Positions 1-56,695 of a stretch of DNA of 56,695 bases are shown piece after piece. Where the stretch lies: the NCBI GenBank assembly GCA_021851895.1, contig JAJZQJ010000002.1, positions 69,046 through 125,740 on the forward strand, written 5' to 3'. Every line of letters starts with the position of its first letter. The stretch's first letter is position 1. Source of the DNA: a bacterium. GTDB taxonomy: Bacteria; Patescibacteriota; Minisyncoccia; Phycocordibacterales; UBA6899. The notes beneath the pieces are model-generated. The model was not told the origin of the DNA and searched no databases. It saw nothing but the letters and a program-made list of their open reading frames with translations. The translations under genes were made by a program, and so were the position numbers.

Positions 1-447
1 CTCGAGTCATTGGTGAAATCTCGATATTTCATGATGGCGCGCAAATATGCGTTCGATGTGACCTGCTCGATATTCGACTGGGAGATCCATAAGCATCCAC
101 CGAAGAGCGAGTCCTTGCTGATGAGCATCTTTGCAGATGCCTCGCTGCGCACTGGAATGTATCCAGGCCATTCGCAATATTTAGCTCCGCATACGCTCAC
201 TCATGTTTTCAGCTGGGGTCTTGCGGCGAGTTATTACAGCTACTTATGGTCTGAGCGCATCGTCGCTGATATTTCTGCTGCATTCAAACACGCGGGTAGG
301 GCGGGGGAACTCGCAGTCGCTAAGCGGTATCGCAAGGCGATCCTCGCCCCAGGAAGTAGTAAGCTCTTTGCGGAATCGTTCAAGGCGTTTCGAGGTCGTG
401 GGCCACGCACGCGATTTCTTTTGCGCCATATCGGCCTCGCTGATTAG
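1..447 (+). CDS. M3-family oligopeptidase, C-terminal fragment (5' truncated by window edge)
   Basis: Open from base 1; ...FADASLRTGMYPGHSQYLAPHTLTHVFSWGLAASYYSYLWSERIVADI... and GSSK..ESFKAFRGR resemble M3 peptidase C-termini. Confidence 0.8.
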   Translation, partial: LESLVKSRYFMMARKYAFDVTCSIFDWEIHKHPPKSESLLMSIFADASLRTGMYPGHSQYLAPHTLTHVFSWGLAASYYSYLWSERIVADISAAFKHAGRAGELAVAKRYRKAILAPGSSKLFAESFKAFRGRGPRTRFLLRHIGLAD

Positions 448-459
448 TTTTTTTCTGAA

Positions 460-480
460 CGCCCCCTCGGGGCGTTTTTT
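460..480 (+). terminator. Rho-independent terminator
   Basis: cgccccctcggggcgtttttt. Confidence 0.75.
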
Positions 481-511
481 CCTGTGGAGATCCTCATGTT
501 ATACTGTCCTC

Positions 512-964
512 ATGAAGCAGATATATTTGGCAACTGACCATGCTGGTTTTGAACTTAAGAATGCACTCTACGCATATTTAATCGAAAAGGGGTATGAGGT
601 CATTGATCGTGGTGCCGCGACGTTCGAAGAAGGCGATGATTATCCTGACCTAATAAAGCTCGCCGCAGCTGCGGTGAGTGAGGATCCCGAGCAGCGCATG
701 GCTATCGTACTTGGTGGTTCAGGGACTGGCGAGGCGATCGTTGCAAACCGATTCCCACGCGTACGCTGTGTCGTTTATAATGGTGGTCCTCGAGAGATCA
801 TCACACTTTCACGTGAGCATAATGATGCGAACGTACTTTCATTCGGAGCTCGTTTCGTCGATGAGGCGCTCGCGAAAGCGGTTGTTGATCAGTGGCTCAC
901 TACACCATTCAGTGGAGATGAGCGTCACGTGCGTCGCATTGCGAAAATAGAAGAATTGTCATAA
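512..964 (+). CDS. rpiB: Ribose-5-phosphate isomerase B
   Basis: MKQIYLATDHAGFELKNAL...GGSGTGEAIVANRFPRVRC...SREHNDANVLSFGAR; start trimmed from the longer ORF 203..964. Confidence 0.9.
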   Translation: MKQIYLATDHAGFELKNALYAYLIEKGYEVIDRGAATFEEGDDYPDLIKLAAAAVSEDPEQRMAIVLGGSGTGEAIVANRFPRVRCVVYNGGPREIITLSREHNDANVLSFGARFVDEALAKAVVDQWLTTPFSGDERHVRRIAKIEELS

Positions 965-974
965 TATCCAGCAC

Positions 975-1739
975 ATGTCTATTGATATCATTCCGGCGAT
1001 CATGCCGAAGTCGTTCGATGAGTTGTTCCAGCGCGCAGGTGAGGTCGTCGGCCTTGTTCCGCTCGCACAGATCGACATCATGGATGGACGTTTCGTTGCA
1101 AGCAAGAGTTGGCCATACGGATTAGGATATCCCGAGCGAGATCCCGATTTTCTTGCACTTTCGAGGCAGGAGGATGGATTACCTTATTGGGAGACGCTTG
1201 ATTATGAACTCGATCTCATGATCGACGAGCCCGAGAAGCATCTCGATGAATGGCTTCCTATTGGTGCGTCGCGCGTCATCATTCATGCGGAGGCAGTGAA
1301 GGACTGGAATGCGTTGTTTGCACTTGACTTCTTGAATCCCGATGCGCGTCGTATAGGCGATGATATCGTTATTGCGCTTGGTATCGCATTCAATCCAGAT
1401 ACGGATATCTCGACCTACATGGAACAGATCGAGCGTTTCGATTTCGTGCAGTGTATGGGTATCGCGAAGATCGGCTACCAAGGGCAGCCATTTGATGAGC
1501 GCGTGCTCGAGCAGATCAATCGCATTCGTAGTTCATTCCCGAATCTTCCAATAGCAGTTGATGGTGGCGTGAATCAGGAGACGATAAAGGAGCTCGTTCA
1601 GGCAGGTGCGACGAGACTTGTCTCGGGGAGTGCTATCTTTGGTGCGGAAGACAAAGAAGAGGCTATTGGTCGCCTTGAATCTCTTGTTGCCGATGATGAG
1701 ATCGTCGATGATGAAGAAGATGATTCGATCGATGAATAA
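975..1739 (+). CDS. rpe: Ribulose-phosphate 3-epimerase family protein
   Basis: IIPAIMPKSFDEL...QIDIMDGRFV...IAVDGGVNQETIKELVQAGATRLVSGSAIF. Confidence 0.85.
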   Translation: MSIDIIPAIMPKSFDELFQRAGEVVGLVPLAQIDIMDGRFVASKSWPYGLGYPERDPDFLALSRQEDGLPYWETLDYELDLMIDEPEKHLDEWLPIGASRVIIHAEAVKDWNALFALDFLNPDARRIGDDIVIALGIAFNPDTDISTYMEQIERFDFVQCMGIAKIGYQGQPFDERVLEQINRIRSSFPNLPIAVDGGVNQETIKELVQAGATRLVSGSAIFGAEDKEEAIGRLESLVADDEIVDDEEDDSIDE

Positions 1740-1740
1740 A

Positions 1741-1763
1741 ACACGACGCTCGTCGTGTTTTTT
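1741..1763 (+). terminator. Rho-independent terminator
   Basis: acacgacgctcgtcgtgttttttg. Confidence 0.75.
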
Positions 1764-1844
1764 GTTGTATAATGTGTCCAGCAGTTGCAGTGGAATATGT
1801 TCGTTTCATTGCATGCTTTTACTCTATACTCATCCAAACGATAT

Positions 1845-2744
1845 ATGCGCGAATATTTACATCCTGATAAGATCGCAAAACTCGAGGTCATCGCGAATGA
1901 TCTTAGGGAGTCGGTGATCGATATGCTGATGCGTGCGGGAAGTGGACACACTGCCGGACCGCTCGGTATGGCAGACATCTTTGCGGTTCTCTATTTTCAT
2001 GCGTTGCGCCATGACCCAAAGAACCCTGAATGGTCTGACCGTGATCGCCTGATACTCTCAAATGGTCATATATGCCCGATATTGTACGCTGCGATGGCGC
2101 ATTCGGGATATTTTCCTGTAGAGGAGTTGAAGACGTTGCGTAAGCTCGGCTCACGCTTGCAGGGGCATCCACATCGCGAGTGGCTTCCTGGCGTTGAGAC
2201 GACATCGGGGCCGTTGGGTGAGGGTATATCTCAGGCGGTCGGTATGGCACTTGCTGAGCGCATGGACCATGGCAGGCAGTCAGACAAATTCTTTTATTGC
2301 ATCACTGGAGATGGTGAGCTCGAGGAGGGGCAGAATTGGGAGGCGATCATGCTCGCAGGTAAGGAGAAGATACACAATCTTATTGTCATCGTCGATAGAA
2401 ATAACATCCAGATCGATGGCTTCACTGAAGACGTTATGCCGCTCGAAGCATTGGGCGCGAAGTGGGCCGCATTCAATTGGCATGTCCAAGAGATCGACGG
2501 ACATAATCTCGAAGATATCAATGGTGCAATACATGCAGCAAAAGCGATCTTCAATCAGCCGTCGGTGATCATCGCGCACACTATTCCTGGTAAGGGTATC
2601 GACTTCATGTCTCGTCGATTTGAGTGGCATGGAAATCCTCCAGGAAAGGGTCCTGTTGACGTTGTACCGAAAGAGGCACAGGGCGAGGAGGCATTACGCG
2701 AATTGCGCACATTGCGAGGAAGAATTACTAGCGAACTTGACTAA
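1845..2744 (+). CDS. Transketolase, N-terminal (TPP-binding) subunit
   Basis: GSGHTAGPLGMADIFAVLYF...GPLGEGISQAVGMALAERM...CITGDGELEEGQNWEA. Confidence 0.9.
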   Translation: MREYLHPDKIAKLEVIANDLRESVIDMLMRAGSGHTAGPLGMADIFAVLYFHALRHDPKNPEWSDRDRLILSNGHICPILYAAMAHSGYFPVEELKTLRKLGSRLQGHPHREWLPGVETTSGPLGEGISQAVGMALAERMDHGRQSDKFFYCITGDGELEEGQNWEAIMLAGKEKIHNLIVIVDRNNIQIDGFTEDVMPLEALGAKWAAFNWHVQEIDGHNLEDINGAIHAAKAIFNQPSVIIAHTIPGKGIDFMSRRFEWHGNPPGKGPVDVVPKEAQGEEALRELRTLRGRITSELD

Positions 2745-2745
2745 C

Positions 2746-3726
2746 ATGAATCTCGTACCGATAAATCCAAAGATCTATGATCCGAAAGTGGAGAAGTTTC
2801 CCATCCGTAAGGGTTATGGTGATGGTTTGCTTTCGATAGGTGAGACCGATCATCGTATCGTTGCACTTTCTGCTGACCTCGTTGAGTCAACTTATACCCA
2901 TCATTTCGCAAAGAAGTTTCCTGAGCGTTTCATCCAAAATGGAATCGCTGAGCAGTCTATGGCTTCCGTTGCGTCAGGAATGGCAGCAATGGGAAAGATC
3001 CCTTTCATGGCATCCTATGCAATGTTTAGTCCGGGCCGTAATTGGGAACAAATTCGTACATCTATCTGCTACAATTTCACCAACGTGAAGATCGTTGGTT
3101 CGCATGCCGGGGTAACGGTTGGTCCAGATGGTGGATCGCATCAGGCACTTGAGGATATCGCGCTTACTCGCGTATTGCCACGTATGATGGTCATCGTGCC
3201 ATGTGATCATATCGAGGCACGCAAGGCGACTATCGCAGCTGCGGGTTATGAAGGCCCTGTCTACATACGTTTGTGTCGTGAAAATACGGCAGTGGTGACC
3301 GCAGAGGAAACACCGTTTGAGTTGGGGAAGGCACAGTGTTTCTTTGCATCTCCGCAGCCTGTTGTCGGTATTATCGCAATTGGCGCTCTTGTTTACGAAG
3401 CCATGGTCGCAGCGAAACAACTCGAAGAGGAGGGGATTCCAGTGAAGGTGCTCAACATGCCTACAGTGAAGCCGCTCGATGAAGAGGCGGTGCTCGAGCT
3501 CGCAAAAGAAGTGAAGGCTATCGTTACTGTTGAAGAGCATCAAAAGAAAGGCGGACTTGGCGGAGCAGTTGCTGAGTATCTCTCGGCGGCGCATCCGACA
3601 AAGCTCGCATACGTCGGCATGAATGATGAGTTTGGACAATCAGGTGAGCCGATGGAATTAGTCAAATATTTTCACCTCGACTCTACTGGCATCATCGCTG
3701 CAGTGAAGGATGTATTGAAGTCATAG
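2746..3726 (+). CDS. Transketolase, C-terminal subunit
   Basis: RKGYGDGLLSIGETDHRIVALSADLVEST...RFIQNGIAEQSMASVASGMA...GSHAGVTVGPDGGSHQALEDIAL. Confidence 0.9.
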   Translation: MNLVPINPKIYDPKVEKFPIRKGYGDGLLSIGETDHRIVALSADLVESTYTHHFAKKFPERFIQNGIAEQSMASVASGMAAMGKIPFMASYAMFSPGRNWEQIRTSICYNFTNVKIVGSHAGVTVGPDGGSHQALEDIALTRVLPRMMVIVPCDHIEARKATIAAAGYEGPVYIRLCRENTAVVTAEETPFELGKAQCFFASPQPVVGIIAIGALVYEAMVAAKQLEEEGIPVKVLNMPTVKPLDEEAVLELAKEVKAIVTVEEHQKKGGLGGAVAEYLSAAHPTKLAYVGMNDEFGQSGEPMELVKYFHLDSTGIIAAVKDVLKS

Positions 3727-3751
3727 CACGCGGCCCAGGCCGCGTGTTTTT
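3727..3751 (+). terminator. Rho-independent terminator
   Basis: cacgcggcccaggccgcgtgttttt. Confidence 0.8.
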
Positions 3752-3840
3752 GATTTCTGTGGACGCAAAAATGCTCTGATTGGTGTATACTGTTGTAAAA
3801 CTGATGCTTTAGCGTCACTTCCCATATACAGAAGATCACT

Positions 3841-6654
3841 ATGACAACAATACGAAAAAATCTCATTAAAAGTGTGCTCGTGCATGTTGGGTCAGGCCTA
3901 GCCATATTCGTACTGGGTATTTTCATGTATGCCATGCAGCAAGGCGGTTTGCAGGGTACCGCGCTTAGGCTTCGCCAAGTAGCACAGCTTGCTTCTTTTT
4001 CGGTCACTGAAGTCGATCTCGTTCCCATGCCTTATGATGTGCCAACGTGCGCACTGGGGACACCCCCTGCAAATGCTATGATCGTGCTTTCGAAGCCCGA
4101 TGCTGCTGCAGTGTATATTTCGAAGGATGGCGGCCTTGCTACTCCAGCAATGGTCAATGTGCCGATATATCTTGAGAAAGGGAATTACCGCTTGATCGCT
4201 CAAACGCGTGCCGGATATGCATGGTCTTCACGTTCACTTTTCGGTTTTTCTATCGATAAGGTATGTGATAACAGCGTGCTTTCACCTACGGTAAGTGATG
4301 TAACTGCAACAACGGAGAACACCGTATCAACAACGACGCAAACGGTGAATACCGCCACAACAACGCAAACGTCGACCACTGGCGATGCGACGATGGGCGT
4401 AACTGCGCCTACACTGACTACACAGACCACCACGACGACAACCAATGTAGTGGTGCAATCAACGGCGGTGATCGACACTGATTTCTCTCTCGGGAAGAAC
4501 TATCCTACAGATTGGAGTATCCTCCCAATGATCTTTAAAGACAACGTACGTGTTTTCGATGCGAGTGGGCAAGTCGTTTTCCAGGTAGAGGTTCCAAGTG
4601 ATAGGGCAGTGCTGCTTGTTGGTACTCCAAACGGACTTACGACGAATTCGGTATATGGGATTGACCGTGGTCTCATGCGCATTTATGGTACACAGCGCTG
4701 GACGCTTCCGTTCGATTCGAGAAAGCTCGCTGATGGGAGTTATAGAATCGCAGCTGCGTATTTTACAAAAGACGCTGGCTGGAAATTCACTGGTTCTGTT
4801 GATTTTCGCGTGAACAATACACAGGTTGTTGCGCAGCCTGTTCCTGCGACAACGACAGTCACCTCAACTGGCGAGGAGAGTAACCTTCCGCAGACAAAAC
4901 CGACACAGAGCCCAGTTACCGTTCCTTCAGCCGCTGATTTCACTCCAACGCTTAGGCTCGTCGTGGATGATCATCAGATCACATCACTTGGTCATGTCTT
5001 CGATAGAGAGTTGCTTGAGATAAGGGCGACAACACTCCCTGCGCAATCAGTGCAATTTCTCGCACTCTCGCTCGATGGTGCATTTAAGCCAGCAATTAAG
5101 GAGCTTGGAAAGGGAGGACGTGACGAGTTGCTTTCTCGCGACGGAAAGGAAGTGTGGACATATTCAGTCGATATGGGTGAATTTCCTACAGGTAATTATC
5201 GACTTTTCGCACGCATTCATACACTTGACGATAAGCTCATCGAGACGGCACCGAATACTATTTCTGTGCAGCATCTCAATCAGTTAGCGACGAGTCCGAA
5301 TCCTTCACTCGCTTCGAGCGAGGTGCCTCCGGCAACCGCGACAAGAGAGCAGATATTGCAGCGTGTCCAGGATCCAAGTAGTTGTCAAAACAGACAAGAG
5401 TGTCAGGTATTCTGCTCAAGCAGTAGTGCGACTCAGGAAAAATGCGCTGATTTCTCAAGGGTGCAAGGAGCAGCGGACTACAATACGCAATCTATACAGA
5501 CCGATGTTTCAACTTTGCAGAATGAGGTGCGTGATCGCTTCGCCGCAAAGCTCGGGGAATTCGTTGCGCGAGCGTCATTCATTGGCGCTACGACAACAGT
5601 AGCGACAACAACGGCGACAACTTCACCGGAGTCTTCAGTGCAGTTTGCTCCATACGTGGGCAGACCATCGCTTGCTGATGTTTTGCCGGCGCAGGTGCTC
5701 GACGCGATGGTCGCAAATCCAAAGAAGATCGCTGCGGAACTTCCTGCGGACGTGAGGACGCCAAGTGATTTCCAGTCGTACTGTGGAGTCGTTGAACACG
5801 CAGTGCGTTGTACGAAGATCATCACGAATATTGCGCCGGACCTTGCTCCTGTATTGAAACAGCAGGAGGAGATAGTGCAGCGCGTCGAACAGCAGGCAAC
5901 GCAGATCATCGAACAGAGAACTGGTGCCCGTGTGTTTACCGATACTGATGGAGATGGTATTTCTGATTATGACGAGATAAACATCTTCCATACCGATCCG
6001 AATAAGCGTGATACGTTCAATAGCGGATATTCTGATGGTGCCGTTCTTCTCAGTCAGTCGAGCATCGATGGTGGCGTGAATTCGGCTACGGGTTCCTCAA
6101 TCATGCTTGGCGGTGGTCTTGCGGTTGAGAATCCAAAGATCACTGGTTCGACACAACCGAATGTTATGAACGTGTCTTCGGTCGCAGCACTCGAGCTTAA
6201 AGATGTTGCTGGTGGCAAGAAGGATATTGCAAAGACCGTATTTAAGGGAAAGGCGCTTCCAAACAGTTTTGTGAAGGTCTATCTGTTCTCTGATCCGATC
6301 GTCGTGACCGTAAAGACGGATGATCAGGGAAATTGGTCATATATCCTCGACAAGACGCTTCCTGATGGTGCACATACCGCCTATGTTGCGATGGTTGATA
6401 ATGGCGGGCGTATCCTTGCAAAGTCTGCACCGCTTCCATTCATAAAAGAGGCGAGCGCACTTACCGTTGAGGCTGCAGGGCCAGAGATCGCGCCACCTGC
6501 AAAGACGGGGATGTTCTCAGGACTTACGCCATTCGCGCTTATGGCACTCATCGTTGGGGTGCTCGGGCTCGGTCTCTCGGTGATCGGTGCAGTGATCGGC
6601 ATACGTCATTCTGCAAAGCAGGATGGTAGTGGAGGACAGCCGAATATCATATAA
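3841..6654 (+). CDS. Large predicted surface-anchored protein (N- and C-terminal TM, Thr-rich linkers, Cys-rich motif, DxDGDGxxDxxE calcium-type motif, Ig-like domain)
   Basis: N-terminal hydrophobic segment; TTTTQTVNTATTTQTSTT linkers; CQNRQECQVFCSSSSATQEKCADF; DTDGDGISDYDE; C-terminal TM followed by SAKQDGSGG tail. Confidence 0.75.
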   Translation: MTTIRKNLIKSVLVHVGSGLAIFVLGIFMYAMQQGGLQGTALRLRQVAQLASFSVTEVDLVPMPYDVPTCALGTPPANAMIVLSKPDAAAVYISKDGGLATPAMVNVPIYLEKGNYRLIAQTRAGYAWSSRSLFGFSIDKVCDNSVLSPTVSDVTATTENTVSTTTQTVNTATTTQTSTTGDATMGVTAPTLTTQTTTTTTNVVVQSTAVIDTDFSLGKNYPTDWSILPMIFKDNVRVFDASGQVVFQVEVPSDRAVLLVGTPNGLTTNSVYGIDRGLMRIYGTQRWTLPFDSRKLADGSYRIAAAYFTKDAGWKFTGSVDFRVNNTQVVAQPVPATTTVTSTGEESNLPQTKPTQSPVTVPSAADFTPTLRLVVDDHQITSLGHVFDRELLEIRATTLPAQSVQFLALSLDGAFKPAIKELGKGGRDELLSRDGKEVWTYSVDMGEFPTGNYRLFARIHTLDDKLIETAPNTISVQHLNQLATSPNPSLASSEVPPATATREQILQRVQDPSSCQNRQECQVFCSSSSATQEKCADFSRVQGAADYNTQSIQTDVSTLQNEVRDRFAAKLGEFVARASFIGATTTVATTTATTSPESSVQFAPYVGRPSLADVLPAQVLDAMVANPKKIAAELPADVRTPSDFQSYCGVVEHAVRCTKIITNIAPDLAPVLKQQEEIVQRVEQQATQIIEQRTGARVFTDTDGDGISDYDEINIFHTDPNKRDTFNSGYSDGAVLLSQSSIDGGVNSATGSSIMLGGGLAVENPKITGSTQPNVMNVSSVAALELKDVAGGKKDIAKTVFKGKALPNSFVKVYLFSDPIVVTVKTDDQGNWSYILDKTLPDGAHTAYVAMVDNGGRILAKSAPLPFIKEASALTVEAAGPEIAPPAKTGMFSGLTPFALMALIVGVLGLGLSVIGAVIGIRHSAKQDGSGGQPNII

Positions 6655-6657
6655 ACT

Positions 6658-8034
6658 ATGCAGTCTCCTCATTCGTACATGAAGAAGGGTATACAATTCG
6701 TTCGCGATAATCCGCAGCTGTTGTACACACTCTTTCTTCTCATCGTGATTCCAGTTGCTTTCGTCATGACGAGTGAGCAATTTCTCGGAATCGCGCGTGC
6801 GCAAAATGACAAGGTGGAGCAGTCACGCGTCGGGCTTTTGCACGACGCGTTTGCTGCGTTTCTTCCGGAGCAGTTTGTACCAGTGGTAATCGATCAGCGA
6901 ATCGCTGATATCGCAAAGAATAATCAAACGATAACAGGTTTCTCTGTCATCGAGGAGCTGGAAGGGGCGACAAGCTCAACGTACCAAGTGATCGCTTCTT
7001 TGAACAAGCAAGAGGTTCCGCTTGGAGCATATGTACCTGATCCTGTGACAATGACCTTGATGCGTTTCGCGCTCGCGAATCCAGAGCAGTCGCTCACGGC
7101 AGAGTTCATGAAGAGTGCTGTTCGGCAGTGGAAAACCGCACGCATGGTGCCACATCCTACTGAAGGCATTCCGCGCGCTTACATTGTTACGGATGTATCG
7201 ATGTCCGAAAGCGATGCAGTACTTAGCGGAAATATTCGATCGGCATATATTTCACTCGTGCTTATCATATTGCTGATCATCGTACTTTTGGGTCGTCAGG
7301 CACGTATCGTCGATTATGCAACGTTGTATAAGCGACTTGAGGAGGTGGATAAGATGAAAGATGACTTCGTATCGATGGCTGCGCATGAATTACGCTCACC
7401 ACTGACCACTATTCGCGGATATGCCGATCTCCTGAAGACAGTACAGCATCTCTCTCCAAAAGGTGAGGAGTTGCTTGGTCATATCGATAATTCAGCACTC
7501 GATCTTAATACGCTCATCACCGACATCCTTGATGTCTCGAGACTTCAGGAGGGCCGCATGTCATTTAATATCGAACGTCATGCACCAGTAGCGTCACTTC
7601 GTGAAGTGGTTGAAGCCTTCAGGGTTCCCGCAGAGTCGAAGGGCCTTTCGATCACCCTTACGACGCCCGAACTCCCTGATATTCTCGTCGATAAGGTGCG
7701 CTTCCACCAGGTGCTTGTAAATCTTGTGGGTAATGCAGTGAAATATACACCAAAGGGGAGTATCACGGTTACTGCAAAAGAACTACCCGGTACTGATCTC
7801 TGTGAATTCAGAGTCTCAGATACGGGCCTTGGAATAAGTGCCGAGGCGCAGCAAAAATTGTTCTCAAAATTCTTCAGGGTGAAGACCAAGGAAACATCGA
7901 CGATCACGGGCACAGGGCTCGGTCTGTGGATCACTGCGGAAATAGTGAGGCAAATGCACGGAGTCATTTCTGTGGAGTCGATCGAGGGAAAAGGAAGCGA
8001 TTTCATCGTTCGTTTCCCGAAAGCAGAGAAGTAG
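6658..8034 (+). CDS. Membrane sensor histidine kinase
   Basis: Two TM segments; KMKDDFVSMAAHELRSPLTTIRGYADLL (HisKA); VLVNLVGNAVKYTPKG, DTGLGIS, TGTGLGLWI (HATPase_c). Confidence 0.9.
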   Translation: MQSPHSYMKKGIQFVRDNPQLLYTLFLLIVIPVAFVMTSEQFLGIARAQNDKVEQSRVGLLHDAFAAFLPEQFVPVVIDQRIADIAKNNQTITGFSVIEELEGATSSTYQVIASLNKQEVPLGAYVPDPVTMTLMRFALANPEQSLTAEFMKSAVRQWKTARMVPHPTEGIPRAYIVTDVSMSESDAVLSGNIRSAYISLVLIILLIIVLLGRQARIVDYATLYKRLEEVDKMKDDFVSMAAHELRSPLTTIRGYADLLKTVQHLSPKGEELLGHIDNSALDLNTLITDILDVSRLQEGRMSFNIERHAPVASLREVVEAFRVPAESKGLSITLTTPELPDILVDKVRFHQVLVNLVGNAVKYTPKGSITVTAKELPGTDLCEFRVSDTGLGISAEAQQKLFSKFFRVKTKETSTITGTGLGLWITAEIVRQMHGVISVESIEGKGSDFIVRFPKAEK

Positions 8035-8157
8035 TACACTTTCCAAACCCATTGCTTTTGCGTCAATGCCACGATATGTGGCATTCATGCTATAATCTTC
8101 TGTGGATTTTCAAATTACCGAGCGACCTTTTATCCGCGATAATGTTATCCATACCGT

Positions 8158-8538
8158 ATGTGTGAACTCAAATTGACTGAAATCTCCGAGCACCCGATCA
8201 CTTCGACGTTCGATATCTATTCGAAGGATGTTCGTGTTGGTTTGTGTATGCTCCATCATGAGCCGCAGAGTGAGGAGCATCTCCCTCACGATTTTTCCGG
8301 TCATATCTTCTATGAGATCTTCGAGCCATTTCGCGGAAAAGGGCATGCGAAATCGGCCCTCGAGAAACTTGTGATCGCCGCGAGGAATATTGGACTTGGG
8401 CACGTGTATGTCGTTGTTGCAGAAGAGAACGTTCCTTCGATGAAGGTTATCGAGGGAAGAGGTGCTGAACTTATCGGGACGACATCAGGAACCGATGGTA
8501 GGGTCTATCGACGCTACGTCATCGATTGCGAGAAATAA
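8158..8538 (+). CDS. GNAT-family acetyltransferase
   Basis: FEPFRGKGHAKSALEKLVIAARNIGLGHVYVVVAEENVPSMKVIEGRGAELIG. Confidence 0.75.
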   Translation: MCELKLTEISEHPITSTFDIYSKDVRVGLCMLHHEPQSEEHLPHDFSGHIFYEIFEPFRGKGHAKSALEKLVIAARNIGLGHVYVVVAEENVPSMKVIEGRGAELIGTTSGTDGRVYRRYVIDCEK

Positions 8539-8560
8539 AAAACACCAGTTGGTGTTTTTT
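8536..8560. terminator. Bidirectional terminator
   Basis: aaaaaacaccagttggtgttttttt between convergent genes. Confidence 0.75.
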
Positions 8561-9573
8561 TATTTTACTTCTGTTGCTACATAGTAGTCTGGCTTTTCCG
8601 CGAGATATTTTTCTAGCTGTGGTCTCGTAAGTAGACCTTCTTGTGCTCCAATATATTGGACGACAGACATTGAATTGATCGGGCCCCAAAGAAGTGCTTC
8701 TTCAAGTGGCTTTCCGAGGGCGAGTGCAACGACGATCGTCGAAGAACATGCATCTCCTGCGCCAGTACGATCGTATGGAGGCTTTGGGTCTGGGTAGGGT
8801 GGTACGAACCAGGTCTTATCCGTGTTCGCATCATATGCATAAAGCCCCTTTGGTCCATCGGTGATCACTGCGATCTTTGGCCCGATAGCGCTCATCATCT
8901 TTGGAAGCTTCGATGCATCTTGTTCATTTGTTTTCAAGATGATTCTTGCCTCGTCAGTATTACAGAAGAATATCGAACAAGAGTCGTAGAGTTCCTTTAA
9001 CTTCTCTGCGCCAAGCTTGATCTGGAATGTGCCTGGCTGGAATGCGAACTTCACGTCAGGATGTGCCTTCACGTAGTTCACAACTTCTTCGTGATATGCG
9101 AGAGAGTTCTCACCGAGTGATGAGAAGTAGATCCATTTAGGCTGCTCAAAAGAAGGGAGTTTGTAGTCGAACGTCTCATGTTTAATGAGTATCGTGCGTT
9201 CTGCTCGGAACCAAAGGACGTAATGATAATTTGAAGACTTTCCGGGATTTACGCGTATGTAATCAGTATTCACGTGATCCTTTGCAAGTGCTGCGATGAT
9301 CTCTTTGCCCTGTGCATCCTCTCCGACATCTGCGATGAGTGCTGAGCCGAGTCCGAGGCGTGCGGCACAGACCGCAGCGTTCGCGGAATTACCAACACCT
9401 GGAATCACCTTTGCAAACTCGTAGGGGATCTTGGCGCCATTAATGAAGCAGAGATCTTCTTCTGGGGCTCCTGCGTCCCCCTCAAGGGTGTGCACCGAGG
9501 CCTTCTGTATGCGTATGAATGCGTCGGTGACCGTGTCTCCGATCGCCATGAAATCGAAAGAATTTTGTTCCAT
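8560..9573 (-). CDS. PfkB-family carbohydrate/nucleoside kinase
   Basis: FMAIGDTVTDAF...GGVGNSANAA-like PGVGNSANAAVCAARLG; DRTGAGDACSSTIVVALALGKPLEEAL. Confidence 0.85.
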   Translation of the reverse strand: MEQNSFDFMAIGDTVTDAFIRIQKASVHTLEGDAGAPEEDLCFINGAKIPYEFAKVIPGVGNSANAAVCAARLGLGSALIADVGEDAQGKEIIAALAKDHVNTDYIRVNPGKSSNYHYVLWFRAERTILIKHETFDYKLPSFEQPKWIYFSSLGENSLAYHEEVVNYVKAHPDVKFAFQPGTFQIKLGAEKLKELYDSCSIFFCNTDEARIILKTNEQDASKLPKMMSAIGPKIAVITDGPKGLYAYDANTDKTWFVPPYPDPKPPYDRTGAGDACSSTIVVALALGKPLEEALLWGPINSMSVVQYIGAQEGLLTRPQLEKYLAEKPDYYVATEVK

Positions 9574-9638
9574 ACTGAAATTATAGCACAGGAGAACTGA
9601 GTACTTACGACTTTTCTCTTTCTTGATATAATAGAGGC

Positions 9639-10682
9639 ATGAATATCGTACAGTTAGAAAACGTCGCAAAGGCGCTTGTGGCACCCGGAAAGGGCATTCT
9701 TGCGGCCGATGAGTCTAGCGCGACTGCAAATAAGCGATTCGCAGCGGTCTACGTGACCCAGGACGAAGAGCATCGACGAGCATTTCGTGAGATACTACTT
9801 ACGACTCCAGAGGTTGCGGAAATCGTCTCAGGGGTGATCTTTTATGATGAGACGTTTTGGGAAACAGGTTCGAATGGTGAACTTTTCCGCGAATACTGTG
9901 CAAAAAGAGGTGTTATCCCCGGAATCAAAGTCGATGAAGGTCTCGTTGATCTTCCGGGTTTTCCTGGTGAGAAGGTGAGTAAGGGCCTCGACTCTCTTCC
10001 TGAGCGTATCGCAAAATATGCTGCGGCGGGAGCTCAGTTCGCGAAATGGCGCTCTGTCATCGTGATCGGCGACAAGATACCTACTGATGCTTGCATCGCA
10101 GCAAACGCATTCGTGCTCGCACGTTATGCACGTATCTGCCAGGAGGCAGGCGTTGTACCCATTGTTGAGCCCGAAGTGCTCTTTGATGGGACACATACCG
10201 CAGAGCAGTGTGAATCGGTGACCGCACACGTTCTTGAGACGCTTTTCGCCGCTATGCGCACATATCGTGTGCATTTCCCAGGAGCGATCCTTAAGACGGG
10301 TATGGTGCTTCCTGGAAAGAATTCAGGTATTCCTGTAGATGAAACCGATGTCGCTGATCGTACGGTACATACTTTGCGTGCCCACGTCCCTCATGATCTT
10401 GGCGGTGTTGTGTTCCTCTCCGGAGGTCAGACTTCACATCAGGCGTTTGCGAATCTTAACGCCATCGCACAAAGAGGCCCACATCCTTGGGGACTCACAT
10501 TCTCTTACTCAAGAGCATTGCAAGATCCCGTGCTCAAGCATTGGGCGATCCATCAGACTGATACAACAGGGGCTCAATCGATATTCGCTCATCAGTTAAA
10601 AGTTGCACGCGCTTCTCGATCAGGGGAGATGAGTGTATCGTCACATGGTGATGATTTCGTCTCGCATAGTCAGGATATGTAA
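9639..10682 (+). CDS. Fructose-bisphosphate aldolase, class I
   Basis: APGKGILAADESSATANKRF...IVEPEVLFDGTHTAEQC...ILKTGMVLPGKNSG...FLSGGQTSHQA. Confidence 0.93.
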   Translation: MNIVQLENVAKALVAPGKGILAADESSATANKRFAAVYVTQDEEHRRAFREILLTTPEVAEIVSGVIFYDETFWETGSNGELFREYCAKRGVIPGIKVDEGLVDLPGFPGEKVSKGLDSLPERIAKYAAAGAQFAKWRSVIVIGDKIPTDACIAANAFVLARYARICQEAGVVPIVEPEVLFDGTHTAEQCESVTAHVLETLFAAMRTYRVHFPGAILKTGMVLPGKNSGIPVDETDVADRTVHTLRAHVPHDLGGVVFLSGGQTSHQAFANLNAIAQRGPHPWGLTFSYSRALQDPVLKHWAIHQTDTTGAQSIFAHQLKVARASRSGEMSVSSHGDDFVSHSQDM

Positions 10683-10705
10683 AACAGAACCAAGGTTCTG
10701 TTTTT
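10682..10705 (+). terminator. Rho-independent terminator
   Basis: aaacagaaccaaggttctgttttt. Confidence 0.7.
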
Positions 10706-10860
10706 CATTCACTAAGATTTTCTTCGCCGTTAAAAATGCAAATACGGCCGCAGGACCGACATTTGATCGCGACTCTACCTACGACGAGCATGCCTTTAAA
10801 AAGTAATTTCCCGCAGGCGCAGCGATGCTCTTTCTGTTCTGGCACATTGAGGTCTTCCAA
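10705..10860 (-). CDS. Small zinc-ribbon protein resembling Mu Com-type fingers (51 aa, TTG start)
   Basis: Read directly; below the ORF-track cutoff: (M)EDLNVPEQKEHRCACGKLLFKGMLVVGRVAIKCRSCGRICIFNGEENLSE*; CxCGKLLxxG...IKCxxCxxI pattern. Confidence 0.5.
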   Translation of the reverse strand: MEDLNVPEQKEHRCACGKLLFKGMLVVGRVAIKCRSCGRICIFNGEENLSE

Positions 10861-10997
10861 AGTATTATCACTATAACATCATAACGTTACAATACATAAG
10901 TATATTATGCACAGTTTTTGCACAGTCGTGCAGGGTGGTAGACAAAATAGCGAAGATGATGTATATTCTGAAGCCGTTCTTTCTACAGGAGGTTCTC

Positions 10998-11498
10998 ATG
11001 AGCCATGAACGTGTTGCGTGTAGTTTTCCCTGCATCGAACCCGGGTGCGAGGGGCTGGTCGATCCGCTGTCCGAGTCGGCCGTCAACCTGGATCCCGAGG
11101 AGTACGGCACAAAGAGTGCCGTCGCTTGTTCGGAGTGTGGTCGTCTCTACGATGACAAGGCGTCACCCGTCGCGAGCGCTGAACAGATGAAGGCGTTCCT
11201 CATCCCAGGCGGCGTCGCGCAGCGTACGCTGTCTGCGGTCGAGAAGTACAACATGATTCGCGACTCGATCGGGAACATGCAGTCCGGCGAGTCTTTCGAG
11301 GCTCAGGGCGAGCATCGCCGTAAGGTTATTGCGCTGTGCGGAGGAGAAGAGATCTTCTTCGCTCGTCGCAAGAGCCGCAAGGGCCATGCGGAAGACTGTG
11401 AGGCAGTGAAGCATAATGCCGTGTGCATGTGCAACTGCGGCGTCATCTATGCCAGAGACTGGTTCAAGGACAACGACAATCTCGCTGGCGAGATGTAA
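10998..11498 (+). CDS. Uncharacterised Cys-rich (zinc-ribbon-like) protein with strong Shine-Dalgarno
   Basis: acaggaggttctcATG; CIEPGCEG, CSECGRLYD, CMCNCGVIY motifs. Confidence 0.65.
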   Translation: MSHERVACSFPCIEPGCEGLVDPLSESAVNLDPEEYGTKSAVACSECGRLYDDKASPVASAEQMKAFLIPGGVAQRTLSAVEKYNMIRDSIGNMQSGESFEAQGEHRRKVIALCGGEEIFFARRKSRKGHAEDCEAVKHNAVCMCNCGVIYARDWFKDNDNLAGEM

Positions 11499-11499
11499 A

Positions 11500-11530
11500 A
11501 CCATACCACCCATCAGGGTGGTTTTTCTTT
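11500..11530 (+). terminator. Rho-independent terminator
   Basis: ccacccatcagggtggtttttcttttt. Confidence 0.75.
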
Positions 11531-11566
11531 TTTTGCCATCCGCATTTGTTTTGCTATACTGGGGCA

Positions 11567-12811
11567 ATGCGACAATCCCAATTATTTACGAAAACTCGCC
11601 GTGAGGCACCAAAGGATGAAGTGGCGAAAAACGCACAGCTTTTGCTGCGTGGCGGCTATATTTACAAGGAAATGGCAGGTGCATATGTCTATTTGCCCTT
11701 GGGGTTACGCGTACTCAATCGAATAATGAACGTCATCCGCGAAGAGATGGATGGAATCGGTGCTCAAGAGATTTTGATGACCTCGCTTCAAGATAAGGCA
11801 ATATGGGAGGCGACCGGCCGTTGGAGTGATGAAGTCGTCGATAACTGGTTCAAGACGAAGCTAAAGAGCGGTGCAGATGTCGGACTTGCATTTACTTGCG
11901 AAGAGCCACTGACAAATCTCATGCGTGAGTATATTCACTCACATCGCGATCTTCCACTTGCGGCATATCAATTGCAGACGAAGTTCCGAAATGAAGCTCG
12001 TGCAAAGAGTGGAATCATGCGCGGGAGAGAGTTCATCATGAAAGATGCATATAGTTTCTCAAAGGACGTTGATGAACATAATGAAGTCTATGAGCGTTAC
12101 GCGGAAGCTTATATGCGTATCTTTACACGCCTTGGGCTAGGAGAATTGACCTATAAGACGTTCGCGTCTGGTGGTTCGTTTAGTAAATATTCTCATGAAT
12201 ATCAGACGATAACCGATGCGGGAGAGGATACGATCTATATCGACGACAAGAAGCATATCGCGATAAATGAAGAGGTGCTCAATGATGAGGTACTCGCTGA
12301 TCTTGGAGTGCAGCGTGATTCATTGCGCGAAGCGAAGGCTGTTGAGGTTGGAAATATCTTCACCCTCGGCACAAAGTTTTCGGATGCATATGATCTCAAT
12401 TATCTCGATGAAGAGGGACACCCACATCGTGTATTCATGGGATCATACGGAATCGGACCAGGCCGTGTCATGGGGACGATCGTCGAGGTGCTCTCCGATG
12501 AGAAAGGAATCGTTTGGCCTGAGTCTGTTGCACCATTCTCATTCCATATCGTTGCACTTGGCTACGAGGATGAAGCAGTGAAGGCGGAGGCGGACAAGCT
12601 TTATGAGGCTTTGAACGCTCGTGGAATCACCGTTCTGCTCGATGATCGAATCGGTCCTTCCGCAGGTGAGAAGTTTGCAGATAGTGATCTTCTCGGTATG
12701 CCAAAGCGAGTCGTTGTTTCAAAGAAGACGATCGCCGCAGGACTTTATGAGCTCAAAGACCGAAAGACTGGAGAGGTGACGACAATAGCGCACGAACAGT
12801 TAATTGCATAA
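11567..12811 (+). CDS. proS: Proline--tRNA ligase (short form)
   Basis: MRQSQLFTKTRREAPKDEVAKNAQLLLRGGYIYKEMAGAYVYLPLGLRVLNRI...FRNEARAKSGIMRGREFIMKDAYSF. Confidence 0.93.
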   Translation: MRQSQLFTKTRREAPKDEVAKNAQLLLRGGYIYKEMAGAYVYLPLGLRVLNRIMNVIREEMDGIGAQEILMTSLQDKAIWEATGRWSDEVVDNWFKTKLKSGADVGLAFTCEEPLTNLMREYIHSHRDLPLAAYQLQTKFRNEARAKSGIMRGREFIMKDAYSFSKDVDEHNEVYERYAEAYMRIFTRLGLGELTYKTFASGGSFSKYSHEYQTITDAGEDTIYIDDKKHIAINEEVLNDEVLADLGVQRDSLREAKAVEVGNIFTLGTKFSDAYDLNYLDEEGHPHRVFMGSYGIGPGRVMGTIVEVLSDEKGIVWPESVAPFSFHIVALGYEDEAVKAEADKLYEALNARGITVLLDDRIGPSAGEKFADSDLLGMPKRVVVSKKTIAAGLYELKDRKTGEVTTIAHEQLIA

Positions 12812-12885
12812 AATGACCCCATTCGGGGTTATTTTGTCTATGGTGTGAAGTTTCCGAGGTCCAATGCGTAAAAGGTAGGAACTTC

Positions 12886-12990
12886 ATGAAAAACAAAGCA
12901 TGGATCAGGAAAAATCCACTATTTCGCAACACTTATTGGCGAAAGCAACCCTTGCAGCGATATGCTATTTTCAGTAGACTGCAGATATGA
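12886..12990 (+). CDS. Putative 34-aa basic micro-ORF translationally coupled to mreB
   Basis: MKNKAWIRKNPLFRNTYWRKQPLQRYAIFSRLQI*; upstream aaggtagg; stop overlaps the mreB ATG as ATGA. Confidence 0.4.
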   Translation: MKNKAWIRKNPLFRNTYWRKQPLQRYAIFSRLQI

Positions 12991-14039
12991 TAATGGACCG
13001 CTTTCTAGGATTTTCCGGAGCAGATATTGGTATCGACCTCGGTACGGCGAATACGCTCGTTTACCTTCGTGATCATGGGATCATCATCGATGAACCATCG
13101 GTGGTTGCTGTGAACCAGAAAACGGGGAGAGTCGTCGCCGTAGGAAATGATGCAAAGCAGATGCTCGGGCGTACCCCGGGGCACATCGTGGCCATTAGAC
13201 CATTGGTCGGCGGTGTCATATCGGATTTCGAGATCACCGAGGAAATGCTCGCGCATTTCATCAACAAGGCACAACGACTTTCAAAGAAGCAGGGAAGGCC
13301 ACGAGTTGTCATCGGCGTGCCAACACTCATCACCAATGTCGAGACTCGTGCGGTGCGTGATGCGGCAATGAATGCAGGCGCGCGCGAGGTCTATATCGTT
13401 GAAGAGCCGATGGCAGCAGCGATCGGCATTCGTCTCCCCGTTACCGAGCCTGTCGGTTCGATGATCATCGATATCGGAGGAGGAACGACCGATATTGCAG
13501 TGATCTCTCTTGCAGGTATCGTGAACGCAAAGAATTTGAAGATCGCCGGGGATCGTTTCAATGCTGACATTTCTTCGTATATTCGAGACGAGTTCAAGAT
13601 CCTCATCGGTGAGCGCACCGCTGAGGAGGTGAAGATAAAGATCGGAACGGCAACGAAGCCGAAAGATCCTCGAGAGGCAGCGATCAGAGGACGTGATTTG
13701 CTTACTGGACTTCCTCGCGAGGTCATTGTGACTGATATCGACCTGAGGGAGGCACTCGCACCATCTCTCGGTGCACTCGTTGAGGCGACGAAGGAAGTTC
13801 TCGAAACGGCACCACCGGAGATATTGGCCGATGTCATGCATCGCGGTATCGTAGTTGCTGGCGGTGGTGCACTCATTTATGGTCTTCCTGAATTGCTTGA
13901 GACCGCACTTCATCTTCCTGTTGTCACTGCAGATGATCCGCTCACCGCAGTTGCGCGTGGTACGGGCATCATCATAGAAAATCTCGATGATTACCGTGAG
14001 GTGCTCATTGAGCATGATAATGAGCTCCCATCTCGATAG
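12987..14039 (+). CDS. mreB: Rod-shape determining actin homologue MreB
   Basis: GADIGIDLGTANTLVYLRDHGIIIDEPSVVAVN...IGGGTTDIAVISLAGIV...VVAGGGALIYGLPELL. Confidence 0.95.
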   Translation: MIMDRFLGFSGADIGIDLGTANTLVYLRDHGIIIDEPSVVAVNQKTGRVVAVGNDAKQMLGRTPGHIVAIRPLVGGVISDFEITEEMLAHFINKAQRLSKKQGRPRVVIGVPTLITNVETRAVRDAAMNAGAREVYIVEEPMAAAIGIRLPVTEPVGSMIIDIGGGTTDIAVISLAGIVNAKNLKIAGDRFNADISSYIRDEFKILIGERTAEEVKIKIGTATKPKDPREAAIRGRDLLTGLPREVIVTDIDLREALAPSLGALVEATKEVLETAPPEILADVMHRGIVVAGGGALIYGLPELLETALHLPVVTADDPLTAVARGTGIIIENLDDYREVLIEHDNELPSR

Positions 14040-14066
14040 TTTTCAAGGATTGCTCGAAGTACATTC

Positions 14067-14933
14067 ATGGCGACAAATTTTCGACAAGAAAGAATGGTGA
14101 AAGAGCGACGCCAGAGGGTCTATGGCGCGCTTTTTCTCATCGTGCTGGTTATCGTATTGGGTCGAGGTCCAGTCTTGGGTGCGATTGGACGAGTCGGTCA
14201 TATGATCGGACTTCCGTTTTGGCGTACCGCAAATGTCATAGAGGATGGAACCGGCGGCATGCGCGATCTCACTCGCTCTCGTGATTCATTGCTACAAGAA
14301 AACAAGGCACTCCGAGACCAGATCGAACTGAGCGATCTCCAGTCGAAGACATTCAATGCACTCATTGCAGAGAATCTCCATCTCAAGGAGCTGATGGGTC
14401 GCTCTGACGAGGCACAGACAATACTTGCTCGTGTGCTTTCTCGTCCTCCGTTCGAAGTCTATGACACATTCGTCATCGATGTGGGGGCGGATAAGGGAAT
14501 CGTTCCAGGAGCGCTCGTGTATGGTAAGGGCGCATTCGTGATCGGATCGATCTCTAGGGTCATGGATACGACTGCAGTGGTCACACTCGCTTCTGCACCA
14601 GGAGAGATGCACACTGCAATGATCGCAGAAAGTGATCCTCTTGCACCAATATCAGCATCATCAAGTACAACGCTTTCCGAAGATCATGAGCTCGTATTCA
14701 CTGGAATCGGAGGAGGGGGATTCCGCGCACAGGTACCAAAACAGTTGTCTATTGCGACAGGTACGATGATGGCATTACCGACATTTGCACCCTCATACCT
14801 TGGGAGCATCTCTGGTGAGTATGTTCCTGAGAACGGATCACTGAAGGAGGTCTATGGAGCCTTACCGTTTGGCATCAATTCACTCGAATGGGTGAAGGTT
14901 GCCCTGAGCGCTTCGACCTCAACAATGCCATGA
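14067..14933 (+). CDS. mreC: Rod-shape determining protein MreC
   Basis: N-terminal TM, coiled coil LLQENKALRDQIELSDLQ, position between mreB and an MreD-like ORF. Confidence 0.85.
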   Translation: MATNFRQERMVKERRQRVYGALFLIVLVIVLGRGPVLGAIGRVGHMIGLPFWRTANVIEDGTGGMRDLTRSRDSLLQENKALRDQIELSDLQSKTFNALIAENLHLKELMGRSDEAQTILARVLSRPPFEVYDTFVIDVGADKGIVPGALVYGKGAFVIGSISRVMDTTAVVTLASAPGEMHTAMIAESDPLAPISASSSTTLSEDHELVFTGIGGGGFRAQVPKQLSIATGTMMALPTFAPSYLGSISGEYVPENGSLKEVYGALPFGINSLEWVKVALSASTSTMP

Positions 14934-15214
14934 TGATACGTAGCCTAGAAAAACAGCGAGTGCTCATAGGCGTTCTTCTGCTCGTCAGTGTTTTCGTATT
15001 ACCTTCGCTCTTCACGATGTTTCTTGGTGCGATCATGTCTCTGCGATATGCGCGCTATTTCGAATTTCCTATTGCGAGTCTTCTTATCGATGCACTCTAT
15101 GGACCGACCGGTCATGCGACTATCGGACTTTTTGGTTTCGCGCTCGTTTATATTCTCATCGTCGACTATGTGCGCATAAGGATCCGCATGCGTGACAATA
15201 GAAAGCTCTACTAA
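14930..15214 (+). CDS. mreD: MreD-like small membrane protein
   Basis: ATGA overlap with mreC; hydrophobic; position between mreC and PBP2. Confidence 0.6.
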   Translation: MMIRSLEKQRVLIGVLLLVSVFVLPSLFTMFLGAIMSLRYARYFEFPIASLLIDALYGPTGHATIGLFGFALVYILIVDYVRIRIRMRDNRKLY

Positions 15215-16994
15215 CGTGTCATCCATCTTTAAAAAAAGAAATCTTGTAAATGAAGACATCGCACCTGATGAGATTTTTTTGGATGATCGAAATATGCCTG
15301 GGTTTGATGAACAGCAATTCGAGGGTCGCATCGAGCGTCCGATCGCACGCTCATCACTCTATGCGCTTGGTGGTGTATTCGTCTTGATGACCTTGGTGTT
15401 TTGGTGGAAGCTCGCGCAGATGCAAGTCGTACATGGTGCTGACTTCGCAGAGCGTTCATCGCGTAATCGCATAGATGAAACATATATTTTCCCTGAGCGT
15501 GGTGTGATCAGTGATCGTAACGGCGTTCCGCTCGCATGGAATCTCCCGAAACAGGGTGATGACTCCGATTTCGCAAAACGAAAATACATTGATGAGGAGG
15601 GGTTCGGTCACATTCTTGGCTATCTCGGATATCCACTTAAGGATAAGAACGGATTATATTACCAGAAGGCATATACTGCAATCGATGGTATCGAATCGCA
15701 ATATCACCAGCTACTTTCGGGCGCCATCGGAAAGCACCTCGTCGAGGTGGATGCACGTGGAAGGGTAGTATGGTCCAATACGATCATACCTCCAGTACCA
15801 GGCAAAAACATCGAACTTACAATAGACGCACCACTGCAGCATCAGCTCTATGAGACGATAAGTGGAGTCGCTCGAGCAGGGAATTGGACTGCAGGCGCGG
15901 GGGCGATAATGGATATCAATACAGGAGAACTTATCGCGCTGACTTCTTTTCCGGAATATAGTTCGAATGTGATGACCGATCGCACCGATGTGCAGAAGAT
16001 CTCTGAGTATTACAAAGATAAGCGCTCACCATTCATCGATCGTGCGGTTTCTGGTCTCTTTACTCCCGGTTCTATCGTGAAGCCGCTCATTGCTGCTGCT
16101 GCGCTACAGGAGAAGATCATTACGAAGAATACGATCATTGTCTCTGAGGGAAGGATCGTCGTTCCAAATAAGTATTTCCCCGACAAGCCGAGTTACTTCA
16201 ATGACTGGCGTGCGCAGGGGCCGATGACGGTCAAGGAGGGTATTGCTTATTCTTCAGACGTTTTCTTCTATGAGATCGGTGGTGGATTCGGTTCACAGAA
16301 GGGTCTTGGTATCGACCGATTGGAGAAATGGTATCGCAACTTCAGCTACGGGGCGCCTACGGGCATCGATCTTGAAGGCGAGGCAAGTGGAACGATACCG
16401 AATCCGGAATGGAAAGAGCAACATTTCAATGGTGATCCTTGGCGCATCGGCGACACCTATTTCACAAGCATTGGACAGTATGGCGTGCAGGCGACACTCT
16501 TGCAGCCCCTCGTTGAAGCTGCAGCCATCGCCAATAAGGGTACTATCTTGACTCCGCATCTTCTTAAGGATCAACCTTTTCCGACACGTACACTGCCGAT
16601 CGACCAAAAGAATTTTGATATAGTTCAGGAGGGAATGCGTAAGTCTGCTTCACCGATCGGAACGGCCAGCGTACTTGTTATGGATGGGGTGCACTTTGGA
16701 GCAAAGACTGGTACTGCAGAGCTCGGTGTTACGAAAAACCACGTGAACTCATGGGTCATCGGATTCTTCCCATACGAAAAACCGAAGTATGCTTTTGCAC
16801 TGGTTATGGAGCATGGTAATAAGGGAGATACGAAGAATGCGGCATATACCATGCGAAAGTTCTTTGATTGGCTCGCGGTCTCCTATCCGCAATATCTCGG
16901 CATGAAAGCGCCTATTGCGACGTCGACTGATGCGATCGTTGGGCGTGATGGTGAGGCTGAGGCCCCAATACCATCGGCAGACTCGGGAAGATGA
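15192..16994 (+). CDS. mrdA: Penicillin-binding protein 2 (MrdA-type transpeptidase)
   Basis: FPERGVISDRNGVPLAWN; SGLFTPGSIVKPLIAAAAL (SxxK); YSSDVFF; FGAKTGTAELG (KTG). Confidence 0.9.
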   Translation: MTIESSTNVSSIFKKRNLVNEDIAPDEIFLDDRNMPGFDEQQFEGRIERPIARSSLYALGGVFVLMTLVFWWKLAQMQVVHGADFAERSSRNRIDETYIFPERGVISDRNGVPLAWNLPKQGDDSDFAKRKYIDEEGFGHILGYLGYPLKDKNGLYYQKAYTAIDGIESQYHQLLSGAIGKHLVEVDARGRVVWSNTIIPPVPGKNIELTIDAPLQHQLYETISGVARAGNWTAGAGAIMDINTGELIALTSFPEYSSNVMTDRTDVQKISEYYKDKRSPFIDRAVSGLFTPGSIVKPLIAAAALQEKIITKNTIIVSEGRIVVPNKYFPDKPSYFNDWRAQGPMTVKEGIAYSSDVFFYEIGGGFGSQKGLGIDRLEKWYRNFSYGAPTGIDLEGEASGTIPNPEWKEQHFNGDPWRIGDTYFTSIGQYGVQATLLQPLVEAAAIANKGTILTPHLLKDQPFPTRTLPIDQKNFDIVQEGMRKSASPIGTASVLVMDGVHFGAKTGTAELGVTKNHVNSWVIGFFPYEKPKYAFALVMEHGNKGDTKNAAYTMRKFFDWLAVSYPQYLGMKAPIATSTDAIVGRDGEAEAPIPSADSGR

Positions 16995-17057
16995 TCAATC
17001 CGAGGGGAGGCGCCCGAAACCTTTCTTTTATAAGGATTTGTGTTATATTATGGACTT

Positions 17058-17522
17058 ATGGATACTCCAAAGGAATATTTGAGTAAGGAAAAGCATAGTG
17101 AATTGGTCGCAGAGCTCGATTTCTTAACGCATACCCGCCGAAAAGAGATTGCAGAGGCTCTCGAGGCTGCAAAGGCACTTGGCGATCTTTCCGAGAATGC
17201 AGAATATCATTCAGCACGTGAGGCACAGGCTGCACTCGAAGAGCGTATTTCTATGCTCGAAGAGATCCTTCGCACGGCAATTGTTGTCGGTACACATAGC
17301 AAAAAGGATACTGTCGACATCGGTTCGATCGTGACCGTGAAGCGAAACGGAGAAAAGCAGGTCTTTACTCTGGTCGGCTCTGAGGAGACGAATGTTCTCG
17401 AGGGTAAGATCTCGAATCGCGCACCGCTCGGAGAGGCACTCATGGGTAAGAAAAAGGGTGATGTGTGTAAGTATAAGACACCTGCCGGAATGGCCGAGTG
17501 CACCATACTCGACGTCGCTTAA
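17058..17522 (+). CDS. greA: Transcription elongation factor GreA
   Basis: LVAELDFLTHTRRKEIAEALEAAKALGDLSENAEYHSAREAQAALEERISMLEEIL. Confidence 0.95.
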   Translation: MDTPKEYLSKEKHSELVAELDFLTHTRRKEIAEALEAAKALGDLSENAEYHSAREAQAALEERISMLEEILRTAIVVGTHSKKDTVDIGSIVTVKRNGEKQVFTLVGSEETNVLEGKISNRAPLGEALMGKKKGDVCKYKTPAGMAECTILDVA

Positions 17523-17525
17523 TTA

Positions 17526-17614
17526 CGAGTAAGAAGTAAGAAGGAAGAAGTAAGAAGGAAATACAATGCGTATTGCATTTCTTCTTCTTGCTTCTTACTT
17601 CTCACTTCTTACTT
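17526..17614. repeat. Long imperfect inverted repeat made of GTAAGAAG-like units
   Basis: agtaagaagtaagaaggaagaagtaagaaggaaatacaatgc ... gtattgcatttcttcttcttgcttcttacttctcacttcttact. Confidence 0.8.
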
Positions 17615-17622
17615 TTAAATTT

Positions 17623-19083
17623 ATGGCATCACTAGAAGAGATAAGAGCTGAGCGTCTGCGCAAGCATGCACTGCTCATTGAGAAGGGCATGAATCCCTAT
17701 CCATCGAAAGTACCGCGTACACATTCGATCATGATGACGCGTGAGGATTTTTCGGAACTTGAAAGTGCGGCAGCGATGGTTTCTATTGCGGGACGTGTCA
17801 TGGCGATTCGTGGTCAGGGTGCAATACAATTCATCGTACTTGATGATGGAACGGGTACATTCCAGGCTGTGTTGAAGCGCGATACGATCGGAGAAGATAA
17901 GATGGATCTCTTTGGTGCCGTCGTCGATCTCGGTGACTTCATTTCGGTCACGGGTACGCTGTTCACTACGCAGCGCGGAGAATCAAGCATACTCATTAGT
18001 GATTGGGTTATGGCAAGTAAGTCCTTGTTGCCGCTTCCTGACAAGTGGGGTGGGTTGCAGGACGAGGAAGAGAAGCTTCGCAAGCGTTATCTCGACATCC
18101 TCACAAATCCAGAACTCAAAGAACTTTTCATAAAAAAAGCACGGTTCTGGCAGGCAATGCGCTCATTTCTCATCAACGAAGGTTTCCTTGAAGTAGAGAC
18201 GCCGATCATTGAGGTTACAACAGGAGGAGCAGATGCACGACCATTCGCATCGCATCATTGGGCGCTCGACATACCCGTCTTCAACCGCATTTCAGCGGGT
18301 GAGCTTTGGCAAAAGCGTCTCATGGTTGCGGGATATCCGAAGACTTTCGAGATCGGACGCATATTCCGTAATGAAGGCATGAGTCCTGAGCATGCTCAAG
18401 ACTACACCCAGATGGAGTGCTATGCCGCATGGGAAAATTTCGAAGAGGGGATGCAGTTCGTCGAGCGTCTCTATCGCTATGTCGCGAAAGAGGCATTTGG
18501 TACAGAACAATTTCAGATCCGTGGTTTCGATATCGATCTCAGTAAGCCGTGGGCGCGATATGATTACACCGAGACGATCCATCGTATGACCGGAGTAAAT
18601 ATCACAAACGCTTCACAGGAAGAGCTCGATGCGAAGCTCAAAGAGCTTGGAGTGAAATTCGATCCGAAGGGTTGGAACCGCATGCGTGCAATAGATAACC
18701 TGTGGAAGTGGTGTCGTAAGCAGATCGCCGGTCCCGGATTTCTTATCAATGCACCAGTGGAGATGGCTCCACTTGCGAAAGTTGCAAAAGATGGGAAGAC
18801 CGTCGAGATGTATCAGCCGATCATTGCAGGAAGTGAGGTCGGACGCGGATACAGTGAGCTTAATGATCCGATTGACCAGAGGGCTCGCTTCACTGAGCAG
18901 CAAGAGATGCGTGATGCTGGTGATGAGGAGGCGCAGATGGCGGACTGGGAGTTCGTCGAGGCACTTGAACACGGTATGCCGCCTACTTCTGGATTCGGAG
19001 TTTCAGAGCGATTGTTCTCTTTCCTTGCGAACAAACCAATTCGAGAAGCACAGCTTTTCCCGCTCGTAAAGCCGAAAGAATAA
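17623..19083 (+). CDS. lysS: Lysine--tRNA ligase, class II
   Basis: MASLEEIRAERLRKHALLIEKGMNPYP...FEIGRIFRNEGMSPEHAQDYTQMECYAAW...GFGVSERLFSFL. Confidence 0.92.
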   Translation: MASLEEIRAERLRKHALLIEKGMNPYPSKVPRTHSIMMTREDFSELESAAAMVSIAGRVMAIRGQGAIQFIVLDDGTGTFQAVLKRDTIGEDKMDLFGAVVDLGDFISVTGTLFTTQRGESSILISDWVMASKSLLPLPDKWGGLQDEEEKLRKRYLDILTNPELKELFIKKARFWQAMRSFLINEGFLEVETPIIEVTTGGADARPFASHHWALDIPVFNRISAGELWQKRLMVAGYPKTFEIGRIFRNEGMSPEHAQDYTQMECYAAWENFEEGMQFVERLYRYVAKEAFGTEQFQIRGFDIDLSKPWARYDYTETIHRMTGVNITNASQEELDAKLKELGVKFDPKGWNRMRAIDNLWKWCRKQIAGPGFLINAPVEMAPLAKVAKDGKTVEMYQPIIAGSEVGRGYSELNDPIDQRARFTEQQEMRDAGDEEAQMADWEFVEALEHGMPPTSGFGVSERLFSFLANKPIREAQLFPLVKPKE

Positions 19084-19183
19084 AAACGACACCTTGTGTC
19101 GTTTTTTGTTTGTATGCAGTTCCAATTCTTGACGAATACTCTCGAAGCGGTAGTCTAAGAGGAGATGTACCGGCGGAGTTTTT

Positions 19184-20548
19184 ATGGCTGATTTCGATAA
19201 GGCGCGTTGCGCTTTCTGTCTTCAGGACGAGAAGAAGTTTGTCCGAGGTTCAGCAATATCGAGGCTCTTTGATGGAGAAGTCACACAAGGTATTCTTGAT
19301 GTGCTCGAAAGAAATGGCATCTATCGTCGTGCGAAGAACGTCGCCGACCTGAGTGCATTTGTGCACATATGCACAGATTGCATTTTGCGTTATGCAGAGG
19401 TTGAGCTCGAAGCGCAGATCAAGCATTCCAGAAGTGGAATGGCTGATTTTGCTCCGTCCGCGATCCTTGCATTTCTCGATCGGTTCGTCATCGGTCAGCC
19501 CCGTGCAAAAAAGAACCTTGCCGTGTCTGTGTATAAGCATTATGCACGTATACGCATGGAAGAGGTGTCGAGGATACCGAGTGATCCGTATCGAGAGGTT
19601 GAGCTCCAGAAGGCCAACGTACTCCTTATCGGACCGACGGGTTCAGGAAAGACACTCCTTGTGAGTACGATCGCGAAGTATCTCGATGTGCCTTTCGTGG
19701 CGATCGATGCGACTGCGATCACTGAGGCGGGCTATGTCGGCCTTGATGCTGATCATTGCATACGACGTCTCTATGCACGATCTGGGAACAGTGTTTCTCG
19801 TACCGAACGCGGAATCGTTTATATTGATGAGATCGATAAGATCGCCTCGTCGAGTGACTCCATCGGCACTCGTGATGTTGGTGGGGAGGGTGCACAGCAG
19901 GCGCTGCTCAAATTGATCGAAGGTACCGAAGTCGAGATCACACAACGCAATGAAGCTGGAGTGAATACGAAGATCACTATCGATACGTCGAACATTTTGT
20001 TCGTTGCAAGCGGTGCATTCCCCGGCCTTTCCCGGTCGATCGCGGATCGAACCTCAAAGAAGGGGATCGGTTTCTGCGGGAGCCCACTTGGAAAGCGAGA
20101 ACAGGACATCAGTGCTTTCGAAGTAGAGAGCGGTGACCTCATGCGTTATGGACTCATAGCGGAGTTCGTTGGAAGATTTCCGGTGATCGAGACCCTTGAT
20201 AGTCTTTCAAGAGAAGACCTCCTTCGTGTGCTCAAGGAACCGAAGAACTCCCTTGTACGGCAGTATCAGAAGCTCTTTCGTTTCGAAGGCATCGAACTCG
20301 TCATCGAAGATGAAGTGCTCGAACATATCGTCGATGGAGCACTAAAGGCTAATACTGGTGCGAGAGGGCTTCAGGGTGCACTCGAAAAGGCGATGAAGGA
20401 TTTGGTATTCGAGATACCGGCGAAAAAAGCACGTGAGCCGAACCTCATCTATGTAAAGGTTTCGAAAGAGACGCTTTACGGCGGAGAGCCTAGCTATGGA
20501 TATGCCGCCGTGGAGCCTGAAGGACATAAGCGACGAGCACGACGTTGA
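19184..20548 (+). CDS. clpX: ATP-dependent Clp protease ATP-binding subunit ClpX, with an expanded N-terminal zinc-binding region
   Basis: CAFC...CTDC; FLDRFVIGQPRAKKNLAVSVYKHYAR; LLIGPTGSGKTLL; EAGYVGLDAD; YIDEIDKIA; GGEGAQQALLKLIEGT. Confidence 0.9.
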   Translation: MADFDKARCAFCLQDEKKFVRGSAISRLFDGEVTQGILDVLERNGIYRRAKNVADLSAFVHICTDCILRYAEVELEAQIKHSRSGMADFAPSAILAFLDRFVIGQPRAKKNLAVSVYKHYARIRMEEVSRIPSDPYREVELQKANVLLIGPTGSGKTLLVSTIAKYLDVPFVAIDATAITEAGYVGLDADHCIRRLYARSGNSVSRTERGIVYIDEIDKIASSSDSIGTRDVGGEGAQQALLKLIEGTEVEITQRNEAGVNTKITIDTSNILFVASGAFPGLSRSIADRTSKKGIGFCGSPLGKREQDISAFEVESGDLMRYGLIAEFVGRFPVIETLDSLSREDLLRVLKEPKNSLVRQYQKLFRFEGIELVIEDEVLEHIVDGALKANTGARGLQGALEKAMKDLVFEIPAKKAREPNLIYVKVSKETLYGGEPSYGYAAVEPEGHKRRARR

Positions 20549-20604
20549 ATGATAGCGCCTTTTGGCGCTTTTTGTTTGCAAAAAAGACCGCATAGCGGTC
20601 TTCT
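20549..20604. terminator. Pair of convergent terminators
   Basis: agcgccttttggcgctttttg and (minus) gaagaccgctatgcggtctttttt. Confidence 0.75.
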
Positions 20605-20610
20605 GCTTAT

Positions 20611-21123
20611 TCATCTTCGTATGCACGAAAGCGCACGTCCGAGAAGCGCATCATCTTCACCGACACTTAGCGTGAGTGCGAAGAGTCGCGTGTTGGGCTC
20701 CTCTTTTGCATAGGTCTCGCAGGCGCGAGCGACAGCGATGCAGATGGCTTCGAATTGACCATCGACATCTTTCTGCTTGGCGTCGAGGCGTGGAATGAGC
20801 AAGCTCAAACTGCGCATATGCTCTTTGTTTGCTGCGCGCATTGCACCCAGGAGCAGTTCATCGATCTTCTTGTTGCCTTCATCGACAACAAAGATGACAT
20901 TGTCAAAACGAATGGGATACATCTGTGTCCGGCGTACGACGAATGCCATGCCATCGGGAAGGGGTGTGGACTTGGGAATCCGGCGATGAAAGTGGTCATT
21001 CGCGACCCCGATGATCGCTCTGTCGGTCGGGGTTGAAGAATTTTCCTTCGTATTCACGAATGCGATGATCGCATCGGAGGGGATATCGGTGATCCTTTTC
21101 TTGCTGATGTGCAGCGAGATCAT
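20611..21123 (-). CDS. Divergent macro-domain-like protein
   Basis: ITDIPSDAIIAFVNTKE...GVANDHFHRR...FDNVIFVVDE...MRAANKEHMRSLSLLIPRL...ALTLSVGEDDALLGRAL follows a macro-domain layout but lacks NAAN and the Gly-rich loop. Confidence 0.4.
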   Translation of the reverse strand: MISLHISKKRITDIPSDAIIAFVNTKENSSTPTDRAIIGVANDHFHRRIPKSTPLPDGMAFVVRRTQMYPIRFDNVIFVVDEGNKKIDELLLGAMRAANKEHMRSLSLLIPRLDAKQKDVDGQFEAICIAVARACETYAKEEPNTRLFALTLSVGEDDALLGRALSCIRR

Positions 21124-21286
21124 AGGGACTCCTTGTCGAGAACAAACTTCAGTGATTCTAACGAAAACAAAGGAGATGTCAAAGTATGTCTACATATCGA
21201 TGAAAATTTTTTTCGTATAGTTAAAAAATGGCTATGGTGATGGCTATTACGGAAAGTGGGACTGTGGATAACTTTATTGTTGCATA

Positions 21287-21331
21287 TTGGGAAGGAGTGG
21301 GATAAAATGGGAATATGTGGGAGAAAGTGGG
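21287..21331 (+). promoter_or_regulatory. Five phased (N)TGGG boxes: candidate MraZ operator
   Basis: TTGGGaagga GTGGGataaa ATGGGaatat GTGGGagaaa GTGGG, exact 10-bp period, upstream of mraZ. Confidence 0.8.
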
Positions 21332-21340
21332 AAACTTGAG

Positions 21341-21505
21341 GAACAAAACATCAGCCACATTCAGGGTCATCACCCGGACAAAAAGGATGCGAAGGGCATG
21401 TGGGTGCCAGTTGCATCTGTCTGGGGCGACGCCCTGGTGCTGGTGTGTTAGACCTGCTGGTGGGTCTAATGCATCAACACTAGGGTAGCGCTAGGTTTCA
21501 TTCGA
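21341..21505 (+). ncRNA. Structured mraZ 5' leader RNA (candidate)
   Basis: Hairpins 21364-21375, 21377-21421 and a 54-nt hairpin 21432-21485 (14-bp helix with one mismatch and two G-U, 2x2 internal loop, 7-bp helix), then gtttcattcgaaac. Confidence 0.55.
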
Positions 21506-21525
21506 AACTTTAACGTACAAATACT

Positions 21526-21960
21526 ATGTTTATCGGTGAATATACAAATACCATAGATGATAAAAAACGACTTTCTGTGCCATCAAAATTTCGAAAGGAA
21601 TTGGGCGAGAAGGCAGTTATCACTTATGGGTTGAATAAGGCGCTTACGTTATATCCATCGTCTGAGTGGGAAGTGTATGCAGAAAAGCTTGGTGGTCTCT
21701 CCGTGGGTAATCCTGAAGAGCGTGCATACGCACGCGCAATGCTCTCTGGTGCATTCGAGGTTGAATTAGACAAGTCAGGTCGTATTCTCTTACCTCAGCA
21801 GCTCACCCAATATGCTTCGATCGATGGCAGGGTAGTCTTCACGGGGATGCATCGTTACGTCGAATTGTGGGATGAGGCGACTTGGAATGCATATCGTACG
21901 AACGTTATTCCGAATACCGATGCGCTCGCGGAATCCCTCGGCGCTCGCGGTTCCCTCTAG
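21526..21960 (+). CDS. mraZ: Transcriptional regulator MraZ
   Basis: MFIGEYTNTIDDKKRLSVPSKFRKELG...SGAFEVELDKSGRILLPQQLTQYASI. Confidence 0.95.
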   Translation: MFIGEYTNTIDDKKRLSVPSKFRKELGEKAVITYGLNKALTLYPSSEWEVYAEKLGGLSVGNPEERAYARAMLSGAFEVELDKSGRILLPQQLTQYASIDGRVVFTGMHRYVELWDEATWNAYRTNVIPNTDALAESLGARGSL

Positions 21961-21970
21961 CGCTCGTATC

Positions 21971-22867
21971 ATGGCTACACACATCAGCGTTTTATATCGC
22001 GTCTCACTTGATGCACTCGATCTTAAGGAAGGAAAAGTCATCGTCGACGGTACGTTCGGGGCAGGCGGGCACAGTAAAGGTATCGCAAAGGAGATAGGCA
22101 AGAAGGGGACACTGATCGCTTTCGACCAGGACAGTGATGTCTTTAAGAAGCCGATCGTGAACGAAATTCGCACATTCACAAACTTCATTCCAGTTATCGC
22201 AAATTTCCGCACTATGGCGCAGGCATTGGCGGATAAGAAGATAGATCATGTTGATGGGGTCTTGCTTGATCTTGGACTCTCAAGCACCCAGCTCGAGATA
22301 TCCGGAAGAGGATTCAGTTTCCAGCGTGATGAACCGCTGGCAATGACATTCTCTGATCATCCAGAAGAGCAATTAGTGACCGCAGAAACCATAGTCAATA
22401 ACTGGAGCAGGGAGACGATCACGGAGATCCTCAAGGGTTTCGGTGAAGAACAGTTTGCGTGGCGAATTGCGGGCGCGATCGTCGAAGCAAGAGAAAACGC
22501 CCCCATAAAGACAACCAATCAGCTGGTTGCGATCATAAAAGAGGCGGTCCCCGGATGGTATCTTCATGGGCGTACTCATTTTGCGACGAAGACATTCCAG
22601 GCGTTACGCATGGCGGTCAATGATGAGACGGGAAGCGCCGAAGAAGGCATGCGGAGTGCATTCGCACTGCTCGCTCCAGGTGGACGCCTCGCCGTGATCT
22701 CCTTCCATTCGATCGAAGATCGCTTAGTAAAACAAACACTGAAGGAACTTGCTGAAAGCGGTCACGGGACGCTTCTGAACAAAAAACCTATTATTGCGAG
22801 TGATGAAGAACTTGAATTGAATCCCCGCAGTAGAAGTGCGAAATTACGTGTAATCGAAAAAATATGA
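21971..22867 (+). CDS. rsmH: 16S rRNA (cytosine(1402)-N4)-methyltransferase RsmH
   Basis: VDGTFGAGGHSKGI...FDQDSDVF...VDGVLLDLGLSSTQLE...GRGFSFQRDEPLAM...PGGRLAVISFHSIEDRLVK. Confidence 0.95.
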   Translation: MATHISVLYRVSLDALDLKEGKVIVDGTFGAGGHSKGIAKEIGKKGTLIAFDQDSDVFKKPIVNEIRTFTNFIPVIANFRTMAQALADKKIDHVDGVLLDLGLSSTQLEISGRGFSFQRDEPLAMTFSDHPEEQLVTAETIVNNWSRETITEILKGFGEEQFAWRIAGAIVEARENAPIKTTNQLVAIIKEAVPGWYLHGRTHFATKTFQALRMAVNDETGSAEEGMRSAFALLAPGGRLAVISFHSIEDRLVKQTLKELAESGHGTLLNKKPIIASDEELELNPRSRSAKLRVIEKI

Positions 22868-22980
22868 AAGTACAGATAACAATCCAACATACGATTAGAC
22901 CGGTCGTCCGCATCTCTGATAGGACGAATAGGCGCACGAAGTCACGTTCACGCATCCTATCCTTTTTCAAGATGGCTTGA
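22864..22980 (+). CDS. Putative 38-aa basic micro-ORF between rsmH and ftsL
   Basis: MKVQITIQHTIRPVVRISDRTNRRTKSRSRILSFFKMA*; ATGA overlap with rsmH stop; TTGA overlap with a possible ftsL TTG start. Confidence 0.4.
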   Translation: MKVQITIQHTIRPVVRISDRTNRRTKSRSRILSFFKMA

Positions 22981-23351
22981 TTCGAAGCAACGATAATTCA
23001 AGAGAACATATGCAACCAATATACGCAAAAGCAAGAGCACTCGATCAATGGTATGCCCAGAACGCTAGGACGTGTTTTATGGTTATGCTCGCGGTGCTTA
23101 TTGCGAGTTTCGCCGCATACATGTTTTTCATGGTCTCCTCACTATCGTCAGGATTCGCATATCAGCAGATCAGAAGAGATATCGCTAACACGGAATCGCG
23201 CATTGCTGATCTCGAGGCTGAGCGTATTGCTCGAATGAAGGTGGTCGATCTTGCATTCGCGAAGGAGCGTGGCTTCATTGAAGTTTCGCCTACGCGTTAT
23301 ATTGCAAGCGCAGCTTCGGCTGAACGATTTACGATGCGTGATGCACAGTAA
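22977..23351 (+). CDS. ftsL: FtsL-like division protein (start TTG 22977 or ATG 23010)
   Basis: Short protein with one TM and a coiled coil (NTESRIADLEAERIARMKVVDLA), between rsmH and ftsI. Confidence 0.65.
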   Translation: MIRSNDNSREHMQPIYAKARALDQWYAQNARTCFMVMLAVLIASFAAYMFFMVSSLSSGFAYQQIRRDIANTESRIADLEAERIARMKVVDLAFAKERGFIEVSPTRYIASAASAERFTMRDAQ

Positions 23352-23357
23352 GGGCTT

Positions 23358-25196
23358 ATGCGGAATCCACGACAGTTACGATTACGCATGCTCAGTATAC
23401 CCGTCCTATTCATAGGGCTGGTTTTTATTGCACGGCTATACAATCTTCAGATCCAGCATGGAAAGGAATATGCAGCTGAAGGAGAAAAGCAATATGTTTC
23501 GACCTCGGGGTACACTTATGAAAGAGGTAAGATCTATATGACGAATAAGGATGGCGAGCGGCTCGAGGTGGCAAATATCGCACAGGGCTGGCTACTCACC
23601 ATCAATCCGCAGCTTGTCGATGATGCTGAGGCAGAACAACAGCAAATCGCGAAATTATATCCAGAACTCTCTCATGATGATTTCATCACGAAGGCTGCAA
23701 ATAAGAAGGTTAAATATGCAGAGGTCGCACATAGAATACCTGATGCAACCGGTCTTGCAATAAGCGCTTTACATCTATCTGGTGTACAGCTGTTTAGGGA
23801 GACGTGGAGAACTTACCCTGGCGGTGATATTGGCGGGCAGGTCATTGGTTTTGTTGGGCATCAAGGTGATGATTTCGAGGGTCAATATGGTATCGAACGC
23901 TATTACAATGAGGCCCTCACGAGAAATGAAGACAATATCAAGGTGAATTATTTTGCCGAGCTTTTTGGGAGCATCAAGAATGTTGTCTATGATCGAAAGG
24001 AGGAGGAACGAGGCGATATCGTGCTCACCTTAGAGCCAACAGTACAGGCCCAACTCGAGCACACACTTTCCAGTGTCATGGAAGAATGGCATTCAAAGCA
24101 GGTGGGTGGTATTGTCATGGACGCGAAGACGGGAGCGATATATGCGATGGCAGCGAACCCGACATTCAATTTGAATGAATATGGAAAGGTGAAGGATATC
24201 TCTGTGTTCCGTAACCCTCTTGTGGAGGATGTCTTCGAGATGGGTTCGATCATGAAGCCGCTGACCGTCGCTGCGGGTATAGACTCAGGCGTCATTAGTC
24301 CAGACTCGGTATATAACGACGTAGGCGTATGGAAATTGAACGGAAAGACCTTTAGGAATTATGATGGTCGTGCACGAGGTCCGAATACCCCCGTCCAGCA
24401 GATTCTTAGTCAGTCACTCAATACCGGTGCCGCATATGTTGCACTCAAGATGGGGCGCGAGATGTTCAAGGATTATTTCCTCAACAAATATCAACTTGGA
24501 CAAGAAACGGGTATCGATCTTCCCGGAGAGGCTCATGGATTGATGTCTGGATTCAATTCAACACGTGATATCGAGACCGCGACTGCATCCTTCGGTCAAG
24601 GTTTTGCCGTAACACCGATAAATACCATCGTTGCGCTCGCATCACTAGGCAATGGGGGTTATCTTGTGACGCCACATGTGATGTCGGAGATCGTTTATAA
24701 TAATGGTACGACAAGAAAGATCGTCCCACCGACACCTGTTCCGATATTAAAACCCGGTACTTCAGAGAAGATCTCGCGAATGCTCGTCACTGTCGTCGAC
24801 AAGGCTCTTTTGAATGGAAAAGCGAGAATGGCGGATTATACGGTAGCCTCAAAGACGGGTACCGCACAGATCGCAAGCCATGACGGAACAGGATATGCTC
24901 CAGGAAAGTACTTGCATACGTTCTTTGCTTATGCGCCCGCATACGATCCTCGTTTCATTATATTCCTCTTCAACAAAGAGCCACAGAATGTTGATTACGC
25001 TTCTCAGACGCTCGGCCAGCCCGCAATGGATCTCGTGAAGTTCTTGCTTAATTATTATAATGTTCCGCCAGATCGATCGAGCGGTGAGGAGAAGCCACTT
25101 TTCCCAAAGCAAAAGCTACCAATCACTCCGATCGTGTTACCTCCAGCAACCTCTACCACGCCTCAAGGAGCGACGGTAACTCGTACTACGACCTGA
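23358..25196 (+). CDS. ftsI: Peptidoglycan transpeptidase FtsI/PBP3-like
   Basis: Position in the dcw cluster; FEMGSIMKPLTVAAGID (SxxK); SQSLNTGAAY; ASKTGTAQIA (KTG). Confidence 0.9.
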   Translation: MRNPRQLRLRMLSIPVLFIGLVFIARLYNLQIQHGKEYAAEGEKQYVSTSGYTYERGKIYMTNKDGERLEVANIAQGWLLTINPQLVDDAEAEQQQIAKLYPELSHDDFITKAANKKVKYAEVAHRIPDATGLAISALHLSGVQLFRETWRTYPGGDIGGQVIGFVGHQGDDFEGQYGIERYYNEALTRNEDNIKVNYFAELFGSIKNVVYDRKEEERGDIVLTLEPTVQAQLEHTLSSVMEEWHSKQVGGIVMDAKTGAIYAMAANPTFNLNEYGKVKDISVFRNPLVEDVFEMGSIMKPLTVAAGIDSGVISPDSVYNDVGVWKLNGKTFRNYDGRARGPNTPVQQILSQSLNTGAAYVALKMGREMFKDYFLNKYQLGQETGIDLPGEAHGLMSGFNSTRDIETATASFGQGFAVTPINTIVALASLGNGGYLVTPHVMSEIVYNNGTTRKIVPPTPVPILKPGTSEKISRMLVTVVDKALLNGKARMADYTVASKTGTAQIASHDGTGYAPGKYLHTFFAYAPAYDPRFIIFLFNKEPQNVDYASQTLGQPAMDLVKFLLNYYNVPPDRSSGEEKPLFPKQKLPITPIVLPPATSTTPQGATVTRTTT

Positions 25197-25197
25197 T

Positions 25198-26508
25198 ATG
25201 AAAACACTTCTACGAAACATGACAACTCGCATCATGCAGGCGCTCGCTGAGCGTGCGCTTTTGCGACACAAGCCATTTATCATTGGTGTGACAGGTAGCG
25301 TGGGGAAAACGACTACGAAAGACGCTATTGCACATGTGCTCGGCCGGCATACGAGTGTGCGTAAGAGTGAGAAAAGTTTCAATAGCGAGATCGGTCTCCC
25401 ACTTGCTATTCTCGGCCTACCGAATGCCTGGTCGAGTCCTCTTGGATGGACAAAGAATATCATCGCGGGTCTGCGCATCGCATATTTCTCGAATGAATTT
25501 CCCGATGTGCTCGTTCTCGAGATCGGCGCTGATAAACCTGGCGATATCGGGAGGGCGATGGAGTGGATACATCCGCTCATCGGTGTACTCACAAGGCTCC
25601 CTGATAGGCCAGTGCATGTTGAGAATTTCGCAACGCCAGAATTGGTGAGAGTAGAAAAGGCGAAGTTGATCTCCGCATTGCCTGATAGTGGTATATTCAT
25701 CGCTAATGCTGATGATGAGCGCGTGATGAAGCTCGCTGAAGATGCACATATGAAGGTGATAAGCTATGGTTTTGGTCCTGGTGCGACTGTGCGAGGAGGG
25801 AAGCCAAAAATAGAACTCGATGGCTCGAATCATCCCGTTGGCATGTCGATGAACGTCACTTATGATAATGCCGAGACGCAAGTTGTCGTTAGTGGTGTGC
25901 TTGGGGAGCATATTCTCGGCAGCGCTTTGGCGGCTATTGCCGTCGGGATCGCACGAGGAATCGATTTCATCGCCGCTGCAAAGGATATGGAAGGCTGGGT
26001 GACTGCACCAGGCCGTATGCGTATCATCGAAGGAAGAGGGGGAGCAGTCATCATTGATGATAGTTATAACGCTTCACCTGTAGCGATGCACGCAGCACTC
26101 GACACATTGCGCTCCCTACCAGGCAAACAGCATATTGCTGTGCTCGGTGACATGCTTGAGCTGGGGAAGTACAGTGACGAAGAGCATCGAGAGGTTGGCG
26201 CATACGCCGCCTCATTTGTGACCGCACTGGTCGTTGTCGGTAAGCGCGCACGTCTCATAGCAGAGTCGGCGATCAAAGCTGGCCTTCCTGCGGATCGCGT
26301 ACGAATCTTCACAAATTCCGTTGAGGCAGGTGAGGCCTTGTCGCGAGAGATCGGTGAGGGTGACGTCCTTCTTGTGAAGGGATCCCAGGGAAGTGGTGAG
26401 AATATGATACGTATGGAACGTGCCACTAAGCAGATGATGGCACATATAGAGGATGCGAAGTATCTTCTTGTGCGACAAGAACTCGCATGGGAAAAGCAGT
26501 ATAAATGA
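25198..26508 (+). CDS. murF: MurF-like Mur ligase
   Basis: IIGVTGSVGKTTTKDAIAHVL; SFNSEIGLPLAIL; IDDSYNASPVAMHAALDTL; AVLGDMLELG. Confidence 0.9.
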   Translation: MKTLLRNMTTRIMQALAERALLRHKPFIIGVTGSVGKTTTKDAIAHVLGRHTSVRKSEKSFNSEIGLPLAILGLPNAWSSPLGWTKNIIAGLRIAYFSNEFPDVLVLEIGADKPGDIGRAMEWIHPLIGVLTRLPDRPVHVENFATPELVRVEKAKLISALPDSGIFIANADDERVMKLAEDAHMKVISYGFGPGATVRGGKPKIELDGSNHPVGMSMNVTYDNAETQVVVSGVLGEHILGSALAAIAVGIARGIDFIAAAKDMEGWVTAPGRMRIIEGRGGAVIIDDSYNASPVAMHAALDTLRSLPGKQHIAVLGDMLELGKYSDEEHREVGAYAASFVTALVVVGKRARLIAESAIKAGLPADRVRIFTNSVEAGEALSREIGEGDVLLVKGSQGSGENMIRMERATKQMMAHIEDAKYLLVRQELAWEKQYK

Positions 26509-26512
26509 TCGC

Positions 26513-26535
26513 AAACATGGCCTAAGGCCATGTTT
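26513..26535 (+). terminator. Rho-independent terminator
   Basis: aaacatggcctaaggccatgttt. Confidence 0.75.
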
Positions 26536-26621
26536 GTTGCGTTCATTGATCCTTCATGAGAATCGTATATACTATTCTTCCGAATTCTGATTGAATATTA
26601 AACGTATGTTATACTTTCAGC

Positions 26622-27461
26622 ATGAATCTTACTGCTAGTGTCATATATGGCTTTGTTGGGACGCATATGGCTATCCTTGTCCTTATAGGAATACTTCTTG
26701 CTGTGGAGCTCGTATTGAGCGCATATCTACAAAGACTTCGAGCGACCTATGAAAAACAACAGATAGGCATTACCGATGAATCTGCGCTAGAGGAATTATC
26801 TATCGCTTATTATAGCCGCAAACAAAGGGTTTCTCTTGCTCGCGTCGGCGTGCTTTCCGTGCTTATACTGATCGGAATATTATTGTATGATGTTCGTGCG
26901 TTTACATTCATTGCGGTTGCCGTCGGCGCTGGTATCTTCGTGTTTAAGGAGAGCATTAACTCGATAATCGCATATTTCTATATTCTTTCGAATTACCGTG
27001 TTGGAGACGACGTCAGTGTTCTTGGTGTTCGTGGAGAGGTCCTCCATATACGCCCACTCGTCACGACGATACTCGGGAAGAATGATGATGGTGAATACAA
27101 TGGGCGGGTAACTTCCATTCCGAACTACCAGTTCTCATGGACTCCCGTAGAGCGCATGGAGATGAAATCGAATAGCTACATGCTCGTTTCATTGAACATA
27201 CCGTTCGAGAGTGATTTATTCAAAAAACCATTTGCGGAATTCGTCTCGGATCTCCGAACTTTCCTGGATGGCATGCTGCCGAAGCGCACGATAAAAAAAG
27301 TAGGATATTTCCGTTCTTATGTCGGTTATCGGTATAAGATAGAATATAGTTATGATTCTGATGCGCGAATCATCATGCACATCACGTTCGTAAGTCAATC
27401 GAAGCGTATTCCAGATCGCAAAGAGCGTATTATCGATTACATCGAATCGTGCAAGAAATAA
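26622..27461 (+). CDS. MscS-family mechanosensitive channel-like protein
   Basis: TM helices then VFKESINSIIAYFYILSNYRVGDDVSVLGVRGEVLHIRPLVTTILG...TSIPNYQF. Confidence 0.75.
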   Translation: MNLTASVIYGFVGTHMAILVLIGILLAVELVLSAYLQRLRATYEKQQIGITDESALEELSIAYYSRKQRVSLARVGVLSVLILIGILLYDVRAFTFIAVAVGAGIFVFKESINSIIAYFYILSNYRVGDDVSVLGVRGEVLHIRPLVTTILGKNDDGEYNGRVTSIPNYQFSWTPVERMEMKSNSYMLVSLNIPFESDLFKKPFAEFVSDLRTFLDGMLPKRTIKKVGYFRSYVGYRYKIEYSYDSDARIIMHITFVSQSKRIPDRKERIIDYIESCKK

Positions 27462-27483
27462 AAACAGCCCTCGGGCTGTTTTT
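27461..27483. terminator. Bidirectional terminator
   Basis: aaaacagccctcgggctgttttt. Confidence 0.75.
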
Positions 27484-28060
27484 ATTCGTCGAATTGATGT
27501 CCGAAACGCTCTTGTTTCGTGCGAATATACTGTTTATTGTGCTTGTTCGGTGGGATGACTATGGGTACACGTTCCGTAACGTTGATTCCAAGGTCGATCA
27601 TCTCGCGCACTTTTGTGGGGTTATTCGTGATGAGTTTTATATTTGTAATCGATAGATCGTCGAGTACTTTCTTGGCCATACTATACTCGCGGGCATCTGC
27701 ATCGTGGCCGAGAATGATGTTCGCGTCATAAGTATCGTGACCTTTTTCTTGGAGTTTATATGCCTTTATCTTTTCGAATAATCCGATCCCGCGTCCCTCT
27801 TGTCTGAGATAGATGAATACTCCGTTTCCAGATGCAGCGATCATGTGTAGTGAGGCATCCTTTTGTGGCCCACAATCACAGCGCAAGCTGCCAAAAATAT
27901 CGCCCGTAAGGCATTCGCTGTGAATTCTCACGAGTGGGGGGATATGTGCAGTTAGTCGTGGGGTTGTGAGTACGACGGTCTCTCTGCCGAGGCTTTCGTT
28001 ATAGACGGTTATCGTGAGATCGCCGATCGATGTGGGGAGGAATGCAGATAAGTGTTCCAT
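27482..28060 (-). CDS. ribA: GTP cyclohydrolase II
   Basis: RIHSECLTGDIFGSLRCDCGPQ; YLRQEGRGIGLFEKIKAYKLQEKGHDTYDANIILGHDADAREY; LITNNPTK. Confidence 0.93.
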   Translation of the reverse strand: MEHLSAFLPTSIGDLTITVYNESLGRETVVLTTPRLTAHIPPLVRIHSECLTGDIFGSLRCDCGPQKDASLHMIAASGNGVFIYLRQEGRGIGLFEKIKAYKLQEKGHDTYDANIILGHDADAREYSMAKKVLDDLSITNIKLITNNPTKVREMIDLGINVTERVPIVIPPNKHNKQYIRTKQERFGHQFDE

Positions 28061-28109
28061 AGACTTATTGTAGCATGTGGCTTTAACCCTGTTGTCCTCA
28101 AGCAAAATG

Positions 28110-28138
28110 AAAACAAACCAGATGATTTGGTTTGTTTT
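28110..28138 (-). terminator. Rho-independent terminator (downstream of the sulfatase-fold gene)
   Basis: aaaacaaaccagatgatttggtttgtttt. Confidence 0.7.
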
Positions 28139-28146
28139 CTGTAGCT

Positions 28147-29568
28147 TTATATGCATTCACCGTCATAGACAGGGAGGCATCCTACTGCGGGTTTCGCATT
28201 TGGATCCGCCTTGAGGTCATTGGTGATGTGTGCATCAAGTTTCGCTCGAAGCTCTGCTTTCTTTGCTGGGTTCAGTTCCGCAAGATTGACGAGCTCCTTA
28301 GGGTCGGTGTTCAAATCGTAGAGCTCCTCTTTTCCGTCTTGGAGTGTACGAATGTACTTCCATCCATCCGCGGTTCGGATACTGCGAATGTGAGTGAAAT
28401 CACGATAATCCGTCTCTGCGTACACATCGTATCCTGGCATCGTTGGATTCTTGATGTAATCAACGAGGTTTGGTCGACCGAGAGTCTGTTTCTCATATGC
28501 AGCTGATGGGGTGATGCCGACGAGTTTAAGGAGTGCAGGACCCATATCCATCGTACTGACCTGGCCCTTTACTACATTACCGCCAGCAACGCCTGGGATC
28601 TTGAAGATAAGCGGCACATGGATCAACTCATCATAGAGTGATTGTCCATGATCGAATCCCTTGTGCTCATAGAACTCTTCTCCGTGGTCTGAGACAACAA
28701 CGATGATGGTCTTGTCGAGGAGACCACGATCCTTGAGCTGCGCGAGGAATCCTGCGAGACGAGCATCTGCATCATGCAGCTTGCTGTCATACCATGCTGT
28801 CCAGAATGCAGCGTCTTCCTTTGTAAGGTGAAGAGGGAAGACAAGCTGGTCTTCTCGGAGTTTTGCCTCTTCCTGCATTGTTCCCTTGTATGGACCAGTG
28901 TAATTTGTTGGGGTAAAGATACCCTTATAGTCCTTGCCGCTTCCTGCGAATTGTCCGTGAAGATCATATCCATGGAAGAACATAAAGAACTTCTGATTCT
29001 TTGGTAGGGTATCAAGCCATTCCATCGCGTGACGGTCACTGTTCTGTAGACCACCGAAAGCGACTTCATCCGTATATTTATCGAATCCTATTCCATATCC
29101 GAACTTTGCAGAGACTCCTGCGTCTCCGGTGAAACCACCTGTTGCATAGCCCGCGTTCTTGAATTGCTGTGCGAGGGTTTCGATATTTGGTGCACTGTCT
29201 TTCAGATTAGACAATTTTTTTGCCTGACTTGTGAAGACTTTGAACTTATTGATGACCCCGTGTACGCTAGGATACGTACCTGTCATGACGGACATGAATG
29301 CAGGAACGGTCCAGCTCGCATCGGAAATCGATTGCGAAAAGATGGTTCCTTCTTTTGCAAGCGCATCAAGCGTTGGTGTCGTGTTTCGTTCGTAGCCGAG
29401 TGCGCTCAGGTGGTCTGCGCGCAGTGTGTCCACTCCGATCACGATCACATTGCAGTCAGTGCATGAGACGCCCTTTTTTGCAGACGACATGCCTTTGACT
29501 CCAAGTATGATCAAGAGTGCTCCAGCTACTACTATTGTTATTGTTTTGTATTTGTTCATAACTTTCAA
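28147..29568 (-). CDS. Alkaline-phosphatase-superfamily 'sulfatase', Thr at the nucleophile position
   Basis: VIVIGVDTLRADHLSALGYERNTTPTLDALA...SWTVPAFMSVMTGTYPSVHGV...VVSDHGEEFYEHKGFDHGQSLYDELIHVPLIFKIPG. Confidence 0.85.
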   Translation of the reverse strand: MKVMNKYKTITIVVAGALLIILGVKGMSSAKKGVSCTDCNVIVIGVDTLRADHLSALGYERNTTPTLDALAKEGTIFSQSISDASWTVPAFMSVMTGTYPSVHGVINKFKVFTSQAKKLSNLKDSAPNIETLAQQFKNAGYATGGFTGDAGVSAKFGYGIGFDKYTDEVAFGGLQNSDRHAMEWLDTLPKNQKFFMFFHGYDLHGQFAGSGKDYKGIFTPTNYTGPYKGTMQEEAKLREDQLVFPLHLTKEDAAFWTAWYDSKLHDADARLAGFLAQLKDRGLLDKTIIVVVSDHGEEFYEHKGFDHGQSLYDELIHVPLIFKIPGVAGGNVVKGQVSTMDMGPALLKLVGITPSAAYEKQTLGRPNLVDYIKNPTMPGYDVYAETDYRDFTHIRSIRTADGWKYIRTLQDGKEELYDLNTDPKELVNLAELNPAKKAELRAKLDAHITNDLKADPNAKPAVGCLPVYDGECI

Positions 29569-29589
29569 ATTATAACATGACCAAAAACA

Positions 29590-31185
29590 TCAGAAATAGG
29601 GTTGTATTTCGGGGCCTGTAGTATGCGGGAGGGGAGTTTTAAACTCTTTTTCTTCCCATGCAGTAAGCTTATCCTGCAGGTCAACAATAGTAGGGTTTCC
29701 ATTTTCTACATCATAAACATTCTTTTTCTCCCCTGGGTCATCTTTGAGATAATACAGCTCGTATTCTGGAGCGAGGGTATGATTTCCTGTGAGGATGTTG
29801 AACCATGACCACTGTGCCATGGCAAGTCGTGATCGACGATGAATAAGTTTCCAATCACCATCTCGAATGGCAGTGTCCGCAAAGTGTTCTTTGCTATCAA
29901 TAGCATAGAACCCTTCGAGGCCTTCGTAACGCATCGATGACATCACTCGTTCCCAGAGTGAGGTGCGCGTGATATAGACCTCATCACGAGGAGCTTCTCC
30001 TCCGTTTTGTAGATAGGGAAGGAAGTTGACCCCCTCGTTCTTTGGGGCAGGAATGTTGAGGATGGAGAGCAGCGTTGGGAGTACATCGACGCCCGAAGCG
30101 AGTGCATCGACTTGCTGAGGTTTTAGTTTCGGTGCGCGAATAATAAGTGGTGTGTGTACTTGTTCATCATAGATGTCATAATGCATCACATAGCCGCGCT
30201 CATTAAAACCTTCGCCGTGTTCCGACTCGAGGATGACAACAGTATTTTCGTCGAGGCCTGAATCTTTTACAAAACGAAGCAATTGCCCGAGTCGTCGATC
30301 GGTCATCAGGATTCCGTCATCATAGCGACCGACGAGGTAATTAAAATCGCTTTTATTGAGTTTTGCGACTGGTCGCAATGGAGTATTTTTTACATAACGA
30401 CCATACAAGTCGCCTTTATACAAATAGCTCACAAGATTCCATGTGTCGTAGGATGCAGTTTGAAAATATCCAGTATACTTTGGGTCACTGAAATGATGCT
30501 GCTCTGTTTGCCCATATGGCCAATGTGCAGAGCCGAATGTGAGCCAGAGGAAGAAGGGTTTGTCTTTCTGTTGCGCTCTCTTCATCCATGCAATGGATTG
30601 TGGTGCGGGATTCCCGCCTCTTCCGTTGAATGGATCACCTCCAGCGTGAGAATATTTATAGACGTCGAATCCTCGGGAGAGATTTATGCCCGCGACATAT
30701 CCTGAGAACTCTGCTGAGGTTCCGAAAGAGGCAGTTTGCCAACCATGTTGTTTGAGTATCTCTCCGAGGGTGGGTATTGAATTGGGGAGCGGTGACTCGA
30801 AATTGACGACACCACTTGTAAAAGGATATTGTCCTGTATGTACGCTGACTTCACTGATCGGCGTGAGATATGAGGTGGAGAAATAATTTTTGAACACCGC
30901 AGCATTCTTCGCCCAATCATCGATATTCGGCGTCGTTTTTCGCGTATAGCCATATAGGCTCATATGGTCAGTACGTAAGCTGTCGATACTTATGAGAATG
31001 ACATTGAGTGGCCCCACTTTCTTTTGCGCGCCAAAATGCTGTACTGCAACATAAACGAGCAGTGCTCCAGCAACCAAAAGTGGCGCGATCGCTAATGAGA
31101 GTTTGATATGGTGGGTGTGGCGCTTCATGTGATGTGCCGCTTTTTTGAAATGGTGAGCGACTCCATCGATTTTGTGCGTTTTCAT
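29590..31185 (-). CDS. Second alkaline-phosphatase-superfamily 'sulfatase', His-rich N-terminus, Thr at the nucleophile position
   Basis: MKTHKIDGVAHHFKKAAHHMKRHTHHIK; VILISIDSLRTDHMSLYGYTRKTTPNID; YLTPISEVSVHTGQYPFTSGV; ESEHGEGFNERGYVMHYDIYDEQVHTPLIIRAP. Confidence 0.85.
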   Translation of the reverse strand: MKTHKIDGVAHHFKKAAHHMKRHTHHIKLSLAIAPLLVAGALLVYVAVQHFGAQKKVGPLNVILISIDSLRTDHMSLYGYTRKTTPNIDDWAKNAAVFKNYFSTSYLTPISEVSVHTGQYPFTSGVVNFESPLPNSIPTLGEILKQHGWQTASFGTSAEFSGYVAGINLSRGFDVYKYSHAGGDPFNGRGGNPAPQSIAWMKRAQQKDKPFFLWLTFGSAHWPYGQTEQHHFSDPKYTGYFQTASYDTWNLVSYLYKGDLYGRYVKNTPLRPVAKLNKSDFNYLVGRYDDGILMTDRRLGQLLRFVKDSGLDENTVVILESEHGEGFNERGYVMHYDIYDEQVHTPLIIRAPKLKPQQVDALASGVDVLPTLLSILNIPAPKNEGVNFLPYLQNGGEAPRDEVYITRTSLWERVMSSMRYEGLEGFYAIDSKEHFADTAIRDGDWKLIHRRSRLAMAQWSWFNILTGNHTLAPEYELYYLKDDPGEKKNVYDVENGNPTIVDLQDKLTAWEEKEFKTPLPHTTGPEIQPYF

Positions 31186-31239
31186 GGTTTGTGCTTTGCC
31201 TAAGTATAATGCATAAGCAGGATATAGGGGAGGGGATAG

Positions 31240-31273
31240 TAAATGAAAACATCTACTTTTTGTAGATGTTTTA
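31240..31273 (-). terminator. Rho-independent terminator
   Basis: minus strand aaaacatctacaaaaagtagatgttttc. Confidence 0.7.
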
Positions 31274-32476
31274 TTCATATCGTAATGCCTCCGCAGGTTC
31301 CATCTTTGAAGCGCTTCGAGCGGGAAGCAGTCCTGAAATGACGCCAATCACGAAGGTTAAGAAAAGGATGACGAATAAGCCAAAGAAATCGAGTGATGCG
31401 AATGAGAACAATCCTCGTATTCCGTTTCGTTCTCCATAGAGACCTATGAGAAATGCCATCAGGATTCCAAATGTGATTCCTATAATGCCACCAACAACAC
31501 CGATGATACCGGATTCCAGGAGAAAGAGTGCAAGTATGTTGTCGTTTGTCGCACCGATCGCTTTCATGATGCCGATCTGCTTCGTTCTTTCAAAAACGGA
31601 CGTATACATCGTATTCATGATGCCGACTGCTCCGACGATCAGTGATATCAGTGCGATGACGACAAGAACGAGTTCGATGATGGTAAGCACGTTCCCTGCC
31701 AGTCGCTCCGTCTTTGCCGGGGTGAGTACAGAGAAGTCGCGCACCGCATCTTGTTTCCCAAGTTCGAATTTTATCTGTTTTGCGACGAGGTTCACGTTGG
31801 CATCAGGGTTCAGCTTCACATCGGCATTCATTGCAACTCCACGTACGCCAGTAAGGTCTCTAAACGTATTGATCGACATTAATATGATGTTATCGGACAT
31901 CTGTTCGCCGATTGAAGAGAGGACTCCCGCGATACGCATTTTCTTGCCTCTAATGATCATTTCATCGCCGACATGGACATTTTTCTTGAAGAGCGTCTGT
32001 GCGACCTTGTTTCCGATGATGATGTCTGAAGAATTGATATCTGAAGGCCAGTACCCTGATTCAAGCTTAATGCCCTCTGATTGCTCCATGAGGATCTTCG
32101 CAAGGTCCCATTGGATGCCATTTACGAGTGTCGACTTCTTTTCTCCGAGGAATTCGATGTTCATTGAGGCGATGTCCTCTAGGGCAACAAAACGTACTCC
32201 TTGTATTCGTGCGAGCGCTGTGAGGTCCTTTTCCTTGAAGCGATCACCCCCAAAGAGGCTTGCAAGTGGATTGCTCTCTTTGCCGGGGAAAACGACGATG
32301 AGATCCGATCCGAACATCTGCAGTGTGCTCTTTATGGAGTTTTGTATCCCATCACCTAGTGCGAGGATGACCACGACGAGCATGATGCCGATAACGATAC
32401 CCAAAATGGTCAGCCAGCTTCTGATCGGCCGATAGCGTATTCCTTTAAGTATTAATATGAGAAATTTCTTGAGCAT
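31271..32476 (-). CDS. MacB/FtsX-type ABC transporter permease
   Basis: RSWLTILGIVIGIMLVVVILALGDG...IGIMKAIGATNDNILALFLLES...GLLPARSASKMEPAEALRYE. Confidence 0.9.
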   Translation of the reverse strand: MLKKFLILILKGIRYRPIRSWLTILGIVIGIMLVVVILALGDGIQNSIKSTLQMFGSDLIVVFPGKESNPLASLFGGDRFKEKDLTALARIQGVRFVALEDIASMNIEFLGEKKSTLVNGIQWDLAKILMEQSEGIKLESGYWPSDINSSDIIIGNKVAQTLFKKNVHVGDEMIIRGKKMRIAGVLSSIGEQMSDNIILMSINTFRDLTGVRGVAMNADVKLNPDANVNLVAKQIKFELGKQDAVRDFSVLTPAKTERLAGNVLTIIELVLVVIALISLIVGAVGIMNTMYTSVFERTKQIGIMKAIGATNDNILALFLLESGIIGVVGGIIGITFGILMAFLIGLYGERNGIRGLFSFASLDFFGLFVILFLTFVIGVISGLLPARSASKMEPAEALRYE

Positions 32477-32479
32477 AGG

Positions 32480-33337
32480 TCAGCGCAGTTTTTCGTGTAC
32501 GGTACCATTGCGCACGAGTCGCCCATCCTTGAAGCTGATCACTTGGTCGGCTTTTTTTGCTATATTGAGATCATGCGTCACGATGAGCAAAGTCTTTTTA
32601 TGTACTTTGTGGAGGTCAATGAGTATATCGAGTATCTTTCCGCCCGTTATGGAGTCGAGGTTACCTGTCGGTTCGTCTCCAAGTAATATTGCGGGATCAT
32701 TGACGAGTGCACGCAAAAGTGCGATGCGCTGCTGCTCTCCACCAGAGAGCTCAGAGGGGCGGTGTTCCATCCGATCTTTGAGAACCATTTCGCCAAAGAA
32801 GTGTTTGAGCATCTTCTCGTTTGCCTTTGCTGTTGAAAAGACAAGAGGGAGGAGCGCGTTCTCCTCTGCGGTGAGCCATGGAATGAGGTTGTATTGCTGG
32901 AAGACGAATCCAAAAGTTCTTGAACGAAGTTCCGCGCGGCGATCATCGTCGAGCTCAGTGATATCCTTACCTTTTAAATAGATCTTTCCGCTGCTGGGTC
33001 GATCGAGCAAGCCAACCATGTTGAGTGTCGTGCTTTTCCCGGATCCTGAAGGCCCCACAATGACCGTGAAATCGCCCTCCCAAACATGGAGGTGTAAGCC
33101 CTTGAGCACTTCGGTCTTGATCGTCCCCGTATCAAAAACCTTCCATATGTTCGACAGCTTCATCAGTGGTTCGCCCTCATATCGCTCAGGTGCTTTCTCG
33201 TAGCGCCCTTTACAAAAGGAGCCACAAAAGAATCTCTTTGTTTTTGCATGAGTCACCGTTTTGAGATCCTTGAACTCGGAGAGATCCATTCCACAAACAG
33301 GATCGATGATCGGTTGTGTGTCGTTGTGCTTCATCAT
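32480..33337 (-). CDS. MacB-type ABC ATPase with N-terminal YHS metal-binding domain
   Basis: IIDPVCGMDLSEF...TKRFFCGSFCKGRYEKAPERYEGEP (YHS), then VIVGPSGSGKST, ELSGGEQQRIALLRALVNDPAILLGDEPTGNLD. Confidence 0.9.
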   Translation of the reverse strand: MMKHNDTQPIIDPVCGMDLSEFKDLKTVTHAKTKRFFCGSFCKGRYEKAPERYEGEPLMKLSNIWKVFDTGTIKTEVLKGLHLHVWEGDFTVIVGPSGSGKSTTLNMVGLLDRPSSGKIYLKGKDITELDDDRRAELRSRTFGFVFQQYNLIPWLTAEENALLPLVFSTAKANEKMLKHFFGEMVLKDRMEHRPSELSGGEQQRIALLRALVNDPAILLGDEPTGNLDSITGGKILDILIDLHKVHKKTLLIVTHDLNIAKKADQVISFKDGRLVRNGTVHEKLR

Positions 33338-33339
33338 AG

Positions 33340-34803
33340 CTAGTCTGCCGAAACAACGATCGTCTGGCCCGCGCTGATGCCGCTTTTCACTTCGATCGAT
33401 TCACCATCGGAGATGCCGGTCACGATTTCGACTTCTTTGAGATTTTTACCATCCTGTATAGTGACAAAGTTTTTTCCTTCGCGTTTGTTTATCGCAAGTT
33501 CAGGAATGATGAGAATATTGCTTTTTTCGGAGGTGAGGAGTGAAAGGTCGGCGCTCATTCCTGAACGTAGTTGCAGGGAACTCGTCGCCATGAGTATATC
33601 GGTGCGGTAGTATTTATCGCCATCCTTGACGATCTCTTGGGGTTCAATAGAGAGTACTTTACCATCTATTGTTGCACCAGGAAAAGCGTCGAGCCGTATT
33701 ACGACTTTCGTGCCATCACGCTCATCGATCTTCGGGATTTCGAGCTCAGATATATCCGTCTGGATTTTGAAGCCCGCGGTGCCAAGGGTCACCGCAGTTT
33801 GTTCAGGTAGTGCGAGTTCTCCTTTTTCAAGCCATACCTTTGTGATTCTCGTATCCATCGGGGCATAGAGAGTTGATTTGCGAATCTTGTCATCGATGAG
33901 AGCTATCTCAGAACGATAGCCATTAATCTCTGCCTCTGCCTGTAATATCTTTGCATTCGTGATCGAAGCCCCGGCAGTGTTTTGGAGTTCAGCTTTCGCG
34001 TCCTCAATTGCCTGCTTCTGGTCGCGCAGCGCTTGTTCATACGCGTTCAAGTCGCTTGAATAGGTCGTGCTCTTTATGTTTGGAATCATGACGATCCAAA
34101 TCTTATCGATATAGCGTTCAAGGTCGTCGGGGAAGCTTACAAAGAGACCAAGGGTGCCTAGTGGTGTCGGTCCTGTCTTGCTTACGATAATCGGCCCAGC
34201 GGTTTCGATGCCAAATACGTGGAGCTGGTAGTCTGTACTCGTAATGTTCTTTTTATCCACTGAGAATCGATATGTCCCCATGGATCCCGCATAGTGACCA
34301 GTGATGACTGGAGCGGTAGCCTCTTGGCCTGTTTCGCTTGGCTCTGCGATGAGCCCATTCGAAAGAAGTGTGCTGTACGCACTCTTCACAAGCGTATCTT
34401 GTTTTTCGGTGATCGTCGCAAGTCGCGTCTCCGTGTTTCCCGCTTCCGTTTTACGGATGGCGAGTGTTGCTTCCGCTTGTGCTAACTGGTCGCGGAGTTT
34501 TTGTGCTTCCAGTTCGAGATCCGTTGTTTCCAGTTTTATGAGTGGCGCACCTTGTTTTACGACTTGTCCTTCCTTAACGAAAATTTTCTCTACAATTCCC
34601 GGGGAAGGGAAGTGTAGATTGAAATCTTTCTCGGGTACGATCTCTCCTCTTGAATGTATCGTTTCAATAAGCGTGCCTTTCTTCGCAGCGAAATAGAGCA
34701 GTGCTGCTCCATCCTTTTTGAAATATTTACCATATATCCAAAAAGAGATGAGGAGGATACCGACAATGGAGATAAAAAATACAATGAGAGAGATGCGCTT
34801 CAT
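33340..34803 (-). CDS. HlyD/MacA-type membrane fusion (adaptor) protein
   Basis: N-terminal TM; GIVEKIFVKEGQVVKQGAPLIKLET; long coiled coil; LAINKREGKNFVTIQDGKNLKEVEIVTGISDGESIEVKSGISAGQTIVV. Confidence 0.88.
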   Translation of the reverse strand: MKRISLIVFFISIVGILLISFWIYGKYFKKDGAALLYFAAKKGTLIETIHSRGEIVPEKDFNLHFPSPGIVEKIFVKEGQVVKQGAPLIKLETTDLELEAQKLRDQLAQAEATLAIRKTEAGNTETRLATITEKQDTLVKSAYSTLLSNGLIAEPSETGQEATAPVITGHYAGSMGTYRFSVDKKNITSTDYQLHVFGIETAGPIIVSKTGPTPLGTLGLFVSFPDDLERYIDKIWIVMIPNIKSTTYSSDLNAYEQALRDQKQAIEDAKAELQNTAGASITNAKILQAEAEINGYRSEIALIDDKIRKSTLYAPMDTRITKVWLEKGELALPEQTAVTLGTAGFKIQTDISELEIPKIDERDGTKVVIRLDAFPGATIDGKVLSIEPQEIVKDGDKYYRTDILMATSSLQLRSGMSADLSLLTSEKSNILIIPELAINKREGKNFVTIQDGKNLKEVEIVTGISDGESIEVKSGISAGQTIVVSAD

Positions 34804-35016
34804 GGTGTAATTATAACATGAATAGGAGGTATAGTATAAGATAGCTTTGAGGCGTGCTTCATACTATATGCTGCAAAGATAATTCTGCGATATGCAGTGA
34901 TCTACGATTTGGAGCAAGTGGTGTTATGTGGAAATTATTATGTGGTGCCTACTTTACAAATCTCAGAAAACTGCTATGATGTTCAAACGAGTTAATCACT
35001 TTTCTGCTGAACTGTG

Positions 35017-35125
35017 GTTGCCCGTATGGCCCTATCGCAACAGCCTTCGAGCTTAGCGAGGAGGCGCGAGGATATGTATCGGCGGTTGCCGATCCCTCTG
35101 CGACATGGCCAACCTGGTTCACAAA
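35017..35125 (+). ncRNA. Structured RNA upstream of tRNA-Glu (candidate leader or ncRNA)
   Basis: GGTTG...CAACC closing pairs, GCCTTCG/CGAggAGGC, perfect ATCGGC-GGTT-GCCGAT; upstream tttaca-N16/17-tatgat promoter. Confidence 0.4.
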
Positions 35126-35131
35126 GTAATT

Positions 35132-35203
35132 GGCCCTATCGTCTAACGGTTAGGACGGAGGCTTCTCAAGCCTTAAATCAGAGTTCGATTCTCTGTAGGG
35201 TCA
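35132..35203 (+). tRNA. tRNA-Glu (anticodon CTC), no encoded CCA
   Basis: Acceptor ggcccta/tagggtc; anticodon loop ttCTCaa; T-arm cagagttcgattctctg. Confidence 0.92.
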
Positions 35204-35267
35204 CAACTTGAAAAACGTCCGAGCAAAGCTCGGGCGTTTTTCTATGTTGTGAATCCCTACAGAGAAT
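35190..35267. repeat. tRNA-3'-end palindromic repeat, copy 1 (78 bp)
   Basis: tctctgtagggtcacaac..gaaaaacgtccgagcaaagctcgggcgtttttctatgttgtgaatccctacagagaat. Confidence 0.9.
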
Positions 35268-35419
35268 CGAACGAAGAGGGGTCGGGAGAGGGACACCTCT
35301 CCCGCGGAGGAGAGCAGGAACTCTTTGCGCGCAAAGGGTTCCGTTGAGGACCGTCGGTCCTCAAGGAGTTCGGCCGTGCGAGGCTCCTCTGGAGTGCACG
35401 AACCGAACGACGTGAGATG

Positions 35420-35497
35420 TCTCTGTAGGGTCACAACACGAAAAACGTCCGAGCAAAGCCCGGGCGTTTTTCTATGTTGTGAATCCCTACAGAGAAT
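35420..35497. repeat. tRNA-3'-end palindromic repeat, copy 2 (78 bp; 3 differences from copy 1)
   Basis: tctctgtagggtcacaacacgaaaaacgtccgagcaaagcccgggcgtttttctatgttgtgaatccctacagagaat. Confidence 0.9.
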
Positions 35498-35559
35498 TGA
35501 CATCATAGAATAAATATGTCATTGTGACTTTAGAGATCACACCACAACAAGGAGGCATT

Positions 35560-36009
35560 ATGCCTATCGCTGAGAGGCAAGGAATTTACGCTGGGACAAA
35601 GGTGTATGGCAGAAATGTCATCGTCGCAGGTTTCGTGCGACGGGGCCCGGTGGAGGGTGTCGTGATTTCGGTCTTTGCGTCGGGGGCACTCGCTTCGGTA
35701 CGCTTCAGCCTGCCGGCCACTCCGATGGTGTGCGCTGCGTGTGGATCATCCGCGCACCTTTCGATGAATGGTGCTACGGGAGAAATCGAGTGCATGCGGA
35801 GCCATTGCGGTCATTCCCATGGTTTCGAGGATCATTTGGTTGCTTCCTGTCCGATCGAGAAGCTCGAAGTTGTGCCGAACGATGCTGAGATCGCACGGAG
35901 GAATGAGTGGCGCGAGAAGCTCAAGCTTCGCCGCAGGGAAGTCGAGTGGGCCAACAATGCGCTCAAGGACGTTCTCGAAGAAGGTCGGAAGAACGGCTGG
36001 AAAGAATAG
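35560..36009 (+). CDS. Uncharacterised zinc-ribbon protein with strong Shine-Dalgarno
   Basis: aacaaggaggcattATG; CAACGSSAHLSMNGATGEIECMRSHCGHSHGFEDH. Confidence 0.65.
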   Translation: MPIAERQGIYAGTKVYGRNVIVAGFVRRGPVEGVVISVFASGALASVRFSLPATPMVCAACGSSAHLSMNGATGEIECMRSHCGHSHGFEDHLVASCPIEKLEVVPNDAEIARRNEWREKLKLRRREVEWANNALKDVLEEGRKNGWKE

Positions 36010-36014
36010 TATTG

Positions 36015-36038
36015 ACCGAGGCTTGGCCTCGGTTTTTT
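36015..36038 (+). terminator. Rho-independent terminator
   Basis: ccgaggcttggcctcggtttttt. Confidence 0.75.
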
Positions 36039-36067
36039 CATGCAGTTTTTGGTGCTATAGTGTAGCT

Positions 36068-36679
36068 ATGCACGAAGGGATGGATAAGACTGCGGAAACC
36101 TATAAACAGCATTTCCATAAGTTCATAGAGGGGACGAGAGGACTTGATGCACCGAACGCGGACATTAGGAAATGGATCGATGATTTTTTGCACCATATCC
36201 CCAAGGGCGGTACGATCATCGAGATCGGTGCGGCATACGGGAGAGATTCCGACTATATGAAGAAGGTAGGGTATAAGGTCGTGTGCACTGATATTGCCGA
36301 GCCTGCATTGGAGAAGTTGCACGCAAAGGGTTATGAAACCCACTACTATGATGTTCGCGACGAACCGAATGATGATTTCCGTCTGCGTTTCAATGGGTAT
36401 TTCGCAAATGCAGTGCTCCTGCACCTTACGCCAGATGCATTCAAGCAGGCGCTTGTGCACGCTTATGACATGTTGAAACATGGAGGCGTTGCCGCATTTT
36501 CAGTGAAGATCGGCGAGGGCGAGGAGGTTACAACGAGAAAAATGGATGCTCCGAGATATTTTCGTTACTATTATAAGCCGGAGCTCGAGGCGTTGATCGG
36601 TGAGTTGCCTTTTGATGTGCTTCAGCTCGCATATACACGTGATGAGAAATGGATCGTTGCGATCTTGCGTAAGCGTTAA
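36068..36679 (+). CDS. Class I SAM-dependent methyltransferase
   Basis: GGTIIEIGAAYGRDSDYMKKVGYKVVCTDIAEPALEKLHAKG; NAVLLHLTPDAFKQAL. Confidence 0.85.
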   Translation: MHEGMDKTAETYKQHFHKFIEGTRGLDAPNADIRKWIDDFLHHIPKGGTIIEIGAAYGRDSDYMKKVGYKVVCTDIAEPALEKLHAKGYETHYYDVRDEPNDDFRLRFNGYFANAVLLHLTPDAFKQALVHAYDMLKHGGVAAFSVKIGEGEEVTTRKMDAPRYFRYYYKPELEALIGELPFDVLQLAYTRDEKWIVAILRKR

Positions 36680-36717
36680 GCTATCGACTCACGTTTGTAT
36701 TGTGTTATGCTTTCGTT

Positions 36718-36999
36718 GTGAGTAAGACAAATAGATACGTCTTTGTTCCAGATGAGACGCTCGACCTCCATGGCCTTACGGGTAGGGAGGCGGCCGAAGA
36801 GGTAACCGATTTGCGCGGGAAGTTTTCCCGTGGGACACATTTGCGGATCATCATAGGTAAGGGCACACATAGTCGGGACTACCCAGTCATTCCGCACGTT
36901 GTGCGTAATGCACTGCTCGCTCAGGATATTCCATGGAACTATGCGAAACAGAGAGATGGTGGTGAGGGGGCGATCGATTGCGTGATCAAGTATAACTAA
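36718..36999 (+). CDS. Smr-domain protein (GTG start)
   Basis: ETLDLHGLTGREAAEEVTDL...LRIIIGKGTHSRDYPVIPHVVRNALL...GGEGAIDCVI. Confidence 0.8.
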   Translation: MSKTNRYVFVPDETLDLHGLTGREAAEEVTDLRGKFSRGTHLRIIIGKGTHSRDYPVIPHVVRNALLAQDIPWNYAKQRDGGEGAIDCVIKYN

Positions 37000-37049
37000 A
37001 ACATGGACAGCGATGTCCATGTTTTAGTTATTGTGTGCGAGCGCATTTG

Positions 37050-37145
37050 TGGCCGCGGTTATTTTGTCAGGATCGCTCGCTCTTCGCCCTCGCCGTACCA
37101 CTGTACGCCGTCGTGCTCCAGAGCTGAGCGCTGCTAACAAAATCC
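37050..37145. repeat. GC-rich structured intergenic element (imperfect inverted repeat)
   Basis: attttgtcaggatcgctc ... gagcgctgctaacaaaat with internal cgtac-cact-gtacg. Confidence 0.45.
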
Positions 37146-37178
37146 CTCGCGGTTTCTTGGCGTGATGATTCAACTTTG

Positions 37179-38606
37179 CTAGACAGTCTGAATGATCGTC
37201 ATGTTTGTGCCGCCGATCGTGCCGAATGGTACGCCAACGCACAGCACGAAGGTATCTCCTTTTTTCGCTATTTTGCGATCAAGTAAGGTCTTCTTTGCGA
37301 CGGTGATCGCCGCGTCGACAGTGCTTACCTTTTCTGCGTGGACGATCGGAGTCGTACCGAATGAGATAGCAAGCTGACGTGCGACGTGTGCAAGTGGGGT
37401 AATTGCAATAAGTGGAACGTGTGGCTTATGACGTGCGAGCATTCTTGGAGTGAAGCCAGACTGCGTTAATGCAACAATGGCCTTCGCTCCGACCTGGTGT
37501 GCAGCATGCGTTGCATGCAGGGTAACTGCATCGACGGTCGATGGCTGCTCCTGGGGAGAGCGACGCTCCATTGCTTCATGAAAGAAGTCACTCTCTTCGG
37601 CACGTTTTGCGATCGTCGCCATCGTCTCGACAACGTTTATGGGGTCAATGCCGACTGCGGACTCTTGTGAGAGCATGACCGCATCCGTACCGTCGAACAC
37701 TGCATTTGCGACGTCTGCGACTTCGGCGCGAGTTGGTACCGGCGCATCAGTCATCGAATCGAGCATCTGCGTTGCCGTAATGACTGGCTTTCCTGCAGCG
37801 CGGCACATGCGAATGATCGTCTTTTGGAGTAGGGGGACATCTTCCTTGGGCACTTCGACCGCAAGGTCTCCGCGAGCAACCATGATACCGTCTGCCGCTG
37901 CGAGGATTTGAGCGAGATTGTCTATTGCTGCCTGTGTTTCGATCTTTGCGAATATGAGTGCGTTGCTCTTCGCCTTTTTGAGCAAAGCGCGTAGATTGGT
38001 GATATCCTTTGCAGTTTGCACGAACGATAATGCGACGATGTCGACGTTTTTGCTGACGCCGAATGCGAGGTCACGTTTATCTTTTGGTGTGATCGCGCCG
38101 ATCGAGAGCATTGCTCCAGGTACGTTCACTCCGCGGCGTGAGCGAATGTTACCTCCCGCGATGACTTTGGTGTATATATCCTCGCCATCAACCTTTTGTA
38201 CCTCAAGGATGTATTTTCCATCCTCAAGCATGATGCGCATGCCTGCACGTACTTCCTTTGGGAGCATCTTGTAGTTCACGGAGACCTCCTTTGCAGTACC
38301 TTCGACATTTCTCGTCGTGATCATGAATTTCGCTCCATTCTTGAGCTCAACGCTGCCGTCCGTGAAATCGCCAATGCGTATCTTTGGGCCACAGAGATCT
38401 TGGAGGATGGCTATTGGCTGATTCGCTATCGCTGCAGCCTTACGGGCATTGTCGATGCGCTCACCGTGCTCTTTGTGATCGCCATGCGAGAAGTTGATAC
38501 GTGCGACGTTGAGTCCCTTGCTTATCATCTGTGCGATGACCTCTGGTGAATTTGAGGCAGGTCCGAGTGTCGCGACGATTTTCGTTTGTTTCTGGAGTAC
38601 TTTCAT
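37179..38606 (-). CDS. pyk: Pyruvate kinase
   Basis: TKIVATLGPASNSPEVIAQMISKGLNVARINFSHG...MVARGDLAVEVP...VITATQMLDSM. Confidence 0.95.
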   Translation of the reverse strand: MKVLQKQTKIVATLGPASNSPEVIAQMISKGLNVARINFSHGDHKEHGERIDNARKAAAIANQPIAILQDLCGPKIRIGDFTDGSVELKNGAKFMITTRNVEGTAKEVSVNYKMLPKEVRAGMRIMLEDGKYILEVQKVDGEDIYTKVIAGGNIRSRRGVNVPGAMLSIGAITPKDKRDLAFGVSKNVDIVALSFVQTAKDITNLRALLKKAKSNALIFAKIETQAAIDNLAQILAAADGIMVARGDLAVEVPKEDVPLLQKTIIRMCRAAGKPVITATQMLDSMTDAPVPTRAEVADVANAVFDGTDAVMLSQESAVGIDPINVVETMATIAKRAEESDFFHEAMERRSPQEQPSTVDAVTLHATHAAHQVGAKAIVALTQSGFTPRMLARHKPHVPLIAITPLAHVARQLAISFGTTPIVHAEKVSTVDAAITVAKKTLLDRKIAKKGDTFVLCVGVPFGTIGGTNMTIIQTV

Positions 38607-38738
38607 GAATATAGTATTAAGAATAGAGAGATATTCTACCACAATATATGGAAAAGAGGAAGTGCATTGCTCATATAATGCTATATTCTTCTTCAGTTTT
38701 CATCTTTCCGAATCTAGGTTTCGTGCTATCATCATTTT

Positions 38739-39203
38739 ATGATCGGTCTCGCACTCACGAATGAACAACTCGCGACACTTCTCAAGATGGTTTATGTCGC
38801 GAATACGGTCGCAAACGGCCCCTTTGGCGATCGCATATCACGAAAAGATTTCGATGACATGGAACAGTATGTTTTTTCGCGCGCAAAAGATGTCTTTCCT
38901 ATGGCGGTCTACCAGCATAAAGTCGAAGAGGGAGATGAACATCACCATCCGTCGTTGATCTTTGAAAGTGACCCTGATGTCAACGCGCTTTTCGATCAGT
39001 ATGAAGAGTACGTAGCGCGTATGGTCATGGCAGAGAAACTTGCAGAGCGCGATATCGAACATGAGTTTGGTGCCCACGCAAAGGATCAGATGAGTGCAGC
39101 GCAGTTCGAGGAGCTTGTTGCTGATCGCTCTACTCTATATGAGGAGTTGCTTGAAACGCACGGATTGAAGATATTGGAGATCGCTCCTCAATTCAAGAAA
39201 TGA
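38739..39203 (+). CDS. Hypothetical protein
   Basis: Open frame with TATCAT-N6-ATG start, followed immediately by the next gene. Confidence 0.65.
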   Translation: MIGLALTNEQLATLLKMVYVANTVANGPFGDRISRKDFDDMEQYVFSRAKDVFPMAVYQHKVEEGDEHHHPSLIFESDPDVNALFDQYEEYVARMVMAEKLAERDIEHEFGAHAKDQMSAAQFEELVADRSTLYEELLETHGLKILEIAPQFKK

Positions 39204-39204
39204 T

Positions 39205-39759
39205 ATGGTGATCTTTCTCGACTGCGATTGGACGATTTTCGATGCGCAAGGCTTCGTCGATTATCTTGATGCGCATGATAATGACACTTCGGAACTGCGT
39301 AAACAGCGACCCGATGCACCACTTTCTGGGTGGCTATATCCTGACGTCATTGATTTTTGTGTGGATGCGCGAAAGGCGGGGCATAAGATCGTCATCTTAT
39401 CCATGGCACTCAATGTCGAGGGTCAGCACGCGAAGATCATGGCGACGGGTATCGGCGCATATGTCGATGATGTCATCGTCGTTCCTGGGCAAAAGAGTAT
39501 GGCAGCGGAGTCGTGGTTGCGTGAACATGGCGAGCGACCGAACGGACATTATTTCATCGACGATGCTCCTGTTTTCTTGAATGACATGAAACGCATGCTC
39601 CCAGGTATATGGTGTGTGCGCATGGAACGCGAGGCATTACTTCCGTCACAGGAGTCGATCGCGTCAGTAGATCTCTCTGATAGGACGATCACTGCATTAG
39701 ATGAGTTGCGTCCTGTACTGCATATGGAAGAGCGCGGGGAGGGAGTTGTTGAAATATAG
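39205..39759 (+). CDS. HAD-superfamily-like protein (divergent)
   Basis: VIFLDCDWTIFDAQGF (DxDxT-like); GHKIVILSMAL; GHYFIDDAPVFLNDM. Confidence 0.6.
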   Translation: MVIFLDCDWTIFDAQGFVDYLDAHDNDTSELRKQRPDAPLSGWLYPDVIDFCVDARKAGHKIVILSMALNVEGQHAKIMATGIGAYVDDVIVVPGQKSMAAESWLREHGERPNGHYFIDDAPVFLNDMKRMLPGIWCVRMEREALLPSQESIASVDLSDRTITALDELRPVLHMEERGEGVVEI

Positions 39760-39796
39760 AAAACACAGCAAATGCGTTGCATTTGCTGTGTTTTTT
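39760..39796 (+). terminator. Rho-independent terminator
   Basis: aaaacacagcaaatgcgttgcatttgctgtgtttttt. Confidence 0.8.
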
Positions 39797-39804
39797 CGAG
39801 TAGA

Positions 39805-39945
39805 TGAAAAGTCCGTGCTTGCGGACACGGACTTCTCGGTAAGCCGTCAAGCATGAAGCGCGCATCGTTTCGTAAGGACCGTGAAGAACCTTTCGGCGTA
39901 TGTGTGCTCGCAGCCACGAGCGGTCTATGCTTACAATATAGCATA
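39805..39945 (-). ncRNA. Candidate small RNA
   Basis: Minus strand: tgctatatt -10-like element then about 110 nt ending in aagtccgtgtccgcaagcacggactttt; no convincing ORF. Confidence 0.35.
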
Positions 39946-39956
39946 TTTATGAGAAA

Positions 39957-39981
39957 AGTGGAGTGCCGGAACACTCCACTG
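39957..39981 (-). terminator. Terminator of the 40028..40462 gene
   Basis: minus strand agtggagtgttccggcactccacttttct. Confidence 0.65.
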
Positions 39982-40027
39982 TGGATAACTGAACTCGTCA
40001 ACTTTTTCGATGGGGAGGTGCTGTCGG

Positions 40028-40462
40028 TCAGCGAGACGTTGCGTCTTTGCGCTTCCGCTCGGTCTTGCGGACCGCTCGGAAATGTTCACGAGCGCGGTTG
40101 CACGCACGCGTCAGCAGACGAGCATCGACCTCGACCTCCTTAGGCTTCGGCCCCTTGCCGATCCAACGCACACCATGAAAATGTGCGTGCCGATCTTCGT
40201 GAATGAAGGAGACCTCTGTCTCCTTGTTGATCACGAAAATGATGGCATGGTCAGTGGCTTTCAGTAGTTGCACGGGGTCTTTGAGCTGCTTGCGATGACT
40301 CAGCTCTTTGCCGACCGCGGCCTTGAGCTCTTCGACGGTGGTGCCGACCGGTGTGCCGAGGTCAATGAGCGCGAGGGCAAAGGCCTCGTAAAAATTTCTT
40401 TTATGCAGACGCGTCATGGTGCCGTCAGCATATTCCTGAATCATCTGATGGCTCAGGGACAT
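40028..40462 (-). CDS. Hypothetical protein with strong Shine-Dalgarno
   Basis: minus strand aaaaggaggactcATG; MSLSHQMIQEYADGTMTRLHKRNFYEAFALALIDLG... Confidence 0.65.
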   Translation of the reverse strand: MSLSHQMIQEYADGTMTRLHKRNFYEAFALALIDLGTPVGTTVEELKAAVGKELSHRKQLKDPVQLLKATDHAIIFVINKETEVSFIHEDRHAHFHGVRWIGKGPKPKEVEVDARLLTRACNRAREHFRAVRKTERKRKDATSR

Positions 40463-40587
40463 GAGTCCTCCTTTTCTGAGAGCGTTTTCTAGAAAAACTT
40501 ATAACATAAAATATCCATTTTAGCAATAGTACTTCTCGATTCGATAAAATGGACTTAACTGTATGCCATACGCTATAATTCGAGCAT

Positions 40588-41043
40588 ATGACGATACAAG
40601 CGAACGTTAAAGAGGAGATCAAGAATGCAATGCGTGCAAAGGATCAAGTGCGCCTTCTTGTCTTGCGTGGGATGTCGACGGCATTTACCAATGAACTCGT
40701 TGCATTACGAAAGACGCCACAAGATGAGCTCGATGATACTGCTGCGCTTAATGTGTTGAAGCGTCTTGCGAAGCAGCGTAAGGACTCGATCGATCAATTT
40801 ACAAAGGGTGGGCGTATGGATCTTGTCGACAACGAAAAGGCAGAGCTTGCAATCATTGAGACCTTCCTTCCAAAGATGCTTTCACGAGACGAGATACGTC
40901 CGGTGGCAGAGGCGAAGATCGCAGAGCTCGGTGTTACGGATAAGTCGGGTATCGGCAAACTTACGGGTGCAGTTATGAAAGCACTCGGCAGTAATGTTGA
41001 TGGTGCAGATGTGAAGGCGGTACTCGAAGAGTTACTTCCATAG
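40588..41043 (+). CDS. YqeY-like (GatB/YqeY domain) protein
   Basis: VKEEIKNAMRAKDQVRLLVLRGMSTAF...EKAELAIIETFLPKMLSRDEI...GKLTGAVMKAL. Confidence 0.85.
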   Translation: MTIQANVKEEIKNAMRAKDQVRLLVLRGMSTAFTNELVALRKTPQDELDDTAALNVLKRLAKQRKDSIDQFTKGGRMDLVDNEKAELAIIETFLPKMLSRDEIRPVAEAKIAELGVTDKSGIGKLTGAVMKALGSNVDGADVKAVLEELLP

Positions 41044-41151
41044 TGATTTGATATAAAAGGCGCAAGATGCGCCTTTTATGCTATTTCGTTATCCACTTGC
41101 TCATATGTTACGATACGGTAGTATAATAGCATTCAATTCGGAAATGGCTCG

Positions 41152-41952
41152 ATGTTTGAAACGCCGATCATGCGAACAAAACTCAACGTCACAAAAGATG
41201 ATAGGGAGTCTTTGCGGCAGGCACTCGAAAAAGAGGCTGCCGCGCATAAGATCACCGCGGCTGCTCACCAGGAGTCGCTTGATCGACAGCGCACGTTGGA
41301 GCAGCAGCTCGAAGCGCTACGTCGAACGTTCCTCGATACGGAACGCAATTTTACGATCCTTCAGATCCAACTCGATAGTGCGAAGAAAAAGATCGCTCGC
41401 TTGAGTAAATTACGCAGGGAGGCGGAAGCACGTTCTTTGCGTCATCAATTTATCGATATATATAATCTCGAGGGTTTTCGACATGAATATAATCGCTTCG
41501 TCAGAGAGCTCGCACGGGGTATATGGGATAGAGGGACTATCGTGTATTTCGATCTCGATGGATTTAAGCTGGTCAATGACCTGCTTAGCCATGATGTTGG
41601 CAACGAGATACTCATCGCTTTTGGGGAGTGCTTGCAGAACGAAAGTAGGCCAGAGGATGTCTCTGCGTGCTTGCATGGTGATGAATTCGCATTGATCTTA
41701 CCTGATACAGACCTAAAGGCGGCAGAATCGATCATGTCACGTATCCACCAGGCAGCTGCAGAGATCGATGCGGGAGACATCGACTATCGCCACGTCTTTG
41801 AGGAGCTGGGCAGAGAGCAGCTTGTCGAGTTCTCTTCAGGATTCTTCACGATGGAGAGGGGTGATCCGATACTTTCTGCTGAGGAGGCGCTCATGCGTGC
41901 GGAGTCGACGATACCGAAGTTTGCAAATCGTCGAAAAACAAGGAATAAATAA
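41152..41952 (+). CDS. Coiled-coil GGDEF-like domain protein with HGDEF signature
   Basis: TIVYFDLDGFKLVNDLLSHDVGNEILIAFGECL...SACLHGDEFALILPDTD. Confidence 0.8.
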   Translation: MFETPIMRTKLNVTKDDRESLRQALEKEAAAHKITAAAHQESLDRQRTLEQQLEALRRTFLDTERNFTILQIQLDSAKKKIARLSKLRREAEARSLRHQFIDIYNLEGFRHEYNRFVRELARGIWDRGTIVYFDLDGFKLVNDLLSHDVGNEILIAFGECLQNESRPEDVSACLHGDEFALILPDTDLKAAESIMSRIHQAAAEIDAGDIDYRHVFEELGREQLVEFSSGFFTMERGDPILSAEEALMRAESTIPKFANRRKTRNK

Positions 41953-42007
41953 CGCGGCGGCCATTTTTCGGCCGCTGTTTCATATTTCAGGATGGTATAA
42001 TGGTCAT

Positions 42008-44707
42008 ATGACACGACACACAAAAGAGTACTATCGCATGGACGTGAAGACCCTCGAAAAGACCCTCATGACAGATGTCGTGCTCGGTCTCAAGAAGGAG
42101 CAAGTCGCAGAACGCCTCGGACTGTATGGCGCGAATGATTTTGGTGAGGAAGTTCGAGTTACGCTACTCAATCGTATCGTCGATCAATTCCGTTCACCGT
42201 TGACCTTCACGCTCCTCATTGCAGGTGTCGTCACGACGTTGCTCTCTGAATATGTCGATGCGACAGTCATCTTCTTCGCCCTCATCGTCAATATTCTCAT
42301 CAACCTCTATCAGGAAGGAAGAGCTTCTCGTGCTTTTGCTGCACTTAAGGCGAGCGAGGAAGCATACTGTACGGTGGTTCGTGAGGGGGAACCTATTCGC
42401 ATTGGAACAAGAGAGCTCGTTCCTGGGGACATCATATTGCTTCAGGCGGGTTCTACTGTTCCTGCAGATGCACGTATTCTTGAGGCACATGGTGCACAAC
42501 TCAATGAATCGGTGCTTACCGGAGAGTGGGCGCCCGTCGTAAAGCACGCGGATGAGATCGCACATGTCCTACCACTCACCGATCAGAAAAATATGTTGTT
42601 CATGGGCACACTCGTCGCGTCGGGCGTGCTTCGTGCTGCTGTCGTAGAGACTGGAGAGCGTACCGCATTCGGTGGTATCGCTGCGAGCCTTCGCGTAGTT
42701 AAGGCTCCTGAGACTCCGATGCAGAAGAATATTGCCGCGATCGCGCGCATGCTCACGATCATCATCCTCATTGCGCTCGGACTCGTTTTCCTCCTTGGAC
42801 TCTATCGTCATGTTCCTATCACGGAGACATTGATGATCGGCATTGCGATAGCAGTAGCTGCAATACCAGAAGGTATGCCCGCAGCGGTTTCGGTCATGCT
42901 CGCGATCAGTATGCAGCGCATATTAGGCAAGGGCGGACTCGTTCGAAGCCTCTTGGCTGCAGAGACTCTTGGCAGTGCAACCGTCATTATCACTGATAAG
43001 ACAGGGACGCTCACTGAAGGCATCATGACGCTTGAGCGCGTTGTTTGTTTTCATGGGATTGCAGAGCATAAGGATGGTTTTCGGGAAAAAGTTTGGCATG
43101 AGGAGCACGGTGATGAGCATGACGCACTTTCTTTTGCTTATCTTGCAGGCAATGTCATCGTCGAACATGAGCATGATCAGTTCCGTCATCCCCAGTTCCA
43201 TGGACGTCCTGTTGAGGTGGCGATAGCTCGAGCGGCGCACCTTTCCGGAGTGGATATGCGTGAGCTCGAAAGAGATTATCCGCGTATTGATGCGACGCCA
43301 TTCATCTCTTCTCTACGCATGTCTTTGGTGCTTTCAGGGATACGTGGCATGAAGCACAATCGACTCATTGGGTTAGGGGCAGCTGAGGAGATGCTTGCAC
43401 ATGCCTCTGCATATTATGCTGATGGTAAGGCGCATCCGATGCACGAAGAACAAAGAGCACTATTTGAAAACGAGCTCCGTGAGGCGACTCGTAATGGCGT
43501 TCGTGTTGTCTCTGTTGGTTACATTGATACACAGCTCGAACGATTACCAGGAGAGCCAGAGATGCTCGCAACGCTCTTTGATGGGGAAGGAACTTTCGTC
43601 TTTTGCGGATTGTTTTATTTGGCCGATCCTCTGCGCGAGGATGTACGCACTGCGATCAGTACTGCGCGCAATGCAGGTATACGGGTGATCATGGCGACCG
43701 GGGACAACCCCGAAACCGCACGCGCGATAGCATTGGGCGCGGGAATTGTTGCGCATCCATCTGCGCCTGTGCTCCTTGGGAGTGAGATCGACGCACTTTC
43801 TGACGAGCAGCTGCTTGAAAAGCTCCATGTCATCAATATCTGTGCGCGCATGCTCCCTGCACATAAGCAGCGCATGGCACAGTTGCTTGGAGGGGCAGGC
43901 GAGATCGTCGCGATGACCGGAGATGGTGTTAACGATGCGCCTGCGTTGCGAACTGCAGCGATCGGTGTCGCTTTAGGAAGTGGTACCGATGTGGCCAAGG
44001 AAGCCTCAGGTCTTGTGCTTACCAATAACAGCTTCGGAATCATCGTATCAGCGATCGAGGAAGGACGTCGCGCTGTGGATAATATTCGAAAGAACGTCGC
44101 CTATCTGCTCTCCACATCATTTTCAGAGATCATGCTCGTTGTTGCGGCACTTGGTTTTGGTTTGCCCTTGCCACTGCTTCCTGTGCAGATCCTTTGGACG
44201 AACATGCTCACCGAAGGATTCATGAATTTCTCGTTTGCCTTCGAGCGCCCAGAGCAGGGCATTATGCGACGCGATCCTCGTCTTCATGGCGCGGGCACGA
44301 TGATCTCGAAACGCTTCATGCTCTTTGTTGTGGTGGTTGGTGCGATCGTTGGGCTATTGCTTGTCGGTTTGTATCTCTTCTTGCAGGCATCGACGCTTTC
44401 CGAAGTGACCGCGCGCACGGTACTCTTTATCGCATTGACGCTGCTCGCAACGCTCGTCTCGTTCTCACTGCGTGATCTCCATACTCCAATATGGAAGATC
44501 GCACCATGGTCTAATCTCTATTTGCTCGGCGCACTCGCGCTTGCCTTCGCAGGACTCATGGTCGCACTATTTATCCCTAGTGTCGCGCATCTTCTTTCGT
44601 TGGACCCTGCAGGCATTGGACACTATGGGGTACACATATTCCTTTCGTTGATTATCATGTATAGTGGGGTTGAGGCAGCAAAGTATTTTATCCTTCGTAA
44701 TCATTAG
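42008..44707 (+). CDS. P-type cation-transporting ATPase
   Basis: DKTGTLTEG; NESVLTGEWAPV; AIPEGMPAAVSVMLA; MTGDGVNDAPALRTAAIGVALGSGTDVAKEAS. Confidence 0.93.
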   Translation: MTRHTKEYYRMDVKTLEKTLMTDVVLGLKKEQVAERLGLYGANDFGEEVRVTLLNRIVDQFRSPLTFTLLIAGVVTTLLSEYVDATVIFFALIVNILINLYQEGRASRAFAALKASEEAYCTVVREGEPIRIGTRELVPGDIILLQAGSTVPADARILEAHGAQLNESVLTGEWAPVVKHADEIAHVLPLTDQKNMLFMGTLVASGVLRAAVVETGERTAFGGIAASLRVVKAPETPMQKNIAAIARMLTIIILIALGLVFLLGLYRHVPITETLMIGIAIAVAAIPEGMPAAVSVMLAISMQRILGKGGLVRSLLAAETLGSATVIITDKTGTLTEGIMTLERVVCFHGIAEHKDGFREKVWHEEHGDEHDALSFAYLAGNVIVEHEHDQFRHPQFHGRPVEVAIARAAHLSGVDMRELERDYPRIDATPFISSLRMSLVLSGIRGMKHNRLIGLGAAEEMLAHASAYYADGKAHPMHEEQRALFENELREATRNGVRVVSVGYIDTQLERLPGEPEMLATLFDGEGTFVFCGLFYLADPLREDVRTAISTARNAGIRVIMATGDNPETARAIALGAGIVAHPSAPVLLGSEIDALSDEQLLEKLHVINICARMLPAHKQRMAQLLGGAGEIVAMTGDGVNDAPALRTAAIGVALGSGTDVAKEASGLVLTNNSFGIIVSAIEEGRRAVDNIRKNVAYLLSTSFSEIMLVVAALGFGLPLPLLPVQILWTNMLTEGFMNFSFAFERPEQGIMRRDPRLHGAGTMISKRFMLFVVVVGAIVGLLLVGLYLFLQASTLSEVTARTVLFIALTLLATLVSFSLRDLHTPIWKIAPWSNLYLLGALALAFAGLMVALFIPSVAHLLSLDPAGIGHYGVHIFLSLIIMYSGVEAAKYFILRNH

Positions 44708-44713
44708 TAATTC

Positions 44714-45835
44714 ATGGAATTCATCTATTTGACGATCATCCTTCTTGCGTTCGCTATCGCCGTGTTTCTGATACTTCGTAAATTAGATACAAGAAACGGA
44801 GTCAGTGATGAGATGAAGAATTTTGCAGCGGTACGAGAAGCGGACCGCGCAGCACTCGGCATGTTGCAGCAGCAGCTCGGAGAACTCACGAGGCAGATCG
44901 ATACGCGACTCACTGAGTCACGTCGCGATGTCTCTGAGGCCGTACACAGACAATTCTCTGAATCGCAAAGATTGCTTTCTGATATCAATGCACAGATGTC
45001 TGACCGGCTTGTCGCCGTTGCGAAAGAGCAAATGCGTGCCAATGAGGCAGTCGAACACTTCGCGCAGATCGGTGATCAGCTCGCGAATTTGGAGCGCACG
45101 TTGACTCACCAGAAGCAGCGTGGAAATTGGGGTGAAGCATCGCTTGCGCTCATCTTGCAGAATATCCTTCCTCCTGATGCCTATAAATTGCAGTATCAGC
45201 TTACGGACAAGGAGATCGTTGATGCGGTCATTGTCACGAAGGATGGGATGATACCAATAGACGCAAAATTCTCCCTCGATAATTATCAGCGCGTGACGCA
45301 GGAGGAAGACGAAACACGTCGAGAGGAGCTTGAGAAAGAGTTTCGTAATGACCTTAAGAAGCGTATCGATGAGACCGCTAAGTATGTGAATGAAAAAGCG
45401 GGAACACTTTCGTTTGCATTTATGTATATTCCTGCTGAGGCTATCTATTACGATCTGTTGGTCAATGAGGTCGGACGCATAAAGAGTAATACGCGCAGTC
45501 TTCTTGATTACGCGTACCACGAAAAGAAGGTGATCATCGTTTCTCCAACGACTTTCTCTGCTTATTTGCAGGCGGTGTTGTTCGGCTACAATGCGTTCAA
45601 GATAGAGAAGGATGCAGTAGAGATCATCAAGCGTGTCGAAGAGCTCGGTCGCCATATCAAGGCCTATGAAGAGTTTTACAAGAAGCTCGGAGGGTCGCTC
45701 TCCACTACGGTCAGTCACTATAATTCCGCATATAAGGAATTGGGGAAGATCGATAAGGATGTGAAGCGTATCGCTGGCTCAGCCATGGGCGTAGAGCCTG
45801 TAGCGCTCGATAAACCGATGATGGAAGAAGAATGA
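44714..45835 (+). CDS. rmuC: RmuC-family DNA recombination protein
   Basis: Single TM, long coiled coil, NWGEASLALILQNILPPDAYKLQYQL...IPIDAKFSLDNYQR...ETAKYVNEKAGTLSFAFMYIPAEAIYYDL. Confidence 0.9.
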   Translation: MEFIYLTIILLAFAIAVFLILRKLDTRNGVSDEMKNFAAVREADRAALGMLQQQLGELTRQIDTRLTESRRDVSEAVHRQFSESQRLLSDINAQMSDRLVAVAKEQMRANEAVEHFAQIGDQLANLERTLTHQKQRGNWGEASLALILQNILPPDAYKLQYQLTDKEIVDAVIVTKDGMIPIDAKFSLDNYQRVTQEEDETRREELEKEFRNDLKKRIDETAKYVNEKAGTLSFAFMYIPAEAIYYDLLVNEVGRIKSNTRSLLDYAYHEKKVIIVSPTTFSAYLQAVLFGYNAFKIEKDAVEIIKRVEELGRHIKAYEEFYKKLGGSLSTTVSHYNSAYKELGKIDKDVKRIAGSAMGVEPVALDKPMMEEE

Positions 45836-45836
45836 G

Positions 45837-45860
45837 AAAAGCCGCCCTTGGGCGGCTTTG
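45837..45860. terminator. Bidirectional terminator
   Basis: gaaaagccgcccttgggcggcttt. Confidence 0.7.
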
Positions 45861-45861
45861 T

Positions 45862-46191
45862 TCATTGATCGAGGAGCAGGACAGCGAGGTTCGTGATCGC
45901 AAGCGATACTTCGAATCCACGCAGTCGGATGTCATCGTGCTCTTCGGTCCGCACGATGTCGAGGCCTTTTTCGATGCTTTTCCCTACATGCTCCTTGAGG
46001 TTATCGCGAAAGCGTGCGGGGAGAGTGCCGATTGCGGGAAGTAGTATGCTCGCGCAGGCGAGCTCCGCGGCGATGTCGTTGCATTCTTTGCCCATGTACA
46101 TCTTTTTCGGGATGGGGAGGTAGGCGCGCACGCAAGCGAGTGCGATGCGGAACTGTTCCTCCTTCGAAAGATGGGCATTGATACTTACCAT
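45862..46191 (-). CDS. Small alpha-helical orphan protein, member 3 of a tandem triplet
   Basis: MVSINAHLSKEEQFRIALACVRAYL...ACASILLPAIGTLPARFRDNLKEHVGKSIEKGLDIV... Confidence 0.6.
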   Translation of the reverse strand: MVSINAHLSKEEQFRIALACVRAYLPIPKKMYMGKECNDIAAELACASILLPAIGTLPARFRDNLKEHVGKSIEKGLDIVRTEEHDDIRLRGFEVSLAITNLAVLLLDQ

Positions 46192-46559
46192 CAGGTCCCT
46201 CCAGTTTTCTTGCGGAAGAAGTTCCGCTTTTCGTTTCGCTTCATGTACAGGATGTTGCAGGTGAGGCGAGCGATAGTGATGCTCGCCTGGAGCCGATCTT
46301 CGGAGGGGAGGTGATTCGTATCATCGATATTCGCCGTGTAGATTTCCTTGGCGGTATCGAGTGCGTACTTGAGCATTTCGTTCATCTCGTCGGGAGGGGC
46401 ACCAATGAGCCCTTCCATGATGATCGCAGCACAGTGGCCTTCGTTGACCGTGTCGTGAGCAGTAGGTCCGACCCAAGTAGGCAGATGCTGCTTCACGAAG
46501 TTGAGGCAAAACGGGTAAAGAGCGACGGGAAGTAAGGGCGGTTTCTGCTTTCGGAGCAT
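46191..46559 (-). CDS. Small alpha-helical orphan protein, member 2 of a tandem triplet
   Basis: LYPFCLNFVKQHL...GHCAAIIMEGLIGAPPDEMNEMLKYALDTAKEIYTA...; abuts the previous ORF. Confidence 0.6.
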   Translation of the reverse strand: MLRKQKPPLLPVALYPFCLNFVKQHLPTWVGPTAHDTVNEGHCAAIIMEGLIGAPPDEMNEMLKYALDTAKEIYTANIDDTNHLPSEDRLQASITIARLTCNILYMKRNEKRNFFRKKTGGT

Positions 46560-46672
46560 AAGACATCCTTTCGCTGATGCGCTATAGAGGTACGTTCTGC
46601 ACTGAGATTACTGTATTTTGAGGATTTCGCAAGCAAAGAAAAACCACCAGTGGTGGTTCGTCGTCGTGCTCT

Positions 46673-47017
46673 TTATCGCGATTCCTGCATCTCGACGATG
46701 ATACTTTCCGCGATGGCGACGATTGATTCGCGTGCGGCATTGCGCATCGAGCGGGGGAGTTCCTCGATCTTCGCGACTTCCTTCGTATAGGTCTCCATCG
46801 CATTCGTGAGTGCCCTGTCGAGGATGCTCGACAGCTTCTGGTCCGCTGCATGCCTGAGTGTCGGATAGCTCGTGACCATTTTGAGGAGCATGCTTGCGCA
46901 CCGCGCGATGCTGATCTCATCCTCCGTTTGGTGGTTGCACTCGCGGAAGATCTTTTTCGTCGCATTGAGGCAGGTGATGAAGCGCGCATTGACTGAGTCG
47001 ATGGCGATCTTATTCAT
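46673..47017 (-). CDS. Small alpha-helical orphan protein, member 1 of a tandem triplet
   Basis: MNKIAIDSVNARFITCLNATKKIF...ARCASMLLKMVTSYPTLRHAADQKLSSILDRALTNAMETYT...; terminator at 46636-46655. Confidence 0.6.
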   Translation of the reverse strand: MNKIAIDSVNARFITCLNATKKIFRECNHQTEDEISIARCASMLLKMVTSYPTLRHAADQKLSSILDRALTNAMETYTKEVAKIEELPRSMRNAARESIVAIAESIIVEMQESR

Positions 47018-47120
47018 CGGAGGTCTCCAATAAAAGGACGCTAACATCGTTCTACAATATATTTATGACAAGTCAAGCATGTGATTTTGCGTTGGGGGTT
47101 TCGTGCGGTATGATAACGCA

Positions 47121-47732
47121 ATGGATCCCATTCATCGCTTAGAATATTTCTTCACGCAATTTCCCGGAGTGGGTGCGCGCCAGTCGCGTCGTTTTGTGTA
47201 TTATCTCCTGAAGCAGCAACCGCAACATTTGAATGAACTTTCTCGCCTGATCGCACAACTCCCCGATCTCGTATCGGAGTGTGCAGATTGTCACCGATTC
47301 TTTCCGAAACGAGGAAATCATCAAGATCGCTGTCCTGTTTGCACGGATGCGCAACGCGATGTGTCGCAGCTACTCATTGTCGAGAAGGATGCGGATCTCG
47401 AGGCGATCGAAAGAGCGCATGCATATAACGGCTATTATTTCGTGCTTGGTGGCACGCTGGGAATCCTTGAAAAGAATCCAGAGCGCGTGATTCGCATGAA
47501 CGAATTGCGCAAGCTCATAGCACGGAAGCAGTCACTCAAAGAGGTCATCGTTGCGACCGCGGTCACTCCAGAGAGCGAGCATACGGGTGATTATATTCAT
47601 GAGGCGTTACGAGACGATGCTGCTTCGCGTGGTTACTCGGTGACGACATTGGGGAGGGGCATCTCTACGGGGAGTGAGATCGAATATGCAGATGCTGATA
47701 CATTACGTAATGCGATTATCGGAAGAAAATAG
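47121..47732 (+). CDS. recR: Recombination protein RecR
   Basis: FTQFPGVGARQSRRFVYYLL; CADCHRFF...CPVCTD; LLIVEKDADLEAIE; YFVLGGTLG (Toprim). Confidence 0.92.
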   Translation: MDPIHRLEYFFTQFPGVGARQSRRFVYYLLKQQPQHLNELSRLIAQLPDLVSECADCHRFFPKRGNHQDRCPVCTDAQRDVSQLLIVEKDADLEAIERAHAYNGYYFVLGGTLGILEKNPERVIRMNELRKLIARKQSLKEVIVATAVTPESEHTGDYIHEALRDDAASRGYSVTTLGRGISTGSEIEYADADTLRNAIIGRK

Positions 47733-47789
47733 ACCCAACAGTGGGTCTTTTCTATACTATAATAAAATATAGTGTATAATGAGTGCACT

Positions 47790-48833
47790 ATGGAGATCGT
47801 TTTGCGCGATGTCATGAAGGCGTTTACAAAATTCGCCCTACTCACCATACTCCTCATCATGCTCTCAGCATGCATCGTCATGGGGTATATACGAATGTTC
47901 CTCTTTACTCCAGTCACTCCGCTTACGCACGTACGTCTCAACATGCCAAGCTGGCCCGGATTTATGATCGCTCCACTTGCAGAAGAGCTTGGATATATGC
48001 GCGAGGAGGGAATCAAGGTAGGTCTCAAAGATTATCCCGACAAAAGTGTGCTCGATGAGTCAGATATCTTACCCTATGATGTTCGCGGTATGCTTGCGGT
48101 CGACCTTGTTGAGGAAGCGAGAAGGATACGTCCGCTCGGGAAGATCGTCTTGCTGACTGACCGATCAGTCGGAGGAGACGCACTCATTGCAAGAGATGGC
48201 GCTGAGCCGATCCAGTCTTCTAAGAAAAAACGTATCACTGGTGATGATTCATATCCCTTTTTCTATCCCTATGTGCTCGATCTTTTGAATGGCAACATCA
48301 ATGATTTTGAAAGTGATCTTTCGATCACGCAAGAAGAGGTACTACAGAAACTGAAGGACAAGAAGGTTGACTATGCGATGACTTATGAGCCGTACCTCTC
48401 CCAGGCGCTCGCAGATGGAGCACATATGGTATTTTCGAGCAAAGACGCTCCGGGGGTGGTCACCGATACACTTATATTCAGTGACGCGATGATCGATAAG
48501 CATCCAGAAATCGTTTTTCGCTTTGTGCGTGCGTATATGAAAGCCTATGCGTTTTGGAGGGCAAATCCTGATCAGGCATATCGAAGGATCCAAAAGATAT
48601 TCAAGCGCACCCCGGGTGAATTCGAAAGCCAGATGAAAGAAGTTGAGATGCTCGGTTTGAGCGAGAATCACGACAGTATGTTCTCTGGAATCGGTTTGCG
48701 TTCGATATATGGAAACATTCGAGCAGTGCAGGTATATGAGAATCGTAGAGGGGAGGTGAAGGAGTTAAATGTCGATGCGCTTGTCTATCCAAATGCAATA
48801 CAGAGGCTCTATATCGATGGTGGCATGCAATAA
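47790..48833 (+). CDS. SsuA/THI5-like periplasmic substrate-binding protein (orphan)
   Basis: Signal/TM then PSWPGFMIAPLAEELGYMREEGIKV...DYAMTYEPYLSQALADGAHMVF...HPEIVFRFVRAYMKAYAFWRANPDQAY. Confidence 0.75.
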   Translation: MEIVLRDVMKAFTKFALLTILLIMLSACIVMGYIRMFLFTPVTPLTHVRLNMPSWPGFMIAPLAEELGYMREEGIKVGLKDYPDKSVLDESDILPYDVRGMLAVDLVEEARRIRPLGKIVLLTDRSVGGDALIARDGAEPIQSSKKKRITGDDSYPFFYPYVLDLLNGNINDFESDLSITQEEVLQKLKDKKVDYAMTYEPYLSQALADGAHMVFSSKDAPGVVTDTLIFSDAMIDKHPEIVFRFVRAYMKAYAFWRANPDQAYRRIQKIFKRTPGEFESQMKEVEMLGLSENHDSMFSGIGLRSIYGNIRAVQVYENRRGEVKELNVDALVYPNAIQRLYIDGGMQ

Positions 48834-48855
48834 AAAAGACCGTGAGGTCTTTTTT
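48830..48855. terminator. Bidirectional terminator
   Basis: aaaaaagaccgtgaggtctttttt. Confidence 0.7.
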
Positions 48856-50299
48856 AAAATGCAGCGAATGCATCATCGGAATCACCAGAAGAGTACGAAG
48901 TATGCATGGTATCGAGTTCGCTGAAACTCGTATGCTTGCCGTCGAAGTGTAATTCAACGATACCTGTCGCACCATTACGGTGCTTCTCAATGAGGATCTC
49001 CGCCGTTTCACTACGCTCTCCATTCTCATTTTGCTCACGGTGGATGAACATGACGACGTCAGCATCCTGCTCGATGGAACCGGAGTCGCGGAGGTCAGAA
49101 AGTCGAGGTTTGCCGCCACGCTGTTCAACGTTACGTGAAAGCTGTGAAAGTGCGATGACAGGGACATTGAGGTCCTTTGCGAGGCCCTTCAAGGATCTCG
49201 AGATCTCGGTGACGATCTGCACCTGAGAGTCTGACTGTCGCATTGGGCTCATGAGCTGGAGGTAGTCGACGACGAGGAGCTTCACGCCGTATTCGCTGAC
49301 CATACGACGAGCAGTCGAACGCATGTTCATGATGTTGATGCTTGCCTGATCGTTGATGTAGATAGGGGCCTTTGAGAGTCGGTCGATACCCTCACGGAGA
49401 TATTCGAATTCATTATCTCGCGAGAGCTTTCCGGTGCGCAGCTTCCATGCATCGATACGTGATTCCGCAGAAACCATACGATCGATGATCTGCTGCGCCG
49501 ACATTTCGAGTGAGAATACGCCGACCGGAATGTTGTGCTTGATCGCAGAGCCACGAACCATGTCGAGTGCGAATGAGGTCTTACCCATCGATGGACGAGC
49601 TGCGAGAATGATGAGGTCTGATGGCTGGAAACCTGAAAGCATCTTATCGAGTGATGGGAATCCTGTTGGTATGCCGCGCAGACCATCTCCTGCTTCGCTC
49701 AACTTCTCGAAGCGCTCCCATGCCTGGGTTGCACCTTCCTTCATGTTGAGGATGGATTGTCCTGGGGTCATCTGAGTAACCTTGAACACGGTTGATTCTG
49801 CTTCGTCGAGGATCTCCTCGAGTGCGCGGTCCTCCTGGAAGCCGAGTTCAGAGATCTGCTCTGCTCCTTGGATCAATTGTCGTAATACATGCTTACGATG
49901 GATGATATCCGCATAGTGTCGCGCATTCGCGGAGGAGGGGACAGCATTCGTGAGCTCGGTGAGATAGGTGTGCCCACCGATCTGCTCAAATTGACCTCTC
50001 TCGCTAAGCTTCGCTGACATCGTGAGGATGTCGATCGGCTCTCTGCGATTGTGGAGGTCGAGCATCGCTTGATAGATGATGCGATGTTTCTCCGCATAGA
50101 ATGCTTCAGGGAGGATGAGATCGGAAACTTCATAGAGCGTATCTGCGCGAAGCATGAGCGCTCCCAAGAGTGCACGTTCCGAGTCCAGATGTTGAGGAGG
50201 GATACGAATCGAGCTGAGAATGGGTGTGCGCTGTTCATTGTTGAACGTACGCTTGCCATAGTTCTTCTTATCGTACTGCGTGCTGGGAACGTTTTGCAT
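48854..50299 (-). CDS. dnaB: Replicative DNA helicase DnaB
   Basis: PPQHLDSERALLGALML...LIILAARPSMGKTSFALDM...VVDYLQLM...VIALSQLSRNVEQR...DLRDSGSIEQDADVVMFIHRE. Confidence 0.96.
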   Translation of the reverse strand: MQNVPSTQYDKKNYGKRTFNNEQRTPILSSIRIPPQHLDSERALLGALMLRADTLYEVSDLILPEAFYAEKHRIIYQAMLDLHNRREPIDILTMSAKLSERGQFEQIGGHTYLTELTNAVPSSANARHYADIIHRKHVLRQLIQGAEQISELGFQEDRALEEILDEAESTVFKVTQMTPGQSILNMKEGATQAWERFEKLSEAGDGLRGIPTGFPSLDKMLSGFQPSDLIILAARPSMGKTSFALDMVRGSAIKHNIPVGVFSLEMSAQQIIDRMVSAESRIDAWKLRTGKLSRDNEFEYLREGIDRLSKAPIYINDQASINIMNMRSTARRMVSEYGVKLLVVDYLQLMSPMRQSDSQVQIVTEISRSLKGLAKDLNVPVIALSQLSRNVEQRGGKPRLSDLRDSGSIEQDADVVMFIHREQNENGERSETAEILIEKHRNGATGIVELHFDGKHTSFSELDTMHTSYSSGDSDDAFAAF

Positions 50300-50335
50300 G
50301 TATGCATTCTGCCTCGCGCGCACCGCTCATGCAAC

Positions 50336-50369
50336 TGTGGATAACTATGATTGTCCACACTGTGGTTAA
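50336..50369. promoter_or_regulatory. Cluster of three DnaA-box-like 9-mers upstream of dnaB
   Basis: TTATCCACA (minus, 50336-50344), TTGTCCACA (plus, 50351-50359), TTAACCACA (minus, 50361-50369). Confidence 0.55.
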
Positions 50370-50503
50370 GCCGTGAAAATGTTGTTATGCACCTATTGAC
50401 GAGGCCATCGAAATAGGCAGTCTTGCTGTGCATTATTTTATGTTGTACACGAAGGCAAACTGGCAAAATATATAGTAAATATAACACTATTTTGCATGGT
50501 ACA

Positions 50504-50529
50504 ATCGTTTTCATCATGATGAAAACGAT
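50504..50529. promoter_or_regulatory. 26-bp perfect palindrome spanning the start codon of the next gene
   Basis: atcgttttcatcatgatgaaaacgat. Confidence 0.85.
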
Positions 50530-51400
50530 CCTTGTAGCAAAGACGGGGAAGACAACATATCTTTCCCTCGGAGATAAAGAGGAGCAGATCACTTTGATCG
50601 CTCGCAAACTAGCAGCACCGAAGATTCATCGAGACAAAGTGAAGCAATTCGATGTGAAGGAAGGAAAACTTACTGATGAAGAGTGGTTTGGTATGCCACT
50701 TGTTGGTAATGATACCGAGCTCGTTAACCCGTATGTCGACGCTGCGATGCGACCGATCGATCATGCGCGTATTGAAGAACTCGACCTTTCGCAGATTCGC
50801 GCGCTCGCCCTCGTGACGACAGAGGGTAATGTCCGCGAAAGTACGATCGTGGTGAGTAAGGTGACGAAAGCCAATGTGTTCGACAGGAAGACACTCCTTG
50901 AATTTGGCGTGCACGGGGTGGCGGTCGAAGAGCGCACACGCGGCATTGAGCTACCCGAAGAGGTGCACGCATATTTTCATGAGGGGAAGTTGTTCTTCAA
51001 GAGCTTCGCGTACTTCGCCTCGCTGTTTCCTAATGCAGAAAGATTTTACAGAGAGGCGACTGATGAAGAGGTGAATAAGTTCTGCAGCCTTGAGATGTTC
51101 CTCCTCGGCGAAGAGTTCGATGCGAATACGATCGGCCGAAGACAGCGTAAGCAGATCGCGCTTTCATTGCCACTGCTTCCGGACTTCTCTGATGAGGTGG
51201 TGCGCAAGGACCTTGCACAATATGCACGCGAGTATCTCCTCCCGACAGATGTCGAGCGTATGGTCCACGGTGATCGCTTCTCAATTGATTCCCTAAAGGA
51301 TCTTGGTTACGTTTTCCATTTGGTCTTCGGGGATTATTATACCCACGGTCTTACGGGGGAGAAGATGATCGCACGAAGGAGCGAGAAGTTAATTGGATGA
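50519..51400 (+). CDS. KwaB/DUF4868-like protein (orphan)
   Basis: EVHAYFHEGKLFFKSFAYFASLFPNAERFYREATDEEV...RRQRKQIALSLPLLPDFSDE...DRFSIDSLKDLGYVFHLVFGDYYTHGLTGEKMIA; resemblance by eye to the DUF4868 C-terminal pattern. Confidence 0.45.
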   Translation: MKTILVAKTGKTTYLSLGDKEEQITLIARKLAAPKIHRDKVKQFDVKEGKLTDEEWFGMPLVGNDTELVNPYVDAAMRPIDHARIEELDLSQIRALALVTTEGNVRESTIVVSKVTKANVFDRKTLLEFGVHGVAVEERTRGIELPEEVHAYFHEGKLFFKSFAYFASLFPNAERFYREATDEEVNKFCSLEMFLLGEEFDANTIGRRQRKQIALSLPLLPDFSDEVVRKDLAQYAREYLLPTDVERMVHGDRFSIDSLKDLGYVFHLVFGDYYTHGLTGEKMIARRSEKLIG

Positions 51401-51404
51401 AATT

Positions 51405-51583
51405 CGAGGGAATAGGGTATAGGGAATAGGGGATAGGGGGATACGAGGAGTGAAAGTCCTCGTATTTTTGTTTCTGTACTAGAGACGGTGAAATGTTCAT
51501 TATATGCGAGTATAAATACTAAAATTGACCCAAAACGAGAATTTTCATGCCCTATACCCTATACCCTATGCCCTATTCCCTCG
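51405..51583. repeat. Long imperfect inverted repeat made of ATAGGG-like units, enclosing a terminator and the rplU promoter region
   Basis: cgagggaatagggtatagggaataggggataggggg ... catgccctataccctataccctatgccctattccctcg. Confidence 0.85.
51441..51469 (+). terminator. Rho-independent terminator
   Basis: atacgaggagtgaaagtcctcgtattttt. Confidence 0.8.
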
Positions 51584-51638
51584 TATTGCCCTTATTCCTC
51601 TTGCGTTTTTCGGGATTTTAGGGTATATTATCCCCACT

Positions 51639-51944
51639 ATGACATTCGCAGTTATTACAACGGGTGGCAAGCAGTATAAGGTCGCAGTGGGCGATGTCCT
51701 CAATGTCGAGAAGATCGAAGCAGAGGGTGCGATCACTTTCGATAACGTATTGCTTGTAGACGATGGCTCTTCGACGAAGATCGGTACGCCATCTGTCGCT
51801 GGTGCAAAGGTCACCGCAGACATCGTCGAGCAGGGCAAGGGACCAAAGCTCACTGTCGTGAAGTATCACGCAAAGAGCCGCTACTACAAGAAGAACGGTC
51901 ACCGCCAGCCTTTCACAACGATAAAGATCACTGGCATCAAATAG
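51639..51944 (+). CDS. rplU: Ribosomal protein bL21
   Basis: MTFAVITTGGKQYKVAVGDVLNVEKIEAEG...KYHAKSRYYKKNGHRQPFTTIKITGI. Confidence 0.96.
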   Translation: MTFAVITTGGKQYKVAVGDVLNVEKIEAEGAITFDNVLLVDDGSSTKIGTPSVAGAKVTADIVEQGKGPKLTVVKYHAKSRYYKKNGHRQPFTTIKITGIK

Positions 51945-52020
51945 AACCTCGTCAGAGGTTTTATTTTTTTGTGCCGATTTTGTTGTATCTCTCTTGCAAT
52001 AAGTTACAATAGGTGAACAT

Positions 52021-53235
52021 ATGCACAAATACCTTCGCGATCGATTCGGCATCACTTTTCCTGTCTTCATTCTGTCTGTCGTCAGCTTTTTAAATGACAT
52101 CGCGACGGATATGATCTATCCCATCATACCGATCTTCCTTACGCAGGTGATCGGTGCGCCCGTACAGATACTCGGACTCATCGAGGGTATCGCAGAGTCT
52201 ACAGCGAGTTTCCTTAAGGTGGTCGCAGGAGTGATCTCTGATAAATTAGAGCGGAGGAAGCCATTCGTCATTCTCGGGTACGTGCTTTCTGCGAGTGCGA
52301 AGCTCTTCTTTGGATTTGCCTATTCTTGGCATGCAGTCTTAGGAGGTAAGTTCGCCGACAGACTCGGGAAGGGAACGCGCACCTCAGCGAGGGATGCGTT
52401 CATCGCCGAGCATTCCGCTCCAAAGGATCGCGGTGTGGTGTTCGGGTTCCATCGCGGTATGGATACACTTGGCGCAGTCTTTGGACCACTCATCGGTATC
52501 GTCCTCTTGGGCTATTTCCCGAATAACTTGCGCGAGATCTTTCTTTTCTCACTCATTCCCGCTATCGCGGCGATCGCGCTGCTCGTTGTTTTCATCAAGG
52601 ATAAGAGCAATGAACCCGACCATATCCATGTGACGATTCCGCTCAAGATATTGATCAAGGGTTTATCGGCGCCATTCTTCGCTTTTCTCCTTGTGAGTGC
52701 TCTCTTTGCGATCGGAAATAGTTCGGATGCATTCCTTATCTTGCGTGCGAACGATCTCGGGTTCTCACTCGTTGCCGTCGTCGCGCTCTTTGCAACATTC
52801 AATTTCTCCTATGCACTTCTTTCGGTGCCTGCGGGTTTGTTCGCAGACAAAGTCGGTCCGCGTAATATAATGATCGTGGGCTTCCTCGTCTTTGGGATCA
52901 TTTACCTGCTCTTTGGATATGTACAACAGCCAGCACTGCTCTGGGTGCTCTTCCCGCTCTATGGCGTCTATATGGCGTTCACTGATGGGGTTGGGAAGGC
53001 ATATATCTCGAATATCGTCCCTCATGAACAGCTCGGTACCGCATATGGTATTCATCAGACGGTTGTTGGATTCGGTGCGTTCTTCTCGTCACTCATCGCG
53101 GGATTCCTCTGGGCTGATGTGGGCACTTCATCGCCGTTCATCTTTGGTGGAGCACTCGCCATCGTTGCTGCCGTACTCTTCCTTTTCGTTGGCCCGAAAG
53201 GTCGGGTCGTCGCGCTCACTGATCAAACTCATTAA
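52021..53235 (+). CDS. MFS transporter
   Basis: About 12 hydrophobic segments; GKFADRLGKGTRTSARDAFIAE motif. Confidence 0.88.
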   Translation: MHKYLRDRFGITFPVFILSVVSFLNDIATDMIYPIIPIFLTQVIGAPVQILGLIEGIAESTASFLKVVAGVISDKLERRKPFVILGYVLSASAKLFFGFAYSWHAVLGGKFADRLGKGTRTSARDAFIAEHSAPKDRGVVFGFHRGMDTLGAVFGPLIGIVLLGYFPNNLREIFLFSLIPAIAAIALLVVFIKDKSNEPDHIHVTIPLKILIKGLSAPFFAFLLVSALFAIGNSSDAFLILRANDLGFSLVAVVALFATFNFSYALLSVPAGLFADKVGPRNIMIVGFLVFGIIYLLFGYVQQPALLWVLFPLYGVYMAFTDGVGKAYISNIVPHEQLGTAYGIHQTVVGFGAFFSSLIAGFLWADVGTSSPFIFGGALAIVAAVLFLFVGPKGRVVALTDQTH

Positions 53236-53243
53236 AACAAACT

Positions 53244-53684
53244 ATGAAATACACAGAATATCTTCAAACGCTCGATCATGATAAGTGTCCGTTCTGCGAG
53301 CCTGGGCAGCGTGTTTATCGCAAGAATGATGCGGCGTATCTTACTTATGCACTCGCTCCATATCATCGCCATCATTTGCTCATCATTCCTAACCGTCATG
53401 TGCTCTCAATGCTCGACATGAGCGAAGCGGAGCATGCGCAGTTTTGGCATCTTATTCGCGAGGGTATGGAAACCATGCGTAAGCTTGGCTATGAGAATCT
53501 CTCAGTACTTGTTCGTGAGGGTGAGGTAGGTGCGATCAAATCAGTTGCGCACCTCCATTATCACATCATTCCAAATCACCGGATCGGAGACCTCGATATC
53601 AATGGCGAAGCGCGAAAGATCTTGACCGAAGAAGAGGTTGAGGAGATCAGCAAAGAGCTTCTTGCAGTGATGCCTCTTAACTAA
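53244..53684 (+). CDS. HIT-family (histidine triad) protein
   Basis: CPFCEPGQR...PYHRHHLLIIPNRHV...SVAHLHYHIIPNH. Confidence 0.9.
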   Translation: MKYTEYLQTLDHDKCPFCEPGQRVYRKNDAAYLTYALAPYHRHHLLIIPNRHVLSMLDMSEAEHAQFWHLIREGMETMRKLGYENLSVLVREGEVGAIKSVAHLHYHIIPNHRIGDLDINGEARKILTEEEVEEISKELLAVMPLN

Positions 53685-53723
53685 ACAGCCTAGGGCTGTT
53701 TTGTTTATGCTAAAATGTATAGT

Positions 53724-54344
53724 ATGGAACTGAGTATTACGTACTCTTTAGAGTTCGAGCGTCATAGGGTGAAGGAAACGGTGCAGAATATCGACTGGTA
53801 TCGTACGCATCAATACAAACCCTATTTTCCTGGTGGCCTGCATGTCGATAACATCACCGGATATCCCATGGAGGAGATCATGAAGATGCTCGAGCAGGAA
53901 TTCAATGAAAAGATCTATATTGAGGCAAAGAGGGATCTTGAAGAAAAGGCGGCGAAGTATCTCGCTCCGTTTGCTGAGAAACTTATTCCACTAGGTTTAC
54001 CGCTCCACGAGCGCTATAGGGTCACATTGACCCGCTTTGGTGTCGGTGGAAGTTATTTTCTCCCTGATACGGTCATTCTGAATTTCACAGGGAAATTTGG
54101 AATCGGAACGATAAATACGGTCATGCATGAGATCGTACATCTTTCCACTGAGGCGCTGATTTTGGAGAATGCAGTCGGACATTGGGAGAAGGAACGCATC
54201 GTCGATCTCATCATGAGCAAGGTCGGACCTTTTTCAAAACCTATCATGCAATATATTCCAACGGAGTATGTCGAGAAGGTGGATCCGGTGTTTGAGAAAC
54301 TCTTTCCAGACATTCGTGCCATTATTGAGGAGGTTGGGGGATAG
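53724..54344 (+). CDS. Putative HExxH metallopeptidase-like protein
   Basis: INTVMHEIVHLSTEALILENAVGHWEKERIVDL. Confidence 0.6.
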   Translation: MELSITYSLEFERHRVKETVQNIDWYRTHQYKPYFPGGLHVDNITGYPMEEIMKMLEQEFNEKIYIEAKRDLEEKAAKYLAPFAEKLIPLGLPLHERYRVTLTRFGVGGSYFLPDTVILNFTGKFGIGTINTVMHEIVHLSTEALILENAVGHWEKERIVDLIMSKVGPFSKPIMQYIPTEYVEKVDPVFEKLFPDIRAIIEEVGG

Positions 54345-54345
54345 A

Positions 54346-54368
54346 AAAACAGCCGAGGGGCTGTTTTA
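54346..54368. terminator. Bidirectional terminator
   Basis: aaaaacagccgaggggctgtttt. Confidence 0.75.
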
Positions 54369-54965
54369 GTTTTTTAGCATCGTGCGTATTTCCATGAGTG
54401 CTTTGCCGAGCAGGTTGCGGCCCTTGCCCTCACAGATGCCCCAGAAAGTGTCATTCCATGTATTTCCTTCAACGAGTACTTTGTTGCCTGTGCTTAAAAG
54501 CTTCGTCTCGAATTCATCGTAGTGATATTTCTGCAGCAGGAGCTCGATCATGGTTGCAACGCTTCGTTCATGCCAATCTTTATCTATAAGTCCGCCATCA
54601 CGTAATATATTCGCGATTGATTTCGACATACCCGAAGGGAGCGAATCGAGCGTAAACATGCTTGCATCAAATGCAATCGGAGCCGCATAGCCCTTCGAGC
54701 GCAAATGTTCTTTTAGAGCATCTTTAGTCACCTCGGGGAGTGTGGTCCAGTCGAGGTGCATGAATTTCGCGCGCTGATAACCATGCTCTACTGATGGATA
54801 GGTTATTCCATTAAGTATAACGGGACAAGCGTAGAGATTAGAAAGCCAAGAGCCTTGAAATGAAAGAATTGCCTGCGCATCCGTGAGGTGTGTATAGTCT
54901 TCGTCGGGCAGGGAAAGAATTTTATCTCTAAGTGCAGTGATCTCTTCGAGTGTTGGTGCGTACAT
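54366..54965 (-). CDS. NADAR/YbiA-family protein
   Basis: WLSNLYACPVILNGITYPSVEHGYQRAKF...LLSTGNKVLVEGNTWNDTFWGICEGKGRNLLGKALMEIR. Confidence 0.9.
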   Translation of the reverse strand: MYAPTLEEITALRDKILSLPDEDYTHLTDAQAILSFQGSWLSNLYACPVILNGITYPSVEHGYQRAKFMHLDWTTLPEVTKDALKEHLRSKGYAAPIAFDASMFTLDSLPSGMSKSIANILRDGGLIDKDWHERSVATMIELLLQKYHYDEFETKLLSTGNKVLVEGNTWNDTFWGICEGKGRNLLGKALMEIRTMLKN

Positions 54966-54996
54966 ATGTTAAGTATATAGGAATATGAGGAATAAC

Positions 54997-55020
54997 AAAA
55001 ACAGCCGAGGGGCTGTTTTT
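54997..55020. terminator. Terminator (minus-strand HD gene)
   Basis: aaaaacagccgaggggctgttttt. Confidence 0.7.
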
Positions 55021-55636
55021 ATTTCGTCCAATCTACTCCAGGTGCGTACTTCGCGAGATTCTGGAGCAGTCGGTCTTTCGAGAATGCATATTGTGCGCGC
55101 AAGAGCGCTGCCGTTTTCGGATAGCGCACAAACTCTTTTTGATCAAGGACGCGTTCAGTGCCACGCATAATAGGGACATAGAATGTATTTGCCCAGTCAT
55201 AGCCAAGATCGGGGAGTCCATAGGCGATACTGATGGTATTATCGATGAAATCACCGTATTTGATCAGCAGTGCTTCTTCGTCGCCAGTTAAGAGTTTCTG
55301 CGCATACGCTTCGTGTTTATCATCGCCACCTTCATTGGTGACTGCGAAGATGAGATCGAATATTCTTGTGCCGAACTTCTCCTTGATCATGTCTCGATTG
55401 ATATCGGTATCTTCAAAGAGGTCATGCCCAAGTGCTGCACAGGTGATATCGACAAGGAGGGGATCACTTGCAGCGAGTTCGTCGGAAGCAAGCAGTGCAG
55501 AAACAACGATCTCCGCAGCGCTTACGCAATGCTGTGCGTAGGGTGCGCGGCCATTGTTGCGCGATTGTTTGCTGTGGTACTGTTTGACGAGGGAGGTCAT
55601 TTCAATGACTTGTGGGTGCTCGAAGAGGGATTGCAT
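55019..55636 (-). CDS. Small HD-domain (SpoT/Mesh1-like) phosphohydrolase
   Basis: YAQHCVSAAEIV...ITCAALGHDLFEDTDI...EKFGTRIFDLIFAVTNE...LLIKYGDFIDNT. Confidence 0.8.
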   Translation of the reverse strand: MQSLFEHPQVIEMTSLVKQYHSKQSRNNGRAPYAQHCVSAAEIVVSALLASDELAASDPLLVDITCAALGHDLFEDTDINRDMIKEKFGTRIFDLIFAVTNEGGDDKHEAYAQKLLTGDEEALLIKYGDFIDNTISIAYGLPDLGYDWANTFYVPIMRGTERVLDQKEFVRYPKTAALLRAQYAFSKDRLLQNLAKYAPGVDWTK

Positions 55637-55784
55637 ATAGGAATATTGTAGCATGATGAAAGAAAAACATATTCATCACTATTTCGAAAACTATTGACAA
55701 ATATAGATATTTTACATATAGTTACAGACACATTTCATCCGGGTCAACATTGGCGCACTCGGTATATGCTATAATAGTATCAGT

Positions 55785-56126
55785 ATGTCTAATACAAAAT
55801 CCAACGGCAATGTTGAACAAGTCGTCTTTTATCGCCCAGAGGATTCGTGCTGGGTTGGCGTTTGCTTGACTTTCAATCTTATTGTAGAGGGATCTGATCA
55901 GGACGCAGTATCCTCAGAATTAAGAAAACTATCCTTAGACTACATAAAGTTTGTAAGAGAAAATGGGCTTGCAGACTCACTGCTTAATCGTCCTGCTCCT
56001 CAAGAGTATTGGGATATATATAATGCTGCAAAAGAAAATAGGAATAATTTAGGTCTTATGATTGTGGATATGCAGCCATCTGCAATCGTAACAAAGTATT
56101 TTAAAGAGAATCTTGTTACGGCTTAG
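55785..56126 (+). CDS. HicB-like antitoxin (putative)
   Basis: FYRPEDSCWVGVCLTFNLIVEGSDQDAVSSELRKLSLDYI; immediately upstream of a HicA-like ORF. Confidence 0.55.
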   Translation: MSNTKSNGNVEQVVFYRPEDSCWVGVCLTFNLIVEGSDQDAVSSELRKLSLDYIKFVRENGLADSLLNRPAPQEYWDIYNAAKENRNNLGLMIVDMQPSAIVTKYFKENLVTA

Positions 56127-56128
56127 TT

Positions 56129-56416
56129 ATGCCTTCCCAAACTCGAAGTTGGGAGTATGAGGATGTTGCGAAGTTTCTTGAAAGACATGGCTTTGCTCTC
56201 CATAAAAGATTAAGCGGTTCTCATGAGTTTTGGCTCAAGGGTGATAGTGTGATAGTGGATGTTAATCGTCCTCACGGAGGAGATCGAGTTTACCGTCAGT
56301 CTACGCTTAAAATTATGATTAGTCAGTCTGGTTATGATTCTGATCATTGGCAAACGTACAGTAATTTAGGTAAAAAAGAGAAGAAAGTTCCCTCATGTTG
56401 CCTTAAGGAAGACTAA
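56129..56416 (+). CDS. HicA-like toxin (putative)
   Basis: YEDVAKFLERHGFALHKRLSGSHEFWLKGDSVIVDVNRPHGGDRVYRQSTLKIMISQSGY. Confidence 0.65.
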   Translation: MPSQTRSWEYEDVAKFLERHGFALHKRLSGSHEFWLKGDSVIVDVNRPHGGDRVYRQSTLKIMISQSGYDSDHWQTYSNLGKKEKKVPSCCLKED

Positions 56417-56421
56417 AATAA

Positions 56422-56457
56422 AATAACAAACGCACGACTAGTCGTGCGTTTGTTATT
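56422..56457. terminator. 36-bp perfect palindrome, probable terminator of the hicBA-like unit
   Basis: aataacaaacgcacgactagtcgtgcgtttgttatt. Confidence 0.75.
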
Positions 56458-56525
56458 ACAGAAAATCGATACTAGGGAAGGTGATTGCATTGACTAAATA
56501 TTTATCGTAAGTAATAATTTATATA

Positions 56526-56695
56526 ATGACTGCTGAGATAATTTTAAGTATTACTGCTTCATTTCTCACAATTTTAAGTGGAATTTTTTCATTTTTTGCA
56601 GCGAAGACATCAAGGGAGGTGAGAAAAGAAATAGTTCTACTAAAAACAACCATAAACACTCAACAGAATACACATAATAATCAATACGTCTTTAA
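56526..56695 (+). CDS. Small membrane protein, truncated by the window end
   Basis: MTAEIILSITASFLTILSGIFSFFAAKTSREVRKEIVLLKTTINTQQNTHNNQYVF..., open to the end. Confidence 0.5.
   Translation, partial: MTAEIILSITASFLTILSGIFSFFAAKTSREVRKEIVLLKTTINTQQNTHNNQYVF

Follow-up and report, generated by a model that had tools for sequence, protein, structure and literature searches.

Across the order to which it belongs, and in other lineages of the phylum, the palindromic repeat followed up here from a single tRNA-Glu gene is one member of a family of short, structured units that lie at gene ends in a constant order: the gene end (E), a terminator hairpin (T), an inverted copy of the gene end (rcE), a structured core (X) and a direct copy of the gene end (E'). 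We regard it as practically certain that this family is real and widespread, and that it is undescribed in the open-access full-text literature that we searched, where we found no description of these elements. As to what the units are, we lean, with confidence only a little better than even, towards a gene-less integrative hairpin element of ~150-250 bp that would move as a unit and import a gene end.

The unit at the tRNA-Glu gene

The window (the whole stretch of 56,695 nucleotides analysed) comes from a genome of the Paceibacteria/Parcubacteria type (Patescibacteria), and its sole tRNA gene, for tRNA-Glu(CTC), is the host of the unit laid out in Table 1. The segment 35190-35270 is repeated directly at 35420-35500, at a spacing of 230 and with 77 of 81 positions identical; three of the four differences fall inside the 78-bp unit that an earlier note on this DNA had seen recur 230 bp downstream with three differences. 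The inverted tRNA end that it had also claimed is there, 35255-35272 pairing with 35183-35200 perfectly over 18 nt. The copy starts within the T-loop (GTTCGATTC..., 35183) and is therefore longer than the 22 nt quoted at the time. All the hairpins named in the note were found, and they fold as stated. As DNA, the 236 nt from 35187 to 35422 fold at -78.5 kcal/mol, compared with -36.5 +/- 3.3 kcal/mol for dinucleotide shuffles (z = -12.9). The second inverted copy, which has no core after it, is the remnant of an earlier unit, and similar remnants are present at other loci.

Table 1. Parts of the unit at the tRNA-Glu(CTC) gene, in window positions
Feature	Position	Strand	Basis
Host gene, tRNA-Glu (CTC)	35132..35204	+	ARAGORN; Rfam RF00005, 62 bits
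E, gene end, from the T-loop (TTCGATTC...) via the acceptor 3' strand to CAAC	35184..35207	+	inverted copy at 35246-35272, direct copy at 35420-35437
T, terminator hairpin of an A-tract perfectly paired with a T-tract, at the apex of the E/rcE palindrome	35211..35241	+	sequence; DNA fold
rcE, inverted E, ending at the T-loop boundary (GAATCGAAC)	35246..35272	-	18-nt perfect inverted repeat
X, type A structured core	35273..35422	+	R2 match 35278-35422, 140 bits
Core hairpin 1 (CGGGAGAGG-GACA-CCTCTCCCG)	35283..35304	+	A3 helix 1, both-side changes in 4/8 pairs
Core hairpin 2 (GGAACTCTTTG/CAAAGGGTTCC), most variable stem	35317..35342	+	A3 helix 2, both-side changes in 9/11 pairs
Core hairpin 3 (TTGAGGACC-GTC-GGTCCTCAA)	35344..35364	+	A3 helix 3, both-side changes in 4/9 pairs
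Core hairpin 4, distal two-part stem-loop	35368..35409	+	A3 helices 4-5; DNA fold
E', direct copy of the tRNA 3' end past the core	35420..35437	+	repeat search
T', second terminator hairpin	35441..35471	+	direct repeat D1
rcE', second inverted copy, no core after it	35476..35500	-	direct repeat D1

Distribution and core classes

Four genomes were compared at their tRNA genes: that of the window (G000; 1.10 Mb, 99.7% complete, with its tRNA and element stretches read), that of a sister species of the same genus (G001), and two from other families of the order (G045 and G012). Searching G000 with the window locus returned 18 matches, and with a second copy 19. When an inverted copy was required to match at 13 or more of 14 positions and to lie within 300 nt of the tRNA, an inverted 3' end was found downstream of 30 of the 42 testable tRNAs in G000, 30 of 41 in G001, 14 of 33 in G045 and 7 of 33 in G012. 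Direct copies of the tRNA end numbered 14 (of 42), 11, 11 and 4 in the same genomes, and shuffled flanks yielded 0 inverted and 0 direct copies in all four. The earlier note had named absence from relatives, or misassembly, as what would count against it; the unit is instead widespread in the order, and an assembly artefact is unlikely because the identical layout recurs in many independent genomes. Several contigs of the window's assembly terminate within copies of the element, and the units of 150-250 bp hold no credible ORF.

Some tRNA loci carry other features. Repeats of another type are found at tRNA-Ile GAT (L030), where a direct copy of the tRNA end is accompanied by hairpins, and at tRNA-Arg CCT (L003/L009), where tandem repeats of ~100 bp occur. 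Many genomes (L097, L099, L204, L210, L227 and others) have a second small hairpin, its loop reading CTGC (e.g. AAGCAAACTGCTTTGCTT), inside rcE, between the acceptor and T-arm parts. The terminators of Val, Gly and Leu tRNAs at L025, L026 and L070 belong to families common to different tRNAs (AAAATGACCACC...GGTGGTTTCATTTTG), their pairing preserved by compensatory changes between the sister species.

The core of the window belongs to what we call class A (type A cores). Sixteen copies give 37 consensus pairs, 19 of them with compensatory changes, and a covariation of 0.400, compared with 0.196 +/- 0.012 for shuffled and at most 0.147 for slid alignments. The class A model R2 matches in 54 of 118 genomes, sampled mostly from the window's order, with 23 matches in G000 and 22 in its sister. 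At L053, L016, L012 and L141, in the window's own and the sister genome, type A cores hold an insertion of ~115 nt with hairpins of its own (GGTGAGCTCTCGCTCATGGG...AAAAGGTGTACNGNTCNTGTAA), near-identical copies of which coincide with contig ends.

Class B folds as a three-way junction whose closing stem is made by rcE and E', with one hairpin carrying a G[GC]A/GA internal loop and a second a bulged A. Its covariation is 0.284, against 0.105 +/- 0.006 shuffled and at most 0.053 slid; since the sequences of alignment A1 were chosen by their closing stem, it is the core alignment A2 alone that counts as independent evidence. A2 was itself built mainly from exact matches to the distal-stem pattern, with the first helix used to set the left end; selection thus accounts in part for the distal stem being invariant and for the first, three-pair helix being paired, while the second helix and the covarying pair at the variable positions of the distal stem are free of it. 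Class B was found in 40 of 380 genomes across the phylum (10 candidates scored per genome) and, within the named genome collection, in 112 stretches or more, the labels being nearly all Yonath-, Kaiser-, Nomura-, Campbell-, Zambryski- or related Parcubacteria. Among 84 exact matches in the named genomes, 65 follow a tRNA or tmRNA gene at a distance of 67-296 nt, with identical orientation throughout, and the tRNA sites span 18 amino-acid families as well as tmRNA. One type B unit stands beside a tRNA on a 3495-bp contig labelled Cytophagales (L208), which is probably mis-binned Patescibacteria. The type B pattern had no match in the viral contig collection, and a viral vehicle was set aside on that ground.

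Other genomes hold additional core classes in the same layout. In G012, for example, a further class (GAACCGAAGGTCC... or GAACCGCGGGCC...GAGAGGYG) occurs in the order E-hairpin-rcE-X-E' at L329, L342, L374, L376 and L379. Rfam at gathering score recovered only the tRNA in the window; at a relaxed threshold six loci gave nothing convincing other than tRNAs, and no intron family matched. Readings as a group I or group II intron, RNase P or a ribozyme were dropped, no model having matched.

Core turnover, an empty site and protein-gene ends

The core at a given tRNA gene changes between closely related genomes. At Arg(GCG), Gly(CCC) and Ala(CGC) one sister species has a class B core and the other a class A core, and at 22 of 28 loci the core is closer to one found elsewhere in its own genome, at a different tRNA, than to the orthologous core in the sister species, a count that rests on similarity scores, the automatic A/B labels having contained errors and so being left unused. 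The tRNA-Thr(GGT) gene is filled in G000 and empty in the sister. There, what lies right of X aligns with the empty site at a score of 14.5 (best of 200 shuffles, 3.5), and the stretch separating E from rcE fails to match it (-6.0, with shuffles up to 7.0). As the right flank alone matches, the native flank is the right one and the added part is E-T-rcE-X.

Copies of classes A and B are also found at the ends of protein genes, both 5' and 3', some of them antisense to a gene start. The 3'-end sites are those of a H+-pyrophosphatase (hppA, twice) and of ribosomal protein L7/L12 (rplL); the 5'-end sites are those of a MurD-like protein, a family-4 glycosyltransferase and a heavy-metal-associated (HMA) protein. 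Pfam confirmed five of these identities. Copies are carried as well by the ends of two genes which, from reading their translations, we take to be topA and rpsI. Protein genes that read through E stay open. At hppA, the murD-like gene and rplL, 31 of the codon differences between E and E' are synonymous and 6 non-synonymous, as fits two lineages that have long been functional and hence not a fresh duplication with a decaying copy; at the glycosyltransferase, the HMA gene and L408 the differences are few, 6 synonymous versus 8 non-synonymous in all. By these comparisons E and E' at protein genes are diverged homologues, E looking imported rather than duplicated in place, and a simple target-site duplication was discarded for this reason. 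The inverted copy is closer to E than to E' at 6 of 8 protein-gene sites, with the reverse at one and a tie at one, so that E, hairpin and rcE seem to travel as a group. At both hppA sites the first ~40-47 nt of E and E' show no or hardly any differences, which is not what a pure crossover at the insertion point would predict.

Candidate mechanism, rival readings and known systems

Of the three guesses made in the earlier note, that of a tiny tRNA-targeting mobile element has fared best, core turnover and the empty site both speaking for it; what it missed is that the inverted copy is regular in every unit and that protein-gene ends are occupied as well. In the model that we propose, the unit would be E-hairpin-rcE-X, that is, a copy of the target gene end, a local hairpin (at tRNA genes, the terminator), the inverted copy and the conserved structured core. 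As a single strand it would fold into one long hairpin, with E/rcE as the stem, the terminator at the apex and X at the foot. Insertion would occur at a C|purine site, most often in a tRNA T-loop, and would give gene|E-hairpin-rcE-X|E', in which the incoming E completes the gene and the native E' is displaced behind X. The unit would move in one piece, probably as a circle, where the junction of X with E would create rcE-X-E with a perfect closing stem, and the cut would fall at the foot of X. Template switching at hairpins, a known process that homogenises their arms (PMC8794818, PMC7202029), may keep the stems perfect, and X variants may spread between loci via conversion or re-insertion. 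Because X variants are common to several tRNAs and rcE is always local, an extra process, such as conversion or fold-back copying, is needed. A tyrosine recombinase (PF00589) is encoded by exactly one gene in each of G000, G001 and G045; this single Xer-type enzyme, encoded in G000 at C1:5626-6147, is no more than a candidate, and it is possible that a recombinase is supplied in trans by another element. We saw no circle, excised form or enzyme.

This could also come about with no mobile unit at all. A broken strand might fold at a local hairpin and copy back to the break, making rcE, with X either captured or pre-existing; the units would then record repeated repair at tRNA terminators, possibly with DNA from other lineages. 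The one boundary common to rcE and E' would follow directly, as would an apex formed by a short hairpin (AAAC-GCTA-GTTT at L394) or by a stop-codon region (AATTTGAA-GTAA-TTCAAATT at L413) and the way E and E' agree at hppA close to the insertion point, and template switching is known both to make and to keep hairpins (PMC8794818, PMC7202029). Moreover, the finding of several unrelated-looking cores in one layout could mean that the layout stems from repair and not from X. We nevertheless judge the repair reading unlikely, since it leaves unexplained why two specific and strongly conserved cores are there in dozens of genomes and why, at the counted sites, they hold a single orientation to the tRNAs. 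Less likely again is a tRNA-linked structured RNA, in which transcribed X and rcE would act on the tRNA as a decoy, antisense or processing aid, and the pairing of E' with rcE would release it. A conserved three-way junction closed by rcE/E', covarying helices and an inverted copy that is kept oftener than the direct one (30 versus 14 of 42) are all in keeping with such a role. Against it, a terminator separates the tRNA from rcE and X, the core class at one tRNA switches between sister species, and protein genes carry copies at their ends too, some of which run antisense to the start of the gene; covariation can arise from template switching alone (PMC8794818) and is therefore no proof of RNA function.

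The enzymes encoded by element-bearing genomes bear on two further possibilities. X is a foldable single-strand substrate of the kind that a Y1/HUH transposase (RAYT or IS200/IS605 type) might mobilise as a REPIN-like miniature element, and Y1_Tnp genes are present in 40 of 60 relatives, with one in G000. However, G001 and G045, both rich in units, have no match to Y1 (PF01797) at E <= 0.001, and a search of 26 Y1-bearing stretches gave a type B core at just 3 loci; RAYT mobilisation is thus unsupported by gene presence and by neighbourhood, and we consider the Y1/HUH reading very improbable. The complementarity of rcE to the tRNA 3' end would suit a primer-binding site, as in a retroelement primed by that end, which would need a reverse transcriptase. 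RVT_1 genes (PF00078) occur in 24 of 60 relatives, but G000, G001 and G045, all element-rich, have no match; in addition, the palindrome runs past the tRNA into flanking DNA and the protein-gene copies have no tRNA. Mobilisation by reverse transcriptase is rejected for the window's genus and G045, and largely refuted unless the enzyme is viral, so that we give the retroelement hardly any credence.

Compared with known systems, our units would work most like a tRNA-targeting integrative element. Elements of this sort that use a tyrosine recombinase also insert inside the tRNA gene, often in the T-loop, the incoming 3' end restoring the gene and the native end remaining as a direct repeat; a restored gene end with a displaced native end was seen in the filled and empty tRNA-Thr(GGT) pair and at hppA, rplL and the murD-like gene. 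Unlike them, the units have no integrase or any other gene, measure 150-250 bp, carry the inverted target end and also use the 5' and 3' ends of protein genes. With integron attC sites they share, as a resemblance only, a compact imperfect hairpin that has a bulged base and, at the point of recombination, a variable terminal stem, whereas integrase platform, GTTRRRY core and cassette gene appear to be missing and the site is C|R in host genes; inspection of the unit boundaries by eye revealed no GTTRRRY box, and PF00589 matches lump IntI with Xer. Like REP, BIME and REPIN sequences with their RAYT, they are non-coding palindromes dispersed in one genome and potential single-strand substrates, but they lie at gene ends, have target-derived stems and lack a systematic RAYT association. 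In the RtT/tyrT repeats of E. coli, tandem repeats downstream of a tRNA each start with the last bases of that tRNA; to our knowledge these concern one enterobacterial locus and include no inverted copy, and RF00391 (RtT) had no match in the window or at six loci at a relaxed threshold. Fold-back or quasipalindrome template switching likewise uses one arm of a hairpin as the template for an inverted second arm and homogenises the two, yet supplies no conserved core of 100-150 nt. We do not class the units with retroelements, REP/RAYT or classical integrative elements, because one defining feature of each is missing.

Most tRNA genes of G000 and its sister have a unit at their end, and thus gene ends have been reshaped across a large radiation by elements that carry no genes. 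These two genomes, the ones studied in detail, are poor in the usual enzymes of mobile elements, with a single Xer-type recombinase and no reverse transcriptase. Were our model true, it would describe a new way for DNA to move and for gene ends to be exchanged between species. Its boldest form, about which we are doubtful, is that gene-less elements throughout the Patescibacteria act as folded single-strand DNA, employ a host recombinase, use a target-copied stem as guide and swap gene ends between species. In practice, contigs break within the units, and palindromes derived from the target could mislead annotation and searches for structured RNAs.

In G453 (L388, L396-L400) CACGGCCGTAAGGCCGTGG hairpins, and not gene-end copies, flank the type A cores; this may be a derived form that is targeted in another way. 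At L390 of G454 (around 1470-1660), a core of type A is bounded by TGACCCCACGGG and CCCCTGGGGTCA, both resembling the acceptor end of tRNA-Glu, and an intact tRNA-Glu gene is found ~1 kb away; this core is possibly a copy separated from its gene.
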